A stretch of 64,000 bases of DNA from Kitasatospora xanthocidica. Lineage in GTDB: Bacteria; Actinomycetota; Actinomycetes; Streptomycetales; Streptomycetaceae. Below, in pieces: positions 1 through 64,000 of the stretch. The stretch covers positions 565,148 to 629,147 of the forward strand of contig NZ_BNBY01000001.1 in the NCBI RefSeq assembly GCF_014656195.1, written 5' to 3'. A model generated the notes under the pieces. That model was not told where the DNA came from. It ran no database searches and saw only the letters and a list, made by a program, of their open reading frames with translations. How positions within the stretch are numbered: the stretch's first letter is position 1; each line of letters opens with the position of its first letter. The position numbers and the translations under genes were made by a program.

Positions 1-24
1 GCCCCGAGATCACCGGCGAGCGCC

Positions 25-1401
25 GTGACTGACCGCGCAGTGGCCGACCGCTCGGTGTCGTTCAAGCGGGACCTGTCCGAGTGGCGGATCCTGCTGGTGG
101 CATGGCGGCTGCTGGTGCTGCAGGGGGCGGATCCGGTGGTGGGGGCCGGGATGGCGGAGCACTCGACGTACCGGGCGCATCCGTGGCGGCGGGTGGAGCA
201 CACGCTGGGGAGCGGGCGGCGGCTGTTCTACCAGGACGCGGAGTCGCTGGCGCGGGAGGTCGCCCGGCTGGAGCGGGCGCACAAGCGGATCCGGGGGACG
301 GCGCCGGACGGGCGGTCGTACGACGCCCGGGACGCCGGGACCAGGGCGTGGGTGCTGCTGACGCTCTTCGAGTGCGTGGTCGAGATGCGGCGCCGCGGCG
401 GGGACCCGTACGACGCGGGGCAGTTGGAGGAGGCGTACGCGCAGTTCACCGAGGCGGTCGCGGCCTTCGGCCTGCCGGAGGGTGAACTGCCCGCCACGGC
501 GCAGGACTTGCCGGCCTACTTCGCCCGGTACGCCCGGGAGAGGCTGGAGTTCACCGACGCGGGGCGCTACCTGCTGGGCGACCTGCTGCGGGAGGCGCCC
601 CGGCCGCGGCGGCTGTGGTTCCTCGGGGACGCCGGGTGGCGGGTGGTGCGGGTCGTGGTGGCCCGGGTGATCCACGACCTGACGGTGGCGGACCTGCCGC
701 CGGCGGTGCGGGAGCGGTTCGGGCTGGCCGCCACCCGGCGCGGCGCGGTGCTGTCCTTCGTGCTGCACCGCGGGGCGGGGGCGCTCGTCCGGCTCCTGCC
801 GGACCGGCTGCGCTACCGCTCCGCGGAGGAGGAGCGGCCGCCCCGCCGCTACCGTCCGGACCGGGACACCCGCGGGCCCCGGCTGGACCGGTTCTTCCGC
901 GAGGTGCTGGACCAGACCGGCGACGGCTCGATCACCGTGCACGACCTGCGGGCGATGGCGCACAACGTGTGCTGGCAGCTGGAGCTGGACGAGGCGGGGG
1001 AGGCCCGGGTGCACGGGGCCTTCGAGGGCTGGTGGGAGCAGTTGCGCGCGGCGATGGACGCCGACGGTGACGGGAGGGTCAGCCGGGAGGAGTTCGTGGC
1101 GGCCACCCTGGCCGGCTGCGACCGGGACGAGGCCTACCTGGAGCAGGGGCTGCTGCCCGCGTTGCGGGCGGTGTTCACCGCGGCGGACACCGACGGCAGC
1201 GGCTTCCTGGAGTTCGACGAGTACCGCGTGGTGTTCGGCGGCGCGCGGGTGCACCCGGCCGAGCTGTCGCACGGGTTCCGCCAGTTGGACGCGGACGGGG
1301 ACGGGCGGATCACCCGGGAGGAGTTCCTGCACGGCTTCACCGAGTTCTTCACCGCCCGCGCCGGCTCCACCTCGGGCACCCAGCTCCTCGGCCGCGCCTG
1401 A
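25..1401 (+). CDS. MpaB-type oxygenase domain (DUF2236) fused to four EF-hands
   Basis: The protein has 458 residues. Residues about 20-270 resemble the DUF2236/MpaB (latex-clearing-protein-like) oxygenase family: the stretch ADPVVGAGMAEHS (35-47) and the pattern H..IRGT.PDGR.YDA (86-101) are typical of its N-terminal half. Residues 290-440 hold four EF-hand loops starting at D296 (DQTGDGSITVHD), D345 (DADGDGRVSREE), D388 (DTDGSGFLEFDE) and D422 (DADGDGRITREE). Loops 2-4 are canonical 12-residue Ca2+ ligands; loop 1 ends in Asp instead of Glu and is probably weaker. No signal peptide is visible. The open frame has no stop upstream to the window edge, so the GTG start at 25 is only the likely one. 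The inferred role is a calcium-responsive, possibly heme-dependent oxygenase; the substrate is unknown. Confidence 0.8.
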   Translation: MTDRAVADRSVSFKRDLSEWRILLVAWRLLVLQGADPVVGAGMAEHSTYRAHPWRRVEHTLGSGRRLFYQDAESLAREVARLERAHKRIRGTAPDGRSYDARDAGTRAWVLLTLFECVVEMRRRGGDPYDAGQLEEAYAQFTEAVAAFGLPEGELPATAQDLPAYFARYARERLEFTDAGRYLLGDLLREAPRPRRLWFLGDAGWRVVRVVVARVIHDLTVADLPPAVRERFGLAATRRGAVLSFVLHRGAGALVRLLPDRLRYRSAEEERPPRRYRPDRDTRGPRLDRFFREVLDQTGDGSITVHDLRAMAHNVCWQLELDEAGEARVHGAFEGWWEQLRAAMDADGDGRVSREEFVAATLAGCDRDEAYLEQGLLPALRAVFTAADTDGSGFLEFDEYRVVFGGARVHPAELSHGFRQLDADGDGRITREEFLHGFTEFFTARAGSTSGTQLLGRA

Positions 1402-1422
1402 CCGGAGCTGTCAGGCAGTAGC

Positions 1423-1452
1423 ACGCCCCGCCCGCCGACGCGAGCGGGGCGT
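1423..1452. terminator. Hairpin after the EF-hand gene
   Basis: There are nine-base perfect arms (ACGCCCCGC / GCGGGGCGT) around a 12-base loop, 22 bases past the stop codon. No T-tract follows, as is usual in high-GC actinobacteria. Confidence 0.5.
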
Positions 1453-1663
1453 CGGCCTGTCAAGCGCCGGTTCGGCCAAGAGCGGGACGGCATCCGCCCG
1501 GTCGTTCGTTGCCTCCGGCCGGGCCGGTCCGCAGACTGTGCGCACCGCCCGCGAGCCGCCCGCGCACCGCGACGCGAACCGTGACGTAAACCGTGACGCA
1601 TCGCACAGGACCGTGTACGCCACCCCACCTGCGGTTCCCCCGTAAGGATGGTGGATACTGAGC

Positions 1664-1689
1664 CTTGTGAACGTGTTCACGTTCACAAG
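1664..1689. promoter_or_regulatory. Rex-type redox operator (overlapping ROP sites) upstream of cydA
   Basis: A 26-base inverted repeat has arms CTTGTGAAC (1664-1672) and GTTCACAAG (1681-1689). Inside it, TTGTGAACGTGTTCAC (1665-1680) matches the Streptomyces Rex operator pattern TGTGAAC-NN-GTTCACA almost exactly, so two half-operators share the central GTTCAC. Rex senses NADH/NAD+ and is known to repress cydABCD in Streptomyces coelicolor. The site lies about 100 bases before the cydA start and should give oxygen-limitation control of the whole cyd operon. The rest of 1402-1787 shows no other clear feature. Confidence 0.85.
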
Positions 1690-1787
1690 CGGACAAGCTT
1701 GCGTGGCTCGTCGGCGGTCCACGGCTATAGAAGATGTTTGTCCGGAATGCGCCCGTCATCACACGGGCAGGCTGGAGAGAGGGCGAC

Positions 1788-3332
1788 GTGGAACTGGCAA
1801 TCGCTCACGAGACCATCGCGCGATGGCAATTCGGCATCACCACCGTCTACCACTTCCTCTTCGTTCCGCTCACGATCAGCCTGGCCGCCGTGGTGGCCGG
1901 TCTGGAGACCGCCTGGGTGCGGACGAACAAGGAGAAGTACTTCCACGCGACGAAGTTCTGGGGAAAGCTCTTCCTCATCAACATCGCGATGGGCGTGGTC
2001 ACCGGGATCGTCCAGGAATTCCAGTTCGGCATGAACTGGTCCGACTACTCCCGCTTCGTCGGTGACGTCTTCGGCGCCCCGCTCGCGATGGAGGCGCTGA
2101 TCGCCTTCTTCTTCGAGTCCACCTTCATCGGCCTGTGGATCTTCGGCTGGGACAAGCTGCCGAGGAAGATCCACTGCGCCTGCATCTGGATGGTCGCCCT
2201 CGGCACCGTGCTCTCCGCCTACTTCATCCTGGCCGCCAACTCCTGGATGCAGCACCCGGTCGGCTACGCGATCGACCCGGCCACCGGCAAGGCGCAACTG
2301 ACCGACATCGCCAAGGTGCTGTTCCAGAACACCACCCTCACCGTCGTCGCCCACACCCTGACCGCCGCCTTCCTCACCGGCGCGGCGTTCATGGTCGGCA
2401 TCTCCTCCTTCCACCTCTGGAAGGCCAAGCGCAAGCCCGAGACGGCCGACCCGAAGAGGACCGCCTCGATGCGCACCTCGCTGCGGCTCGGCCTGGTGCT
2501 CGCGGTGGTCTTCGGCGCCGGCACCGCGCTCAGCGGCGACGAGCTGGGCAAGGTCATGTTCGAGCAGCAGCCGATGAAGATGGCCGCCGCCGAGGCCCTG
2601 TGGGACACCCAGGCGCCCGCGCCGTTCTCGATCTTCGCGGTGGGCGACGTCAGCAAGGGCCACAACTCGGTCGAGCTGGAGATCCCCGGGATACTGTCCT
2701 TCCTCGCCCACAGCGACTTCAGCTCCGCCGTCCCCGGCATCAACGACACCGCGGCCGCCGAGGCCGCCGCGCACGGTGGGGACCCCAAGGACTACATCCC
2801 GAGCATCTTCGTCACCTACTGGGGCTTCCGCCTCATGATCGGCTTCGGGATGACCTCCTTCCTGGCCGGCCTGATCGGCCTCTGGACCACCCGGAGGAAG
2901 CTCTTCCTGCGCCCCGAGTTCCGCACCGGCGACACCGAGGTGCCCCGGCTGATGCTCACCCCCGGGCGCGAGCTCAGCCCGCTGCTGACCAGGTGGAGCT
3001 GGCGGATCGGCATCCTGACCATGGGCTTCCCGCTGATCGCCAACAGCTTCGGCTGGATCTTCACCGAGATGGGCCGTCAGCCCTGGGCCGTCTTCGGCCT
3101 GATGACCACGGCCAGCGCGGTCTCCCCCAACGTGGGCGTCGGCACCCAGATCGGGGCGCTGGTCACCTTCACCACGCTGTACGCGATCCTCGCGGTCGTC
3201 GAGGTCCGGCTGCTGGTCAAGTACGCCAAGGCCGGCCCGGTGGTGACGGAACAGCCGCCCACCAAGGACCCCTCGCTGCGCGGACCGTCCCCGGACGAGG
3301 ACGCCGACAAGCCGCTCGCCTTCGCCTACTGA
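1788..3332 (+). CDS. cydA: Cytochrome bd ubiquinol/menaquinol oxidase subunit I
   Basis: This 514-residue membrane protein is the quinol-oxidising, heme-bearing subunit of cytochrome bd oxidase. The GTG at 1788 is chosen because it gives the family N-terminus (M)ELAIAHETIARWQF and follows GGAGAGAGG; an ATG at 1734 would add an unrelated 18-residue tail. H22 in VYHFLF corresponds to the high-spin heme b595 ligand. NSWMQHPVG carries the low-spin heme His and GWIFTEMGRQPW is the conserved C-terminal signature. It is the first gene of cydA-cydB-cydDC, with 35 bases to cydB. Regulation is likely by Rex through the operator at 1664-1689. Confidence 0.97.
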   Translation: MELAIAHETIARWQFGITTVYHFLFVPLTISLAAVVAGLETAWVRTNKEKYFHATKFWGKLFLINIAMGVVTGIVQEFQFGMNWSDYSRFVGDVFGAPLAMEALIAFFFESTFIGLWIFGWDKLPRKIHCACIWMVALGTVLSAYFILAANSWMQHPVGYAIDPATGKAQLTDIAKVLFQNTTLTVVAHTLTAAFLTGAAFMVGISSFHLWKAKRKPETADPKRTASMRTSLRLGLVLAVVFGAGTALSGDELGKVMFEQQPMKMAAAEALWDTQAPAPFSIFAVGDVSKGHNSVELEIPGILSFLAHSDFSSAVPGINDTAAAEAAAHGGDPKDYIPSIFVTYWGFRLMIGFGMTSFLAGLIGLWTTRRKLFLRPEFRTGDTEVPRLMLTPGRELSPLLTRWSWRIGILTMGFPLIANSFGWIFTEMGRQPWAVFGLMTTASAVSPNVGVGTQIGALVTFTTLYAILAVVEVRLLVKYAKAGPVVTEQPPTKDPSLRGPSPDEDADKPLAFAY

Positions 3333-3367
3333 GGACCACTGCGGAACTGCGGAACTGAGGATCTGAC

Positions 3368-4402
<1,035 letters not shown>

Positions 4403-4406
4403 CGCG

Positions 4407-7400
4407 ATGAAGCCGGTCGACCCCCGACTCCTCGGGTACGCCCGCACCACCCGGGTCTTCCTCGCCGGATCCGTGCTCCTCGGCGCGGCCGGCGCGGCCC
4501 TGGTGGTCGCCCAGGCGAGTCTGCTCGCCGAGATCGTCGTCCGCGCCTTCCAGCGCGGGGCGACGCCCGGCGAACTGACCACGCCGCTGCTGCTGCTCGC
4601 CCTGACGGCCGTCGGGCGCGGGCTGGTCGGCTGGCTCACCGAACTCACCGCGCACCGGTCCGTCGCCCGGGTGAAGTCCGTCCTGCGGCGCCGGCTGCTC
4701 GACCACGCCACCGCGCTCGGCCCGGCCTACCTGGCGGGCCGGCGCACCGGCGAACTCACCACCCTCGCCACCCGCGGCGTCGACGCCCTGGACGACTACT
4801 TCGCCCGCTACCTGCCGCAGCTGGCGCTGGCCGTGGTCGTGCCGGTGATCGTGCTGCTGCGGATCGTCGGCGCCGACTTCACCTCGGCCGCGATCATCGC
4901 CGGCACGCTGCCGCTGATCCCGCTGTTCATGGTGCTGATCGGGCTGGCCACCCAGGCCCGGATGGACCGGCAGTGGAACACCCTGGCCCGGCTCTCGCAC
5001 CACTTCCTCGACGTGGTCGCCGGGCTGCCCACCCTCAAGGTGTTCAACCGGGCCCGCACCCAGGCCGCCACCATCGCCCGGATCACCGCCGACTACCGCC
5101 GCGCCACCCTGCGCACCCTGCGGATCGCCTTCATCTCCTCCTTCACCCTGGAACTGCTCTCCACCCTCTCGGTCGCGCTGGTCGCCGTCACCGTCGGCTT
5201 CCGGCTGGTGGACGGCACCCTCGACCTGGAGACCGGGCTGCTGATCCTGGTCCTCGCCCCCGAGGTGTACGTCCCGATCCGCCAGGTCGGCGCGCTCTAC
5301 CACTCCAGCGTCGAGGGACTGACCGCCGCCGACGAGCTGTTCCGGGTGCTGGAGACCCCGCTGCCCGCCGCCGGCACCGTCCCCGCCCCCGCCCTGGCCG
5401 GGGCGCGGATCGACGCCGAGGGCCTGGTCGTCCGGCACCCCGGACGGACCGAACCCGCCCTGGACGGCGCCGCGCTGACCCTGCGCCCGGGCACCACCAC
5501 GGCGCTCACCGGCCCCAGCGGCGCCGGCAAGTCCACCCTGCTGGCCGTCCTGCTCGGCCTCACCGCCCCCGGCGCCGGCACCGTCCGGATCACCGCCGCC
5601 GACGGCCGGTCGTACGAGCTGGCCGAGCTGGAGCCGGAGAGCTGGCGGCGGCAGATCGCCTGGGTGCCGCAGCACCCGCACCTGTTCGCCGGGACGGTCG
5701 CCGACAACCTGCGGCTCTACCGGCCCGGCGCCACCGACGCCCAGCTGTGGACGGCGCTGCGGGCCGCCCACGCGCTCGACTTCGTCACCGACCTCGCCGC
5801 CGGGCTCGGCGAGGACGGCGCCGGGCTCTCCGCCGGGCAGCGCCAGCGCCTCGCCCTCGCCCGGGTGCTGCTCGCCGACGACCGGCCGCTGGTGCTGCTG
5901 GACGAGCCGACCGCCAACCTGGACGGCGCCTCCGAGGCGGCCGTCGTGGACGCCGTCCGGGCGCTCGCCGAGGACCCGGCGCGCACCGTGCTGATCGTCG
6001 CGCACCGGCCGGCGCTGCTGGCCGTCGCGGACCACCGGGTCCGGCTCGCCGGGGCCCCGGCTCTTCCGGCCACCGCCGTACCGGCCACCGCTCCGCTCAC
6101 CCCGCTCTCCCACAGCGGCCGCCCGACGCCCGCCCCCGCCGTCCCCGAGGAGCCCGAACCCGAGACCGGCGCCACGCCCCGGCTGGCCCTGTCCGTCCTG
6201 CTCGGCGCCCTCGCCCTCGGCTGCGCCGTCGCGCTGATGGCCACCTCCGGCTACCTCATCTCCCGCGCCTCCGAGATGCCGCCGGTGCTCTACCTGATGA
6301 TGGCCGTCACCTCGGTACGGGCCTTCGGCATCGGCCGCAGCGTCTTCCGCTACGCCGAACGGCTGGTCTCGCATGACGCGGTGCTGCGCACCCTGGGCAC
6401 CCTGCGGGCCGCCGTCTACCGGCGGCTGAGCGAGCTCGCCCCGGCCGGGCTGCCCGCCTTCCGGCGCGGTGACCTGCTCTCCCGGCTGGTCGCCGACGTG
6501 GACGCGGTCCAGGACCACTACCTGCGCTGGCGGCTGCCCGCCGCCGTCGCGGGCCTGGTCGGGCTGGCCTCGACGGTGGCCCTGGCCGCCTTCCTGCCCG
6601 CCGCCGGGGCGGTGCTCGGCCTCGGGCTGCTGCTCGCCGGCGTCCTGGTGCCCGCGCTGGCCGCCCGCTGGTCGGCCGGTGCCGAGCGGCGGCAGGCCCC
6701 GGCGCGCGGCCGCCTGGCCACCGCCGTGGTGGACGCCCTCACCGGCACCGCCGAACTCACCGTGGCCGGCGCGCTGCCCGGCCGGCTGGCCGCCGTCCGC
6801 ACCGCCGACGCCGCGCTGACCAGGCTGGCTGCCCGCTCGGCCGCCACCACGGCGCTCGGCACCGGGCTGATCGCGCTGCTCACCGGGCTGACGGTGGCGG
6901 CCGCGGCGGCCGTCGGGGTCCAGGGGGTGCGCGCCGGGGCGCTGGCGCCGGTCTGCCTGGCCCTGGTGGTGCTGACCCCGCTGGCCGCCTTCGAAGCGGT
7001 CACCGGGATGCCGCTCGCCGTCCAGGCCCGCCAGCGCGGCCGCGCCGCGCGGGCCCGGCTGGACGAGGTGCTCGACGCCCCCGCCCCGGTGGCGGAACCT
7101 CAGGGCCCGGCCGAGCTGCCCGAGCAGCCGCTGCCGATCGCGGTGCGCGGGCTGACCGTCCGGTACCCCGGACAGGCGGTGGACGCGCTCGCCGGGGTCG
7201 ACCTCGACCTCGCGCCCGGCCGCCGGATCGCCGTGGTCGGCCCGTCCGGCTCCGGCAAGACCACCCTCGCCCAGGCGCTGCTGCGCTTCCTGGAGCCGGG
7301 CGCGGGCACCGTCACCTTCGCCGACGGTCGTCCACAGGCTGTGGACAGTCGCGCGCTCGCGGGCGAGGACGTCCGCCGGGTGATCGGGCTCTGCGCGCAG

Positions 7401-7967
7401 GACGCCCACGTCTTCGACAGCTCGCTGCGGGAGAACCTGCGGCTGGCCCGGCCCGGAGCGGGGGAGGACGAGCTGCGCGCCGCGCTCGCCGCCGCCCGGC
7501 TGCTGGACTGGACCGAGGGCCTGCCGGACGGCCTGGACACCATGGTCGGCGAGCACGGCGCCCGGCTGTCCGGCGGCCAGCGCCAACGGCTCGCACTCGC
7601 TCGGGCGCTGCTCGCGGACTTCCCCGTCCTGGTCCTGGACGAGCCCGCCGAACACCTCGACCTGCCCACGGCCGACGCGCTCACCGCCGACCTGCTGGCC
7701 GCCACCGCGGGCCGCAGCACCGTGCTGATCACCCACCGGCTGGCCGGTCTGGGCGACGCCACGGTGGACGAGGTGCTGGTGCTGGACGGCGGCCGGGTGG
7801 TGGAGCGGGGGCGCTGGTCCGAGCTGGTCGCCGACCCGGACGGGCGGCTGCACGCCATGTGGCGGCGGGAGCGGGAGGCGGACGGGCTGCTGGAGGCGGA
7901 CGGCTTGGCGGCGGACGGGCTGCCGGCGGCCGGGCCGGTGGCGGCCGTCGCGCCAAGCTTCATCTGA
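4407..7967 (+). CDS. cydDC: Fused CydD-CydC thiol-exporting ABC transporter
   Basis: The protein has 1186 residues and two complete ABC exporter halves in tandem. The first (CydD-like) has a membrane domain at about 15-310, Walker A GPSGAGKST at 369, signature LSAGQRQR and Walker B VLLDEPTANLD. The second (CydC-like) has a membrane domain at about 590-870, Walker A GPSGSGKTT at 945, signature LSGGQRQR and Walker B VLVLDEPAEHLD. Separate CydC and CydD in enterobacteria export glutathione/cysteine and are needed to assemble cytochrome bd; a single fused chain is normal in Streptomyces. A Pro/Ala-rich linker near residues 550-590 joins the halves. It is the third gene of the Rex-controlled operon. 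Confidence 0.95.
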   Translation: MKPVDPRLLGYARTTRVFLAGSVLLGAAGAALVVAQASLLAEIVVRAFQRGATPGELTTPLLLLALTAVGRGLVGWLTELTAHRSVARVKSVLRRRLLDHATALGPAYLAGRRTGELTTLATRGVDALDDYFARYLPQLALAVVVPVIVLLRIVGADFTSAAIIAGTLPLIPLFMVLIGLATQARMDRQWNTLARLSHHFLDVVAGLPTLKVFNRARTQAATIARITADYRRATLRTLRIAFISSFTLELLSTLSVALVAVTVGFRLVDGTLDLETGLLILVLAPEVYVPIRQVGALYHSSVEGLTAADELFRVLETPLPAAGTVPAPALAGARIDAEGLVVRHPGRTEPALDGAALTLRPGTTTALTGPSGAGKSTLLAVLLGLTAPGAGTVRITAADGRSYELAELEPESWRRQIAWVPQHPHLFAGTVADNLRLYRPGATDAQLWTALRAAHALDFVTDLAAGLGEDGAGLSAGQRQRLALARVLLADDRPLVLLDEPTANLDGASEAAVVDAVRALAEDPARTVLIVAHRPALLAVADHRVRLAGAPALPATAVPATAPLTPLSHSGRPTPAPAVPEEPEPETGATPRLALSVLLGALALGCAVALMATSGYLISRASEMPPVLYLMMAVTSVRAFGIGRSVFRYAERLVSHDAVLRTLGTLRAAVYRRLSELAPAGLPAFRRGDLLSRLVADVDAVQDHYLRWRLPAAVAGLVGLASTVALAAFLPAAGAVLGLGLLLAGVLVPALAARWSAGAERRQAPARGRLATAVVDALTGTAELTVAGALPGRLAAVRTADAALTRLAARSAATTALGTGLIALLTGLTVAAAAAVGVQGVRAGALAPVCLALVVLTPLAAFEAVTGMPLAVQARQRGRAARARLDEVLDAPAPVAEPQGPAELPEQPLPIAVRGLTVRYPGQAVDALAGVDLDLAPGRRIAVVGPSGSGKTTLAQALLRFLEPGAGTVTFADGRPQAVDSRALAGEDVRRVIGLCAQDAHVFDSSLRENLRLARPGAGEDELRAALAAARLLDWTEGLPDGLDTMVGEHGARLSGGQRQRLALARALLADFPVLVLDEPAEHLDLPTADALTADLLAATAGRSTVLITHRLAGLGDATVDEVLVLDGGRVVERGRWSELVADPDGRLHAMWRREREADGLLEADGLAADGLPAAGPVAAVAPSFI

Positions 7968-7992
7968 AAACCGTACAAACTAGGCTTTCTGC

Positions 7993-9825
7993 ATGGACCC
8001 CACGCCGGACCTCTCCGAGGCCGCTCCCGAGCCCGAGCCCGAGGCCGCTCCCGAGCAGACACCCCACCGGGTGCCCGAGATCGCCTCGCTCGGCCTGGAC
8101 ACCCTGGTCACCGAGGTCGCCGAGCGCCTGCAGTCGGCCGCCGCCGTCACCGACCGGATGCAGCGGCTGCTGGAGGCGGTGGTCTCCATCGGGGCCGGCC
8201 TGGACCTGCACGCCACCCTGCACCGGATCGCCACCGGCGCCGCCGAACTGGTCGACGCCCGCTACGCGGCGCTCGGCGTGATCGCCCCCGGCGGCACCGG
8301 ACTGGCCGACTTCATCCACGTCGGCGTGGACGACGGGACCGCCGCCGGGATCGGCGAGCTGCCCGCCGGCCGGGGCATCCTCGGGGTGCTCATCGACCGC
8401 CCCGAACCGCTGCGGCTGACCGACCTCGGCGCCGACCCGCGCTCCTCCGGGTTCCCGGCGCACCACCCGCAGATGAACACCTTCCTGGGCGTGCCGATCC
8501 GGGTCCGCGAGGAGGTGTTCGGCAACCTCTACCTCACCGAGAAGAAGGGCGGCGGCGCCTTCACCCCCGAGGACGAGCAGGTCGTGCACGCGCTCGCCGC
8601 GGCGGCCGGCGTCGCGATCGAGAACTCCCGGCTGTACGAGGAGGGCCGCCGCCGCGAACGCTGGATCGCCGGCGCCGCCGCCGTCACCACCGCGCTGCTC
8701 TCCGCCGAGCAGGCCGAGACGGCGCTGACCGTCGCCGCCGAACAGGTGAGGGAGCTGGCGAACGCCGCGCTCGGCATGATCCTGCTGCCGACCGGCCCGG
8801 AGGGCGAGGGGGACGGGCAGATGCGGGTCGCCCACGCCTCCGGCGAGGTGGCCGAGTTCGTCCGCGGCGAGCTGCTGCCCAAGGAGAGCTTCGCGGCCCG
8901 GCTGCTGGAGGGGGAGAGCGTCCACCTCGACGACATGTCCAGCGACCCGACCGTGGTGATGCGGCTGGCCCGCCGCTTCGGCCCGTCCATGGCGGTGCCG
9001 ATGGTCGCCGCCGGGCGGGTGCTCGGCGGGCTCTGCGTCTGGCGCCCGTGCGGCGCGCTGCCGTTCACCGACGGCGAGAAGCAGCTCGCCGAGACCTTCG
9101 CCTCGCAGGCCGCGCTCGCCCTGCGGCTCGCCGAGGGCCAGCGCGACCAGCAGCGCCTCGCCGTCTTCCAGGACCGCGACCGGATCGCCCGCGACCTCCA
9201 CGACCTGGTGATCCAGCGGCTGTTCGCCACCGGGATGATGCTGGAGAGCGCGGCCCGGCGGGCGGTCGTCCCCGAGGTGAGGACCGGCATCGGCAAGGCG
9301 GTCGACGAACTGGACGCCACCATCCAGGAGGTCCGCACCACCATCTACGCCCTCCAGCACGACAACCACGGCGACGCGCCCGACACCCTGCGCACCCGGG
9401 TGCTGCGGGAGGCCAGCCAGGCCGCGGCGGCGCTCGGCTTCAAACCCTCGGTGAGCTTCGTCGGGCCGGTGGAGAGCCTGGTCGGCGACCAGACCGGACG
9501 TCAACTCCTCGCCGCCCTCAGGGAGATGCTCTCCAACACGGCGCGCCACGCCCGGGCCTCCCGGGTCGGCGTGGAGATCGACGCGACCGTCCACCTGGGC
9601 GACGACGGCCGGCCGGTCGGCGGCGACCCGGAGTCGCTGGACCGGAGCGGGCGGCCCGGCGTGCTGCTCTCCGTGACCGACGACGGCGTAGGCATCCCGG
9701 CGGGCGGCCGGCGCAGCGGACTGCTCAACCTGACCCGCCGCGCCGAGGCGCTCGGCGGCGACGCCTGGCACGAGCGCGGGCCCTACCGGAAGGGCACCAC
9801 GGTGCGCTGGACGGCCCGGCTCTGA
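7993..9825 (+). CDS. DevS/DosT-like two-GAF sensor histidine kinase
   Basis: The protein has 610 residues. A Pro/Glu-rich N-terminus is followed by GAF 1 (about 65-215), GAF 2 (about 220-385), a HisKA_3 dimerisation domain with phospho-acceptor H403 in RDRIARDLHDLVIQRLF, and an HATPase_c domain ending in DDGVGIP and SGLLNLTRRAEALGG. GAF 1 contains GFPAHHPQMNTFLGVP, which closely matches mycobacterial DevS/DosT in the region of the heme-ligating histidine. A heme-based gas or redox sensor is therefore plausible but not shown. It lies 25 bases after cydDC and is probably cotranscribed with the bd oxidase. No response regulator gene is adjacent. Confidence 0.88.
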   Translation: MDPTPDLSEAAPEPEPEAAPEQTPHRVPEIASLGLDTLVTEVAERLQSAAAVTDRMQRLLEAVVSIGAGLDLHATLHRIATGAAELVDARYAALGVIAPGGTGLADFIHVGVDDGTAAGIGELPAGRGILGVLIDRPEPLRLTDLGADPRSSGFPAHHPQMNTFLGVPIRVREEVFGNLYLTEKKGGGAFTPEDEQVVHALAAAAGVAIENSRLYEEGRRRERWIAGAAAVTTALLSAEQAETALTVAAEQVRELANAALGMILLPTGPEGEGDGQMRVAHASGEVAEFVRGELLPKESFAARLLEGESVHLDDMSSDPTVVMRLARRFGPSMAVPMVAAGRVLGGLCVWRPCGALPFTDGEKQLAETFASQAALALRLAEGQRDQQRLAVFQDRDRIARDLHDLVIQRLFATGMMLESAARRAVVPEVRTGIGKAVDELDATIQEVRTTIYALQHDNHGDAPDTLRTRVLREASQAAAALGFKPSVSFVGPVESLVGDQTGRQLLAALREMLSNTARHARASRVGVEIDATVHLGDDGRPVGGDPESLDRSGRPGVLLSVTDDGVGIPAGGRRSGLLNLTRRAEALGGDAWHERGPYRKGTTVRWTARL

Positions 9826-10062
9826 GCGCGGTCGCGATTCCCTCCTTTACCAGCGCTTTGATCTCGGCACTTTCCGTCCGGAACCCGCCCGGGGAGGACC
9901 GAGGAGGGTTTCGGACAAGAACAAGTGAAAGTTAAACGAGGGAGAACTTCCCGACCAACAGCGCAAGTTGTGAACGTTCTGGGCTTTCACCGGCTCCGTG
10001 TGCACACATAGCTTTGCTCCGTCTCGGAGGGGAACCGGAGGGGCGACCGGACGGAGGGGGCA
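9826..10062. other. Intergenic region before the DUF1508-like pair
   Basis: This is a relatively A+T-rich stretch for the genome (about 9905-9995) with short inverted elements GTGAAAG and CTTTCAC, and a Shine-Dalgarno GGAGGGGG at 10053-10060. It probably contains the promoter for the next two genes. I recognise no specific operator. Confidence 0.35.
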
Positions 10063-10476
10063 GTGGAAGCTGCCGGCCGCGGGTACACCGCAGCAGGGGC
10101 AAGTCGAGGGGGGTTCCGCACCGAACGGGCCGCGGACGGGCGCTACCGCTGGCAACTGAAGGCGCCCAACGGCCGGGTGGTCGCGATCACCCCGGCCGCG
10201 TTCGAGACGGCCGCGGAGGCCGAGCGCGGCTTCGACGGCCTGCGGACCGGGGCGGTCGAGCTGACCGCCCGCATCACCCACGTCCGGGACGGCATCGGCT
10301 GGGTCTGGGTCATCCCGGAGTCGCGCGAGCTCCCCGAGGTGCGGTCCAGTCGCGCGTACGAGCGGTACGCGACCTGTCAGAACGCCTTCCGGCGGTTCGT
10401 GGTGCTGCTGTCCAAGCAGCAGCCGCGCGAACTGCCCGACCGTGCCGCGCCGTTGAGACGCACCGATGGCCGCTGA
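10063..10476 (+). CDS. Small DUF1508/YegP-like protein A
   Basis: This 137-residue protein starts at GTG after a strong GGAGGGGG site. Residues about 20-60 (RYRWQLKAPNGRVVAIT, then FETAAEAERGF) follow the DUF1508 beta-hairpin pattern 'W-L-K-A-NG-x-I-x-x-S ... A ... G' of E. coli YegP. The C-terminal part (GIGWVWVIPES...) looks like a second, degenerate copy. Function is unknown in the family. It overlaps the next gene by 11 bases, so the two are translationally coupled. Confidence 0.7.
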   Translation: MEAAGRGYTAAGASRGGFRTERAADGRYRWQLKAPNGRVVAITPAAFETAAEAERGFDGLRTGAVELTARITHVRDGIGWVWVIPESRELPEVRSSRAYERYATCQNAFRRFVVLLSKQQPRELPDRAAPLRRTDGR

Positions 10477-10870
10477 ACGGCGCGGTCCGCGGCTGCTGAT
10501 CGTTCCGGCGGCCGACCGCTGCCTCGGCTGGGCGCTGCGCGCCGCCAACGGGCGGCCGCTCGGCGTGGGCGCGCGGACGTACCGCAGCGAGGACGAACTC
10601 TCGGAAGCGGTGAGAGAGTTGCTGATCGAGCGGGCCGCGCTCCGCTGCTCGATCGGGCAGTCCGAGGGGCGCCAGTGGGTCTGGGCCGCCTACCTGCCGG
10701 TGCGAAGCACCCGGCCGGGGGCGGCCTCCGCCGTTCCGGTCGCCCGCAGCGCCCGCGGCTACCTGCGCCGCGACCAGTGCCAGGCGGGGATCGAGGGGTT
10801 CCTGGCCGGACTGCGGTGGGTGGGGCAGGAGTCGCGCCGGTCCGGGCGCGACGGCCGCCGGCCGCTGTAG
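10466..10870 (+). CDS. Small DUF1508/YegP-like protein B
   Basis: A 134-residue protein overlapping the end of the preceding gene. The segment LGWALRAANGRPLGVGARTY and the later GRQWVWAAYLP repeat the DUF1508-like layout of its neighbour, so the pair looks like a diverged tandem duplication. The C-terminal half is Arg-rich. There is no signal peptide or membrane segment. Function is unknown. Confidence 0.65.
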   Translation: MAAERRGPRLLIVPAADRCLGWALRAANGRPLGVGARTYRSEDELSEAVRELLIERAALRCSIGQSEGRQWVWAAYLPVRSTRPGAASAVPVARSARGYLRRDQCQAGIEGFLAGLRWVGQESRRSGRDGRRPL

Positions 10871-11307
10871 TCCGTCACCGTCGTTGCCGGGCCGTCGCTC
10901 CCGAGCCGTTGTCCCCGGCCGTGATTCGTCGTGCCCCGCGCCGTGGTTCGCCGCCGTAGTGCGGTGGTTCGCCGGCCATGCGTCGTGGACGCTGCTTCGT
11001 TCGTGCGTTTCCGGTGAAGCCGAGGTTTCCGGCAACACCCCGAGCAGCTTCCTGGAGAAGAACGTCGACGCTGTTCGGAGGCCCGGTTCCGACCCGGTCG
11101 CGTCCGCGCTGACCAGTGCCTAAACCTCGCTGAACCGATGAGTCGACAATCCCCGGCCGGGCTCGGCCTCCCTTCCGGCGGAACCCGCCCGGCGGACAGG
11201 ATCTGCACTGCCGGACGGGCCGCAGCGGACGCGGTCACCGGCCCCGGACTCCCGACCGGAGTACGGGTTCACGCGATGGACGTCTCTCCCACCGGAGGAA
11301 GAGAAAC
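10871..11307. other. 437-bp intergenic region upstream of the Pst-like locus
   Basis: No convincing ORF is present. A weak phasing signal at 11109-11140 consists of CTGACC, CTAAACC and CTGAACC at 11- and 10-base spacing. On the minus strand it reads GGTTCAG/GGTTTAG/GGTCAG, loosely like reversed PHO-box units. The Shine-Dalgarno GGAGGAAG at about 11294-11301 serves the next gene. The promoter itself cannot be placed with confidence. Confidence 0.35.
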
Positions 11308-12342
11308 ATGCGTAAGACCGCTGCCAACCTGCTTGCCGCCGCCGCGCTGGCGACCTCGCTCGCCACCGTCTTCGCGGGCACCGCCACCGCCGACCCGGCC
11401 GTCCTGCCGAACTCCCAGGACATCGTGGGCGTCGGCTCGGACACCACCCAGGCCGTGCTGAACCAGCTCTCCGCCGACTACAACGCGACGGTCACCAACC
11501 CGAGCGCCCCCCACCTGTACAGCTGGGACGCGATCCCGGCCGGCACCATCACCACCAAGTCGGGCGCCACCCCGATCACCCGCCCGAACGGCTCCGGCGC
11601 CGGCATCACCGCGCTGAACGCCAACACCAGCGCCACCGTGGACTTCGCCCGCTCCTCGCGCGCCCCGCAGCCGACCGACCCGACCACCGACGACTTCGTC
11701 GCGCTGGCCAAGGACGCCGTCTCCTGGGCCGCCCCGTCCGGCGGCAACGCCCCGGCGAACCTGACCACGCAGAACCTGAAGGACATCTACACCTGCACGG
11801 TCACCAACTGGACCCAGATCAACGCGTCGCTCCCCAACGCCACGATCAAGCCGTTCCTGCCGCAGACCGGCTCCGGCACCCGCTCCTTCTTCCTGACCAC
11901 CATCGGTGGCGGCACCGCCGTCAACCCGGGCGCCTGCGTCACCAGCGGCACCCAGGAGAACCAGGGCAGCGACCCGGCCCTGGCCGACGTCAACGCGCTG
12001 GTCCCCTACTCCGTGGCCCACTACATCGGCCAGGTCTACTTCGGCAAGGGCAGCGGCGCCGACGTCCAGGGCCCGCTGACCATCCGCTCCGTCGACGGCA
12101 CCGCGCCGGTCGACACCGTGAACAAGACGATCAGCTCCGCGTTCGCGGCCACCCCGTACGCCCGCGTGGTCTACAACGTCTTCCGTGACGCCGAGTGGAC
12201 CGCGACCGACGTCCACGGCACCACCCTGCGCGCCATCTTCGGCCGCGGTGGCTGGATCTGCGCCAACGGTGCCACCACCATCAAGAGCTTCGGCTTCCTG
12301 CCGCTGTCCTCCTTCGCCTGCGGCAGCGTCACCCACTCCTGA
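11308..12342 (+). CDS. Secreted phosphate-type periplasmic-binding-protein homologue
   Basis: The protein has 344 residues. A classical signal peptide ends near GTATADPA (Ala-X-Ala at about 26-28) and has no lipobox, so the protein is freely secreted. The mature part has the PBP type-2 layout of PstS-like proteins: DIVGVGSDTTQ at the start, GSGAGITAL, a TTQNLKDIYTCTVTNWTQ hinge segment and PQTGSGTRSFFL, the usual oxyanion-binding GSGTR. It is the first gene of the Pst-like locus but is separated from the next by a strong hairpin. The ligand is inferred to be phosphate or a similar oxyanion, not proven. Confidence 0.8.
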   Translation: MRKTAANLLAAAALATSLATVFAGTATADPAVLPNSQDIVGVGSDTTQAVLNQLSADYNATVTNPSAPHLYSWDAIPAGTITTKSGATPITRPNGSGAGITALNANTSATVDFARSSRAPQPTDPTTDDFVALAKDAVSWAAPSGGNAPANLTTQNLKDIYTCTVTNWTQINASLPNATIKPFLPQTGSGTRSFFLTTIGGGTAVNPGACVTSGTQENQGSDPALADVNALVPYSVAHYIGQVYFGKGSGADVQGPLTIRSVDGTAPVDTVNKTISSAFAATPYARVVYNVFRDAEWTATDVHGTTLRAIFGRGGWICANGATTIKSFGFLPLSSFACGSVTHS

Positions 12343-12357
12343 ACCACCCGCACCACA

Positions 12358-12394
12358 CCGGCGGCCGCGGGGGCCTCGTCCCCGCGGCCGCCGG
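12358..12394. terminator. 15-bp perfect hairpin after the secreted PBP gene
   Basis: The arms at 12358-12372 and 12380-12394 are perfectly complementary, GC-rich, and flank a seven-base loop. The hairpin starts 15 bases after the stop. It is a likely rho-independent-type terminator or transcript stabiliser. Confidence 0.7.
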
Positions 12395-12512
12395 CCCGGT
12401 GGGGCGCCGGAACGGGGGCCCGCGGCGGCGTCAGCCGCGCATGAGCTCCTCCCGAGCTCCGTCGAACCGCACGACCGGCCATCACCCCTCTCCCTCTCCC
12501 AAGGAGTTCGGC

Positions 12513-13109
12513 ATGACCCGCATCAGCGCCCGCCTGGCCTCGACCGGCGCCGCCGTCGTCCTCGCCCTGACCGCCGTGAGCGGTGCGGCCGTCGCGGACA
12601 CCCCCGCCACCGCGCCGGCCGCCGGCCAGGCCGTGATCACCACCGACGTGAACTTCCTGTCGGCCGCCGCGCTCAAGGGCATCGTGGTCATCCCGCTCCA
12701 GCCCGCCAACCCGACCTTCGACCCGAACGCCGGGCTCACCGTGACCCTTCCGGTGAGCGGCGGCGCCGCGAACATCCCGGCCTTCTACGGTGACGTGCAG
12801 TTCGGCGGCGGGCTGCTCTTCCTGAACCTCTCCACGGGCAGGAGCGTGACCTTCAAGCAGTTCGACTTCTCGGTCGCCAACGGCTACTTCACCGCCGTGC
12901 CGAACGGCTCCACCACCCCCGTCCCGCTCCTGGACCCGGCCGGGGACAACGTGATCAACCGCAACGGCCTCACCCAGAACCTGAACTCCTCCAGCTTCCA
13001 GGTGGACGCCGAGGGCGCCACGTACCTCGACGCCAAGCTCGGCACCACCTTCTTCACCGCCGGCCAGCAGGTCGGTTCGCTCGCGCTCTCCTACACCCCG
13101 GCGCACTGA
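12513..13109 (+). CDS. Small secreted protein of unknown function
   Basis: The ATG at 12513 follows CCCAAGGAGTTCGGC. Its 198 residues begin with a clear signal peptide (cleavage near GAAVADTPA). The mature part is beta-rich, without cysteines, and carries Asn/Thr/Ser-rich strands such as GGGLLFLNLSTGRSVTFKQF. I recognise no family. Its position between two binding-protein-like genes, and its export, suggest it is part of the same cell-surface system; this is inference only. Confidence 0.75.
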   Translation: MTRISARLASTGAAVVLALTAVSGAAVADTPATAPAAGQAVITTDVNFLSAAALKGIVVIPLQPANPTFDPNAGLTVTLPVSGGAANIPAFYGDVQFGGGLLFLNLSTGRSVTFKQFDFSVANGYFTAVPNGSTTPVPLLDPAGDNVINRNGLTQNLNSSSFQVDAEGATYLDAKLGTTFFTAGQQVGSLALSYTPAH

Positions 13110-13189
13110 ACCCCGGCGCTGTCCCGCACCCCGGCGCACTGAACCGCGCCGCACCGAAACCGGCGCACTGAACCGCGCCGCACCGAGCC
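13098..13189 (+). repeat. Short direct repeats spanning a stop codon
   Basis: The 15-mer CCGGCGCACTGAACC occurs at 13098-13112, 13131-13145 and 13160-13174. The last two copies extend to an almost identical 27- to 29-base unit. The first copy contains the stop codon of the secreted protein gene, so the gene end appears to have been duplicated downstream. Confidence 0.7.
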
Positions 13190-13195
13190 GTTGAC

Positions 13196-13227
13196 CGGCG
13201 GGCCCGTGCCTCGGCGCGGGCCCGCCG
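13196..13227. terminator. Hairpin downstream of the small secreted protein
   Basis: Eleven-base perfect arms (CGGCGGGCCCG / CGGGCCCGCCG) surround a ten-base loop, placed 86 bases after the stop and before the large ectoprotein gene. Confidence 0.55.
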
Positions 13228-13405
13228 CTTGCGGATTTCCCAACTCCGGTACGGAGTCGCCGCGTTGTGGTCTCGTACATCTGGCCGACCGGATCCCGCC
13301 ATGTCCGGCTGGCCGAATAGTACGCACGGAATGGTCCGTCCCCAGCGCGATCGACGCCCTCGCGCCGCCTCTCCTCGGCGGCCCGCACCTCCCGGAGGCC
13401 CCGCC

Positions 13406-16090
13406 ATGAGAAACCGCGTACCCGACCCGAGAGGCCGAGGGCGGTGGCGTCGCCGACTACCGGCGCTGGCGCTCGTCAAGGCCGTGGTGGCGGCGCTCGC
13501 CGTCGTTCCGATCGGGTTGGGCGCGGTGCCGCAGGCACACGCCGACTCGGCCATGACGGTGAAGGGCCCGAAGGTCTGGATCCCGGCCACCAAGACGTAC
13601 GGTCCCGAGGGCAGCGTGTCGGTCTCCCAGACCGCCAACCTGACCAACCAGGTGCTCCAGGTCTCCTGGAGCGGCTTCACGCCGACCGTCTCGCTGGGCT
13701 CCAAGGCCCCCGTCCAGGTGGCGGTCAAGGAGTCGAACTTCATCCTCTACGCGGTGCGGATCTACCAGTGCCGCGGCACCGACCCGGCGGTGACGGACTG
13801 CTACGGCAGCACCCTCTACGGCGGCGACCCGGCGAAGGGCTTCGAGCAGCCGCCCCGTCCGACGCACCTGGAGACGCCGGAGTGGCCCACCAACCAGGTG
13901 ATCGCCGCGACCGGGCCGGACGGCTCGGGCACCGCCTCGATCGAGGTGTGGAGCGCCAAGGAGAGCGCCACGCTGGGCTGCGACGCGACCCACCCGTGCT
14001 CCCTGGTGGTCGAGCCGAACTACGGCGGCGACCCGCTGGACCTCTTCCAGGTCCAGAACGGCGGGGCCGACTGCGAGTTCCACGACCTGGACGACGATCC
14101 GGACGGCTACACCGCCGCCGACGGGATCATGAAGCCCGGCCCCGCCTTCCAGAACTGGAAGACCGGCAACCGGACCAGCGAGCAGTGCGCCTGGAAGCAC
14201 CGGACCGTGGTCCCGCTCAGCTTCGCCCCCACGGCGGACTCCTGCGCGGCCAGCGACCAGGCCTTCGGCGCGGCCGGACTGGAGCTGGCCAACCGGGCCA
14301 TGCAGCAGTGGCGGGCCGGGCTCTGCCTGGGCAGCTCGCCGATGACCGTCGGCTACGTCCCGGCCGGTGGTGAGCCGCAGGCCCGCGCCGCCTTCCTGGG
14401 CGGCAGCGGCAGCACCGAGGTCGCGCTGACGGCGCGGCCGGACCGCTCCCCGCCCCCGCGTCCGTACGTCTACGCCCCGCTCGCCACGACCGGGATCTCG
14501 GTCGCGTTCGTGGTCGACGACCCGGCGACCGGCCGGCAGATTCGCGACATGAGGCTGAACGCCAGGCTCCTGGCCAAACTGCTGACCCAGTCCTACGCGT
14601 CCCCGGGCTCCACGATCCCCTCCGTGGCCGGCAACCCGACCTGCCTCTTCACCGACCCCGAGTTCCAGCAGCTCAACCCGGAGACCGCGGCCAACGGGAT
14701 CCACTGGCCGAAGAGCTGCGGCGGGATCCTGACGATCTACCCCGGCGTTCCCGGCGGCACCACCGACTTCACCTACCTGGTGACCTCCTGGGTGGCCGCC
14801 GATCCCGACGCGGCCCGCTTCCTCGACGGTGAGCGCGACCCGTGGGGCATGCGCGTCGACAGCTTCTACCTGAAGCCCAAGTTCGCCGGTTACCCCTCTG
14901 AGGCCTTCCAGACCCAGGACTTCACCGGGCCCGACCGGGACGGCACGGCCGTGGACCTCCGGCACTGGAAGCAGTACGAGTGGAACCCCTCCCTCGACGG
15001 CATCGGGCGGGTGGCCCGCAACCTGATGCAGAGCCAGCCCAACTGCCAGGACCCGAACATCGACCCGGTCACCAACGGCCACAAGCCCTGCGCGGTGCAG
15101 GCCGTCGGCCAGCGCGCGATGCTCGCCATCATGGACACCGCCCAGGCCAAGGCGTTCTCGCTGCCCGAGGCCGCGCTGCTCAACCCGGCCGGCTCCTACG
15201 TGTCGCCCTCCACGGCCGGCTTCCAGGCCGCCGTCGCCGACATGCCGACCGACCCCGCCACCGGGGTCCAGCAGCTGCCGTACGGCACGCCCGACACCGC
15301 GTTCTCGCGGGACCAGCGCGCCTACCCGCTGAGCGTCGTCCAGTACGCGATGGTGCCGACCGGCGGGGTGCCCGCCGCGAAGGCCGCCTCGATCGCGCAG
15401 TTCCTCAGGACGGTGACCACCGACGGCCAGACCTACGGCCTCGCGCCGGGCCAGCTCGCCCAGGGCTACCTGGCCCTGAACGGGGCCCAGCGGCAGCAGG
15501 CCCAGGAGGCGGTCCAGCACGTCGCCGCCCAGGACGGCAAGCTGCCCGGCAACCAGACCGCGCCCCCGGCCCCGGGCACCGACCCGGGCACCCCGGAGAG
15601 CGGGAACGGCGGCTCGGCCACCGGCGGCACGACCGGCGGCACCGGCCCGGTGAACACCGCCGGCACCGACACCGGTACCGCCGGCAGCGGCGGCGGCTCG
15701 GCCTCCGGCGGCACCGGCCTCGGCTCCTCCGACGGTTCCTCCGGTGGCTCGTCCGGTGGCTCGTCCGGCGGCCTGTCCGGCACCGGCTCCACCGGCACGG
15801 GTACGGCCGGCGGCGCCGCGGCGCCCGGCACCCCGGCGGCCGGCGGCAAGCCCGGCGCGACCGCGGCCCCCTCCGCCGCTCCCTCCGGCGGCCCGCTCGC
15901 CGCGGCCCCGGTCGGCAGCCCGGTGCCCGACCGGCCCGGCACCGCCCGGCTGCTGCTGCCGATCGCGCTGATCGCGGGCCTGGTGCTGCTGGTCGGCGGA
16001 CCGGCCGCGCTCTTCCTGGGCGGCACCCCGGCCGGCGCGAAGGTGCTGGCCGGAGCCCGCACCCAGTGGTCGCGGCTGCGCCGCAAGTAG
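13406..16090 (+). CDS. Large C-terminally anchored ectoprotein with a binding-protein-like domain
   Basis: The protein has 894 residues. The ATG at 13406 follows CCGGAGG and gives a Tat/Sec-like N-terminus rich in Arg with a hydrophobic core ending at QAHADSA (about 45-51). Residues 52-300 form an apparent beta-sandwich region with several Cys. Residues about 355-710 contain PBP-2-like signatures, for example APLATTGISVAFVVDD, LLAKLLTQSY and YPLSVVQYAMVPTGG, resembling PstS-type proteins. A Gly/Ser/Thr-rich linker (about 720-845) precedes one transmembrane helix (LLLPIALIAGLVLLVGG) and a basic tail ending RLRRK. There is no LPXTG motif, so it is held by the helix itself. Confidence 0.8.
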   Translation: MRNRVPDPRGRGRWRRRLPALALVKAVVAALAVVPIGLGAVPQAHADSAMTVKGPKVWIPATKTYGPEGSVSVSQTANLTNQVLQVSWSGFTPTVSLGSKAPVQVAVKESNFILYAVRIYQCRGTDPAVTDCYGSTLYGGDPAKGFEQPPRPTHLETPEWPTNQVIAATGPDGSGTASIEVWSAKESATLGCDATHPCSLVVEPNYGGDPLDLFQVQNGGADCEFHDLDDDPDGYTAADGIMKPGPAFQNWKTGNRTSEQCAWKHRTVVPLSFAPTADSCAASDQAFGAAGLELANRAMQQWRAGLCLGSSPMTVGYVPAGGEPQARAAFLGGSGSTEVALTARPDRSPPPRPYVYAPLATTGISVAFVVDDPATGRQIRDMRLNARLLAKLLTQSYASPGSTIPSVAGNPTCLFTDPEFQQLNPETAANGIHWPKSCGGILTIYPGVPGGTTDFTYLVTSWVAADPDAARFLDGERDPWGMRVDSFYLKPKFAGYPSEAFQTQDFTGPDRDGTAVDLRHWKQYEWNPSLDGIGRVARNLMQSQPNCQDPNIDPVTNGHKPCAVQAVGQRAMLAIMDTAQAKAFSLPEAALLNPAGSYVSPSTAGFQAAVADMPTDPATGVQQLPYGTPDTAFSRDQRAYPLSVVQYAMVPTGGVPAAKAASIAQFLRTVTTDGQTYGLAPGQLAQGYLALNGAQRQQAQEAVQHVAAQDGKLPGNQTAPPAPGTDPGTPESGNGGSATGGTTGGTGPVNTAGTDTGTAGSGGGSASGGTGLGSSDGSSGGSSGGSSGGLSGTGSTGTGTAGGAAAPGTPAAGGKPGATAAPSAAPSGGPLAAAPVGSPVPDRPGTARLLLPIALIAGLVLLVGGPAALFLGGTPAGAKVLAGARTQWSRLRRK

Positions 16091-16096
16091 CGGAGC

Positions 16097-16135
16097 GCGC
16101 TCGGCGGGGCCGTCCGTTCCGGCCCCGCCGAGCGC
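16097..16135. terminator. 15-bp hairpin inside the Pst-like locus
   Basis: Perfect arms at 16097-16111 and 16121-16135 lie seven bases after the stop of the large ectoprotein gene and about 105 bases before pstC. Part of the right arm (GCCGAGCGCTTCCCTCCC) is repeated immediately after it. It could end, attenuate or protect the upstream transcript, separating binding-protein genes from permease genes. Confidence 0.55.
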
Positions 16136-16239
16136 TTCCCTCCCGCCGAGCGCTTCCCTCCCGCCGAGGCAGCGCCCCGGACCCTCACCGAGCACGCCCG
16201 TTCCCGAGCACGTCCGTTCCCGAGCACGGAGAGCACACC

Positions 16240-17271
16240 ATGACATCGGCCGCTCAGCCCGCGGCACCGTACGCCGGGGCGCCACGCCAACCCGGCCACG
16301 GGCCCGACCAGGACGTCCCGCGCACCGTCACCGCCCCCGCGACCCCGGGTGACCGGGTGTTCCGCGGCGTGCTGCGGCTGGCCGGCCTCTCGGTCTTCGC
16401 GATCATGGGACTGATCGCCTTCTTCCTGATCCTGCGCGGCACCGACGCGCTGCGCACGGTCGGCTGGTCCTTCCTGACCGAGCAGAAGTGGCAGACCGCC
16501 GCCCACAACTTCGGCATCGCCGCCGTGCTGCCCAACGGCCTGCTGATCGCGGTGATCGCGCTGGTCATCGCCGTCCCGGTGGCACTCGGCACCGCGATCT
16601 TCATCTCCGAGTACGCGCCGGTGCGGCTGCGCGCCGCGCTGATCTCGCTCGTCGACCTGATGGCGGCGATCCCCAGCATCGTCTACGGCCTGTGGGGCCT
16701 GTTCTTCCTGCAGCCGCGGATCATCGGCTTCGTCCGCTGGATGGCCAACCACCTGGGCGACACCATCCCCTTCCTCAAGGTGCGCATCGGCGACATCGGC
16801 ACCTCGTACACCTCCTCGACCTTCATCGCCGGCGTGGTGGTCTCCCTGATGATCATCCCGATCGTCACCTCGCTCAGCCGGGAGGTCTTCTCCCAGGCCC
16901 CGCAGGGCGAGCGGGAGGGCGCGTACGCGCTGGGCTCCACCCGCTGGGGGATGGTCCGCGCGGTGGTGCTGCCGTTCGGCAAGGGCGGCGTGATCGGCGC
17001 GGTCATGCTGGGTTTCGGCCGGGCGATGGGCGAGACCATCGCCGTCGCGCTGATCATCTCGCCGAACTTCAAGGCCATCACGCACATCCTGGAGAACGGC
17101 GCCAACTCGATCTCCGCGCTGATCGCGCTGCGCTTCGGCGAGTCGGACGCGCTGTCGCTCTCCGCGCTGATGGCCGCCGGTCTGGTGCTGTTCGCGCTCA
17201 CCCTGCTGGTCAACGTGCTGGCCGGGATCGTCATCAACCGCTCGCGCTCCGGCGCCGCGACGGCGGACTGA
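16240..17271 (+). CDS. pstC: Phosphate-type ABC transporter permease PstC-like
   Basis: This 343-residue protein has six predicted membrane segments and a Pro/Ala-rich cytoplasmic N-terminus of about 40 residues. The features LMAAIPSIVYGLWGLFFL, SLREVFSQ-type coupling (SLSREVFSQAPQGEREGAYALGST) and GFGRAMGETIAVAL are diagnostic for PstC. The start ATG at 16240 follows GGAGAG. It forms the membrane channel with PstA, 67 bases downstream. It is called PstC-like because the cluster is not the classical pstSCAB arrangement. Confidence 0.9.
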   Translation: MTSAAQPAAPYAGAPRQPGHGPDQDVPRTVTAPATPGDRVFRGVLRLAGLSVFAIMGLIAFFLILRGTDALRTVGWSFLTEQKWQTAAHNFGIAAVLPNGLLIAVIALVIAVPVALGTAIFISEYAPVRLRAALISLVDLMAAIPSIVYGLWGLFFLQPRIIGFVRWMANHLGDTIPFLKVRIGDIGTSYTSSTFIAGVVVSLMIIPIVTSLSREVFSQAPQGEREGAYALGSTRWGMVRAVVLPFGKGGVIGAVMLGFGRAMGETIAVALIISPNFKAITHILENGANSISALIALRFGESDALSLSALMAAGLVLFALTLLVNVLAGIVINRSRSGAATAD

Positions 17272-17338
17272 CCGTGACGGACCGTCAGCACGACGACGCC
17301 CGGGCGAGCCGCCGACCGAACCGTGAAGGGACCAACCG

Positions 17339-18568
17339 ATGACCACGCTCGACCTGCCGCCGGTCGCGGCGTCCGGGCCCGCCGGTGCGCCCGCGCCCGC
17401 CGCGGTCGACCCGCCGCGGCCCGAGAAGAGGATCCGGATCGGCGGCGTCACCCGCGACGACGTCCTCACCGTGGCGGGCGCCGCGACCGGCTCGCTCGCG
17501 CTGGACTGGGTGCTGTACGAGCGGGTGCTGCCGTTCAGCGGCGCCTTCGGCTTCCTGATCTGCTGGTACCTGCTCTTCCTGGCCGGCTACTACCTGCTCG
17601 GCCGGCTCCAGTGGAACCCGATGATGGTGCGCGACCGGCTGATCGCCGTGGTCGCCTGGAGCTCCGGGCTGCTGGTGGTCGGGCTGATCGCCGACCAGAT
17701 CGGCTACGTCGGCAGCCGCGGCTGGGAGGCGGCCCAGCACCTCAACTTCTTCACCGAGTCGATGGAGCACACCGGCCCGCTCGACCCGCTCACCTCCGGC
17801 GGCGCCCTCAACGCGATCGTCGGCTCGCTCGAACAGCTGGGTCTGGCCACCCTGTTCGCCGTTCCGCTGGGCATCGCGGCGGCCGTCTTCATGTCCGAGG
17901 TCGGCGGCCGGCTGGCCCGCCCGGTGCGCACCCTGGTCGAGGCGATGACGGCGCTGCCGTCCATCGTGGCCGGCCTGTTCATCCTCGGCGTCGTGATCAT
18001 CACCTTCGGCTTCGAGAAGAGCGGCCTCGCGGCCTCGCTCGCGCTCACCGTGATGATGATGCCGATCGTCACCCGGGCCGCCGAGGTGGTCATCCGGCTG
18101 GTGCCCGGCACGCTGCGCGAGGCCTCGTACGCGCTCGGCGGCAGCCAGTGGCGCACGGTGTGGAACGTGGTGCTGCCCACCGCCCGGCCCGGCCTGGTGA
18201 CCGCGGTGGTGCTCGGCATGGCGCGCGGCGTCGGCGAGACCTCGCCGGTGCTGCTGACCTCCGGCTTCACCTCGCAGTTCAACGGCAGCCCCGTGGACGG
18301 GCACCAGGTCTCGCTGCCGCTGTACATCTGGAACTACGTCAAGCAGCCGTACGACGGGATGATCGCGCGCGGCTTCGCGGCCGGTCTGACCCTGATGGGC
18401 GTGGTCCTGATCCTCTTCGTCACCGCGCGCGTGCTCGGCGGCCGCAGGCCCGGGCAGCTGACCCGGGCGCAGAGGCGCCGGTTCGACCGGGAGGCCCGCC
18501 GGCAGAGGGCGGCCGCCGCCGGCGGAGTGGCCCGCCCGTACGCGCTCCCACCGCGGGCCGAGCGCTGA
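17339..18568 (+). CDS. pstA: Phosphate-type ABC transporter permease PstA-like
   Basis: The protein has 409 residues, longer than typical PstA (about 300) because of an N-terminal extension with two additional hydrophobic segments (about 48-105). The PstA core contains TALPSIVAGLFILG, TRAAEVVIRLVPGTLREASYALG (the EAA-like loop contacting PstB) and ARGVGETSPVLLTSGF. The start ATG 17339 follows GAAGGGA. It is followed after 38 bases by the anchored PstS-like gene. Confidence 0.9.
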   Translation: MTTLDLPPVAASGPAGAPAPAAVDPPRPEKRIRIGGVTRDDVLTVAGAATGSLALDWVLYERVLPFSGAFGFLICWYLLFLAGYYLLGRLQWNPMMVRDRLIAVVAWSSGLLVVGLIADQIGYVGSRGWEAAQHLNFFTESMEHTGPLDPLTSGGALNAIVGSLEQLGLATLFAVPLGIAAAVFMSEVGGRLARPVRTLVEAMTALPSIVAGLFILGVVIITFGFEKSGLAASLALTVMMMPIVTRAAEVVIRLVPGTLREASYALGGSQWRTVWNVVLPTARPGLVTAVVLGMARGVGETSPVLLTSGFTSQFNGSPVDGHQVSLPLYIWNYVKQPYDGMIARGFAAGLTLMGVVLILFVTARVLGGRRPGQLTRAQRRRFDREARRQRAAAAGGVARPYALPPRAER

Positions 18569-18606
18569 TGTCCCGTCCAACCACCCTCCGTACCAGAGGA
18601 GTTCAC

Positions 18607-20454
18607 ATGTTCCGGGAGGCCGCAAGGCGCTCCATGGCCCGGCTGCTGGCGGGGACGATGTCCCTGTCGCTCGCCACGGCCTCCCTGCTGCTCGGGCAGA
18701 CCCCGGCCCACGCGGCCTCCGTCTCGCTGAGCGCGGACGGCTCCAGCTGGGCCGGCCCCGCGATCGACCAGTGGCGGCAGGACGTGTCGCCGCAGGGCAT
18801 CCAGATCAACTTCAACCCGGTCGGCTCGGCGGCCGGCCGCACCCAGTGGTCGATCGGACAGGACGACTTCACCGCCTCCGACGTGCCGTTCCGCTCCGCG
18901 CCGGACACCGGCCTCGGGCAGAACGGCCACGCGAACGGCGGCGGCGACCGGGAGAACCCGGTCTACGGCTTCTCCTACGTCCCGATCACCGCGGGTGGCA
19001 CCACCTTCATGTACAACCTGGTGGTCGGCGGCAAGCAGGTCCGCGACCTGCGGCTGTCCCCGCAGACCATCGTGGACATCTTCACCAACAAGATCACCAA
19101 CTGGAACGACCCGAAGATCACCGCCGACTACGGCAAGGCCCTGCCCAACCTGCAGATCACCCCGGTGATCCGCTCCGACGGCTCCGGCGCCACCGCGCAG
19201 TTCACCCGCTGGATGGAACACACCCACAAGGACCAGTGGGACGCCTACTGCAAGTCGGTCAACGGCGTCAGCTGCGGCGACTACACCGAGTTCTTCCCGC
19301 CCTCCGGCCGGATGACCGCCCAGAACGGCTCCGACGTGGTGGCCGGCTACATCAAGTCCCCCGGCAACCAGGGCACCATCGGCTACGACGAGTACGCCTT
19401 CGCCAAGCGCAGCAACTGGCCGGTCGTGAAGGTGCTCAACGCGGCCGGCTACTACTCGCTGCCGACCGCCTCCAACGTCGCCGTCGCGCTCACCGCCGCC
19501 AGGATCCGCGGCGTGGACGACGGCACCCCGGCGGACGACCCGAACTACCTCCAGCAGAACCTCGACGGCGTCTACAGCATGAACGACCCGCGGGCGTACC
19601 CGATCTCCAGCTACAGCTACCTGATCGTGCCGCGCGCCGGAGCGGCGCAGCCCCCGCCGCCGCGCTTCAACAACGACAAGGGCTCCGCGCTCAGCCGCTT
19701 CCTCTCCTACGTGCTGTGCGAGGGCCAGGGCAAGGCGGACGACCTCGGGTACTCGCCGATCCCGCGCGGCCTGGTCCGCGGCGGACTGCTGCAGACCAAG
19801 TCCATCCCCGGCAACGCCAGCCCGGTCGACCCCAACACCCTCTCCAACTGCGCCAACCCGACCTTCAACGCGGCCGGCGAGCTGACCGTCCTCAAGAACG
19901 CCCCGATGCCCAGCGAGTGCGACAAGCTGGGCGCCCCGCTCAACTGCGTGGTGCAGGGCGGCAAGGCGACGCCGGCCGGCTCCGGCAGCGGCGCGGGCTC
20001 CGGCGGTGCCGGTGGCTCGGGCGGGTCCGGCGGCACCGGTGGTGCGGCGGGCGGTTCCGGCGGCACCGGCGGCTCGGGCGGATCCGGCGGCGGCACCGGG
20101 AACGGCGGCGGCACGGGCGGTGCCGGCACGGGCGGCACCGGTGGGGCCGACGGCGCGGCCGGCGGCGACCCGAACGCGGCCGGCGCCGGCGGTGCCGGTG
20201 ACCCGAACGCGGCCGGCGACGCCGGTGACGGCGCCGGGGACGTGATCGACCCGCAGACCGGCCAGGTGGTCGCCCGCGGCCGCGGCGCCGCCGCCACCGA
20301 GGTGGCGGCCAACGTGGTCGAGGTCAGCGGCAAGCCCGAGGACTGGACGCTGTCCACCCTCACCGCGCTCGAACTGCTCGCCGTGGTGCTCGTCCCGCCG
20401 CTGCTCGGGCGGCGCCTGCTGCGCCGCCGCAACGGCTCGGGCGGCACCTCGTGA
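18607..20454 (+). CDS. PstS-like binding protein with C-terminal membrane anchor
   Basis: The protein has 615 residues. The ATG at 18607 sits seven bases after AGAGGAG and yields a signal peptide ending near TPAHAASV. Residues about 38-430 are a PstS-type domain: [46 protein letters not shown] and the oxyanion loop [16 protein letters not shown] long Gly-rich linker (about 455-545) leads to a transmembrane helix ([16 protein letters not shown]) and a tail of six Arg within ten residues. Usual actinobacterial PstS proteins are lipoproteins, so the C-terminal anchor is unusual. The stop overlaps the start of the pseudo-sortase gene by four bases. Confidence 0.88.
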
Positions 20455-21365
20455 CCGCCCCGGTGCTGGAGAAGCCGGCCGGGCGGCCGGCGCCGACCGC
20501 CGCGCCGGAGCCCACGGCCGACGGGCCGGCGCCCGCCCGGCCCGCCGTCCCGCCCGGGCGGCGGCGGTTCCTCCAGGGCGCCTGGGCGGTCAGCCTGGCG
20601 GCCGCGCTGGTACTGGGCTTCGTCGGCTACCTGTTCACGCTCTCGCACGTGCAGGAGCGGCACTACCAGTCCACCGCCTACAAGACCTTCCGGGACCAGC
20701 TGGCCCGGGCCGTCGCCCCGACCGGCGCGGCCGCCGACGGCGACCCGGTGGCGCTGCTGGACATCCCGGCGATCGGCCTGCACCAGGCCGTCGTGGTCGA
20801 GGGCACCACCGGCCGGGACCTGATGCGCGGCCCCGGCCACCGCCGGGACACCGCGCTGCCCGGCCAGCGCGGCGTCGCGGTGGTCTTCGGCCGCGGCGCC
20901 ACCTTCGGCGCCCCGTTCGCCGAGCTGTCCAAGCTGCGGGTCGGCGACAAGATCGAAGCCACCACCGGGCAGGGCAGGTTCACCTACACCGTCAACGTGT
21001 ACGGCGACGGCGACCACCCGATCGCCGACCCGGCCCGCAACCGGATGGTGCTGGTCACCGGGGACTCCGACTGGATCCCCGGCTCCACCGTCATGATCGG
21101 CGCCCGGCTGGAGGGCGAACCCGAGCAGAACCCCGGCGGCCGGCCCGCGACCGTCCCGTACGACAAGGCGCTGGCCGCCGACAAGGGCGCGCTGGCCACC
21201 CTGCAGCTGTGGTCGCTCGCCCTGCTGGGCGCGGTGCTCGGCGCGCTGGTGCTGGCCCGGTACTGGCGGCGCTCGGCCGCCTACCTGAGCCTCGCGCCGG
21301 TGGTCGGCGCGCTGCTCTGGGCGGTCTACGAGAACGCCGCCGCCCTGCTGCCCAACCTCTACTGA
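20451..21365 (+). CDS. Catalytically dead sortase-like membrane protein
   Basis: The protein has 304 residues: a transmembrane helix (about 42-62), a sortase-fold extracellular domain (about 95-225) and two C-terminal helices (about 232-255 and 266-292). The sortase landmarks [15 protein letters not shown] (127-141), [18 protein letters not shown] and the terminal strand VMIGARLEG are intact. The catalytic sites are not: the AGH(R) histidine position reads FGRG (Arg148), the TTC cysteine position reads VTGD (Gly204), and no Arg sits at the usual place before the last strand. It overlaps the anchored PstS-like gene by four bases and precedes pstB by 23, so it is probably a stoichiometric partner of the transporter, not an enzyme. 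Confidence 0.85.
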
Positions 21366-21388
21366 CGCGCGCCCGGAGGACCGTACCG

Positions 21389-22321
<933 letters not shown>

Positions 22322-22328
22322 GGCGGTT

Positions 22329-22352
22329 GCCGCAACCTGTCGGAGTTGCGGC
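22329..22352. terminator. Hairpin between convergent pstB and HAD gene
   Basis: Eight-base arms GCCGCAAC / GTTGCGGC flank an eight-base loop in the 51-base space between two convergent genes. Confidence 0.5.
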
Positions 22353-22372
22353 CGGGGGAGCTAGCGGCCCGG

Positions 22373-23218
22373 TCAGCCGAGGCCGAGCAGCTCCTCCAGG
22401 ACTGCCGCGACGCCGTCCTGCTCGTTGCTCACCGTGTGCAGCGGCACCGCCGCCAGCACCTGCGGGTGGGCGTTGGCGACGGCGTACGCGGTGCCGGCCC
22501 AGGCCAGCATCTCCAGGTCGTTCGGCATGTCGCCGAAGGCCACCACCTCGCCGCGGTCGATCCCGTGCCCGGCGCACCAGCGGGCCAGCGTGCTGGCCTT
22601 GGTGACGCCGGGCGCGCTGATCTCCAGCAGCGGGATCGGCGCCGAGCGGGTGATCTCCGCCAGGTGCCCGGCGGCCGACCGGGCCTCGGTGAGGAAGGTG
22701 TCCGGGTCGAGCTCCGGATGCTTGGCCAGCAGCTTGAACAGGCCCCGGACCGGTCCGCCGGCCCCCAGCAGCTCCTCCGCCGGGCCGATCGCGTGCTCCA
22801 GGTCGTCGCCCCACATCGGCACCACGTAGTCGGGCTCGCGGGCCCAGCCGTCCGGGTACTCGAAGGCGAACGCCGTCCCGGGCAGCTTGGCCCGCAGCAC
22901 CTCGACCACCGCCAGCGTGGTCTCCACCGGCAGCGGGAACGACTCCAGCAGCTCCCCGCGCCGCACGTCCACCACCGCGCCGCCGTTCGAGCAGATCGCC
23001 ACCCCGTGGCCGCCGATGTGCGGGCTCACCTGCTGCATCCAGCGCGGCGGCCGCCCGGTCACGAACACCACCTGCACCCCGGCCGCCTCGGCCGCCGCCA
23101 GCGCCGCGGCGGTGCGGTCGGTCACGGTGCCGCCGGAGCAGAGCAGGGTGCCGTCCAGGTCGGTGGCGATCAGGCGGGGAGCGGTACGGGGTTCGGTCAC
23201 CGGTCCATCTTCGCCCAT
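22373..23218 (-). CDS. Cof-type HAD phosphatase
   Basis: A 281-residue HAD-superfamily hydrolase of the Cof/YkrA type. Motif I is IATDLDGTLL (nucleophile and acid Asp), motif II is VFVTGRP, and the C-terminal motif IV is VAFGDMPNDLEML. The cap follows the type-IIB layout. Such enzymes dephosphorylate sugar phosphates or FMN/PLP; the substrate cannot be read from sequence. The GTG seven codons in (position 23200) is an equally plausible start. It is paralogous to the HAD gene at 42269-43126. Confidence 0.88.
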   Translation of the reverse strand: MGEDGPVTEPRTAPRLIATDLDGTLLCSGGTVTDRTAAALAAAEAAGVQVVFVTGRPPRWMQQVSPHIGGHGVAICSNGGAVVDVRRGELLESFPLPVETTLAVVEVLRAKLPGTAFAFEYPDGWAREPDYVVPMWGDDLEHAIGPAEELLGAGGPVRGLFKLLAKHPELDPDTFLTEARSAAGHLAEITRSAPIPLLEISAPGVTKASTLARWCAGHGIDRGEVVAFGDMPNDLEMLAWAGTAYAVANAHPQVLAAVPLHTVSNEQDGVAAVLEELLGLG

Positions 23219-23395
23219 CGGCGCCGCCGGGTCACCGGCACGGTCGGGGACCGGCCGAGGGTCCGCGCCGGGCGCCGGGCGGGGCCGATCCGGCCCTTCG
23301 TGCGCCGTTTCCGGCCGAACCGCCCCGGCCCGGGGTGTCCCGGCCCCGTACGGCGGGCAGGACTGCCCACGGCCACCCCGTCGGCAGGAAGAGCC

Positions 23396-23590
23396 ATGCC
23401 CACTCGCCAGCTCCGTGCCCAGCCGCCCCCGACCGCCCGCCCCGGCCCCGGCTCCGGCGGCCCGGACGCGACCGACACCTCACGCGACCCGGTCCTGCTC
23501 GGTGACGTCCTCTTCCACACCCTCGCGGACCTCGCCCGCCGCACCGAGGCCCCCGCCCTCCCGGCCCAGCGCACCCGCCCGCACCCGTAG
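23396..23590 (+). CDS. Possible 64-residue Pro-rich small protein
   Basis: The ATG at 23396 follows GGCAGGAAGAGCC. The product is Pro/Thr/Arg-rich with a central DPVLLGDVLFHTLADLARRTEA helix-like segment. No family is recognised. A strong bidirectional hairpin follows 30 bases later, which supports a transcribed unit. In such GC-rich sequence a spurious frame is also possible. Confidence 0.4.
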   Translation: MPTRQLRAQPPPTARPGPGSGGPDATDTSRDPVLLGDVLFHTLADLARRTEAPALPAQRTRPHP

Positions 23591-23620
23591 CGGCGTGGTG
23601 ATCGGCACCGGGAACGCCGA

Positions 23621-23661
23621 GGGCCTCCCGGCAGCTCGCGGTGCGAGCTCCCGGGAGGCCC
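23621..23661. terminator. Bidirectional hairpin between small ORF and S53 peptidase
   Basis: A 19-base imperfect stem (GGGCCTCCCGG with AGCTCGC, interrupted by single-base mismatches) faces its complement at 23643-23661 around a short loop. It lies between converging genes. Confidence 0.75.
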
Positions 23662-23685
23662 CTTTCACGGATGCCGGGCGGTGTC

Positions 23686-26355
23686 CTAGCGGAGCGCCAG
23701 CGACAGGGCCGTCGCGTTGTAGCTGTTGACGGGCAGCGCCGCGTCGTACCAGACGCCACCGGCGCTGTGCACCTCGTGCACCTGGTTGTCCTCGACCGCC
23801 TCGATGACGCGCTCGCCGGCCTTGGTGATCTTCGCCGACAGGGCGGTGATGCCCGTGACGCCGGGGATCACGCCGTCGTGCCAGCCGTCGGAGGCGCTGT
23901 AGACCTCGTGCAGCTGGTTGTTCTTGACGCCCGCGATGACGCGGTCACCGTTGCCGTTGAAGTTGAAGCTGAGCGCGGTGATGCCGCCCAGGCCCGGGAT
24001 CACGCCGTCGTGCCAGCCGTCGGCCGCGCTGTAGACCTCGTGCAGCTCGCCGCCCTTGATGGCCTCGATGACGCGGGCGCCGGAGGGGCTGTAGGAGAAG
24101 CTGAGCGCGGTGATGCCGTCCAGACCGGGGATCACGCCGTCGTGCCAGCCGTCCGGCGCGCTGTACACCTCGTGCAGCTGGCCGTTCTTGATGGCCTCGA
24201 TGACGCGGTCGCCCGAGGGGCTGTAGGAGAAGCTCATCGCGGTGATGCCGTCCAGGCCCGGGATCACGCCGTCGTGCCAGCCGGTGGCGTCGGTGTAGAT
24301 CTCGTGCAGCTGGCCGTTCTCGATCGCCTCGATCACCCGCGCTCCGGAGGAGTTGTAGGTGAAGCTCAGCGCGCTGACGCCGGTGACGCCGGGGACGATG
24401 CCGTCGTGCCAGCCGGTGCCGTCGGTGTAGACCTCGTGCAGCTGGCCGTTCTCGGCGACCTCGATGGTCCGGTTGGTGCCGGAGGCCGGCGGGCAGAGCA
24501 GGCCCATCACCTTGCGGGCGTCGGGGGTGCCCATGCCGGTGGCCATGTCGTAGCCGGAGCCGGCCTGGTACAGGCCGCCCTGGATGCCGATGTCGTTGTT
24601 GCCGGAGGTGACGTCCCGGAGCGGGTTGAGGCCGTTCTTCGCGGCCCAGTAGAACGCCGGGGCGATGAAGCCGACCCGGTCGGAGCAGCTGCCCGGGCCG
24701 TTCTGGTGCGCCACGATGGCGGCCCAGAGCGGGGCGGAGGCGCTGGTGCCGCCGAGGATCGTCCAGGTGTTGGCACCGGTGGCGATCATGTAGCCGGTCG
24801 ACGGGTCGGCGTCGGCGGCCACGTCGGGGACCTGGCGGCAGGCGGTGCCGGCCGCGGCCTGGCAGTTGGTGGTGGTGTACCCGGGGCCGGTGAAGCCGGC
24901 CTGGTACGAGCCGTTGCTGCCGAGCGACCAGCGGGAGACGCCGCCGCCGCTCGCACCGCCGTGGCTGTTCCACACCGACTCGGAGATGGTGCCGGTGGTG
25001 TCGCGCAGGGTGGTGCCGCCGACACCGGTGACGTACGGCTGGCTGGCCGGGTCGGAGGTGCTCAGCGCGTTGGTGATGTTCGTCGGCGCGCCGGCGTTCT
25101 TCAGGTAGTTGCAGCCGCTGGAGCCGTCGTCACCGGAGGCCGCCAGCACGGTCTGGCCCTGCGTCGCGGCCTGGACGAAGATGTCCGACTCCGCCTGCAG
25201 GTCGCTGGTGGCCATCACCTGGTCGCAGACGCCCCAGCTGGTGGTGACCACCTGGGCGAGGTTGTCCGTGACGATCTTGCGGTAGGTGTTCTGGATGTCC
25301 GCCTGGGTGGCCTTCGCGGCGTCCGGGCCCTGGTAGACCAGCACGTTCGCGCGGGGCGCGAGACCGATGACGGTGTCGAGGTCCAGCGCCGTCTCGACGC
25401 CGACGCCGGTGTCGGTCGGCGCGGCCTGGACACCCGCGTTGACCTTGACCCGCTGCACCGAGGCGTTGGTGCCGACGCAGGACTGGTAGGTGTTCAGCGC
25501 CGCGTCGGAGTACTCCTCCAGCGCGAAGACGGCGACCGTCGTGCCGGCGCCCCCGTCGGCCATCGGCTCCAGGCCGTAGGCGCTGGCGAGCATGTGGGGG
25601 CTGAAGTAGTCGTGGGCGTCGACCTTGCCCGGGAACTGCGACGTCGCGCCCGCGCACAGCGCGGGGTAGTTCATGGGCATCCCGGTGCCGTTCGGCACGG
25701 GAGCGGTGAGCGGGCCGGGCTTGCCGGTGGCCCCGACCACGTGGTTGCTGTGCGCCTGGGCCAGCGTGTTGAAGCCGACGACGCCGGTGATCGCCCCGGC
25801 CACGTCGGAACGCACCGAGGGGGCCGTGGTGTTCAGGAATCCGGTCCGGCCGTCGGCCGTCCGGTAACCGGCCAGGTCCACGTCGAAGGCCTGCTTGGCC
25901 TGGGCGACGGTGGTGGAGACCGGGATGGTCAGGCCGTCGTCCTCGACGCCCCCCGGCTTCAGACCCTGGGCCGTCAGAGCCTGCTTGACCTTGGCGACGG
26001 TGGCCTGGTCGGCACCGAAGCGCTGCGCGAACTCACCGGTCTTCAGGAAGCGGTGGTACAGCGGCGAGGTCTTGTCGGTCACCGCCGCGGCGAGCGCCTT
26101 GGCACCGGCCTCGTCGCGGGGCTTCAGGTGCACGCTCAGCTGCACCGGGGTGTCGTCCGCCGGGGCGCCGGTCTTGACGGCGTCGCTCGGCGCGGTCGGC
26201 ACGGTGCCGACGCGCTGGGTCGTCGGTGCGTCGGCCTGAGCCGCCGGCAGGCCCGCGCAGGTGACCAGGGCAGCGGTGGCTATGGCCAGGATGGCCGTCC
26301 TGGACAGCGGATTCGCCGTCCAGGACAACCGGGCGTGTGGCGTCGGATGGGACAT
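23686..26355 (-). CDS. Secreted S53 (sedolisin) peptidase with six-repeat C-terminal domain
   Basis: The protein has 889 residues from the ATG at 26355, preceded by GGGGGGAG. A signal peptide ends at GLPAAQADAP. A pro-kumamolisin domain (about 45-190, including PLYHRFLKTGEFAQRFGA) precedes the catalytic domain. The sedolisin Glu/Asp pair is E321 and D325 (VETALDLD), the oxyanion region is SGDDGSSGC, and the catalytic Ser538 is in GGTSASAP. The Ca2+ site is around DVTSGNND and AGSGYDMATGMGTP. Residues about 629-889 are six tandem 44-residue repeats. The role is inferred as an extracellular acid-type peptidase with a carbohydrate- or surface-binding tail. Confidence 0.93.
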   Translation of the reverse strand: MSHPTPHARLSWTANPLSRTAILAIATAALVTCAGLPAAQADAPTTQRVGTVPTAPSDAVKTGAPADDTPVQLSVHLKPRDEAGAKALAAAVTDKTSPLYHRFLKTGEFAQRFGADQATVAKVKQALTAQGLKPGGVEDDGLTIPVSTTVAQAKQAFDVDLAGYRTADGRTGFLNTTAPSVRSDVAGAITGVVGFNTLAQAHSNHVVGATGKPGPLTAPVPNGTGMPMNYPALCAGATSQFPGKVDAHDYFSPHMLASAYGLEPMADGGAGTTVAVFALEEYSDAALNTYQSCVGTNASVQRVKVNAGVQAAPTDTGVGVETALDLDTVIGLAPRANVLVYQGPDAAKATQADIQNTYRKIVTDNLAQVVTTSWGVCDQVMATSDLQAESDIFVQAATQGQTVLAASGDDGSSGCNYLKNAGAPTNITNALSTSDPASQPYVTGVGGTTLRDTTGTISESVWNSHGGASGGGVSRWSLGSNGSYQAGFTGPGYTTTNCQAAAGTACRQVPDVAADADPSTGYMIATGANTWTILGGTSASAPLWAAIVAHQNGPGSCSDRVGFIAPAFYWAAKNGLNPLRDVTSGNNDIGIQGGLYQAGSGYDMATGMGTPDARKVMGLLCPPASGTNRTIEVAENGQLHEVYTDGTGWHDGIVPGVTGVSALSFTYNSSGARVIEAIENGQLHEIYTDATGWHDGVIPGLDGITAMSFSYSPSGDRVIEAIKNGQLHEVYSAPDGWHDGVIPGLDGITALSFSYSPSGARVIEAIKGGELHEVYSAADGWHDGVIPGLGGITALSFNFNGNGDRVIAGVKNNQLHEVYSASDGWHDGVIPGVTGITALSAKITKAGERVIEAVEDNQVHEVHSAGGVWYDAALPVNSYNATALSLALR
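23689..24471 (-). repeat. Six 132-bp coding repeats (44-residue propeller-like units)
   Basis: Six in-register units begin with R(T/V)I and share N-x-QLHEVY, GWHDGVIPG and ITALSF; five are exactly 44 codons and the last is 41. Units 2-5 are nearly identical, implying recent duplication or conversion. Six blades of this size fit a six-bladed propeller lectin of the AAL/RSL or PLL type. This is inferred from spacing only. Confidence 0.85.
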
Positions 26356-26517
26356 CCGCGCTCCCCCCAATTTGATGATCCGATGGACTCTCGAACGACA
26401 GTCCGACGGGTGTTCTATCAGGCCCTGCCGACAGCTCCGAAATCAATTACCCGCACCGCTCCGACCAGGGGTCGGCGGTCCTTCCCCGGACCGTCCGCGG
26501 TCGCGTGCACCGCCCGC

Positions 26518-26910
26518 TCAGGCGGCGGCCGGGGCGGGGCGCTCGCGCAGGAGGAGGACGGCGTTCAGGGCGACCGCCGCGGCGGTGAGGCCGTGCACGC
26601 CGAACGCGGTGGCGGCAGACCCGTGGTTGCCCAGGACCGTCAGCATGTCGGTGACGGGCGCGAAGGTGAGCCCCAGCAGCATCCAGCCGGCGGCCCTGCG
26701 GTGACCGGTCAGCAGGAGGGCGAGGAGGCCCAGGCCGGTCGCGACGTCGCGCCCGCCCTTGACGGTGAGGAAGCCCGTGCCCTCGTGCCGCGGCCAGCTC
26801 GGCAGGCCGAATCCGGCCGCGGACCCCTGGGGGTCCAGCAGGTAGATGACGCCGATGTACAGGACGAACAGGACGCTCAGGACGGTGAGGACGGTGGTGA
26901 AGCGCTTCAT
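26518..26910 (-). CDS. DUF4267 small membrane protein
   Basis: The protein has 130 residues with four predicted transmembrane helices. The start is the ATG at 26910 after AGGAAAGCC. The motif GFGLP followed by LTVKGGRDVATGLGLLALL fits DUF4267, a small integral membrane family of unknown function. It is downstream of the hemerythrin gene on the same strand, separated by a GC repeat. Confidence 0.8.
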   Translation of the reverse strand: MKRFTTVLTVLSVLFVLYIGVIYLLDPQGSAAGFGLPSWPRHEGTGFLTVKGGRDVATGLGLLALLLTGHRRAAGWMLLGLTFAPVTDMLTVLGNHGSAATAFGVHGLTAAAVALNAVLLLRERPAPAAA

Positions 26911-26952
26911 GGCTTTCCTGTCTTTCAGTGCGGAGGGGTTGGTCCGGGCGGA

Positions 26953-27008
26953 GGGGCGGTCGGGGCGGTTCGGGCGGGGGCGGTCGGGGCGGTTCGGGCG
27001 GGGGCGGT
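26953..27008. repeat. 24-bp direct repeat, 2.3 copies
   Basis: The unit at 26953-26976 is repeated exactly at 26977-27000. A third partial copy runs into the stop codon of the hemerythrin gene. Confidence 0.85.
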
Positions 27009-27673
27009 CAGCCGCGGACACGGCGGGTGGCGCGGGCGTACCGCGCGCGGCCGACGGCGTGCCAGAGCAGTCGGGCGGGGAGCGGCAGGCCGCCGAGGAG
27101 CGCCGAGCGTTCGGCCGGACCGGCCTCCTCCAGGACCATGCCGAGGAAGAACAGCAGCTTGGGCTTGGGCGTGTGGGCCAGGAAGTGCTCGCCCATCGCG
27201 TTCCACTCGTGCGGCCACAAGTGCCGTGCCGCGAGCGGGAGCAGCGAGGTCTCCTCCTCGTCCAGGTGCTCGACGAGGACCGCGTGGTGCTCGGCGAGGG
27301 CAGCCGTGAGCGTGTCGCGTTCCGCCTCTCCGGCCGCCGGCTCCCAGGCGGCCAGGGCGGTGCCGGCCGCCGCGAGGGTGGCGGCGACGCGTTCGTGCTG
27401 GGCCTCCATCCGCAGGACGAGGTCGGCTTCGAGGTCGACCCTGGCCAGCAGGGGAGGCCACAGGAACGCGTCCTCGCCGTGGTGGTGGTTGGTCAGGCCG
27501 AGCCGGTAGTCGCGGAAGTGGTCCGCCAGCACGCGGGCGCGGGCGGTGTCCCCGGGGGCCACGGCGGCGACCAGCTCGACCAGCAGTCGTGACTCGCGGC
27601 GCAGGCCGCGGTGGACGACCACCATCTCCCGGGTGTTCGGGCGGTTCTGTACGGGTGCGTTCTCGGTGTCCAT
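27008..27673 (-). CDS. Hemerythrin-domain protein
   Basis: A 221-residue four-helix-bundle protein with the HHE cation-binding pattern. The metal ligands are apparent in NHHHGEDAFLWPPLL, in the helix MEAQHERVAATL and in LAEHHAVLVEHLDEEETSLLPLA. Actinobacterial members bind a diiron centre and respond to oxygen, NO or peroxide. A C-terminal hydrophobic segment (LLFFLGMVLEEAG, LPLPARLLWHAVGRARY) resembles many Streptomyces hemerythrin-like proteins. It is divergent from the AfsR-like regulator with 84 bases between starts, so shared control is plausible. Confidence 0.87.
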   Translation of the reverse strand: MDTENAPVQNRPNTREMVVVHRGLRRESRLLVELVAAVAPGDTARARVLADHFRDYRLGLTNHHHGEDAFLWPPLLARVDLEADLVLRMEAQHERVAATLAAAGTALAAWEPAAGEAERDTLTAALAEHHAVLVEHLDEEETSLLPLAARHLWPHEWNAMGEHFLAHTPKPKLLFFLGMVLEEAGPAERSALLGGLPLPARLLWHAVGRARYARATRRVRG

Positions 27674-27757
27674 GCGAGAAGGCTCGCCAGGGGCTCCTGG
27701 AGGGCGTTTGGAAGCGACTTGGAGGAAGGCCGTCCGGCGGCGGGCGGGCCGTCTACG

Positions 27758-30700
27758 ATGTGCCCGGTGACGGTCTCCCTACGCGTGCTCGGCTCCTTCG
27801 CGGCCGAGTGGAACGGCGGCCCCGTCCCGCTCGGCGGCCGGCGGCAGCGCGCGGTCCTGGCCCGGCTGGCGGTGGCACGCGGCGCGGTCGTCTCGGTCGA
27901 CCGGCTGGTCGAGGAGATCTGGCAAGGAGCCCCGCCCGCACGGGCGGTGACCTCGCTCCAGGCGTACGTGTCGAACCTGCGACGGCTGCTCGAGCCCGGC
28001 AGGGCACCGCGCACTCCGGCCACCCTGCTGGTCAGCGCACCGCCCGGGTACGCGCTGCGCCTGCCCGAAGGCGCCGTCGACGCCTGGCGGTTCGAGCGGC
28101 TGCTGCGCGAGGCGCGCGAAGTCCCGCCGTGGCGGCCGGAGACCGCGCGGAGCCTGCTCGGCGAGGCGCTGTCGCTGTGGCGGGGCACGGCGTACGCCGA
28201 GTTCGTCGACGACTCCTGGGCCCGGGCCGAGGTCGCCCGGCTGGACGAGCTGCGGCTGGTCGCACGCGAGCTGAACGTGGTCGCCGGACTGAGGTCGGCG
28301 GATGCCGCGGTGACCGTTCCCGAGGCCGAACTGCTCACCCTCGACGAGCCGTTGCGGGAGGAGGGCTGGCGGCTGCACGCGCTGGCGCTGTGGGCGGAGG
28401 GCCGGCAGGCCGACGCGCTGGCGACGCTGCGCCGGGCCCGCGCGGTCCTGGCGGCCGAGGTGGGCCTCGACCCGGGGCCCGCGCTGAGCGGGCTCGAAGC
28501 GGCCGTCCTGGGCGGTCGCACCGAGGTGCTGCGGGCCGCGACGGAGGTTCCCCGGCACCGGCCGCCGACCCGGCCCGACGTCCGGAGCGCCCCGGCCCCG
28601 GCGGACCGGCCCGCCACCGAGGCGCACCCCGCCACCGAGACGAGCCCTGCCGCCGACACCCGCACCGCCACCGACACCCGCCGACCCGCCACCGACACCC
28701 GCCCGTTCGTCGGCCGCGACGCCGAGCTCGCCCGGCTGGTGGAGGCCGCCGGCCGGGCGGCCACCGCCGGGCCCGGGGTCGCGCTGGTCACCGGAGAGGC
28801 GGGCCTGGGGAAGTCGGAGCTGCTGGAGCGGTTCGGCGAGCGGCTCCGTGGAGACGGCTGGCTGGTCGCCGTCGGCCACGCCACCGACGACGAGGGCGCG
28901 CCACCCGCGTGGCCCTGGGTGGCGGCACTGCGGACGATCGCCGCCGCCGTGCCGCCGCCGGCCGGGTCCGCCGAGGTCCTGGCCCCGCTGCTCTCCGACC
29001 GCGCGTCCGGCCGGGGCCCCGACGAGGACGTGGCCGCCGGCCGGTTCCGTCTGAACCGCGCGGTGTCGCGGTGGCTCGCGGCGGTGGCCCGCGAACGGCC
29101 GCTGGCCGTGCTGCTGGACGACCTGCACTGGGCCGACGCCGAGACGCTCGCCCTGCTGACCGGCCTGACCGACCTGCCCCAGGGGACACCGGTCCTGGTC
29201 GTGGCCGCCTACCGTCCGAACGAGGTCGAGGGCCCGCTCGCGGACCAGCTCGCCGTGCTCGCCGGGCGCTCCCCGCTGCGGCTGCCGCTGCCGGGGCTGC
29301 CCGGGCCGGCCGTCGCCGAGGTGATCAAGGCCGCCGGTGCCGGGCCGGTGGACGCCGGAACGGTCGCCGCGCTCGCCGAACGCACCGGCGGCAACCCCTT
29401 CTACGTGTGGGAGAGCGCCCGGCTGCTGGGCAGCGAAGGCGCGTTGGTCGCCCTGTCCGAGGTGCCGGAGGGGGTACGGGACGTGGTGCGCCGCCGGCTC
29501 GGGCGCCTCCCCGAGGCGGTGGTGGCAGTGCTCCGGCTGGCCGCCGTCGTCGGGCGCGAGGCGGACGTCGAGCTGCTGGTCGGCGCCGCGGACACCGACG
29601 AGGACGGGGTCCTGGGCGGGCTGGACGCCGGCCTGGTCGCCGGACTGCTGACCGAGCCCGCCCCCGGCCGCGTCCGGTTCACCCACGCGCTGGTGCGCGA
29701 CACGCTGCTCGCCGATCTGAGCGGCCTGCGGGCCAGGCGGATGCACGGGCGGATCGCGGCCGGTCTGGAGCGGCTCGGTTCGAGCGACGTGTCCGCGCTG
29801 GCCCACCACTTCGCGAGGTCGGCGGCTTCAGCCACGGCTGCCCAGGGCGTGCACTACTGCCTGCGCGCGGCCGACCTGGCGGCCGCCAGGTACGCCCACG
29901 ACGCGGCGGCCGATCTGCTCGCGGCCGCGCTGGACTGCTTCGACCGGACCCCGGCCGGCCCGTCGGAGGACCGGGAGGCGGAACGCGTCGACCTGCTGGG
30001 CAGGCTGCTGCGCGCCCAGGTGCGGGCCGGGGCGGTCATGTCCGCCCGCGCGACCCGGCAGCGGGCGATCGACTGCGCGGTCGGCACCGGCCGCAGCGAG
30101 CTGCTGATCCGCGCGCTCACCGCCTGGTCCGAGCCCACGCCGTGGCAGACCCGGCCGTACGGCGCGGTCGACGAGCCCGTGGTCGCGCTGCTCGGCCGGT
30201 CCCTGGACCTGCCGGACCTGGCACCCGCCGCCCGGTGCGGGCTGCTGCTCGCCTACTGCGCCGAACTGTCCGACGAGCGGAACCCGCGGGTGCGGGCCGC
30301 GGCCGAGGAAGCCGTCGGACTCGCGACGGCCCTGGGGGACCCCGGCCTTCGCGCGCGGGCGCTCGCGGCGCTGCTCCGCGAACTCGACACCGAGCTCGAC
30401 ACCGAGCGCGAGGGCGGCGAGCTCGCGCCGCGGAGCGAGGAGCTCGTCCGGCTCGCCACCGAGCACGACCTGCCGGCCTTCCGCTGGTTCGGCCTGCTCA
30501 GCCTGTCGACCGCCGCCGCAGCCGCAGGCGACGTCGCCGCCGCGTACGCCCACATCGACACCTGCGTCGAACTGGCCCGGACCTACCGGATGCCGGGGCC
30601 CGTCGTGGTCGGTCAGACCGCGCTGGCGACCCGGGCGCTGATCGAAGGGCGCGCCGAGGACGCCGAGGAGCTGTACGCCGAGGCCACCGCCGGAATGGCC

Positions 30701-31195
30701 AGGCAGGGCTCTCCGCACGCCGACGGCTTCCTGCAGGTCGCGCTGGCGACGATCCGGGCCGCGCAGGGACGGCTCGGCGAGTTCGTCCCGCAGGCCCGGC
30801 GGCTGACCGAGGAGTTCGGCCCGCTGGTGGCGGACCTGCTCGCGGCGGCCCTGTGCGCCGCCGGCCGGCCGGACGAGGCCCGCGCCGTCCTGGCCCGGGT
30901 CGGGCCGCTGCGCACCGACTACCTCCTCACGGTCCTCGCGACCTTCCGCGCGATGGCCGTGGTGGCGCTCGGCGAGCGGCAGCGGGCCGACGAGCTGTAC
31001 GCCACCCTGCTCCCCCACCGTGACGCGCCGCCGCCCGCCGCGGGCTTCACCCTGGCGATCCGCCCGGTCGCGTACACCCTCGGCGAGCTCGCCCGCCTGC
31101 TCGGCCGCGACGCCGAGGCCGCCGCGCATTTCGCGCATGCCGCCACCGTCGCCGACCGGTGGGGCACCGCCCTGGGGCGCGGCGTCAGCGGCTGA
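27758..31195 (+). CDS. AfsR/SARP-type regulator with BTAD, ATPase and TPR domains
   Basis: The protein has 1145 residues from the ATG at 27758; the GTG at 27767 also fits. An OmpR-like winged-helix DNA-binding domain (about 4-95, with LGGRRQRAVLARLAVARG and LQAYVSNLRRLL) is followed by a BTAD domain (about 100-250). A Thr/Pro-rich linker (about 275-320) leads to a signal-transduction ATPase with Walker A GEAGLGKSE at about 345 and Walker B LAVLLDDLHWAD. The C-terminal half is helical, TPR-like. This is the layout of large SARP pathway regulators. No biosynthetic cluster is adjacent, so the regulon is unknown; the divergent hemerythrin gene is the nearest candidate target. Confidence 0.88.
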   Translation: MCPVTVSLRVLGSFAAEWNGGPVPLGGRRQRAVLARLAVARGAVVSVDRLVEEIWQGAPPARAVTSLQAYVSNLRRLLEPGRAPRTPATLLVSAPPGYALRLPEGAVDAWRFERLLREAREVPPWRPETARSLLGEALSLWRGTAYAEFVDDSWARAEVARLDELRLVARELNVVAGLRSADAAVTVPEAELLTLDEPLREEGWRLHALALWAEGRQADALATLRRARAVLAAEVGLDPGPALSGLEAAVLGGRTEVLRAATEVPRHRPPTRPDVRSAPAPADRPATEAHPATETSPAADTRTATDTRRPATDTRPFVGRDAELARLVEAAGRAATAGPGVALVTGEAGLGKSELLERFGERLRGDGWLVAVGHATDDEGAPPAWPWVAALRTIAAAVPPPAGSAEVLAPLLSDRASGRGPDEDVAAGRFRLNRAVSRWLAAVARERPLAVLLDDLHWADAETLALLTGLTDLPQGTPVLVVAAYRPNEVEGPLADQLAVLAGRSPLRLPLPGLPGPAVAEVIKAAGAGPVDAGTVAALAERTGGNPFYVWESARLLGSEGALVALSEVPEGVRDVVRRRLGRLPEAVVAVLRLAAVVGREADVELLVGAADTDEDGVLGGLDAGLVAGLLTEPAPGRVRFTHALVRDTLLADLSGLRARRMHGRIAAGLERLGSSDVSALAHHFARSAASATAAQGVHYCLRAADLAAARYAHDAAADLLAAALDCFDRTPAGPSEDREAERVDLLGRLLRAQVRAGAVMSARATRQRAIDCAVGTGRSELLIRALTAWSEPTPWQTRPYGAVDEPVVALLGRSLDLPDLAPAARCGLLLAYCAELSDERNPRVRAAAEEAVGLATALGDPGLRARALAALLRELDTELDTEREGGELAPRSEELVRLATEHDLPAFRWFGLLSLSTAAAAAGDVAAAYAHIDTCVELARTYRMPGPVVVGQTALATRALIEGRAEDAEELYAEATAGMARQGSPHADGFLQVALATIRAAQGRLGEFVPQARRLTEEFGPLVADLLAAALCAAGRPDEARAVLARVGPLRTDYLLTVLATFRAMAVVALGERQRADELYATLLPHRDAPPPAAGFTLAIRPVAYTLGELARLLGRDAEAAAHFAHAATVADRWGTALGRGVSG

Positions 31196-31232
31196 CCGGA
31201 AGGGCACGCCCGTGACCTCGGTCAAGCCTCGT

Positions 31233-31267
31233 TCGCCCGTCGCCCGTCGCCCGTCACCCGTCGCCCC
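31233..31267. repeat. 7-bp tandem repeat (TCGCCCG)
   Basis: About five head-to-tail copies of TCGCCCG, with one variant (TCACCCG), lie downstream of the regulator gene. Confidence 0.7.
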
Positions 31268-31300
31268 TGGGCGGGCGAGCCGCTTCGGCGTCCGGGGCCG

Positions 31301-31326
31301 GCTCCGCCCGGCGGTGCGGGCGGAGC
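31301..31326. terminator. Hairpin between convergent regulator and exported-protein genes
   Basis: Ten-base arms GCTCCGCCCG / CGGGCGGAGC flank a six-base loop, extended by weaker GGCC/GGCC pairing. It lies between convergent genes. Confidence 0.55.
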
Positions 31327-31337
31327 GGGGCCGCCGT

Positions 31338-32009
31338 TCAGGAGGCGAGGCGCTTCAGTGCCGCGGTGGCGGTGCCTTCGACGGAGGCAGTCTGGCCGGG
31401 GACCTCGACGATGGCGACCTTGGTGCCGCTGCGCAGGACCGCGACCCCGCCGGCGGCGGCGCCGTCGCCGTTGTAGGCCGGGTACCAGCGGGCGGTGCCG
31501 CCGGTGACGGTCAGGGTGTGGGCCGCGCCGTAGTGCCAGTGGCCGGCGGGCTCGTCCTGGCAGTCCTCGACGAGCGCGACGAGCTGCTTCTCCCAGGCGG
31601 CGGCGGTGGACCCGGTGGGGGCGCTCGCGGCGGACTCCCTCAGCATGCCGTGGTTGTCGAGGGTCCAGTTCACGGACGCGTACGCGGTGGCCTGGCCCTT
31701 GGTCAGGTCGCGCATCGTCGCCTCGCCGGAGCACGCGGACAGCGCCTCGCGTCCGGCCAGCTCGACGGTCGCGCCGACCGGGTTCAGGCCCTGCGGGATG
31801 TCCTCGCTCTGGACGAGGCGGGCGGAGCCGAGTCCGGGCGCGGTGGCCGCGGCCGGGCGGGCGGCGGCCGCGTCGCGCTGCGCGGACCCGTCGGCGGCGG
31901 CCGACTGGGTGCCGACGACGCCGGCCGTGATCAGTGCGGCGGCGAAGCAGGCCGCGGCGGCGAGCCGGTTGCGGCGGACGGACTTCTGGACGGTCTGGTT
32001 CTCGGTCAT
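31338..32009 (-). CDS. Exported protein paralogous to its upstream neighbour
   Basis: A 223-residue protein whose ATG at 32009 follows AGGGGGACC. A signal peptide or N-terminal membrane helix (about 14-38) ends at SAAADGS. The exported part shares the pattern GHWHYG, ARWYPAY, GGVAVLRSG and (I/L)EV with the product of 32105-32965, so the two are diverged duplicates. No enzymatic motif is seen. It is third in line after the ECF sigma gene, with a 95-base gap that could hold its own promoter. The role is unknown, possibly sensing or modulating the sigma/kinase pathway at the surface. Confidence 0.75.
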   Translation of the reverse strand: MTENQTVQKSVRRNRLAAAACFAAALITAGVVGTQSAAADGSAQRDAAAARPAAATAPGLGSARLVQSEDIPQGLNPVGATVELAGREALSACSGEATMRDLTKGQATAYASVNWTLDNHGMLRESAASAPTGSTAAAWEKQLVALVEDCQDEPAGHWHYGAAHTLTVTGGTARWYPAYNGDGAAAGGVAVLRSGTKVAIVEVPGQTASVEGTATAALKRLAS

Positions 32010-32104
32010 CTGGTCCCCCTGTTGGTCGGGACGCCTGCTGCGTCCTCGTACAACTGGGGAGATGCCGCCGCCGGAGGGAAAGTCGGAGCCCCTGACCGGC
32101 TGTT

Positions 32105-32965
32105 TCACAGCTGTGACAGAGCGGTCCTGACGACGCGGTCCATCGCGGCCGTCCCCAGGCAGGCCTCCACCTCCAGCACCCCGTAGTGGCTGCCGCTGCG
32201 CAGTACGGCGATGCCGCCGCAGGGTTCCTTGCCCTCGGGCGCGGTGCCGGTGGTGTTGAGCGATCCCTGGTACATGCCCATCCATCGCGCGGTGACGTCC
32301 GGGCCGAGCTGCAGCGTCGTGGTCTTTCCGTAGACCCAGTGCCCTGGTGTCGACTCCTGGCAGGGCACCTCCTCCAGCAGCAGGCGTTCGCTGTAGTTCT
32401 GCGCCAGGGAAGGGCTCTGGGCCTCGGCGGCGACCTCGCGGGCGACCTGGCCGCCGCTCTCGCCGGCCACGGTGGGGTCGTCCGGGCTGCTGCGGCTGGT
32501 GATCAGTCCGCGGAAGTGGGCGCCGCGCCCGCCCAGGGTCTGGGTGAGGGTCTTCTCGCCGGTGCAGGCCGCGTTGGCGTAGTTCCCGTCGCCGTACCGG
32601 TCGGTGACGTGGATCCGCTCGACGCCGACGTCCGGGCCGAAGGCCGCGGGCTCCAGCAGGTTCGCGGCCGTCACCGGCCCGGTCGCACCGGTCGCACCGG
32701 TCGGTGAGGCGGAGCCGGAGCCGGAGGCCGAGGACGCGGGCGTCGGGACGGACCCGCCGGGCGTCGCGGGAGCGGACGCGCTCTGGGACGCCCCGCTGAC
32801 CGCGGCACCCGATGGTGCCGCCGGGTGCGCGGTGGTTCCGGGGGGCGCCGGCAGGACGAACCGGCCGGCCGCCAGCCCGAGCGCGGAGGCTGCCACCAGG
32901 GCGGCGACGGCGGACCGGGGCCGGACGACGACGCGGCCGCCGCCCGCCGCAGGACGGCCGGTCAC
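32105..32965 (-). CDS. Membrane-anchored exported protein coupled to the ECF sigma factor
   Basis: The GTG start at 32965 overlaps the sigma-factor stop codon by four bases (GTGA), implying translational coupling. The 286-residue product has a short basic cytoplasmic N-terminus, one transmembrane helix (about 18-38), a Ser/Thr/Pro/Ala linker (about 42-95) and an extracellular domain with four Cys. The domain core GHWVYG, ARWMGMYQG and GGIAVLRSG matches the downstream paralogue. The position is that of an anti-sigma factor. The cytoplasmic part is only about 17 residues and lacks the zinc-binding HxxxCxxC domain, so a classical anti-sigma mechanism is unlikely. Confidence 0.8.
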   Translation of the reverse strand: MTGRPAAGGGRVVVRPRSAVAALVAASALGLAAGRFVLPAPPGTTAHPAAPSGAAVSGASQSASAPATPGGSVPTPASSASGSGSASPTGATGATGPVTAANLLEPAAFGPDVGVERIHVTDRYGDGNYANAACTGEKTLTQTLGGRGAHFRGLITSRSSPDDPTVAGESGGQVAREVAAEAQSPSLAQNYSERLLLEEVPCQESTPGHWVYGKTTTLQLGPDVTARWMGMYQGSLNTTGTAPEGKEPCGGIAVLRSGSHYGVLEVEACLGTAAMDRVVRTALSQL

Positions 32966-33507
32966 AGACCGGTGACCAGGCGCTCGCGCATGAAGCTGCG
33001 GGCCTTGTGGATGCGGTCCTTGACGGTGCTCAACGGGGCGTCCAGCATCTCGGCCACCTGGATGTAGGTCAGGTCGCCGAGGTCGCGCAGCACGAAGGCC
33101 TCCACCACGGCGGGGTGCCGCTGCTCCAGCGCGGCCAGCGCCTCCATCACGTCGAGCCGGGTCCCGGCGATGACGCTGGTGGTGCGCGGGTCGACGGACT
33201 CGGGGAGGTCGTCGTGGCTGTCCTCGGCGCGCCGGCGCATCGAGCGGTAGGTGGACCGGGCGGCGTTCGAGGCGATCACCGTCACCCAGCCCAGGAAGGA
33301 GCCGCGGCCGCCGTACTCGCCCAGGTGCCTGCTGATGGACAGCAGCGCGTCCTGCGCGGCCTCCTCCGCGTCGGCGTGGTGGGGCAGGAAGCGCGAGCAG
33401 CGGCGCAGCACCACCGGCCGCAGCTTGGCCAGCAGGTGCTCCATCGCCGCCGGGTCCCCCGCCTGAGCGGTCGCCACGAGCCGTTCCAACTCGGCCTCTT
33501 CGAACAT
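32962..33507 (-). CDS. ECF-type RNA polymerase sigma factor
   Basis: The protein has 181 residues from the ATG at 33507, preceded by GGGGGG. Region 2 is at about 25-95 (HADAEEAAQDALLSISRHL, GSFLGWVTVIASNAARS). Region 4 is at about 125-178 (TYIQVAEMLDAPLSTVKDRIHKARSF), a helix-turn-helix for the -35 element. The length is normal for group-4 sigma factors. It is divergent from the Ser/Thr kinase gene over an 87-base shared promoter region, and its stop overlaps the following membrane protein gene. Confidence 0.92.
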   Translation of the reverse strand: MFEEAELERLVATAQAGDPAAMEHLLAKLRPVVLRRCSRFLPHHADAEEAAQDALLSISRHLGEYGGRGSFLGWVTVIASNAARSTYRSMRRRAEDSHDDLPESVDPRTTSVIAGTRLDVMEALAALEQRHPAVVEAFVLRDLGDLTYIQVAEMLDAPLSTVKDRIHKARSFMRERLVTGL

Positions 33508-33594
33508 CCGGATCCCCCCGTTTCGTCCCGCCCGGCACCCCGCCCGTCGAGCGGGAGTTCCGCACTCCCGCCGACTCCGGCAGAATGCTGCCAC

Positions 33595-34506
33595 ATGCGC
33601 AAGCTCGGCCGTTACCTCCTCCTGGAGCGGCTCGGAGCCGGCTCCTTCGCGACGGTCTGGAAGGCCTACGATCCGGAGCTCGACACCGAGGTCGCGGTGA
33701 AGGTGCTGGCCGAGAACTGGGCCGCCAACGCCGATGTGCGCGAGCGGTTCCTGGCGGAGGCGAGGCTGCTGCGCCGGATCGCCAGCCCGCGGGTGGTCCG
33801 GGTGCACGACGTCGGGGTGCAGGAGGAGCGGCCCTACTTCGTCATGGACTACGTGCGCGGCGGCACCGTGGCGGACCGGGTCGGGCAGTGCGACCCGCAG
33901 GAGGCGCTGCGGCTGGCCGCGGAGGCGGGCTACGCGGTCCAGGTCCTGCACGAGGCGGGCGTGGTGCACCGCGACGTCAAGCCGTCCAACCTGCTGCTCG
34001 ACACCGGCCCCTCACCCGCCGCGGTGCTGGTGGCGGACCTGGGCAGCGCGAAGCAACTGGCCGACGCGTCCGGGCTGACGGTGACCACGGGCACGCCCGC
34101 GTACATGGCGCCGGAACAGGCCTTCCAGACCGGCGGGTTCGACGGGAGGGCCGACGTGTACGCGCTGGCCGTCGTGGCCTACGAGCTGCTGACCGGGCAG
34201 AAGCCGTTCGGCCCGGGCGGGCGCGCCACCGCCCTGATGACCGGCCAGCCGGCCGCCTCGACGCTGCCGGCGCTCCCGTCCGGAACGGAGCTCCCGCCGA
34301 ACGTCGCCCTGCTGCTCCGGGCCGCGATGTCCGTCGAGCCGGCGGACCGACCGCCGACCGCCCAGGCCTTCGCGGACGCGCTGCTGGCTCCGGTCCCGCA
34401 GTCCCGGCCGCTGGAAGGCCCGAGGTGGCTGACCCGGCGCGCGGTCTGGCTGGCGTCGGGCACGGTGTTCACGGCGGCGACCCTGCTGAGCTGGCTGCGG
34501 CGCTGA
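33595..34506 (+). CDS. Hanks-type Ser/Thr protein kinase with a C-terminal membrane helix
   Basis: This 303-residue kinase has the ATP-binding loop GAGSFATVWKA, the catalytic Lys36 (VAVKVL), the loop H125-R-D127-VKPSN and the activation end GTPAYMAPEQ. The metal-binding DFG is DLG (D148), a tolerated change. The C-terminus is a single transmembrane helix (AVWLASGTVFTAATLLSWL) ending in RR, so there is no extracellular sensor domain. Divergent transcription with an ECF sigma gene suggests the kinase may act on the sigma factor or its coupled membrane protein; this is inference. The start follows no strong Shine-Dalgarno and might be leaderless. Confidence 0.9.
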   Translation: MRKLGRYLLLERLGAGSFATVWKAYDPELDTEVAVKVLAENWAANADVRERFLAEARLLRRIASPRVVRVHDVGVQEERPYFVMDYVRGGTVADRVGQCDPQEALRLAAEAGYAVQVLHEAGVVHRDVKPSNLLLDTGPSPAAVLVADLGSAKQLADASGLTVTTGTPAYMAPEQAFQTGGFDGRADVYALAVVAYELLTGQKPFGPGGRATALMTGQPAASTLPALPSGTELPPNVALLLRAAMSVEPADRPPTAQAFADALLAPVPQSRPLEGPRWLTRRAVWLASGTVFTAATLLSWLRR

Positions 34507-34548
34507 ATCGGCCGGGGAGCCGCTGACGGCTGCCGTAGGGTCGGCGGT

Positions 34549-35436
34549 ATGCGACTGAGCACGGTGATCCTCCCCATCCACCGGTGGAGCGAGGGGCAGA
34601 AGATCTGGCGGCGGGCCGAGGACCTCGGGTTCCACGCCGCGTACACCTACGACCACCTCTCCTGGCGGTCCTTCCGGGACGAGCCGTGGTTCGGATCGGT
34701 CCCGACGCTGACGGCCGCCGCGACGGCGACCGAGCGGATCCGGCTCGGCACGCTGGTGACCTCGCCGAACTTCCGGCACCCGGTGACCCTGGCGAAGGAG
34801 CTGATCACGCTGGACGACGTGTCCGGCGGGCGGCTCACGCTGGGCATCGGGGCCGGCGGGACGGGGTTCGACGCGACGGCGATGGGCCAGGAGGCCTGGT
34901 CGCCGAAGGAGCGGGCGGACCGGTTCGGCGAGTTCCTGCCGCTGCTGGACGAGCTGCTGCGCACCGACGCCACCACCCGGGAGGGCACGTACTACGAGGC
35001 GGTCGAGGCCCGGAACATCCCCGGCTGCGTGCAGACCCCGCGGGTGCCGTTCTACGTGGCCGCGACCGGCCCGCGCGGGCTGAAGCTGGCCGCCGAGTAC
35101 GGGCAGGGCTGGGTGACGTACGGCGATCCGCGCGGCCCGGCGGACGTGCCGGTGGAGCAGGCGCCCGAGGTGATCGCGAAGCAGATCGAGAAGCTGACGG
35201 CGGCCTGCGAGGCGCAGGGCCGGGACGTCGCCACCCTGGAGAAGGTGCTGCTCCAGGGCTCCACGGCGGAGAAGCCGCTGGCCTCCCTGGACGCCTTCGT
35301 CGACTGGGCCGGCCGCTACCGGGAGCTGGGCATCACCGAGCTGGTGATCCACTGGCCCGTCCCGGACTCGATCTTCGAGAACGACCTCGCGGTCTTCGAG
35401 CGGATCGCCACCGAGGGCCTCGCCCAGCTGGGATGA
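34549..35436 (+). CDS. LLM-class F420/FMN-dependent oxidoreductase
   Basis: A 295-residue luciferase-like monooxygenase-fold protein with the TIM-barrel signatures AYTYDHLSWRSF, IRLGTLVTSPNFRHPVTLAKE and LTLGIGAGGTGFDA. Actinobacterial relatives usually use F420. The substrate is unknown. It begins 42 bases after the kinase gene and could be cotranscribed. Confidence 0.88.
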   Translation: MRLSTVILPIHRWSEGQKIWRRAEDLGFHAAYTYDHLSWRSFRDEPWFGSVPTLTAAATATERIRLGTLVTSPNFRHPVTLAKELITLDDVSGGRLTLGIGAGGTGFDATAMGQEAWSPKERADRFGEFLPLLDELLRTDATTREGTYYEAVEARNIPGCVQTPRVPFYVAATGPRGLKLAAEYGQGWVTYGDPRGPADVPVEQAPEVIAKQIEKLTAACEAQGRDVATLEKVLLQGSTAEKPLASLDAFVDWAGRYRELGITELVIHWPVPDSIFENDLAVFERIATEGLAQLG

Positions 35437-35444
35437 CCCCCTCC

Positions 35445-35478
35445 CGCCGGAGCGCCCGACGCCCCGGGCGCTCCGGCG
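35445..35478. terminator. 13-bp hairpin after the oxidoreductase
   Basis: Perfect arms CGCCGGAGCGCCC / GGGCGCTCCGGCG surround an eight-base loop starting nine bases after the stop. Confidence 0.7.
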
Positions 35479-35599
35479 TCCGGGGCGTCGGGCTTTGGGC
35501 TTCGGGTGCCAGGGTTCCCGGGAGGGTGTCGGGGCGAGGCGCTAGTCTGTCCGCCGCACCGTCCAACTGATCATGCGTCACCACGGGGGTTCGTTCACC

Positions 35600-36211
35600 A
35601 TGTCTGCTTCCAGGAGACTGCTCGCCACCGCTCTGGTCGCCACCGCCGCGCTCGGTCTCGCGGCCTGCGGCCCGGACGACTCGTCGGACCAGGGCGCGGG
35701 GAGCGGGTCGGGCACCGCGACCGCCGCCCCGACCGCCGCGGCCCCGACCACCGCCGCCCCGGCCGGCACCGGGAAGCCCGCCGCCCCGGGCGGCACCGCG
35801 AAGCCCGCGCCGAGCGGCACCCCGGGCGCCTCCGGTGAGCCCGAGGAGGGCTTCTGCACCCACGGGCCGCTGCCGGCCGGCCAGAAGTGGATCTACCCGG
35901 GGAAGGGCACCACCGCGGCCACCCTGGTGTACAAGGACACCAAGGACGTCTGCGGCGTCAACGACGTCGGCTTCGACCCGGTGGGCGCCGACAAGACCGC
36001 CGCGTTCGCGCCGACCGCCAAGGGCCACCTGAGCTCGGTGCTGGCCCCGCCGAAGGACGTCAACGTGGCCGACCTGGTGAAGCACATCAACGAGTGCATC
36101 GCCAACCCGCACAACGAGAAGGGCTCGTACCCCTGCTCGACGGGCGACTACAAGGTCGCGATCGACGCCTCCGGCAAGGTCACCGAGCTGTGGGAGCGCG
36201 CGCACTCCTGA
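35600..36211 (+). CDS. Lipoprotein of unknown function
   Basis: The protein has 203 residues, with the ATG at 35600 (an upstream in-frame ATG at 35573 would add nine residues). The lipobox LAAC lies at about 20-23, so it is lipid-anchored on the outer membrane face. An Ala/Thr/Pro/Gly linker (about 35-80) leads to a small globular domain with four Cys (FCTHGPL, DVCGVND, INECIAN, YPCSTG), likely two disulfides. No family is recognised. Confidence 0.8.
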   Translation: MSASRRLLATALVATAALGLAACGPDDSSDQGAGSGSGTATAAPTAAAPTTAAPAGTGKPAAPGGTAKPAPSGTPGASGEPEEGFCTHGPLPAGQKWIYPGKGTTAATLVYKDTKDVCGVNDVGFDPVGADKTAAFAPTAKGHLSSVLAPPKDVNVADLVKHINECIANPHNEKGSYPCSTGDYKVAIDASGKVTELWERAHS

Positions 36212-36318
36212 GCCGCGACCCCTAGGGGGGCGGGGCCCGGGCGTCATACCGCAGCAGCAGACCGGCTCGTCATTCCAGCTCATGTCCCCCGCCGGGCAAG
36301 GCCGTTACGTTGGTCGGC

Positions 36319-37350
36319 GTGTCCACAGCTGTCATCAAGACGGACGGCCTCACCAAGAGGTTCCCCCGGGTCACCGCCCTCGACCAGCTCACCGTCGAGG
36401 TGCGGCCCGGGGTGGTCGGCCTGGTCGGGTCCAACGGAGCGGGCAAGTCCACACTGATCAAGATCCTGCTCGGGCTCGCCCCGGCGACGTCCGGCCGGGG
36501 CGAGGTCCTCGGCCTGGACATCGCCACCCGGGGCTCCGAGATCCGCGAGCGGGTCGGCTACATGCCCGAGCACGACTGCCTGCCGCCGGACGTCTCGGCC
36601 ACCGAGTTCGTCGTGCACATGGCCCGGATGGCGGGCCTGCCCGCCACCGCCGCCCGTGAGCGCACCGCCGACACCCTGCGGCACGTCGGCCTGTACGAGG
36701 AGCGGTACCGGCCGATGGGCGGGTACTCGACCGGCATGAAGCAGCGGGTCAAACTCGCCCAGGCCCTGGTGCACGACCCGAAGCTGGTACTGCTGGACGA
36801 GCCGACCAACGGCCTCGACCCGGCCGGCCGGGACGAGATGCTGGGCCTGATCCGCCGGGTGCACACCGACTTCGGCATCTCGGTGCTGGTCACCACCCAC
36901 CTGCTCGGCGAGCTGGAGCGCACCTGCGACCACCTGGTCGTCATCGACGGCGGCAAGCTGCTGCGCTCCTCCTCCACCGCCTCCTTCACCGAGGCGACGG
37001 CCGTCCTCGCGGTCGAGGTCACCGACTTCCCGGAGGACCACTTCCCGGAGGACCACGGCCGCGCACCGGGCGAGGCGGTCCGCGAACGGCTGGCCGCCGC
37101 CGGCGTCGAGGTCCAGCCCGAGGGCACGCACCTGCTGCTGGTCCGGCTCGCGGACGAGTCGACGTACGACACCATCCGCGACACCGTGGCCGGCCTCGGC
37201 CTCGGCCTGGTCCGGCTGGAGCAGCGGCGGCACCGGGTCGCCGAACTCTTCACCGGTGAGCGGGACTCCGGCCGGAACGACCAGGACGGCGGAGACGACC
37301 AGGACGACCAGAGCAGCAGGGGAGGTTCGGACGATGGCGCAGCCTCCTGA
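36319..37350 (+). CDS. ABC-2 type transporter ATPase (first pair)
   Basis: A 343-residue ATPase; the GTG at 36319 gives the usual N-terminus, and a TTG at 36310 is possible. Walker A is GSNGAGKST, signature-region YSTGMKQRVKLAQAL, Walker B LVLLDEPTNGLDP, and the switch TTHLLGELERTCD. A C-terminal domain of about 110 residues follows. It pairs with the permease gene, whose start lies inside its 3' end (17-base overlap). The substrate is unknown. Confidence 0.9.
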   Translation: MSTAVIKTDGLTKRFPRVTALDQLTVEVRPGVVGLVGSNGAGKSTLIKILLGLAPATSGRGEVLGLDIATRGSEIRERVGYMPEHDCLPPDVSATEFVVHMARMAGLPATAARERTADTLRHVGLYEERYRPMGGYSTGMKQRVKLAQALVHDPKLVLLDEPTNGLDPAGRDEMLGLIRRVHTDFGISVLVTTHLLGELERTCDHLVVIDGGKLLRSSSTASFTEATAVLAVEVTDFPEDHFPEDHGRAPGEAVRERLAAAGVEVQPEGTHLLLVRLADESTYDTIRDTVAGLGLGLVRLEQRRHRVAELFTGERDSGRNDQDGGDDQDDQSSRGGSDDGAAS

Positions 37351-38263
37351 CACCAGGTCCGCCGACACCAGGTCCGCCGACACCGGGTCCGCCGACACCG
37401 GCGTCATCCACGACATCGGCTACCGCGGCTACTCCGGCCCCCGGCTCGGCCGCGGCTACGCCACCCGCTCGCTCTTCACCCAGAGCCTGCGCGCCGCGTA
37501 CGGCCTCGGCCGCTCCGGCAAGTCCAAGGTGCTGCCGATGCTGGTGCTGGCCGTGGTCACCGTGCCCGCCGCGATCGTGGTGGCGGTCGCGATCACCATG
37601 AAGCGCGACCAGCTGCCGGTCGAGTACGCCGGCTACCTCGCCAGCGTCAACCTGGTGATCGCGGTCTTCCTCGCCTCCCAGGCGCCGGTGCTGCTCTCCC
37701 GGGACCTGCGGTACCAGACCGTGCCGCTCTACTTCTCCCGCCCGATCACCCGCACCGACTACGTCCGGGCCAAGTTCGCGGCCATGGTCTGCGCCCAACT
37801 GCTGCTGATGGCGGCCCCGTTGCTGGTGCTGTACCTCGGCGCGCTGCTCGGCGGGATGGACTTCTCGTACAACACCGGGCACTTCCTGTACGGCCTGGTC
37901 GCGGCCGTGCTGTACGCCCTGGTGCCGACCTCGGTGGCGCTGGTCATCGCGGCCGCCACCCCGCGCCGGGGCTTCGGGGTGGCCGCCATCATGGGCTACC
38001 TGGCGGTCAGCGCCGCGGTGGCCGCCGTCGCGGTCGGCATCAGCGACCCGGGTACGACCGGCTCCGACGCCGCCCAGTGGACCTCGCTGATCTCGCCCAC
38101 CGAGCTGGTGGAGTCGCTGGTCAACGAGGTGTTCGACCTGGGCGTCGGCCTCGACCGCCGGTACGCGCCGGGCGGGCTCGGCATCGCGGTGTTCGCACTC
38201 GTGGCCCTGGCGCTGGTGGTCGGCTCGTACCGGCTGCTGCTGACCCGCTACAAGAAGGTGTGA
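37334..38263 (+). CDS. ABC-2 type permease (first pair)
   Basis: A 309-residue protein with six hydrophobic segments between about 62 and 305 and the ABC-2 feature YFSRPITRTDYVRAK. The N-terminal cytoplasmic tail contains a tandem pentapeptide repeat, DTRSA DTRSA DTGSA DTG. It follows the ATPase with a 17-base overlap and precedes the second ATPase by 11 bases. Confidence 0.87.
   Translation: MAQPPDTRSADTRSADTGSADTGVIHDIGYRGYSGPRLGRGYATRSLFTQSLRAAYGLGRSGKSKVLPMLVLAVVTVPAAIVVAVAITMKRDQLPVEYAGYLASVNLVIAVFLASQAPVLLSRDLRYQTVPLYFSRPITRTDYVRAKFAAMVCAQLLLMAAPLLVLYLGALLGGMDFSYNTGHFLYGLVAAVLYALVPTSVALVIAAATPRRGFGVAAIMGYLAVSAAVAAVAVGISDPGTTGSDAAQWTSLISPTELVESLVNEVFDLGVGLDRRYAPGGLGIAVFALVALALVVGSYRLLLTRYKKV
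37349..37402 (+). repeat. 15-bp in-frame tandem repeat in permease N-terminus
   Basis: The units at 37349-37363 and 37364-37378 are identical. The unit at 37379-37393 differs by one base, and 37394-37402 is a partial copy. It encodes the DTRSA/DTGSA pentapeptides and is a likely site of length variation. Confidence 0.9.
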
Positions 38264-38274
38264 GGGAGGGCGGC

Positions 38275-39192
38275 ATGGCCACCATCAGCATCGACAAGGT
38301 CTCCCGCTGGTTCGGGAACGTGGTCGCGGTCAACGACGTCACCATGGCCATCGGCCCGGGCATCACCGGCCTGCTGGGCCCCAACGGCGCGGGCAAGTCC
38401 ACGCTCATCCACATGATGAGCGGCTTCCTCGCCCCCTCCAGCGGCTCGGTGACCCTGGACGGCGCGCCGATCTGGCGCAACCAGCAGGTGTACCGGCAGA
38501 TCGGCCTGGTTCCCGAGCGGGAGTCGATGTACGACTACCTGACCGGCTGGGAGTTCGTCCTCGCCAACGCCGAACTGCACGGCCTGCCCCAGCCTGGCGC
38601 CGCCGCCCGCCGGGCACTGGACCTGGTGGAGATGGACTACGCCAAGGACCGTCGTACCGGCACGTACTCCAAGGGCATGAAACAGCGGGTCAAGATGGCC
38701 TCCGCGCTCGTCCACGACCCGGCCGTCCTGCTCCTGGACGAGCCCTTCAACGGCATGGACCCGCGCCAGCGGCTCCAGCTGATGGACCTGCTGCGCCGCT
38801 TCGGCGCGGACGGCCGCACGGTGCTCTTCTCCTCCCACATCCTGGAGGAGGTCGAGCAACTGGCCCGGCACATCGAGGTGGTGGTGGCCGGGCGGCACGC
38901 GGCCTCCGGCGACTTCCGCAAGATCCGCCGGCTGATGACGGACCGCCCGCACCGCTACCTGGTCCGCTCCAGCGACGACCGCCGGCTTGCCGCCGCCCTG
39001 ATCGCCGACGGCTCCACCACCGGCATCGAGGTCGACGAGCGCGAACGGGCGCTGCGGATCGAGGCGGTCAACTTCCAGGGCTTCACCACCCTGCTGCCCA
39101 GGGTCGCCCGGGAGGCCGGCATCCGGCTCTACACCGTCTCCCCGGCCGACGAGTCGCTGGAGAGCGTCTTCTCGTACCTGGTGTCCGCGTGA
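38275..39192 (+). CDS. ABC-2 type transporter ATPase (second pair)
   Basis: The protein has 305 residues. The start ATG at 38275 follows GAGGGAGGGC. Walker A is GPNGAGKST, signature YSKGMKQRVKMASAL, Walker B VLLLDEPFNGMDP, and switch FSSHILEEVEQLA. It is clearly paralogous to the ATPase 2 kb upstream. It is followed after 70 bases by the second permease, so the operon is ATPase-permease-ATPase-permease. Confidence 0.9.
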   Translation: MATISIDKVSRWFGNVVAVNDVTMAIGPGITGLLGPNGAGKSTLIHMMSGFLAPSSGSVTLDGAPIWRNQQVYRQIGLVPERESMYDYLTGWEFVLANAELHGLPQPGAAARRALDLVEMDYAKDRRTGTYSKGMKQRVKMASALVHDPAVLLLDEPFNGMDPRQRLQLMDLLRRFGADGRTVLFSSHILEEVEQLARHIEVVVAGRHAASGDFRKIRRLMTDRPHRYLVRSSDDRRLAAALIADGSTTGIEVDERERALRIEAVNFQGFTTLLPRVAREAGIRLYTVSPADESLESVFSYLVSA

Positions 39193-39262
39193 CCGCCGCC
39201 GTGACCATCGCCGTGGTGACCGCCGCCGTCACCGTCGCTGCCCAGGAAGGGGCCGTCCGACC

Positions 39263-39979
39263 ATGAACCCCACCGTCGCCAGGTTGACCCTGCGCGGGCT
39301 GCTGGGCCGCCGTCGCGGCCTCCTGCTGCTGGTGGTCCCCGCGCTGCTGCTGCTCGTCTCCGCCATCGCGAGCGGATCGAGCGCCGACGCGCACGGCCTC
39401 ACCGTCAAGATCCTCGGCCAGCTCGGCCTCGGCACCCTGGTCCCGATCCTCGGCCTGGTGGTCGGCACCGGGGTCATCGCCACCGAGATCGACGACGGCT
39501 CGATCGTCTACCTGCTCGCCAAGCCGCTCCCGCGGTGGCGGATCATCACCACCAAGCTGGCCGTCGCGATCGGCGTCACCTGGCTGTTCTCGGTCGTCCC
39601 GACGCTGCTGTCCGGGCTGCTGCTGTACGGCACCCGGGACGGCATGGTGCTCGGCTACACCGTGGCGGTCCTGGTCGCCGGCGCCGCGTACAGCGCGCTG
39701 TTCCTGCTGCTCGGCGTGGTCACCCGGCACGCGGTGGTGGCCGGGCTGGCGTACGCGCTGATCTGGGAGTCGATGGTCGGCAACTTCGTCGAGGGCGCCC
39801 GGACCCTGAGCGTCCAGCAGTGGGGCCGGGCGGTTGCCGAGGCCGTCGCCGGGGACACCGCGATCGGGGCCGACGTCTCGTTCGGCGCGGCCGTCCCGCT
39901 GCTGCTGGTGGTGACCGTCGGGGCGACGGTGCTGGCCTCGGTGAAGCTCGCCGGGCTGACGCTCGCCGGCGAGGAGTGA
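39263..39979 (+). CDS. ABC-2 type permease (second pair)
   Basis: The protein has 238 residues and six hydrophobic segments. The pattern EIDDGSIVYLLAKPLPRWRIITTKL corresponds to the ABC-2 loop that contacts the ATPase. It may form a heterodimeric membrane unit with the first permease. The ATG follows CAGGAAGG. It ends the operon before a long bidirectional hairpin. Confidence 0.87.
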   Translation: MNPTVARLTLRGLLGRRRGLLLLVVPALLLLVSAIASGSSADAHGLTVKILGQLGLGTLVPILGLVVGTGVIATEIDDGSIVYLLAKPLPRWRIITTKLAVAIGVTWLFSVVPTLLSGLLLYGTRDGMVLGYTVAVLVAGAAYSALFLLLGVVTRHAVVAGLAYALIWESMVGNFVEGARTLSVQQWGRAVAEAVAGDTAIGADVSFGAAVPLLLVVTVGATVLASVKLAGLTLAGEE

Positions 39980-40015
39980 GCCGTACGGCGGGAGGCCGCA
40001 CGTAGAGCGAACCGA

Positions 40016-40056
40016 AACGGCGCTCCGGACCACCGCTGGTGGTCCGGAGCGCCGTT
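40016..40056. terminator. 19-bp perfect bidirectional hairpin
   Basis: Perfect arms at 40016-40034 and 40038-40056 flank a three-base loop (GCT), between the convergent ABC operon and the MFS gene. Confidence 0.9.
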
Positions 40057-40072
40057 CGCCGTACGGAGGGCC

Positions 40073-41311
40073 TCAGAGCACCCGGTTGCGGCCCGCGCCC
40101 CAGCCCGCCGCGCCGACCATCAGGACCAGCACCAGCATCAGCACCAGAGTTGTCTCCCAGCCGCCGGTCAGCTGGTGCAGCGCGCCGGCGCCGACCGGTC
40201 CGGCCGCCGCGACCAGGTAGCCGATCGCCTGCGACATCCCGCCCAGCTGGGCGGCGCCGGCCGCGCTGCCGGTGCGCAGCACGATGAACGCCAGGCCCAG
40301 GCCGAGCGAACCGCCCTGTGCCACGCCCAGGATCGTCGCCGAGACCCACGCGGCGGACACCGGCGCGACCAGCAGCATCGCGATGCCGAGCCCGTTCAGG
40401 GCGGCCATCGTCACCGCCAGCCCGCGCTGGCTGGTCATCCGGCCGGCCATCAGCGGCACCAGGAAGGCGCCGGCCACCTGCACCAGGTTGGAGAAGGCGA
40501 AGACCAGGCCGGCCTGCCCACGGTCCATGCCGTGGTCGGCCAGGATGGTCGGCATCCAGGCCACCAGGGTGTAGACCAGCAGCGAGGAGATGCCCATGAA
40601 GAGGCTGATCTGCCAGGCCAGCGGCGACTTCCAGAGGCCCTCGATCGGCTTGCCCGGCACGGCCGCCGCGGCCGCCGCACCCCGCTCCTGACGGCTGCGC
40701 AGCACCTGCGGCAGCCAGGCCACCGCCGCGATCAGCGCCAGCAGCGACCAGGCGCCGAGCGAGGCCCGCCAGCCGCCGCCGAGCACGTGCTCCAGCGGGA
40801 CGGAGGTGCCGGCGGCGAGGGTCGCGCCGACCAGCATGGTGGTCGAGTAGACGCCGGTCATGGTGGCCGCGCGGTCCGGGAACTCCCGCTTGACCAGGCC
40901 CGGCATCGACACGTTCAGGACCGCGATGGCCACGCCGATCACCACGCAGCCCGCGTACAGGGCCGCCACCGAGGGCAGCACCCGCAGCAGCACGCCCGCG
41001 CCCAGCACCAGCACGGCGCCCAGGACGACCCGCTCGGCGCCGAAGCGGCGGGTCAGCCGGGGGGTGAGCGGGGCGCCGACGCCCTGGAACAGCACCGGCA
41101 CGGTGGTGATCAGGCCGCTCGCGGTCGCGGAGAGGCCGAAGGTCCGCTGGATCTCGCCGACCATCGGGGAGATCGCGGCCAGGCAGGCGCGCATGTTCAG
41201 CGCGACCAGCACGATGCCGGTCAGCAGCAGGGCCGGATGGGCCAGCCGGGCGCGGACGGGGAGCGGGGCAGGGGTGGTGACAACCGGCTGCGGGGCACGG
41301 GTGACGGCCAT
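40073..41311 (-). CDS. CynX/NimT-type MFS transporter
   Basis: A 412-residue, 12-helix major facilitator with the CynX/NimT-type N-terminus LLTGIVLVALNMRACLAAISP. Homologues include cyanate transporters and nitroimidazole exporters, but the substrate cannot be assigned. The ATG at 41311 has AGGAAAG upstream. It is 65 bases downstream of a GntR-family gene in the same direction, so it is likely that regulator's target. Confidence 0.87.
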   Translation of the reverse strand: MAVTRAPQPVVTTPAPLPVRARLAHPALLLTGIVLVALNMRACLAAISPMVGEIQRTFGLSATASGLITTVPVLFQGVGAPLTPRLTRRFGAERVVLGAVLVLGAGVLLRVLPSVAALYAGCVVIGVAIAVLNVSMPGLVKREFPDRAATMTGVYSTTMLVGATLAAGTSVPLEHVLGGGWRASLGAWSLLALIAAVAWLPQVLRSRQERGAAAAAAVPGKPIEGLWKSPLAWQISLFMGISSLLVYTLVAWMPTILADHGMDRGQAGLVFAFSNLVQVAGAFLVPLMAGRMTSQRGLAVTMAALNGLGIAMLLVAPVSAAWVSATILGVAQGGSLGLGLAFIVLRTGSAAGAAQLGGMSQAIGYLVAAAGPVGAGALHQLTGGWETTLVLMLVLVLMVGAAGWGAGRNRVL

Positions 41312-41376
41312 GGGGGTGCTGTTTCTTTCCTGGATGTGCGTGGATGCGGGCGGGAAGGGCGGAGGCTCGCGCCGTC

Positions 41377-42108
41377 CTACTTCCGGGCCGCGATGGCCGC
41401 GAGCAGCTGCTCGACGGCCGCGGTCGGGCCGGCGAGCAGCGCACGGCACGCCGCCTCGGCCCGGTCCGGGTCACCGCTCTCGATCGCGTCGACCAGTGCC
41501 TCGTGGGTGGCCACGACCGCCTCGGGCATGTCGTGGTCGCCGAAGGCGGACGTCATGGCCTCGCGCACGGAGGCGCCGAAGTAGCGGTACACCTCGGCCA
41601 GCGCGGGGTTGTGCGCGGCCTCGACGACGGCGGTGTGGAACTCCAGGTCGTGCTCGACGGTGGCCTCGCGGCTGGCCCGCTCGGGGTGCGCCGCGAACAC
41701 CTCGGCCTCACGGGCCAGCGCGGCCCGCATCCGCCGGACGTCCTCCGGGGTGTGCCGCAGCGCGGCCAGCCGGGCGCCCTCGGTCTCCAGCGCCGCGCGG
41801 ACCTCCAGGACGTCCCGGATGCCCGAGCGCTGGACGCCGCGCAGTACGGACGCCGGGTCGCTGGTGGAGCGGACGAAGGTGCCCTCGCCCTGCCGGGAGA
41901 CCAGCATGCCGGCGTGCACCAGCACCCGGATCGCCTCCCGTACGGTGTTCCGCCCGACCTGCAGCCGCTCGGCGAGCTCGTGCTCGGTGGGGATCCGGGA
42001 CCCGACGGGCCACACCCCACCGGCCAGTTGCTCGCGCAGCTGGTCGATCGCGGTGTCGACCAGGGATCGCCGCCCGGCCGCCTGCAGACCGTTGCCGTCG
42101 CCGCTCAT
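41377..42108 (-). CDS. GntR-family (FadR/FCD) transcriptional regulator
   Basis: The protein has 243 residues from the ATG at 42108 after GGGAGG. The winged-helix domain at about 18-85 includes PTEHELAERLQVGRNTVREAIRVLVHAGML. The FCD ligand-binding domain follows, with metal-site-like histidines in EHDLEFHTAVVEAAHNP and ATHEALVDAIESGD. It precedes the MFS gene. Two copies of a probable operator lie just upstream, suggesting autoregulation and control of the exporter by an organic-acid-type effector. Confidence 0.9.
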   Translation of the reverse strand: MSGDGNGLQAAGRRSLVDTAIDQLREQLAGGVWPVGSRIPTEHELAERLQVGRNTVREAIRVLVHAGMLVSRQGEGTFVRSTSDPASVLRGVQRSGIRDVLEVRAALETEGARLAALRHTPEDVRRMRAALAREAEVFAAHPERASREATVEHDLEFHTAVVEAAHNPALAEVYRYFGASVREAMTSAFGDHDMPEAVVATHEALVDAIESGDPDRAEAACRALLAGPTAAVEQLLAAIAARK

Positions 42109-42149
42109 TCCGGGCCTCCCTTCGCCACGCACGTACCGGACCAGTCATC

Positions 42150-42186
42150 GGTCATCCTACAACCGCTTGCCCGGTCATCCTACAAC
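42150..42186. promoter_or_regulatory. Candidate GntR operator, two direct repeats
   Basis: GGTCATCCTACAAC occurs identically at 42150-42163 and 42173-42186, 23 bases apart, 42 bases upstream of the GntR start. On the minus strand it reads GTTGTAGGATGACC, a form typical of FCD-GntR sites. The spacing of about two helical turns supports cooperative binding. Confidence 0.65.
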
Positions 42187-42268
42187 TGGGGGAAGAACAC
42201 TCCGTGAACGCCCGACCACCGACCCGCCGCGCCGTCCGTCGGGTCCGGCGCCCGGGGCGCGAAGGCGG

Positions 42269-43126
42269 TCAGCGGGCGGGGTAGAGCCGCTCCAGGACGA
42301 CCGCGACGCCGTCCTCGTCGTTGCTGGTGGTGACGGCGTCGGCGACGGCGAGGAGTTCCTCGTGGGCGTTGGCCATGGCGACGCCGTGGGCGGCCCAGCC
42401 GAACATCGGGACGTCGTTGGGCATGTCGCCGAAGGCGATGGTGTCGGCGGCGCGCAGGCCGAGGCGGCGGGCGGCGACGGCCAGGCCGGTGGCCTTGGAG
42501 AGGCCGAGCGGGAGCAGTTCGACCACGCCGGGGCCGGCCATCACGACGCCGACCAGGTCGCCGGCGGCCCGGCGGGCGGCTTCGGCGAGGGCGTCGTCGG
42601 TCAGGGCGTGGTGCTGGATGTAGAGCTTGCTGACGGGGGAGGCGAGCAGTCCGCCGCGGTCGACCCGGACGACGGGGAGGTCGGAGCCGATCAGCAGTTC
42701 GTAGCCGGGACCGGCCAGGACCTGGCCGTCGAGGCCGTCCTGGTTGGCGGCGACGGCGAGCGGGCCGGTCTCGGCCTCTATCTTCTCGATGGCGAGGGCG
42801 GCGAGCCGCCGGTCCAGGGTGAGCGAGGTGAGCAGCTTGTGCGCGCCCGCGTCGTAGACCTGGGCGCCCTGGCCGCAGACCGCTATCCCGGTGTAGCCGA
42901 TCTCGTCGAAGACGGGGCGGGCCCAGACGGCGGAGCGGCCGGTGACGACGATGTGCACCGCGCCCGCGCCGGTGGCGGCGGCCAGGGCGGTGCGGGTGCG
43001 CTCGGAGACGGTCTCCTCGCTGGTGAGGAGGGTGCCGTCGAGGTCGGTGGCGACCAGCCGGTAGGGCAGGTCGCCACCGTTCCGGGTGTCCTCGGGGGAG
43101 ACGGGGCTGGGGCTGGTGGTGCTCAT
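42269..43126 (-). CDS. Cof-type HAD phosphatase near serS
   Basis: A 285-residue HAD hydrolase with motif I VATDLDGTLLTSEETVS, motif II VVTGRSAVW and C-terminal IAFGDMPNDVPMF. It is paralogous to the HAD product of 22373-23218, though only moderately similar in the cap. It is on the serS strand, 118 bases downstream of it, separated by a 9-bp tandem array. The phosphate substrate is unknown. Confidence 0.9.
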   Translation of the reverse strand: MSTTSPSPVSPEDTRNGGDLPYRLVATDLDGTLLTSEETVSERTRTALAAATGAGAVHIVVTGRSAVWARPVFDEIGYTGIAVCGQGAQVYDAGAHKLLTSLTLDRRLAALAIEKIEAETGPLAVAANQDGLDGQVLAGPGYELLIGSDLPVVRVDRGGLLASPVSKLYIQHHALTDDALAEAARRAAGDLVGVVMAGPGVVELLPLGLSKATGLAVAARRLGLRAADTIAFGDMPNDVPMFGWAAHGVAMANAHEELLAVADAVTTSNDEDGVAVVLERLYPAR

Positions 43127-43150
43127 GGGCCGGACGTCTCCCGGGAGTTG

Positions 43151-43222
43151 CGGGTGGAGCGGGTGGAGCGGGTGGAGCGGGTGGTACGGGTCGAACGGGT
43201 GGAGCAGGTGGCGCGGGTGGCG
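43151..43222. repeat. 9-bp tandem array, eight units
   Basis: Consecutive nine-base units from CGGGTGGAG (43151) to CGGGTGGCG (43214); three units in a row are identical and later ones diverge at one to three bases. It lies in the untranslated space between serS and the HAD gene. Confidence 0.9.
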
Positions 43223-43244
43223 AGGTGCCGGCCCGGGACCGGTC

Positions 43245-44519
43245 CTACTTGACCGGCTCCAGGACGGAGCGTCCGCCGAGGAAGGGCCGCAGCGCCTCCG
43301 GGACGACGACCGAGCCGTCGGCCTGCTGGTGGTTCTCCAGGATCGCCACGATGGTGCGCGGGATCGCGACCAGGGTGCCGTTCAGGGTGGCGAGCGGGCG
43401 GGTCTTGCCCTCCTCGCGCATCCGGATGGAGAGCCGGCGGGCCTGGTACTCGGTGGTGTTGGAGGTCGAGGTGACCTCGCGGTACTTGCCCTGGGTGGGG
43501 ATCCAGGCCTCGATGTCGAACTTGCGCGCGGCCGAGGCGCCGAGGTCGCCGGAGGCGACGTCGATGACCCGGTAGGGCAGTTCGAGGGCGTTGAGGAAGT
43601 CCTTCTCCCACTGGAGCAGGCGGCGGTGCTCGTTCTCGGCGTCCTCGGGAGTGGTGTAGACGAACATCTCCACCTTCTCGAACTGGTGGACGCGGATGAT
43701 GCCGCGGGTGTCCTTGCCGTAGGTGCCGGCCTCGCGGCGGAAGCAGGACGAGTAGCCGGCGTAGCGCAGCGGCAGCTTGTCGGCGTCGAGGATCTCGTCC
43801 ATGTGGTACGCCGCGAGCGGGACCTCGCTGGTGCCGACGAGGTACCGGTCGTCCTCGGCGAGGTGGTACACGTTCTCGGCGGCCTGGCCGAGGAAGCCGG
43901 TGCCGTCCATGGCGGCCGGCCGGACCAGCGTCGGGGTGATCATCGGGGTGAAGCCGGCCGCGGTGGCCTGGGCGATCGCCATGTTGACCAGGGCGAGCTC
44001 CAGCAGCGCGCCGACGCCGGTCAGGTAGTACGAGCGGGCACCGGCGACCTTGGCGCCGCGCTCGGTGTCGATCGCCTTGAGGATCTGGCCGAGCTCGACG
44101 TGGTCGCGGGGCTCGAAGCCCTCGGCGGCGAAGTCGCGCGGGGTGCCGATCTCCTCGATGGTGACGAAGTCCTCCTCGCCGCCGATCGGTGCGGCCGGGT
44201 CGATGAGGTTCGCCAGGGAGCGGAGCAGGCGGTCGGCCTCCTCCTTGGCGGCGCTCTGCTCGGCGTCCGCGGCCTTGACCTCGGCGGCCAGTTCCTTGGT
44301 GCGCTGGAGCAGGGCGGTCTTCTCGTCACCCTTGGCCTGGGCGACCTGCTTGCCGAGCACCCGCTGCTCGTTGCGCAGTTCGTCGAAGCGGCTGCCCGAG
44401 GACCGGCGCCGTTCGTCGGCGGAGAGGAGGGCGTCGACCAGGTCGACGTCCTCGCCACGGACGCGCTGCGAGGCGCGCACTCGGTCAGGGTCCTCACGGA
44501 GCAGGCGAAGGTCAATCAC
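43245..44519 (-). CDS. serS: Seryl-tRNA synthetase
   Basis: A 424-residue class II synthetase charging tRNA-Ser. The GTG at 44519 gives the family start (M)[11 protein letters not shown]. The N-terminal coiled-coil arm spans about 30-105. Class II motif 2 is [23 protein letters not shown] and motif 3 is [19 protein letters not shown]. The length is normal. The 563-base region upstream holds the DnaA-box cluster and presumably the promoter. Confidence 0.97.
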
Positions 44520-44568
44520 AGGGCAAGCGTACCGGGCGGGCGTTCCTCCACCGGTACCGGTTTTCCCC

Positions 44569-44948
44569 TGGGGATAACCACCCGGATCCTGTGGATAACT
44601 TCTGTGGGGAACGCGCGGGGAGCGGGTTATCCACAGGTCGGGGGCCGGGCCTGTGGATCGAAGGGGAGGATCACCCTCCGGGCGGCCGAACCAGGGAATT
44701 GAGGTTTCAAACCTCAATCAACCTTCTCGACTGAGGGAATTGAAGCACTCAGACGGGTGATTTGCTGGCAAGCGGGTGACTCTGGTCGGATTAGTCATCT
44801 CTGCGACGCAAACCGATGATCCGACCAGTTCTGGGCAATGGCTATACCGGTTTGTCGACTCGTCCCCAGGTCTGTGGATAACTTCCGGCTGTGGACAGCG
44901 GAGGGGCCTGTGGACAGCGGCCCCAATGCCGGGCGGCCCTGTGGACGA
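44569..44948. other. Cluster of DnaA-box-like sites between pheA and serS
   Basis: Within 380 bases there are three exact TTATCCACA boxes (44590-44598 minus, 44627-44635 plus, 44873-44881 minus). Two sites read CTGTCCACA (44890-44898 and 44909-44917, minus), one TCGTCCACA (44940-44948, minus), and one or two-mismatch sites lie at 44569-44577, 44603-44611 and 44652-44660. A comparatively A+T-rich core (about 44690-44760) lies between the two box groups. No dnaA or dnaN gene is nearby, so this is not oriC itself. It may titrate DnaA or link serS expression to replication. Confidence 0.7.
44699..44717. promoter_or_regulatory. 19-bp perfect palindrome in the serS upstream region
   Basis: TTGAGGTTT and AAACCTCAA flank a single C. 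It sits in the A+T-rich core, between two copies of AGGGAATTGA (starting at 44693 and 44734). It could be a regulator-binding site for serS. The regulator is not identified. Confidence 0.5.
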
Positions 44949-45082
44949 CGGGTGGGGTCACCCGCCCCCGCCCGATCGGCCCGGTCCAAAACGGTCGGAA
45001 AAGGTCAGAAAGACAACAGATGTCGTCCGGATGAAGCACCGGCCCGGGTCACTCAGATGCCCCGGGCTCAGAAGTCCCGGGC

Positions 45083-46018
45083 TCAGATGTCCCCGCGCCC
45101 GTCGAGCGCGCGCGAGAGCCAGTCCGCGGCCGAGGTGAAATCCGTGTCCGAGGTCCCCGGCCGCCGGTGGGTGGACACCTGCCGGTCGGCGCGCGGATAG
45201 GAGCCCAGGAACCGCACCTGCGGACAGATCCGCTTGAGCCCCATCATCGCCTCGCCCACCCGGCGCTCGGACAGGTGGCCCTCGCAGTCGATCAGGAAGC
45301 AGTAGTTGCCCAGGCCCTCGCCGGTCGGCCGGGACTCGATCCGCATCAGGTTGATCCCGCGCACCGCGAACTCCTGCAGCAGCTCCAGCAGCGCGCCCGG
45401 GTGGTCGTCCGGCAGCCAGACCACCATCGAGGTCTTGTCGGCGCCGGTCGGCGAGGAGACCCGGCCGGGGCGGCCCACCAGGACGAAGCGGGTGGCCGCG
45501 CTCTTGGCGTCGGCGATGTCCTTGACCAGCGGGTCCAGCCCGTAGATCGGCGCCGCGAACTCGCCCGCGAACGCCCCGTCGTAGCGGCCCTCGGCGACCA
45601 GCCGGGCGCCGTCCGCGTTGGAGGCGGCCGACTCCCAGGTGGCGTCCGGCAGGTTGGCGGCCAGCCAGCGGCGCACCTGCGGCTGGGCCACCGGGTGGCT
45701 GGTCACCGTCTTGACCTCGGACAGCTCGGTGCCCGGCCGCACCAGCAGCGCGAAGGAGATCGGCAGCAGCACCTCGCGGTAGATCATCAGCGCCGCGCCG
45801 GCGGCCAGTTCGTCGTTGGTCGCGGTGACCGCGCCCTCCACCGAGTTCTCGATCGGCACGAACGCCCCGGCGGCCTCCCCGCCGCGCACCGCGTCCAGCG
45901 CCAGCGCCACCGAGGACAGCGGCACCAGCTCCCGGGTCGCCGCCTCGGGCAGGGTGTGCAGCGCAGCCTCGGTGAAGGTGCCGGCCGGGCCGAGGTAGGT
46001 GTAGCGGGTGGCCGACAT
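45083..46018 (-). CDS. pheA: Prephenate dehydratase
   Basis: A 311-residue enzyme converting prephenate to phenylpyruvate in phenylalanine synthesis. The catalytic domain (about 1-185) has YLGPAGTFTEAAL, PIENSVEGAV and SHPVAQPQVRRWL, and the TRF triad is in AATRFVLVG. The C-terminal ACT domain (about 200-285) has the Phe-binding ESRPTGEGLGNYCFLID. The start is the ATG at 46018 after GGAGGCG. No chorismate mutase domain is fused, as usual in actinobacteria. Confidence 0.96.
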   Translation of the reverse strand: MSATRYTYLGPAGTFTEAALHTLPEAATRELVPLSSVALALDAVRGGEAAGAFVPIENSVEGAVTATNDELAAGAALMIYREVLLPISFALLVRPGTELSEVKTVTSHPVAQPQVRRWLAANLPDATWESAASNADGARLVAEGRYDGAFAGEFAAPIYGLDPLVKDIADAKSAATRFVLVGRPGRVSSPTGADKTSMVVWLPDDHPGALLELLQEFAVRGINLMRIESRPTGEGLGNYCFLIDCEGHLSERRVGEAMMGLKRICPQVRFLGSYPRADRQVSTHRRPGTSDTDFTSAADWLSRALDGRGDI

Positions 46019-46153
46019 GACGCCTCCGGGGTGCTCGGTGCTGCGCTTGCGGGGTGGTGCCGAAGCAGTCCACCCTAACGATTCCGCGCCCCCGGCAGGA
46101 AAGCGTTCCACTGGCCGGGACCGCCTGTGCTACGGCCCGTCTCCGGGCCGCTG

Positions 46154-47440
46154 CTACCCCTCCAGCAGCTGCTGCCCGAGGTAGCCGCCCGTCGGCGCGG
46201 CCGGCGGCAGCGCGTACAGGCCGCTCGCCTCGTGCCGGAGGAAGCGGGAGAGGCCGTCGCCCCGGGAGAGCTTGCGCTGCACCGGGGTGAAGCCCTTGCG
46301 CGGGTCGGACTGGAAGGCGAGGAAGAGCAGTCCGGCGTCCGGTGAGCCGTCCGGCAGCAGCCCGTCGTGGTACGAGAAGCCGCGGCGCAGCATGGCCGCG
46401 CCGCCGTTGGCCGCCGGAGCGGCGACCCGGACGTGGGCGTCGGCGGGGATCGCCAGGGTGCCGTCGGGGCCCTGTGCGGACAGGTCGACCGGGGCGTGCT
46501 CGCCGGCCCCGGCGGGTGCGCCGAGCGGGGCGCCGTCCGCCTTGCGCCGTCCGATCACCCGCTCCTGCCGGTCCACCGGCAGCGCCTCCCAGTGGTCCAG
46601 CAGCATCCGGATCCGCCGGAACACCAGGTAGGAGCCGCCGGCCAGCCAGGCCGGCTGGTCGCCGCCGGGGGCGCAGAAGACCTTGGCGGCGAAGCCGTCC
46701 TCGCCGGGCTTCGGGTTGTTGGTGCCGTCGATCTGGCCCATCAGGTTGCGGCCGGTGACCGGCCGGGCGGCGGCGCCGGGGGTCCGGGCGAAGCCGGCGG
46801 ACTGCCAGCGCAGCGCCGCCGTACCGGTGGCCAGCCGTTGCAGCACCCGCAGGGCGTGCACGGCCACCAGCGCGTCGTCGGCGCCGATCTGGACGAGCAG
46901 GTCGCCGTCGCCGCGGGCCGGGTCGAGCGCGTCGCCGGGGAAGGCGGGCAGCGGTTCGAGGCCGGGCGGGCGGTGGTCGGCCAGGGCGGCCTTGTCGAAG
47001 AGCGCGGCGCCGAAGCCGATGGTGAGGGTGAGCGAGCAGGGCCCGGCGTCCAGCGCGACCTGGTTGTCGAACTCCTCGGCCGGTTCGCCGGCGGTCAGCC
47101 GTTCGGCGGCCCTGGTCCAGCGTTGCAGCAGGGCGCGCAGCCCGTCCCGGCCGGCGCCCTCGGCCAGGTCGAAGGCGGCGAGCTGGACCCGGGCCTGCTG
47201 CGGTTCGAGGATCCCGGCCTGGTGCTCGCCGCGGAACGGCACCCGGGCGGCGCCGAGCGCGCCGGCGGCGGGTGCCGCACCGGCGGGGCGGTCGCCGCGG
47301 TCCAGGGCGACCGCCCCGGCGACGCCCGCGCCGGCGCCGGCCAGCAGCCCGGCGCCGGCGGTGCCGAGCAGCGCCCGGCGGGTGACCCCGCTGCCGCCCG
47401 CGGCGGCCCGGTCCGTCGTCGTCATGTCGTCCGTCGTCAC
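46154..47440 (-). CDS. dtpA: Tat-exported dye-decolorizing peroxidase (DtpA-like)
   Basis: The protein has 428 residues. The GTG start at 47440 has GGTGGGC upstream. An N-terminal twin-arginine signal (VTRRALLGTAGAGLLAG) directs folded export. The DyP signature GxxDG is GQIDGTNNPKPGE, and the C-terminal half contains MLRRGFSYHDGL and LLFLAFQSDPRKGF. It is 14 bases downstream of copCD. The order matches the S. lividans dtpA-copCD-ecuC-sco block, where DtpA works with Sco/ECuC copper delivery in development; that role here is by homology. Confidence 0.93.
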   Translation of the reverse strand: MTTDDMTTTDRAAAGGSGVTRRALLGTAGAGLLAGAGAGVAGAVALDRGDRPAGAAPAAGALGAARVPFRGEHQAGILEPQQARVQLAAFDLAEGAGRDGLRALLQRWTRAAERLTAGEPAEEFDNQVALDAGPCSLTLTIGFGAALFDKAALADHRPPGLEPLPAFPGDALDPARGDGDLLVQIGADDALVAVHALRVLQRLATGTAALRWQSAGFARTPGAAARPVTGRNLMGQIDGTNNPKPGEDGFAAKVFCAPGGDQPAWLAGGSYLVFRRIRMLLDHWEALPVDRQERVIGRRKADGAPLGAPAGAGEHAPVDLSAQGPDGTLAIPADAHVRVAAPAANGGAAMLRRGFSYHDGLLPDGSPDAGLLFLAFQSDPRKGFTPVQRKLSRGDGLSRFLRHEASGLYALPPAAPTGGYLGQQLLEG

Positions 47441-47454
47441 ATCGCCCACCGCCG

Positions 47455-49479
47455 TCAGCCGATCTTGAACTGCTGGGTCGGCGTGGTCTGGTCGATGTCG
47501 GAGGAGCGGACCTGCACCGACACCACCCAGGTGCCCGCCAGCGGGAGCTGCGCGGTCCCGCTCCAGCGGCCGGTGCCCTCGGGGGTGAGCGCGACCGGCA
47601 GCGGGCCGAGGTCGCGGTCCGGCAGGGTGAAGGCCAGCTGCACCTCGGGGACGTCCACCGGCTGTCCGTCCGGGCCGTCCAGGGCGAGCTTCACCTCGTT
47701 CGGGCCGGTCCGGGCCGGGTTGAGGGTGACGGTCGCGGTGCCCTTGGCGTTCGGCGTCCGGCCCTTGGTGTCGTACGGGAGCTTGAGCTCGACGGTGCGG
47801 CCGGGCTCGGTCTGCGGGGCCGGTGCGGCCCCGCCGGCGGCCGGCGCGGCGGCCCCGGCCGTGACCTCGCTCGCCACCCGCCCGGGCGGGGAGTTGGTGA
47901 GCATCGTGGTGACCACCAGCACCGCCACCGCGACCAGCGCCTCGACCAGCACCGAGCGGCGCAGCCCGGCCCGGGTCGGGGTGAGCCCGCGGTCGCGCCC
48001 GGCGCTCTCCCGGGCGGCCCGCTGGCGGGCCAGCTGGGCCCGGCGGACCGGGTCCTCGCCGTGGGCCGCGACGCCGACCGGCTCCGGCACCTCGGCCGGT
48101 TCGGTCTCGGCGCGTTCGACCTCGGCGGCCTCGGCCGGTGCCGACCGCAGCCGGGCCAGCCAGGAGCGGGACATCCACGCGACGCCGAGCATCACGGCCA
48201 CGCAGCCGCTCTTCACCAGCAGCAGCCGCCCGTACTCGGTGCCGGTCAGCGCGCCCCAGCTGCCCAGGCCGCGCCAGGACTGGTAGATCCCGGTCGCGGC
48301 CAGGACGGCCACCGAGGCGAAGGCGATCCGGGAGAAGCGGTCCACCACCTCGGCGCCGACGCCCTCGCGCAGCCCGACCAGCAGCGCGGCCAGCCCGCCC
48401 AGCCAGAGCGCCATCGCGATCAGGTGCAGGATGCCGAGCGGCAGCGCCAGCCAGACCTGGATGCCCACCGAGGCGTGGTCGGCGCCGACCCAGGTCGCCG
48501 CGAGGGCGACCGCCAGCACCAGCCCGGCCACGCCGAGGCCGAGCCGGGCCTCCCGCTGCGGCCGTTCGGCGGCCCGCAGCTCCAGCGCGCGCAGCTCGGC
48601 GGCTTCGGGGTCCCCGTCCCCGACGGCACCGCCGTCGTCCTCGGCGGGCTTCGCGGGGAGCGGCCGCGGCGGTTGCCCCAGCTGCCCGACCAGCAGCGAC
48701 AGGAACACCCCGCCCGCCGCGAGCAGCAGCAGCCGGGCGGCCAGCGCGGTGCCGATCCGCTCGTCCAGGGTGGCGCGCACCAGCGACAGGTCGAGGGCCT
48801 GCCCGACGCCCGAGCCGCGTTCGTACGGGCCGCGCAGCATCAGCACCGCGACGGTGGAGACCAGCAGCGCCGTCCAGCCGGTCATCAGCAGCCGCTGCAC
48901 CGGGCGCCGGGCGGTGCCGGCCGGCCAGCAGATCAGTACGAAGGCGGCGACGCCGGCCAGCAGCGCGAAGGCCGCGTAGGCGACGGTGCGCCCGGTCCCG
49001 TACAGCGCGGCGACCAGGCCGTCGGCCTTGGCGCCCTGCAGCGCGGTGGCCGACACCGAGGTGTCCGAGGGCGCGCCGATGGAGAAGGTGAACGCCCCGC
49101 CGACCGGGTGCGAGTCGTCCGAGACGGCCCGCCAGGCGACGGTGTACGTGCCGTTGGCGAGGCCGCCCTTCAGCCCGACCCGGGCGGTGTTGCCCTTGCC
49201 GTCGGCGTGCCCCGGGTCGCCGGTGTCCACGGCCTTGCCGGCCGGGTCGAGCACCCGGACGGAGTCCGAGGAGAGCGAGACGGACTCGCTGAAGGTCAGC
49301 GTCACCGCCTGCGGCGCGGTGGCGACCACCGAGTTCTGCCGCGGGTCGGTGGAGTCCAGGGTGGCGTGGGCGGAGGCCGGTCCGGCGCCCGCGAGCATCA
49401 GCGCGAGCAGCGCGCCGAGCACTCCGAGCACCCCGGCGATCCGGCGGTGCGAGGCCTTCTCCAGGCCGGCCGACTGCAT
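47455..49479 (-). CDS. CopC-CopD fusion copper protein (YcnJ-like)
   Basis: The protein has 674 residues. The signal peptide ends at GPASAHA, leaving an N-terminal His as the first CopC copper ligand. The CopC domain (about 38-135) ends with DDSHPVGGAFTFSIG, which supplies further ligands. A CopD-like membrane part (about 155-480) has about nine helices. A basic linker, another helix (VLVEALVAVAVLVVTTMLT) and an extracellular YtkA-like beta domain (about 560-674) follow. It probably handles copper import or distribution across the membrane together with Sco and the PCuAC chaperone. Confidence 0.92.
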   Translation of the reverse strand: MQSAGLEKASHRRIAGVLGVLGALLALMLAGAGPASAHATLDSTDPRQNSVVATAPQAVTLTFSESVSLSSDSVRVLDPAGKAVDTGDPGHADGKGNTARVGLKGGLANGTYTVAWRAVSDDSHPVGGAFTFSIGAPSDTSVSATALQGAKADGLVAALYGTGRTVAYAAFALLAGVAAFVLICWPAGTARRPVQRLLMTGWTALLVSTVAVLMLRGPYERGSGVGQALDLSLVRATLDERIGTALAARLLLLAAGGVFLSLLVGQLGQPPRPLPAKPAEDDGGAVGDGDPEAAELRALELRAAERPQREARLGLGVAGLVLAVALAATWVGADHASVGIQVWLALPLGILHLIAMALWLGGLAALLVGLREGVGAEVVDRFSRIAFASVAVLAATGIYQSWRGLGSWGALTGTEYGRLLLVKSGCVAVMLGVAWMSRSWLARLRSAPAEAAEVERAETEPAEVPEPVGVAAHGEDPVRRAQLARQRAARESAGRDRGLTPTRAGLRRSVLVEALVAVAVLVVTTMLTNSPPGRVASEVTAGAAAPAAGGAAPAPQTEPGRTVELKLPYDTKGRTPNAKGTATVTLNPARTGPNEVKLALDGPDGQPVDVPEVQLAFTLPDRDLGPLPVALTPEGTGRWSGTAQLPLAGTWVVSVQVRSSDIDQTTPTQQFKIG

Positions 49480-49492
49480 GGTGGCGGTCCCC

Positions 49493-49984
49493 TTAACTCT
49501 GGCCGGGGCGGTAGGTGAGCTCCTTGACCGGCACCTTGACCGAGATGGTGCCGGACTTGGCGAAGGTGAGGTCGAGCTCCAGCTCGTCGCCGAGGGCGGG
49601 GGCCTTCTGCCAGCCCATGATCATGAGGTGGGTGCCGCCGCGGGCGAACTGCAGCGCGCCGTGCGCGGGCACGTCCAGACTGGCGACCTGCTCCATGCTG
49701 GACGGGGTCGAGCGGTGCATGGTGACCGATTCGGCGCCCGGGCTGCTCACCTTGACCAGCTCGTCCTGCCCGCCGTCGTTGCGGACGGTCAGGTAGCCGG
49801 CCGCCATGCCGCCGGCCGGGGGCAGCGGGATGTAGGAGTCGGCGACGCTGAGCCTGGCCGGCCCGGCGGCGGCACCGTCCTGGCCGCCCGTCCCGCAGGC
49901 GGCCAGGAGGGCGCCGCCGCCGAGGACGGTGGCCAGCACCGCGCCGGTGAGGGCCGTCCGCCGGAAGCGCGTCCCGGTCACCAT
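49493..49984 (-). CDS. ecuC: PCuAC copper chaperone (ECuC-like)
   Basis: A 163-residue lipoprotein-like secreted copper chaperone. The lipobox LAAC lies at about 28-31. The copper site of the family, H(M)X10MX21HXM, is visible in TMHRSTPSSMEQV and GGTHLMIMG. The ATG at 49984 overlaps the last base of the sco stop codon; a GTG one codon earlier (49987) is possible. In Streptomyces this protein passes Cu(I) to Sco. Confidence 0.92.
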   Translation of the reverse strand: MVTGTRFRRTALTGAVLATVLGGGALLAACGTGGQDGAAAGPARLSVADSYIPLPPAGGMAAGYLTVRNDGGQDELVKVSSPGAESVTMHRSTPSSMEQVASLDVPAHGALQFARGGTHLMIMGWQKAPALGDELELDLTFAKSGTISVKVPVKELTYRPGQS

Positions 49985-50652
49985 CACGCCGCGACCCCCT
50001 TGGCGAGCAGCGGCAGGTCGTGCTCGTAGGTCTTCTCCTCGGTGCCGCTCATGTAGAGCACGTGCGCCTTGTCGTCCGAGGGGAGGAAGGCCAGCACCTG
50101 CGCGCCGTGGGTCGAGGTGACCGTGCCGTCCGGGTTGACCACCGGGTCCTCGATCATGATGCCGAGCGACTTGGCGGCGGTCTTCACCTTGGCCAGGTCG
50201 CCGGTGAGGCCTATGAAGTCGCTGCCCATCGAGTCCAGCCAGGTGCGCAGCACCTTGGGGGTGTCGCGCTGCGGGTCGGTGGAGACGAAGACGACGTTGA
50301 CCTTCTGCCGGTCCTCCGCGGGGAGCGCCTTCATCGCGACCCCGATGTCGCCCATGGTGGTCGGGCAGACGTCCGGGCAGCTGGTGTACCCGAAGAACAG
50401 CAGGGTGGCCTTGCCGTTGGTCTGCTGCCGCAGGTCGTACGGCCGGCCGGAGGTGTCGGTCAGCTGGAGGTCCGGCTTCTCGAAGTTCTTGGCCAGCTTG
50501 GTGCCCTGGTACGGGGTGTCCTCCTTCTGCCGGGTGACCTTCGCGGCGTCGGAGCCGCCGCCGGAGGAGCCGCAGGCGGACAGCGTCAGGGCGGCGGCCA
50601 GCGCGAGGGCGGCCGCGCCGGCCAGACGGGTGGTGCGGGTGGTGCGGGACAT
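49984..50652 (-). CDS. sco: Sco/SenC copper metallochaperone lipoprotein
   Basis: The protein has 222 residues. The lipobox LSAC (about 24-27) is followed by a thioredoxin fold with FFGYTSCPDVCPTTMG, whose two Cys bind copper, and the third ligand His in STHGAQVLAF. Sco inserts copper into the CuA centre of cytochrome c oxidase, so this gene complements the copper-free bd oxidase encoded at the window start. The overlap with ecuC implies coupled translation. Confidence 0.95.
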   Translation of the reverse strand: MSRTTRTTRLAGAAALALAAALTLSACGSSGGGSDAAKVTRQKEDTPYQGTKLAKNFEKPDLQLTDTSGRPYDLRQQTNGKATLLFFGYTSCPDVCPTTMGDIGVAMKALPAEDRQKVNVVFVSTDPQRDTPKVLRTWLDSMGSDFIGLTGDLAKVKTAAKSLGIMIEDPVVNPDGTVTSTHGAQVLAFLPSDDKAHVLYMSGTEEKTYEHDLPLLAKGVAA

Positions 50653-50686
50653 GCGGGGATCCGATCCGATCGTGCGCGGTGGACCG

Positions 50687-50726
50687 CCGGCGGGGCCGTA
50701 CCGGGGTGCGGGTACGGCCCCGCCGG
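50687..50726. terminator. 16-bp perfect hairpin between ycnI and sco
   Basis: Perfect arms at 50687-50702 and 50711-50726 around an eight-base loop, eight bases after the ycnI stop. It probably terminates or attenuates the ycnI transcript before sco. Confidence 0.75.
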
Positions 50727-50734
50727 GGCTGGGG

Positions 50735-51499
50735 TCAGGAGGCGGAGCCGGCGTTCTTGCGGCGCAGGCCGAGCACGCCGACGGCGGTGCCGATCACGCC
50801 GACCACGATGCCGACCACGCCGAGGGTGCGGGCGGTGGAGTCGCTCGCCTTGCCACCGCCGTCGGAGGAGGCGGCGTGGTCCGAGCTGTCCCCGTGGGCG
50901 GCGACGGTCGGGGAGGCGGCGGCGCCGTGGCTGTCGCCGTGGCCGTCGCCGCCCTCGGCCTTGGTGAGCTTCAGGACGGGCGCGGGCTTGGCCGGCTCGG
51001 GCTGGCCGTCCTTGGACTCGTCGATCCAGCGGACGACGTCGCCGTTGTCGTAGGTCTGCAGGGCCTTGAAGACCATGCTGTCCGTGTCGGTCGGCAGCGG
51101 GCCGAGCGAGACCCGGAACTCCTGGAACTGGCCGGGGGCGATCTTGGTGCCGGCGTCGGCGGTCCAGGTGATCTTGGAGACGGCCTCGTTGACGTCGTTG
51201 CCGTGCACCTTGATCGGCTTGTCGAGCTTCGACTTCTCGACCGTGGCGGTCCAGCCCGGCAGCGGCAGGGTCCGGACCGAGGCCAGCGGGTGGTCCAGCG
51301 GGAGGTTGACCTCCAGCTTCACCGTGCTCGCGGCGTCGCTCTCGTTCGGCACCCGGAAGTCGACGGCCGTGTAACCGCCCTGGGCGGCCGCACCCGGGTT
51401 CACGGTGACGTGCGCGAAGGCGGGGCCGGCCAGCGCCACCACGGAGGCGGCGGCGGTGAGGGCGACGGCGGCGAGACGGCGGGTGGGAAGGGAACGCAT
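50735..51499 (-). CDS. ycnI: YcnI-like (DUF1775) copper-binding membrane-anchored protein
   Basis: A 254-residue protein whose signal peptide ends at GPAFAHVTV, giving an N-terminal His-Val that with a conserved Trp/Glu binds Cu(II) in the DUF1775 family. The domain (about 29-170) contains YTAVDFRVPNESD and EFRVSLGPLP. A His/Gly/Ser-rich linker (about 180-220, with HGDSHG and DHAASSDG) may bind extra metal. One transmembrane helix (LGVVGIVVGVIGTAVGVLGL) and a basic tail anchor it. Confidence 0.92.
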   Translation of the reverse strand: MRSLPTRRLAAVALTAAASVVALAGPAFAHVTVNPGAAAQGGYTAVDFRVPNESDAASTVKLEVNLPLDHPLASVRTLPLPGWTATVEKSKLDKPIKVHGNDVNEAVSKITWTADAGTKIAPGQFQEFRVSLGPLPTDTDSMVFKALQTYDNGDVVRWIDESKDGQPEPAKPAPVLKLTKAEGGDGHGDSHGAAASPTVAAHGDSSDHAASSDGGGKASDSTARTLGVVGIVVGVIGTAVGVLGLRRKNAGSAS

Positions 51500-51684
51500 G
51501 ATGCGGGGTCTCCGATCGGAGCTCGGTGGCAGGCCGGGACCGGGCGGCGGACGGAGCCGCGCCTCGGGGGCCGCGCGTGGGGATGTGGGGGGCAGAGCCT
51601 CGGGGCCGGACCCGGTGGTCGGGGGAACGGCCCGGACGGTGCGCACGGCCGCGACCCGGCCCGTAGACGGCCGGGAGAGGCGGA

Positions 51685-52527
51685 TCAGTACGCGAAGGCC
51701 CCGCGCGGCGGCCCGCGCCGCACCACGCTGTGCCGCAGCACGGCACCCGCCGGGAGCGGGCTCTCCCCGCCCCTGGCGCCGAACCGGCGGACCGGACCGG
51801 CCACCCCGAACAGACCGCGCAGCAACGCGGCCACCAGCACGAACACCGACCGCAGCGGCGCCGCCCACTGCTCCCGGGCCACCGACGCGGCCACCCGCAG
51901 CAGCCGCCACAGCGCCGCCTCGCCGCGCCGCAGCCACCAGCCCGCCACCAGCGCGGCGGCCAGGTGCCCGGCCAGCATCGACGGCGTCATGCCGAGCACG
52001 CCGCCCTGCCACCAGGGCGCGGCGGCGAACGCGTGCGGATCCAGGCCCGCCGAGGAGACCAGCTGCTCCGGCGACGGGCTGCCGGGCAGACCGTCCAGCG
52101 TGCCGGGCCGGGCCTCGTTGCAGATCAGCCGGCCGGCCACCTGCGGCACGGTCAGCGGGCCGGAGCCGCCGTGGTGCATGCCCGCCATGCCCGCTGTGCC
52201 CGGCACGGAGCCGCTGAAGCCGCTGAAGCCGTGGAACAGGCAGTGCAGTCCGAGCTGCCCCGCGCCCAGCGCCCCGGCGATGGCCGCCAGCGAACGCTCC
52301 CGTCCGCCGCAGACCGCCGCCAGCGCCAGCACCGCGGCGAAACCCGCCGCCAGCGCGGTCGGCGGCACGTTCCCGCCACCGGCCAGGGCGTGCCCGGCGG
52401 CCGCTATCAGCGTGCAGACCAGCGCGAACGGGACGGCCCGGGCAAGCCGCAGGTCCCAGGCGGCGGCCCGTACCGGCTGGGCCGGTCCTGGGGCGCCCGG
52501 GAGCGGGGCGGCGGCGAGGGCAGTCAT
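51685..52527 (-). CDS. Polytopic membrane protein of the copper operon
   Basis: A 280-residue protein with about five hydrophobic segments and Met/His-rich stretches (HCLFHGF, GMAGMHHGG), suggestive of metal interaction. No catalytic motif. It lies upstream of ycnI on the same strand with 185 bases between, in which I see no ORF. Homologues are common in Streptomyces copper clusters but uncharacterised. Confidence 0.75.
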   Translation of the reverse strand: MTALAAAPLPGAPGPAQPVRAAAWDLRLARAVPFALVCTLIAAAGHALAGGGNVPPTALAAGFAAVLALAAVCGGRERSLAAIAGALGAGQLGLHCLFHGFSGFSGSVPGTAGMAGMHHGGSGPLTVPQVAGRLICNEARPGTLDGLPGSPSPEQLVSSAGLDPHAFAAAPWWQGGVLGMTPSMLAGHLAAALVAGWWLRRGEAALWRLLRVAASVAREQWAAPLRSVFVLVAALLRGLFGVAGPVRRFGARGGESPLPAGAVLRHSVVRRGPPRGAFAY

Positions 52528-52757
52528 GGCCGGGCCATCCTCTCATTGCGTACGACGCCGACACGGGCAGGGTGGGAAATCCCTACGAATGCCTCTTTCG
52601 GCGGCGGCGTGCGGGTTCCGGTACGCGCCGCCCGGCACAGACCCCGTCCCCCAGTCCATCCGCCGAACGGGCGGTAGCGCCCCCCGGGCACGGTTCACCG
52701 CCGAATCGCCCGGAGATACCTAGTTGTATGTGGAGCCGCAGCCAGGAGGGACCTCCC

Positions 52758-53396
52758 GTGGACATCTGGTGGACTCTGCACCTCAAGCGCGACCCGGCCA
52801 GCGTCCCGCTGGCCCGGCGCATCCTGCTCGGTGCCATGGCGACCGCGGGCGTCGACCCGCAGATCGCCGACGACCTCGGCGTCGCCCTCAGCGAGGCCTG
52901 CGCCAACGCCGTCGAGCACGGTGCCGCCGGGCGGCCCGACGACGGCTTCCAGGTCACCGCCTCCATCAGCGGGGACAGGCTGCGGATCGAGGTCACCGAC
53001 TCCGGCCCCGGCCTGCCCGCGCCCACCGCCCCGCCGGTCCGCCGCCCGGCCGCCGCCGCCCCGGCCCGTCCGGTCCCGAGCGGCCGGGGGCCGCACCGCT
53101 CCCGCCGGGGCCGCGCCACCGTCCCGGCCCGCGTCCTCACCGCCCACCGCCCCCGCCGCGACGGCCACCCGTACGACACCCACGTGCTGCCCTGCCGGCC
53201 CACGGCCCCCACCCTCCGCCCGGTCGACCTGGACACCCTCCCCGACCTCACCGCCGAATCCGGCCGCGGCCTCTTCCTCATCCACGCCCTCACCGACCAC
53301 GTCCAGCTCCGCAACCACCCCCTGCGGGGGGCGATCGTCAGCTTCGACAAGATCCTCAAATGGCAGGACGGTGCGCTGTTGCGGGCCGCCTCCTGA
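52758..53396 (+). CDS. RsbW-like ATP-binding (HATPase_c) protein with a large insertion
   Basis: The GTG at 52758 follows the near-perfect AGGAGGG; an ATG at 52728 lacks a ribosome site. The 212-residue product is a GHKL-fold anti-sigma/serine-kinase-type domain: N box LGVALSEACANAVEHGAAG, G1 box DSGPGL (81-86) and G2 box ESGRGLFLIHAL (167-178). Between G1 and G2 lie about 75 residues of Pro/Arg/Ala-rich, low-complexity sequence where relatives have about 20, so the ATP lid is greatly enlarged. No partner sigma or anti-anti-sigma gene is adjacent. Confidence 0.85.
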   Translation: MDIWWTLHLKRDPASVPLARRILLGAMATAGVDPQIADDLGVALSEACANAVEHGAAGRPDDGFQVTASISGDRLRIEVTDSGPGLPAPTAPPVRRPAAAAPARPVPSGRGPHRSRRGRATVPARVLTAHRPRRDGHPYDTHVLPCRPTAPTLRPVDLDTLPDLTAESGRGLFLIHALTDHVQLRNHPLRGAIVSFDKILKWQDGALLRAAS

Positions 53397-53409
53397 GGAG
53401 CCGGGAACG

Positions 53410-53446
53410 CCGAAGGGGCGCGGGCCGTCGGCCCGCGCCCCTTCGG
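53410..53446. terminator. 17-bp perfect bidirectional hairpin
   Basis: Arms at 53410-53426 and 53430-53446 with a three-base loop, placed between convergent genes. Confidence 0.9.
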
Positions 53447-53459
53447 GTTACCCGTGGGG

Positions 53460-54431
53460 TCAGCTCTGGGCGGCCGACTTGCGGCGGCGCAGCGCGACCA
53501 GGGTGCCGGCGCCGACGGCGAGGACGGCCGCGCCGCCGAGGGCGATCGGCAGGGTGTTGGAGCTGGAGCCGGTCTCGGCCAGGTGCGGGCCGCCGGAGGG
53601 CGACGGGGCGGCGGTGCCGACCGGCGCGGTGGTGGTCGGGGCGGTGGTGGCCGCGGTGGCGTCGGCCACCTTGAAGAGGTCGTCCACGCGGTAGTCGCCG
53701 CCGTAGGACAGGCAGAGGTCCGCGGGGGCGCCCGGCACGTCCTTGCCCTCGAACGTCTCGGAGGAAGCCCCCAGCTGGGCGAAGTAGTTGCCGGTGACGG
53801 CCTTGGCGGTGGCCGCGAGCCGGACCTGGAAGGTGAGCTTCCCGCCCTTGGCGATCTTGTTCTCGCCGAGGTTCACCATCAGGTACGACGAGCTGCCCGT
53901 GACCGTGCTCGGCTCGGGAGCCTTCCACTCCCCGCCGGGCAGCTTCACCTGGATGGTGAAGGACTCCTTGCCCCAGGTGACCGGGTTGGTCACCGGGGCC
54001 TCGACCACGTCGGTGAAGAAGAAGTAGGCGCTGACCTTCTTGAGGTCGACCGGGCTGTCGTTCTCGAAGGTCACCGTGGCCTCCTGCGCGGCGCCGCCCT
54101 TGACCAGGGTGGTCTTCGCGAGGCCGCTGCCGGTGACCTTGATGTCCTTGTGCAGGTTGCTGCGGCACGGTCCGCCGCTGGGCGCCGGCACCGGCGGGGT
54201 CGGCAGGTTGGTCGGCTTGGTGGTGGCCGTCGGGGCCGGGGTGGTCGCGCCGGCGCTCGGCGAGGCCGAGGTCGGGGCCGGGGCCGACGGGGAGGCGGCG
54301 GTGGCCGTGGCGCTCGGCGGCGGGGTCGGCGTCGGGGTGACGCTGACGGCGCCGGCGGTGGCGGCGCCGACGGTGGTGCCGAGCGAGAGCGCCACCAGCG
54401 TGGACGCGGCCAGGAGGCGGGAAGTGCGCAC
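53460..54431 (-). CDS. LAETG cell-wall-anchored surface protein
   Basis: The protein has 323 residues from the GTG at 54431 after GGGGGAC. The signal peptide ends at ATAGAVSV. A Thr/Pro/Ser/Ala stalk (about 35-90) leads to an immunoglobulin-like beta domain (about 90-250) with a Cys at each end (GPCRSN, DLCLSYGG). A second stalk is followed by the sortase sorting signal LAETG, a hydrophobic helix (LPIALGGAAVLAVGAGTLVAL) and the tail RRRKS. LAXTG is the class E sortase motif of Streptomyces. The function of the displayed domain is unknown. Confidence 0.9.
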   Translation of the reverse strand: MRTSRLLAASTLVALSLGTTVGAATAGAVSVTPTPTPPPSATATAASPSAPAPTSASPSAGATTPAPTATTKPTNLPTPPVPAPSGGPCRSNLHKDIKVTGSGLAKTTLVKGGAAQEATVTFENDSPVDLKKVSAYFFFTDVVEAPVTNPVTWGKESFTIQVKLPGGEWKAPEPSTVTGSSSYLMVNLGENKIAKGGKLTFQVRLAATAKAVTGNYFAQLGASSETFEGKDVPGAPADLCLSYGGDYRVDDLFKVADATAATTAPTTTAPVGTAAPSPSGGPHLAETGSSSNTLPIALGGAAVLAVGAGTLVALRRRKSAAQS

Positions 54432-54612
54432 GGTGAAAGTCCCCCACTTAGGATGAAATATGGCCGAAATCGGACGACTTGGGACCTCGGCGTAGGCCGT
54501 CGGCACTGGTCGCGACCGCGCACCCTACCCTGCCGTGGTGGCCGGATTTCGACGGGGGGAGCGTTCCCGCCCTCCGGTTGCCGGGGGTGGGAGGGGGCCG
54601 GACGATGGGGGC

Positions 54613-54843
54613 ATGATGCACCAGATGCGAGCCGAGTACGGCGCCGGCGGTGAGGCCGAGGGGGTGCGGCTGTGGCACGTGGTCCGGGGCGAGCAGAGCG
54701 TGGCGATGTGCGGGCGGGAGCTCGATCCGGGGGCGCGGGTGCGCGAGGCGGTGGACTGGGGGAAGACCCCGGAGCTGTGCTGCCACACCTGCGGGGCGTA
54801 CTTCCTGCGTGAGGCGCCGTACCTGGCGGCCGAGCACCCGTAA
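54613..54843 (+). CDS. Small zinc-ribbon-like protein
   Basis: A 76-residue protein (ATG at 54613 or 54616). Residues LWHVV...MCGRELDPGA and PELCCHTCGAYF provide three to four Cys and a His in a zinc-knuckle-like arrangement. No family name is known to me, but the sequence has the compositional look of a conserved Streptomyces small protein. It sits 20 bases before the amidase gene. Confidence 0.65.
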   Translation: MMHQMRAEYGAGGEAEGVRLWHVVRGEQSVAMCGRELDPGARVREAVDWGKTPELCCHTCGAYFLREAPYLAAEHP

Positions 54844-54863
54844 GCCCGTCTACTGTGCTCGGC

Positions 54864-56171
54864 ATGGATGAACCCCTCGTCCGGCCACGGTCGTTGACCC
54901 GCGAGGCGGCCGCGCTGCGCGCGGGGGAGCCGGGGCTGCCGGAGTACGTCGACCGCCTCTGCGGGGCGGTGGAGCGGGTGGACCCGCTGATCCACGCGTT
55001 CGTTCCGGAGCCCGGGCGGCACGACCGGCTGCTGGCGCGGGCACGGGAGCTGGCCGCCCGGTACCCGGAGCCGGCCGGGCGGCCGCCGCTGTACGGGGTG
55101 GCGGTGGGGGTCAAGGACATCGTGCACGTGGACGGGCTGCCCACGCACGGCGGTTCGGCGCTGCCGCCGGGGGTGCTGGCCGGGCCGCAGGCCGCGGTGG
55201 TGGACCGGCTGCTGGCGGCGGGGGCGCTGGTCGCGGGCAAGACGGTGACCGCGGAGTTCGCCGCGACCGCCCCGGGCCCGACCCGGAACCCGCACCATCC
55301 CGGGCACACCCCGGGCGGTTCCAGCAGCGGTTCGGCGGCGGCGGTCGCGGCGGGCCTGGTGCCGCTGGCGGTCGGCACCCAGACGGTCGGCTCGGTGATC
55401 CGCCCGGCCGCGTACTGCGGGGTGGTGGGCTTCCGGCCGACGTACGGGCGGATCCCGTTCGACGGCGTGCTCCCGAACGCGCCGAGCTTCGACACCCTGG
55501 GCCTGTTCACCGCCGACCTGGCGGGCGTCGCGCTGGCGGCCCCGCTGCTCTGCGACGACTGGCGGCCGGTGCCGGAGGGCCCCGGGCCGGTGCTCGGGGT
55601 GCCGGAGGGGACGTACCTGGAGCAGGCGGAGCCGGCCGCGCTGCGCGCCTTCGAGGAGCGGCTGGACCGCTTGGCGCGGGCCGGGCTGACGGTGCGCCGG
55701 GTCGAGCTGTTCCCCGATTTCGCCGAGGTGAGGCGGCAGTTGCAGGCGATCAACCGGTTCGAGCTGGCCCGCAGTCACGCGGACTGGTTCGCCCGGTTCG
55801 GCGGCCTCTACCGGCCGGAGACGGCGGCGAGCATCCGGGTCGGCCGGGGGATCGCGCCCGAGGACCGGGCGGCGGCGCTGCTGTTCCGGGAGCGGCTGCG
55901 CGAGCGGGTGGCCCGGGCGGGCGCGGCGGCCGGGGTGGACCTGTGGCTGGCGCCCTCGGCGACCGGCGGCGCGCCGGAGGGCCTGCACAGCACGGGGGAC
56001 GCGGTGATGTCGCTGCCGTGGAGCTTCCTCGGGCGCCCGGCCCTGAGCCTGCCGGCCGGGTGGACCCCGGCGGGGCTGCCGCTGGGGCTGCAGGTGGTCG
56101 GCGCGGAGGGCGGGGACGAGCTGCTGCTGGCCCAGGCGGCCGTGCTGGAGCGGGTGTTGACCGAGCCTTAG
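54864..56171 (+). CDS. Amidase-signature hydrolase
   Basis: The protein has 435 residues. The amidase Ser-cisSer-Lys triad is complete: K84 in GVGVKDIVHVDG, S153 in GGSSSGSAAA and S177 in QTVGSVIRPAAYCG. The C-terminal part ends with WTPAGLPLGLQVVGAEGGDELLL, typical of the family. It is shorter than GatA and not next to gatB/gatC, so it is a free amidase or allophanate-hydrolase-like enzyme of unknown substrate. Confidence 0.92.
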   Translation: MDEPLVRPRSLTREAAALRAGEPGLPEYVDRLCGAVERVDPLIHAFVPEPGRHDRLLARARELAARYPEPAGRPPLYGVAVGVKDIVHVDGLPTHGGSALPPGVLAGPQAAVVDRLLAAGALVAGKTVTAEFAATAPGPTRNPHHPGHTPGGSSSGSAAAVAAGLVPLAVGTQTVGSVIRPAAYCGVVGFRPTYGRIPFDGVLPNAPSFDTLGLFTADLAGVALAAPLLCDDWRPVPEGPGPVLGVPEGTYLEQAEPAALRAFEERLDRLARAGLTVRRVELFPDFAEVRRQLQAINRFELARSHADWFARFGGLYRPETAASIRVGRGIAPEDRAAALLFRERLRERVARAGAAAGVDLWLAPSATGGAPEGLHSTGDAVMSLPWSFLGRPALSLPAGWTPAGLPLGLQVVGAEGGDELLLAQAAVLERVLTEP

Positions 56172-56244
56172 ACGAGTGCCCCGGGCCGGTGGGATTCCCC
56201 GGTGCGGGCCTGTAGGTGGCGGCCGGATGGGTACTGTCGGTCGG

Positions 56245-56850
56245 ATGGACCTCATCGAACTGCACGCACGCTCACTGGAGTTGGCCGCCGAGGTGGTGGA
56301 CTCCGTACGGCCGGACCGGCTGGACCTGCCCACCCCGTGCGCGGGCTGGACGCTGCGGCACCTGCTGGAGCACGAGATCGGGCAGCGCCGGGGCTTCGCG
56401 GCGGCCGCCCGAGGGGCCGGCCCGGACCTGGCACTGTTCGCGCCCGCCCCGGTCGGCGCGGACCCGGCGGACGCCTTCCGGCGGACCGGCGCCGACCTCA
56501 CCGCCGCGTTCCGGGAGGCGGCCGAGGCGGGCCGGGCGCTCTGGCTGCCGGAGATCCGGGACGGCCGTCCCTTCCCGCTGGCGCAGGCCGTCGGCTTCCA
56601 CCTGCTCGACACCCTGGTGCACGGCTGGGACGTCGCCGCCGCGCTCGGTGCGCCGGACGGGCTGGTCGCGGCGGTGGAGGGCGACGAGGAACTGCTGTCC
56701 GCCCTGGTCAGGGTGACCGAGGCGGTCCCGGACACCCCGGAGGCCCGGGCACCGGGCGGCGCGTTCCGCCCGGGTCTGCCGACCGGCGGGGCCGGCCGGT
56801 TCGAGCGGGTGCTGGCGCTGCTCGGCCGCGACCCCGCCTGGAAGGCGTAG
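56245..56850 (+). CDS. TIGR03086-type DinB/maleylpyruvate-isomerase-like protein
   Basis: A 201-residue protein. The N-terminal DinB-like bundle has PTPCAGWTLRHLLEHEIGQRR, whose His would bind metal, and HLLDTLVHGWDVAAALG, matching the mycothiol-dependent maleylpyruvate isomerase/TIGR03086 family. Mycothiol-dependent thiol chemistry is likely but the substrate is unknown. It begins 73 bases after the amidase gene. Confidence 0.88.
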   Translation: MDLIELHARSLELAAEVVDSVRPDRLDLPTPCAGWTLRHLLEHEIGQRRGFAAAARGAGPDLALFAPAPVGADPADAFRRTGADLTAAFREAAEAGRALWLPEIRDGRPFPLAQAVGFHLLDTLVHGWDVAAALGAPDGLVAAVEGDEELLSALVRVTEAVPDTPEARAPGGAFRPGLPTGGAGRFERVLALLGRDPAWKA

Positions 56851-56899
56851 GGCCCGCCGCGCCGGGGCCGCTCAGGCCGTTCGCCGCGCCGGGGGCCGC

Positions 56900-57013
56900 T
56901 CAGGCCTGGTCGCGCCGCTCGTCGGGGAAGCGCGGCCCGCCGATGAAGAAGAGCAGTGCGGCGGTCGGAAAGCCGAGCGAGGCGGCCAGCACCACGATGA
57001 ACTGCCAGAACAT
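56900..57013 (-). CDS. 37-residue membrane micro-protein
   Basis: The ATG at 57013 follows GAGGAGCGGAAG, an excellent ribosome site. The product MFWQFIVVLAASLGFPTAALL... is a single transmembrane helix ending with GGPRFPDERRDQA, a charged cytoplasmic tail. Start, ribosome site and composition support a real gene that size filters would miss. Function unknown. Confidence 0.6.
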   Translation of the reverse strand: MFWQFIVVLAASLGFPTAALLFFIGGPRFPDERRDQA

Positions 57014-57216
57014 CTTCCGCTCCTCGTCAGTCGCGGGCCGTCCGGCCACCCGAAGGTGGTCCCAAACCCAACCCGCCCCGATTGGCCGAATTGTCCGGTC
57101 ACTTCCCGACGGTATGGCCGAATCGCCCCGGCTGCCACCGGGCGCCGGGCCCTGGCCCGCGCCGCACCGGCGCACGGGTCTGGGCGCGGGCCGGGGGCGG
57201 CGTTCACACTGTCGGG

Positions 57217-58038
57217 ATGCAGCTACAGCTCGCAGGGGAAGCACGGCGGCCCGACCGCGAGAGCGAGGACTTCGCGGCGGCCTCGCCGGAGGCGCTGGTC
57301 CTGCTGGACGGCGCGAGTTCGCCGGCCGGCCTGGATTCCGGGTGCCGGCACGGAACGGCCTGGTACGTGCGCCGCCTGGGCGTGCACCTGCTCGCCCGGC
57401 TCACCGACCGGGCGGACCGCTCGATCGCCGAGTGCCTGGCCGACGCCATCGTGGAGACGGCCGCGCTGCACGGCGGCCGTTGCGACCTGGCCCATCCCAA
57501 CACGCCCGCGGCGATGGTGGTCGCGGCCCGACGGCACGGCGAGGCGCTGGAGTACCTGGTGCTCGGCGACTCGCTGCTGGTGCTGGAGTTCAAGGACGGC
57601 CCGCCCAAGGTGATCGGGGACAACCAGCGCTTCCCGGGCGGGGAGGGGCTGCGCCGGCAGGTCTGGTCGACCGTCCCCGGCTCGGCCGAGCGGGCGGCGC
57701 TGCACATGGAGTACGCGCTGGCCGTCCGCGCGGCCCGCAACCGGGGCAACGGCCCGTGGATCGCGGCGGCCAGCCCGCGCGCGGCCGAGCACGCCGAGAC
57801 CGGCTTCGTCCGGCTGGAGCGGCTGCACGCGCTGGCCGCCCTCACCGACGGCGCCTCGCGCTACACCGAGCGCTTCGGGCTGGGCAGTTGGGGCGACGTG
57901 CTGCGGTTGCTCGCCGAGTCGGGCCCGGGCGAGCTGATCGCCCAGGTCCGGGCGGTGGAGCGGTCGGACGCCGGCTGCGAGCGCTGGCCGCGCGGCAAGA
58001 CCCACGACGACGCCTCGGCCGTGTACGCGCTGTTGTAA
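57217..58038 (+). CDS. PP2C-like phosphatase-domain protein
   Basis: A 273-residue protein with the PPM/PP2C layout. LVLLDGASSP corresponds to the metal-binding DG motif, YLVLGDSLLVLEF to the GDS strand, LAALTDGASRY to the second DG and GKTHDDASAVYALL to the terminal DD motif. Metal-ligand Asp residues therefore seem present. It resembles actinobacterial integrase/PP2C_2 proteins of unknown target. It is convergent with the broken pirin gene. Confidence 0.82.
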   Translation: MQLQLAGEARRPDRESEDFAAASPEALVLLDGASSPAGLDSGCRHGTAWYVRRLGVHLLARLTDRADRSIAECLADAIVETAALHGGRCDLAHPNTPAAMVVAARRHGEALEYLVLGDSLLVLEFKDGPPKVIGDNQRFPGGEGLRRQVWSTVPGSAERAALHMEYALAVRAARNRGNGPWIAAASPRAAEHAETGFVRLERLHALAALTDGASRYTERFGLGSWGDVLRLLAESGPGELIAQVRAVERSDAGCERWPRGKTHDDASAVYALL

Positions 58039-58084
58039 GGGGAGAGTCGTCAGGGCCGTTGCAAGGGGAGAGCCGGACGAACGG

Positions 58085-58130
58085 ACGGCGGGGGCGGTCA
58101 CGGGTCGGGACCCGTGACCGCCCCCGCCGT
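58085..58130. terminator. 22-bp perfect bidirectional hairpin
   Basis: Arms 58085-58106 and 58109-58130 are perfectly complementary with only two bases between them. It lies between the convergent PP2C-like and pirin genes. Confidence 0.92.
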
Positions 58131-58147
58131 CGTGCCGGAGTCCGGAC

Positions 58148-58988
58148 CTACTTGGCGTCGGCCGGGACGGTGCCGAGCCGGCCGGCCTGGAAGTCCTCCA
58201 TGGCCTGCTGGAGCTCGCGGTGGCTGTTCATCACGAACGGCCCGTACCAGGCGACCGGCTCGCGGATCGGGAGGCCGCCGAGCAGCACGACCTCGAAGTT
58301 GGCGTTGCGGGAGTCCTGGCTCTCGTCGGCGCGGATGGTGAGGGAGTCACCGTCGCCGAACAGGACCGCCTGGCCCATGTGGAACGGGCGGCGCTCCTGG
58401 CCCGCCGAGCCCTTGCCCGCCAGACCGTACGCCAGGGCGTTGAAGTCGGAGCGCCAGGGCAGGGTGATCTGGGCGCCGGGGCTGATCGAGGCGTGGATCA
58501 TGGTGATCGGGGTGTGGGTGGCACCGGGGCCCTGGTGGCCGTCGAGCTCGCCGGCGATGACGCGCAGCAGGGCGCCGCCGTCGTCGGTGCTGAGAAGCTT
58601 GACGCTGCCGCCGCGGATGTCCTGGTACTTCGGGGCGATCATCTTGTCCGAGGCGGGCAGGTTCACCCACAGCTGGAGGCCGTGGAAGAGTCCACCGGAC
58701 ATCACCAGCGACTCCGGCGGGGTCTCGATGTGCAGCAGACCGGAGCCGGCCGTCATCCACTGGGTGTCGCCGTCGGTGATGACACCACCGCCGCCGTGCG
58801 AGTCCTGGTGGATGAACGTTCCGTCGATACTTGGTGTCGATCTTGGCGAAGGCCCGGCGGACGGGGAAGCCCTCGCCCTCGTAGCCCTCGGGGGCGGTGA
58901 CCACGGTCCGAACCGGCCGGGCGCTCGTGACGGCGGGGTCCGGCGTGGTGACGCGCGGGAGGGCCTCCTTCGAGGGGGTGTCTGCGGC
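58148..58988 (-). pseudogene. Pirin-family gene with an out-of-frame internal deletion
   Basis: The 3' part (58148 to about 58825) reads as a normal pirin: GTFIHQDSHGGGG, ITDGDTQWMTAGSGLLHIE, HGLQLWVNLPASDKM and a cupin C-domain to the end. The 5' part (58830 to 58988), in a different frame, reads LPRVTTPDPAV, VTAPEGYEGEGFPVRRAFAKIDTKY. At 58827-58830 these halves meet directly. About 35-40 residues present in all pirins, including the HPHRGFET metal-binding His pair, are missing and the frame changes. An in-frame stop at 58989-58991 precedes the 5' part and no ordinary start lies between it and the GTG at 58904. It is likely inactive. Confidence 0.85.
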
Positions 58989-59004
58989 CTACGTGCACGA
59001 GGTT

Positions 59005-59043
59005 AGTTCAATTCTCAACAACAAGCAAGTTGAAAGTTGAACT
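59005..59043. promoter_or_regulatory. Candidate MarR-type operator upstream of the pirin gene
   Basis: AGTTCAATTCTCAAC (59005-59019) and GTTGAAAGTTGAACT (59029-59043) are inverted repeats matching at 13 of 15 positions. Each contains tandem TTGA(A) elements typical of MarR-family sites. The stretch is strikingly A+T-rich for this genome and probably is the pirin promoter. No marR gene is within the window. Confidence 0.6.
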
Positions 59044-59129
59044 ATATGGGGACGGAGAAGCGCGGGGCTCCTCTCTCCAGTGTGGCCCGGCCGCCCACGG
59101 GGCACCGGCCGACGGCCGCGAGGCGGTCG

Positions 59130-59633
59130 TCAGCCGTACATCCGGCGCATGGTGAAGTCGACCATCTGCTCGACGGCCTTGGCGTCGAACACCATCCGGT
59201 GCTCGCCCTCCATGTCCAGCGCGAAGCCGTAGCCGGTCGGCAGCAGGTCCAGGACCTCGGCGCCGGTGACGGTGAAGTGCTTGGAGTCCTTGCCGGCGTA
59301 GCGGCGCAGCTCCTTGAGCGAGCTGAACATCGGGATCACCGGCGTCGGGGTGTTGTGCAGCGCGAGGAAGCCGGGGCGTTCGCCGCGCGGGCAGTGCACC
59401 TTCGAGGTGATGAAGATGGCCTGGAAGTCCTCGACCGCCATCGACCCGGTGGTGAAGGCCCGGACGGCGTCCGCCAGTGACGGCGGGGAGGGTTCGGGAT
59501 AGAGCGACTGCTGGTTCGCCTGCGACTGCGCGCCGTAGGCGTCCGGTCCGGGCATGCCGTTCATGCCCGGCTGCGGTCCCGCCTGCTGCTGGTAGGGGTC
59601 GCCCGGGTATGCGTTCTGGTCATATCCGTACAC
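59130..59633 (-). CDS. SseB-domain protein
   Basis: A 167-residue protein. A Gln/Pro/Gly/Tyr-rich N-terminus (about 1-50) precedes an SseB-type domain: VHCPRGERPGFLALHNTPTPVIPMFSS, then TGAEVLDLLPTGYGFALDMEGEHRMVF. The domain is common in Streptomyces, near ESX/type VII or enhanced-serine-sensitivity genes, without an established activity. It is divergent from the acyl-CoA dehydrogenase gene; the 213 bases between them hold no visible ORF. Confidence 0.85.
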   Translation of the reverse strand: MYGYDQNAYPGDPYQQQAGPQPGMNGMPGPDAYGAQSQANQQSLYPEPSPPSLADAVRAFTTGSMAVEDFQAIFITSKVHCPRGERPGFLALHNTPTPVIPMFSSLKELRRYAGKDSKHFTVTGAEVLDLLPTGYGFALDMEGEHRMVFDAKAVEQMVDFTMRRMYG

Positions 59634-59846
59634 ACGGACAGGCTAGCGGGAGCGCACCCGCCCGCGCTGGCGCGGATCCTGACAAGGAGTGGTCGCCCGG
59701 ACTGTGGGACGTGACCACGTTCATAGCGGATTCACCGCCGAGGGCTTGCCCAAGTTACCGCTGGGTAGCATCATGATGCCTACTGGTGGGTACGGGACGC
59801 CCGAACGCGGCGGTCTCCCGGAAGCGACGAACCGGAGAAAACGGCC

Positions 59847-61676
59847 ATGGGTCACTACAAGTCCAACCTGCGGGACGTGGAGTTCAACCTCTTCGAGGTG
59901 TTCGGTCGCGAGCAGGTCTACGGCACCGGACCGTTCGCGGACATGGACGTCGAGACCGCGAAGAACATCCTGAGCGAGATCGCGCGCCTGGCCGAGAACG
60001 ACCTCGCCGCTTCCTTCACGGACACCGACCGCAACCCGCCGGTCTTCGACCCGGAGACCAACACCGCGCCGATCCCGGCCACCTTCAAGAAGAGCTACCA
60101 GACCTTCATGGACGCCGAGTGGTGGCGTCTGGGCATCCCGGAGTCGATCGGCGGCCAGGTCACCCCGAACTCGCTGATCTGGGCCTTCGCCGAGCAGATC
60201 CTGGGCTCGAACCCGGCCATCTGGATGTACTCCTCCGGCCCGGCCTTCGCCGGCGTCATCGCCGAGGAGGGCACCGAGGAGCAGCTCGAGGTCGCCAAGC
60301 GGATGACCGACCGCCTGTGGGGCTCCACCATGGTCCTCACCGAGCCCGACGCGGGCTCCGACGTGGGCGCCGGCCGCACCAAGGCGATCCAGCAGGAGGA
60401 CGGCTCCTGGCACATCGAGGGTGTGAAGCGCTTCATCACCTCGGGCGAGCACGACATGTCCGAGAACATCATCCACATGGTGCTGGCCCGCCCCGAGGGC
60501 GGCAAGCCGGGCACCAAGGGCCTGGGCCTCTTCATCGTCCCGAAGTTCGACTTCGACTGGGAGACCGGCGAGCTCGGCGAGCGCAACGGCGTCTACGCCA
60601 CCAACGTCGAGCACAAGATGGGCCTCAAGGCCTCGAACACCTGCGAGATGACCTTCGGTGCCAAGCACCCGGCCAAGGGCTGGCTGCTCGGCGAGAAGGT
60701 CGACGGCATCCGCCAGATGTTCAAGATCATCGAGTTCGCCCGCATGATGGTCGGCACGAAGGCCATCGCCACCCTCTCCACCGGCTACCTGAACGCGCTG
60801 GAGTACGCCAAGGAGCGCGTGCAGGGCGCCGACATCTCGCAGTTCCTGGACAAGAGCGCCCCGCGCGTCACCATCACCCACCACCCGGACGTGCGCCGCT
60901 CGCTGCTGACCCAGAAGGCCTACGCCGAGGGCATGCGCGCGCTGGTGCTGTTCACCGCGTCCACCCAGGACGACATGATGGCCGCCAAGCTGCGCGGCGA
61001 GCGCGACGAGGCCGCCGAGCGCCTGAACGACCTGCTGCTGCCGATCGTCAAGGGCTACGGCTCGGAGAAGTCCTACGAGCAGCTCGCCCAGTCCCTGCAG
61101 ACCTTCGGTGGCTCCGGCTACCTGCAGGAGTACCCGATCGAGCAGTACATCCGGGACGCCAAGATCGACACCCTGTACGAGGGCACCACCGCCATCCAGG
61201 GCCAGGACTTCTTCTTCCGCAAGATCGTCAAGGACGGCGGCCAGGCGCTCACCGCGCTGTCCGAGCAGATCCAGAAGTTCATCGGCTCCGCCGCCGGCGG
61301 CGACGCCCTGGCCGCCGAGCGCGAGCTGCTCGCCAAGGCCGCCGGTGACCTGGAGGCCATCATCGGCAAGCTCCTGGCCGACCTCTCCTCGGTCGAGCAG
61401 GACGTCAAGAACATGTACAAGGTGGGCCTCAACACCACCCGCCTGCTGATGGTCTCCGGCGACGTCGTCGTCGGCTGGCTGCTGCTGCGCCAGGCCGCGG
61501 TGGCCCTGGCCAAGCTGGAGGCGGGCGCCTCGGAGAAGGACGTCCCCTTCTACCAGGGCAAGGTCGCGGCGGCCCGCTTCTTCGCCAAGAACGTCCTGCC
61601 GACCGTCACGCCGCAGCGCGTGATCGCCGAGGGCATCGACAACGAGATCATGGAGCTGGCGGAGGAGGCCTTCTAA
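59847..61676 (+). CDS. Acyl-CoA dehydrogenase (large, with C-terminal extension)
   Basis: A 609-residue FAD enzyme, longer than canonical 380-residue ACADs because of N- and C-terminal extensions (FadE5/AidB-like class). Signature 1 region [17 protein letters not shown] and the [27 protein letters not shown] block near the C-terminus of the core are diagnostic; the latter carries the usual catalytic Glu in YEGTT. The ATG follows CCGGAGAAAACGGCC. It is probably involved in fatty-acid beta-oxidation. Codon use is strongly optimised, suggesting high expression. Confidence 0.94.
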
Positions 61677-61714
61677 GGCCCGCTGCTCCTCCTGACCGCC
61701 TGACGAAACCCTCA

Positions 61715-61750
61715 CACCGAAGGGCCCGGCTGCCACCGGGCCCTTCGGTG
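61715..61750. terminator. 15-bp perfect hairpin after acyl-CoA dehydrogenase
   Basis: Arms CACCGAAGGGCCCGG (61715-61729) and its complement (61736-61750) around a six-base loop, 39 bases after the stop. Confidence 0.9.
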
Positions 61751-62025
61751 TCCTCCCGTGCTGTTCCGTGCTCTCCCGTGCTTTTCCATGGCGTTGCGTG
61801 GTGTTCCGTGGCGTTTCCGGAGCGCTGCCGGATCGCCCGTCCGCCGCCCCGGCAGGCGGTGCCCGACCAGGGCTGATCCGCCGTCCGGGCGGCGTGTGTC
61901 GCGGGTGGTTCACGGTTGTGTCCGGGTTGAGAGCTTCCGAATGCCCTGTCCGTGTACGGGCATATGCTCAAGGTGCGAAGCCGACTCCCCATCCGGCTTC
62001 GGCCCTCCCTCGACCCAGGAGCAGT
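61751..62025. other. Intergenic region before the M18 aminopeptidase
   Basis: The left part (about 61755-61820) has loosely repeated (C)CCGTGCT/TTCCGTGG elements. The right part has a short inverted repeat around 61940-61966 (ATGCCC ... GGGCAT) and the ribosome site AGGAGCAGT. The promoter is probably here; no RNA gene is recognised. Confidence 0.4.
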
Positions 62026-63333
62026 ATGTCGACCGCCGCCCGCCAGGCATTCTTCGACCGGACGCACAGCGACGATCTGATCGCGTTCCTCGGCACCTCG
62101 CCGTCCCCGTACCACGCGGTCGCGAGCGCCGCGGAGCGGCTGGAGAAGGCGGGCTTCCGGCAGGTCGCCGAGACGGACGCCTGGGACGGCGCCGCCGGCG
62201 GACGCTACCTGATCCGCGGCGGCGCGCTGATCGCCTGGTACCTGCCGGAGGGGGCGGGCCCCGAGACCCCGTTCCGGATCGTCGGCACCCACACCGACTC
62301 GCCCAACCTGCGGGTCAAGCCGCTGCCGGACACCGGCTCGGCCGGCTGGCGCCAGGTCGCGGTGGAGATCTACGGCGGCGTGCCGCTGAACACCTGGCTG
62401 GACCGGGACCTCGGCATCTCCGGCAGACTCGCGCTCAAGGACGGAACGGCGCGGCTCGTCCAGCTGGACGAGCCGCTGCTGCGCGTGCCGCAGCTCGCCA
62501 TCCACCTGGACCGCCAGGTCAACGACGGCATGAAGCTCGACAAGCAGCGCCACCTCACCCCGATCTGGGGCCTCGGCCCGGTCGACGAGGGCGCGCTGAT
62601 CGCCTACGTCGCCGAGCGGGCCGGCCTGGCCGCCGACGACGTGGTCGGCTGGGACCTCATGACGCACGACGTCCAGCCCGCCTCTTACCTGGGCCGGGAC
62701 CGCGAGTTGCTGGCCGGCCCGCGCCTGGACAACCTGCTCTCGGTGCACGCGGCCACCGCCGCGCTGGCCGCCGTCGCCTCGGCCGAGGGCGCCGCCGGCC
62801 TGCCGTACATCCCGGTGCTGGCCGCCTTCGACCACGAGGAGACCGGCAGCGAGTCCGACACCGGCGCGCAGAGCCCGCTGCTCGGCAACGTCCTGGACCG
62901 CACGATCCACGCGCGCGGCGGCACCACCGAGGACCGCGCCCGGGCCCTCGCCGGCACCGTCTGCCTCTCCTCGGACATGGGCCACGCCGTCCACCCGAAC
63001 TACACCGAGCGGCACGAGCCGGGCCACCACCCGATGCCGAACGGCGGGCCGATCCTCAAGGTCAACGTCAACAACCGCTACGCCACCGACGGCGTCGGCC
63101 GGGCGGTCTTCGCGGCCGCCTGCGAGCGGGCGGGCGTGCCCTGGCAGAGCTTCGTCTCCAACAACGCGATGCCCTGCGGTACGACCATCGGCCCGATCAC
63201 GGCGGCGCGCCTCGGCATCAAGACGGTCGACTGCGGCATCGCGGCGCTGTCCATGCACTCGGCCCGCGAGCTGTGCGGCGCGGAGGACCCGTACCTGCTG
63301 GCCAGCGCGCTGAAGGCGTTCCTGGAGGGCTGA
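62026..63333 (+). CDS. apeB: M18-family zinc aminopeptidase
   Basis: A 435-residue dizinc aminopeptidase of the aspartyl-aminopeptidase (ApeB) family. Metal ligands and catalytic residues occur in GTHTDSPNLRVKP, GPRLDNLLSVHAA, FDHEETGSES, SSDMGHAVHPNY and ALSMHSARE. The length is normal. The protein is cytoplasmic. The start ATG at 62026 follows AGGAGC. It is convergent with the NHL-repeat gene across a long hairpin. Confidence 0.94.
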   Translation: MSTAARQAFFDRTHSDDLIAFLGTSPSPYHAVASAAERLEKAGFRQVAETDAWDGAAGGRYLIRGGALIAWYLPEGAGPETPFRIVGTHTDSPNLRVKPLPDTGSAGWRQVAVEIYGGVPLNTWLDRDLGISGRLALKDGTARLVQLDEPLLRVPQLAIHLDRQVNDGMKLDKQRHLTPIWGLGPVDEGALIAYVAERAGLAADDVVGWDLMTHDVQPASYLGRDRELLAGPRLDNLLSVHAATAALAAVASAEGAAGLPYIPVLAAFDHEETGSESDTGAQSPLLGNVLDRTIHARGGTTEDRARALAGTVCLSSDMGHAVHPNYTERHEPGHHPMPNGGPILKVNVNNRYATDGVGRAVFAAACERAGVPWQSFVSNNAMPCGTTIGPITAARLGIKTVDCGIAALSMHSARELCGAEDPYLLASALKAFLEG

Positions 63334-63376
63334 GGCCTCGGCCCGACGCGACGGGCGCGCCGTTACGGGCCTGACG

Positions 63377-63420
63377 CGACGGGGCCCGGCGGACGAACGG
63401 TCGTCCGCCGGGCCCCGTCG
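63377..63420. terminator. 20-bp perfect bidirectional hairpin
   Basis: Arms 63377-63396 and 63401-63420 with a four-base loop between convergent genes. Confidence 0.92.
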
Positions 63421-63439
63421 TTATCGCGGGCCGCGGGGG

Positions 63440-64000
63440 CTACTCCATCCCGGCCAGGACCAGCGGCAGCCGGCGGGCGCCGTCGGCGACCAGCTTCACC
63501 GGCACGCCCCAGTCCTGCTGGTGCACGTGGCAGGCCGGGTACTCGATCTCCGGGTCGTCGTCGCAGGAGGCCGCCATCGCCGAGACGTGTAGCACGCCCT
63601 CGGTGACCTCGTCGGAGAGCACCAGCTCGCGGGAGAGGTCGCTGTCCGCGCCCGCGCCGGAGACCAGCAGCTCGGGCGGGGTCGAGCTGACCAGCAGCCG
63701 GGTGGACGGGCCGTAGCGCTCGTCCAGCTTCTGGCCGCTCGGCGCCGAGAAGACCACGTCCAGCCGGAAGGCGCCCGGCGCGACCTCGGTGGCCGCGCGC
63801 TGGGTGCGGTGCGCCACCGACTCGACCCGGACCGCCTCCTCCGGGAGCCGCAGCCTGGTCAGCCGGTGCCGGGCCGACTCGACCACCACGATGTCCTCGT
63901 CCACCAGCACCGCCCCGGAGGGCTCGCGCAGATCGGTGGCCAGCGTGCTGACCTCGCCGGTCGCCGGGTCGTAGCGGCGCAGCGCGTGGTTGTAGGTGTC
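63440..64000 (-). CDS. C-terminal part of an NHL-repeat (thioredoxin-associated) protein
   Basis: The frame is open across the window edge, so only the last 186 residues are present; the ATG at 63910 is internal. The start of the visible part, DTYNHALRRYDPATGEVSTLA, followed by LREPSGAVLVDEDIVVVES, is an NHL-type beta-propeller blade. A C-terminal domain with two Cys (SCDDDPEIEYPACHVHQQDWG) follows. This matches the C-terminal end of Streptomyces NHL-domain thioredoxin-family proteins; the thioredoxin domain would lie outside the window. Confidence 0.8.
   Translation of the reverse strand, partial: DTYNHALRRYDPATGEVSTLATDLREPSGAVLVDEDIVVVESARHRLTRLRLPEEAVRVESVAHRTQRAATEVAPGAFRLDVVFSAPSGQKLDERYGPSTRLLVSSTPPELLVSGAGADSDLSRELVLSDEVTEGVLHVSAMAASCDDDPEIEYPACHVHQQDWGVPVKLVADGARRLPLVLAGME

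Follow-up and report, generated by a model that had tools for sequence, protein, structure and literature searches.

A putative pseudo-sortase accompanies a second Pst-type importer gene cluster in Kitasatospora and its relatives and may hold a DPxTG-tagged binding protein

Sortases are cysteine transpeptidases that attach proteins to the cell wall, and the described members nearest to the protein studied here are the class E sortases, SrtE1 and SrtE2 of Streptomyces, which are specific for LAXTG. The likeness lies in the fold, in the GH...PG beta3/beta4 loop and in the G-x-PF and GD-x-I landmarks, and class E also scores highest among the sortase models listed by NCBIfam. Unlike these enzymes, however, the protein, called pseudo-sortase below, has none of the catalytic His, Cys and Arg, carries Arg131 in place of a Tyr, is extended by two C-terminal helices and is encoded in an importer cluster. 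The importer in question resembles PstSCAB in that the PstC and PstA models are passed, the PstB model is just missed and the binding proteins have a PstS domain or fold. In contrast to PstSCAB, the cluster holds three binding proteins, two of them anchored in the membrane at the C-terminus, together with the pseudo-sortase.

A DPxTG motif in one of these binding proteins can be compared with LPXTG/LAXTG sorting signals. P, T and G are kept in register, and a hydrophobic stretch and a basic tail follow, but Asp stands for Leu, the hydrophobic stretch is 28-40 residues away and the pseudo-sortase has no nucleophile with which to cut the motif. Loss of the catalytic residues with the fold kept is also seen in pseudoenzymes that act as binding modules, such as iRhoms and pseudokinases. 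In a literature search that covered few subscription papers and no bioRxiv preprints, no description of a pseudo-sortase family, a pst-linked sortase or a DPxTG motif was found.

The window, that is, the whole stretch of 64,000 nucleotides of Kitasatospora xanthocidica that was analysed, carries the pseudo-sortase gene among the following features, all on the forward strand:
11308..12342, third binding protein of the cluster, 344 aa, apparently secreted (PF12849, 61.2 bits; TIGR02136, 66 bits, under the cut-off)
12513..13109, small, apparently secreted protein encoded between the binding proteins (no Pfam match at E 0.1)
13406..16090, second anchored binding protein, 894 aa, PstS fold (predicted structure)
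16240..17271, PstC-type permease (TIGR02138, 262.7 bits, over the cut-off of 196.45)
17339..18568, PstA-type permease (TIGR00974, 207.6 bits, over the cut-off of 193.45)
18568..20454, PstS-like phosphate-binding-type protein, 628 aa (PF12849, 113.5 bits; TIGR00975, 160.4, below 205)
20248..20262, DPQTG motif of the PstS-like protein, residues 561-565, 28 residues before the hydrophobic stretch
20451..21365, pseudo-sortase, 304 aa (profiles, predicted structure)
21389..22321, PstB-type ATPase (TIGR00972, 338.6 bits, just below the cut-off of 343.2)

The initial annotation had recognised a sortase in 20451-21365 and assigned the catalytic positions to Arg148, Gly204 and Ser/Thr212-213. The fold was borne out by several lines of evidence. 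Pfam Sortase (PF04203) matched with 52.3 bits (cut-off 26.6) across profile positions 1-81 of 125, and the top NCBIfam model, class_E_sortase, gave 72.4 bits, under its cut-off of 160. The AlphaFold2 model is a sortase beta-barrel with a mean pLDDT of 93.7, which Foldseek matched to sortase D (4d70) with E 1.1e-11; VIA returned Z 18.9 to the same structure (146 residues, rmsd 2.4) and Z 17.5 to sortase E. In addition, a profile of 76 family members matched the S. avermitilis sortase E structures 5go6 and 5go5 (E 1e-22 and 4e-22). The residues and segments of interest are:
residues about 41-66, putative first transmembrane helix (helices, hydrophobicity and basic loops)
residues about 97-222, sortase domain, predicted outside from the same indications
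20841..20849, forward strand, R131-R132-D133 of the beta3/beta4 loop, with R131 at the place of SrtE1 Tyr229 in our own alignment
20892..20894, forward strand, Arg148 replacing the catalytic His (alignment with the class E sortases of the genome)
21060..21062, forward strand, Gly204 replacing the catalytic Cys (profile alignment to 5go6)
21084..21089, forward strand, Ser212-Thr213, with Thr213 aligned with the catalytic Arg of 5go6 (beta8)
residues 246-271 and 274-298, two long C-terminal helices, taken as membrane helices

The replacement of His by Arg148 is seen where VVFGRG of the pseudo-sortase aligns with ALAAHR and SLAAHR of the genome's own class E sortases. Since the 5go6 alignment places the catalytic Arg on Thr213, the third position, left as a choice between two residues in the initial annotation, narrows to Thr213, and the other two assignments hold as made. 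Six further genes of the same genome exceed the Pfam Sortase cut-off. The protein ends in LLPNLY, of which LLPN is nearly invariant, and its GTG start overlaps the stop of the upstream PstS-like gene by 4 nt. With start codons chosen by script, overlaps of this type are seen in 15 of 33 loci that have the two genes spaced by -200 to 400 nt, and in none of these 33 do the two genes share a reading frame. Taken together, alignments and model give good support to a sortase-fold protein, predicted to sit in the membrane, without catalytic Cys, His and Arg. A shorter beta6/beta7 loop was considered as a further family mark but found no support: a rough pattern count gave 21 residues in the window and a family median of 23.5, compared with 15-37 (median 26) in 23 rows of other sortases.

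Relatives were sought at several taxonomic depths. Matches were obtained in 50 of 70 genomes of the genus at E 1e-12, some of them to a second type about 40% identical, in 19 of the 119 genomes of an order sample at E 1e-15, and in 69 of 108 genomes of a class sample at E 1e-10, where most low-scoring matches were taken as ordinary sortases. Of the 24 strongest places in the class sample, all but G298 and the window itself were used; these 22, reaching down to E 4e-39, were pooled with the loci from the genus and order searches, and all of these loci were found independently of any loop pattern. A scan of 84,980 species genomes with the peptide [HL][RLV]R[DYS]T[VAP]LPGQ gave 378 relatives; only the best 80 were retained. 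The triad lies outside this pattern and positions 131-133 inside it, so that these 80 contain too few members with uncommon loops. By these 80 of 378 and by the tree described below, the closest named relatives are in Kitasatospora and Kitasatospora-like strains. In all, 175 pseudo-sortase sequences were gathered, and residue counts refer to the 137 distinct ones.

The five same-strand neighbours of the pseudo-sortase are Pst-type importer genes, and PstC, PstA, PstB and a PstS domain are all present, with PstB and PstS below the NCBIfam equivalog cut-offs. Since another PstS, above its family cut-off, is encoded on a different contig of the genome, the cluster in the window looks like a second Pst-type system. 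The PstS-like protein reads as a signal sequence, a Gly-rich linker, a C-terminal transmembrane helix and an RRR tail. The second anchored protein also has a linker, rich in Gly, Ser and Ala, and a C-terminal hydrophobic stretch; its PstS fold is predicted with pLDDT 87.7 and a best structural match of E 6e-13. It shows weak matches to neocarzinostatin-type proteins as well (E 3e-3), and to judge from the match length this part would be its N-terminal domain. A search with a phosphate-box pattern gave 24 matches in the window against 14.4 expected, and near or upstream of the cluster nothing better than two-mismatch matches.

The association recurs beyond the window. At least one pst-type gene was found in the flanks of 80/80 loci (the best 80 of 378 relatives), and among the 59 loci with full flanks, PstC, PstA, PstS-like, second binding protein and PstB were all present in 55 and at least four of them in 57. 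In a further 40 loci, the PstS-like or the second anchored protein was found in 33, and the remaining seven lie on sequences no longer than about 5 kb. Of the 70 genomes of the genus, 48 had both the pseudo-sortase and the second anchored protein, 19 had neither, and 2 and 1 had only one of the two, an agreement of 67/70 (Fisher 6e-14). Of the three that disagree, one has a truncated pseudo-sortase (G009), one has its assembly split into about 1,260 contigs (G047) and one is unexplained (G001). Genomes with a second-type pseudo-sortase had the matching second-type anchored protein in 8/8 cases. These gene contexts make it well supported that the pseudo-sortase is a fixed partner of the pst-type gene cluster.

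A possible contact between the partners was found in the tail of the PstS-like protein. Of 68 PstS-like tails, 58 carry the motif [DN]Px[TN]G, where shuffled linkers would give 1.9, and all 58 copies sit 28-40 residues before the hydrophobic stretch, while the linker around them is otherwise freely variable. In ordinary sorting signals the motif lies nearer to the hydrophobic stretch. As a control, the second anchored protein showed the motif in 2/69 tails versus 0.9 expected, no excess over chance; proteins under 450 aa were left out of both counts (L122 for the PstS-like protein and L105 for the second one). Taken over 73 of 98 distinct tails, the favoured form reads [VI]-D-P-[QDE]-T-G-[QEL]-x-[VIL]. 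Among 99 pairs of PstS-like protein and pseudo-sortase, 75 have the motif and 24 lack it, and a search of the whole PstS-like proteins of these 24 found none in the linkers. The motif-less set includes five second-type loci of the window's genus that have Arg131.

The initial annotation had suggested that the pseudo-sortase might bind a peptide motif without transpeptidation, for example by tethering the linkers of the anchored binding proteins. For the PstS-like protein this idea gains correlational support from [VI]DP[QED]TG, a defined motif and not the Gly-rich linkers in general; the second anchored protein (13406-16090) has this motif at chance level. As a separate observation, LPxTG-like strings occur in 8/69 of the second binding proteins against 4.1 expected, four of the eight being in Dactylosporangium.

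The crystal structure report on S. coelicolor SrtE1 proposes that the loop residue Tyr229 favours Ala over Pro at P3 of LAXTG (PMC5148588). In our own alignment Arg131, which directly follows the conserved GH, takes this place, and Pro stands at P3 of the partner motif. Position 131 is R in 106, L in 18, V in 4, Q in 4, S in 3, A in 1 and E in 1 of the 137 distinct members, and its identity was compared with that of X in DPxTG. Of the 99 pairs, 78 have Arg131, 58 of them with X = Q, E or D and 20 with a different X or no motif; the 21 with a residue other than Arg divide into 1 with Q, E or D and 20 with a different X or no motif. In the 75 motif-bearing pairs the same four classes hold 58, 6, 1 and 10. 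In Catenulispora, HRRD is found with DPVTG, and HL or HV with DPLTG. Against the trend, locus L233 pairs Ser131 with DPDTG. Nine loci with no PstS-like gene in reach were left out of the pairs, as were, from the co-variation set, duplicates with identical last 200 residues, L140 (masked stretch), and L222 and L228 (loop off pattern).

A tree-corrected test of correlated evolution between position 131 and X gave a likelihood ratio of 18.6 (p 9e-4). In a scan of 147 variable columns, 131 ranked first, D133 second (17.4) and the third column reached 12.0, and none of 357 null simulations of an unlinked motif trait attained 18.6, the largest being 15.6. When the scan was limited to the 75 rows with a motif, 131 led once more among 156 columns (17.2), L259 of the C-terminal helices came next (15.7), and D133 did not figure in the columns reported. 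Position 131 had been noticed before the motif trait was defined. Since its p value becomes about 0.14 after correction for 147 columns, the link is a strong lead and not proof; the groove residue 131 appears to change with motif residue X in a statistical sense only.

On balance, it seems somewhat probable that the pseudo-sortase binds DPxTG without cleaving it and so holds the PstS-like protein at the second Pst-type importer. In such a scheme, a class E-like sortase would have lost its Cys-His-Arg chemistry and become a fixed part of this importer. The basic residues 131, 132 and 148 would fit the old groove to an acidic tag, and with the Tyr lost, Pro in the tag would no longer be disfavoured. 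Without Cys, the groove would hold the tag non-covalently, neither cutting nor rejoining it. The tag held would be [VI]DP[QED]TG in the linker of the anchored PstS-like protein, whose gene lies directly upstream. Because the tag lies in the tether of this protein, the pseudo-sortase would keep the binding protein close to the permease, either docked at the PstC/PstA channel or at a set height above it, and the three membrane helices of the pseudo-sortase may pack with PstC/PstA. The predicted fold, the missing triad, the gene neighbourhood and the conserved motif are observations, and the link between groove and motif is statistical; direct binding of DPxTG is what we infer, as are the contact made with the permease, the reason for docking and the nature of the transported ion. 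The wider formulation, in which a family of dead sortases turned covalent sorting into non-covalent docking, with a groove that reads the DPxTG tag and co-evolves with it, could in our estimate equally be right or wrong.

The conservation pattern bears on a second explanation, in which the sortase domain would be a structural subunit that supports the permease or else docks the binding proteins by their folded part, with the groove unused and DPxTG serving otherwise. We regard this as unlikely, but it deserves serious consideration. It would agree with the constant synteny with pst-type genes, with the three presumed membrane helices, with the lack of the motif in 24/99 rows and with the rank of L259, a C-terminal helix position, as second in the 75-row scan. 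Pro301, invariant across the 137 members, and Asn302, nearly so, point the same way (P301-N302 in 76/76 alignment rows). Against it, the groove loop is among the most conserved parts of the protein: in the 76 rows, G129 and P137-G138-Q139 are found in all 76, H130 in 71 and R132 in 74, and R148 is also kept in 71; across the distinct members, R132 is R in 128/137. The substrate loop has thus been retained despite the lost chemistry. An unused groove also sits poorly with a residue 131 that follows motif X.

A decoy or regulator of the active sortases of the genome, which would bind their substrates or lipid II, appears improbable. Cys-bearing sortase genes are indeed present in the same genome, but the pseudo-sortase travels with the pst-type cluster.

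Whether any chemistry is left was judged from the 137 distinct members. The Cys position (204) is A in 60, G in 46, S in 24, T in 4 and V in 3, and the whole domain, residues 90-225, is free of Cys in 137/137, the active site included. The His position (148) is R in 127, K in 6 and H in 4, the last in Dactylosporangium. In the column of the catalytic Arg, no Arg was found in 81 aligned rows, with Arg in nearby columns at 212 in 11 and at 215 in 9. An intact triad in orthologues had been set in advance as a check of the initial annotation, and none of the 137 has one; catalytic residues relocated elsewhere, the other case to be examined, are ruled out, as the domain has no Cys to serve. The 24 members with Ser at the Cys position could suggest an enzyme with another nucleophile, but this is very improbable given Ala, Gly, Thr or Val at that position in all the others, Arg or Lys for His in 133/137, the domain without Cys and the empty Arg column.

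All 76 members of the alignment match Pfam Sortase and the class E model at E 0.01. In a maximum-likelihood tree of 88 rows, the 53 pseudo-sortases are split from the 35 other sortases with support 100/100, and the split is present in 100% of 200 bootstrap trees; the active-site Cys is found in 35/35 of the other sortase rows. One locus (L010) gave no profile match for the tree, and two of the 88 rows (L005 and L150) are the same gene. The pseudo-sortase rows include members of Streptomycetaceae, Catenulisporaceae, Frankiaceae, Pseudonocardiaceae, Micromonosporaceae, Nocardioidaceae, Cellulomonadaceae and an Ilumatobacteraceae bin. Since they span many families of Actinomycetota, the simplest reading, in a tree whose root is not fixed, is that the triad was probably lost once, early in this phylum.

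Constraint on the gene was estimated by comparison between genes of the cluster, since dN/dS is a weak proof of selection here, codon bias flattening synonymous change. In 20 sequences, pN was 0.124 for the sortase domain and 0.181 for the whole pseudo-sortase, which has a variable N-terminus, compared with 0.106 for PstC, 0.172 for PstA, 0.086 for PstB, 0.194 for the PstS-like protein and 0.316 for the second binding protein. The divergence of the sortase domain between species is thus about as low as that of the permeases, lying between PstC and PstA. Broken copies were found in a few genomes of the genus, with an internal TGA (G008), in pieces (G012) or truncated (G009); in the latter two genomes, where the second binding protein too is missing or split, decay seems to affect the whole system together. 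Despite these copies, a decaying gene or single-strain mutation is hardly credible and can be set aside, given the family-wide loss and the permease-like constraint on the sortase domain. A conserved non-enzymatic role, as the initial annotation had argued from the window's protein, is instead supported by the shared loss (137/137 without Cys), the single clade, the synteny and the constraint.

Proteins with a sortase fold are easily annotated as active sortases, and where sortase-like annotations occur in pst-type clusters the triad is worth checking. A large clade that lacks the triad and is linked to an ABC importer would add a pseudoenzyme family to the sortase fold, for which no described one was found. 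The docking proposal can readily be tested on a nine-residue motif and one groove residue, which appear to vary in concert. If it is true, some actinobacteria would use a helix plus a held tether to retain large binding proteins at the membrane, and a retired transpeptidase would leash the binding protein of a Gram-positive importer to its channel.

Of the cluster's two anchored binding proteins, the second (window 13406-16090, + strand, PstS fold) contains six cysteines that are invariant across 44 aligned sequences, and its structural comparison gave macromomycin and neocarzinostatin as weak fold matches (Foldseek E 3e-3). A PstS-like domain was also observed elsewhere in the own genome, at L178 (contig C54:11101-12018, - strand), where a 783-aa open frame carries it after what reads from its sequence as a serine/threonine protein kinase. 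The product is possibly a receptor kinase sensing phosphate.

The third binding protein is longer at four Nocardioidaceae loci (L127, L131, L132 and L134; 517-626 aa), with a C-terminal extension rich in Lys and Thr. The window also holds the following gene:

23686-26370, - strand: predicted secreted sedolisin-like protease, 894 aa, assigned by inspection of the sequence

Its product has about five C-terminal repeats of the type RVIEAI..GQLHEVY....WHDGVIPG.

At the Dactylosporangium loci L116, L120, L133 and L141, the pseudo-sortases keep the His and lack the Cys, and the linker of the second anchored binding protein contains LPETG, LPDTG or VPATG. Within the genus of the window, two genomes (G009 and G012) either lack the second binding protein or have it split, alongside a pseudo-sortase that is truncated or in pieces, as if the whole system had been lost as a unit.
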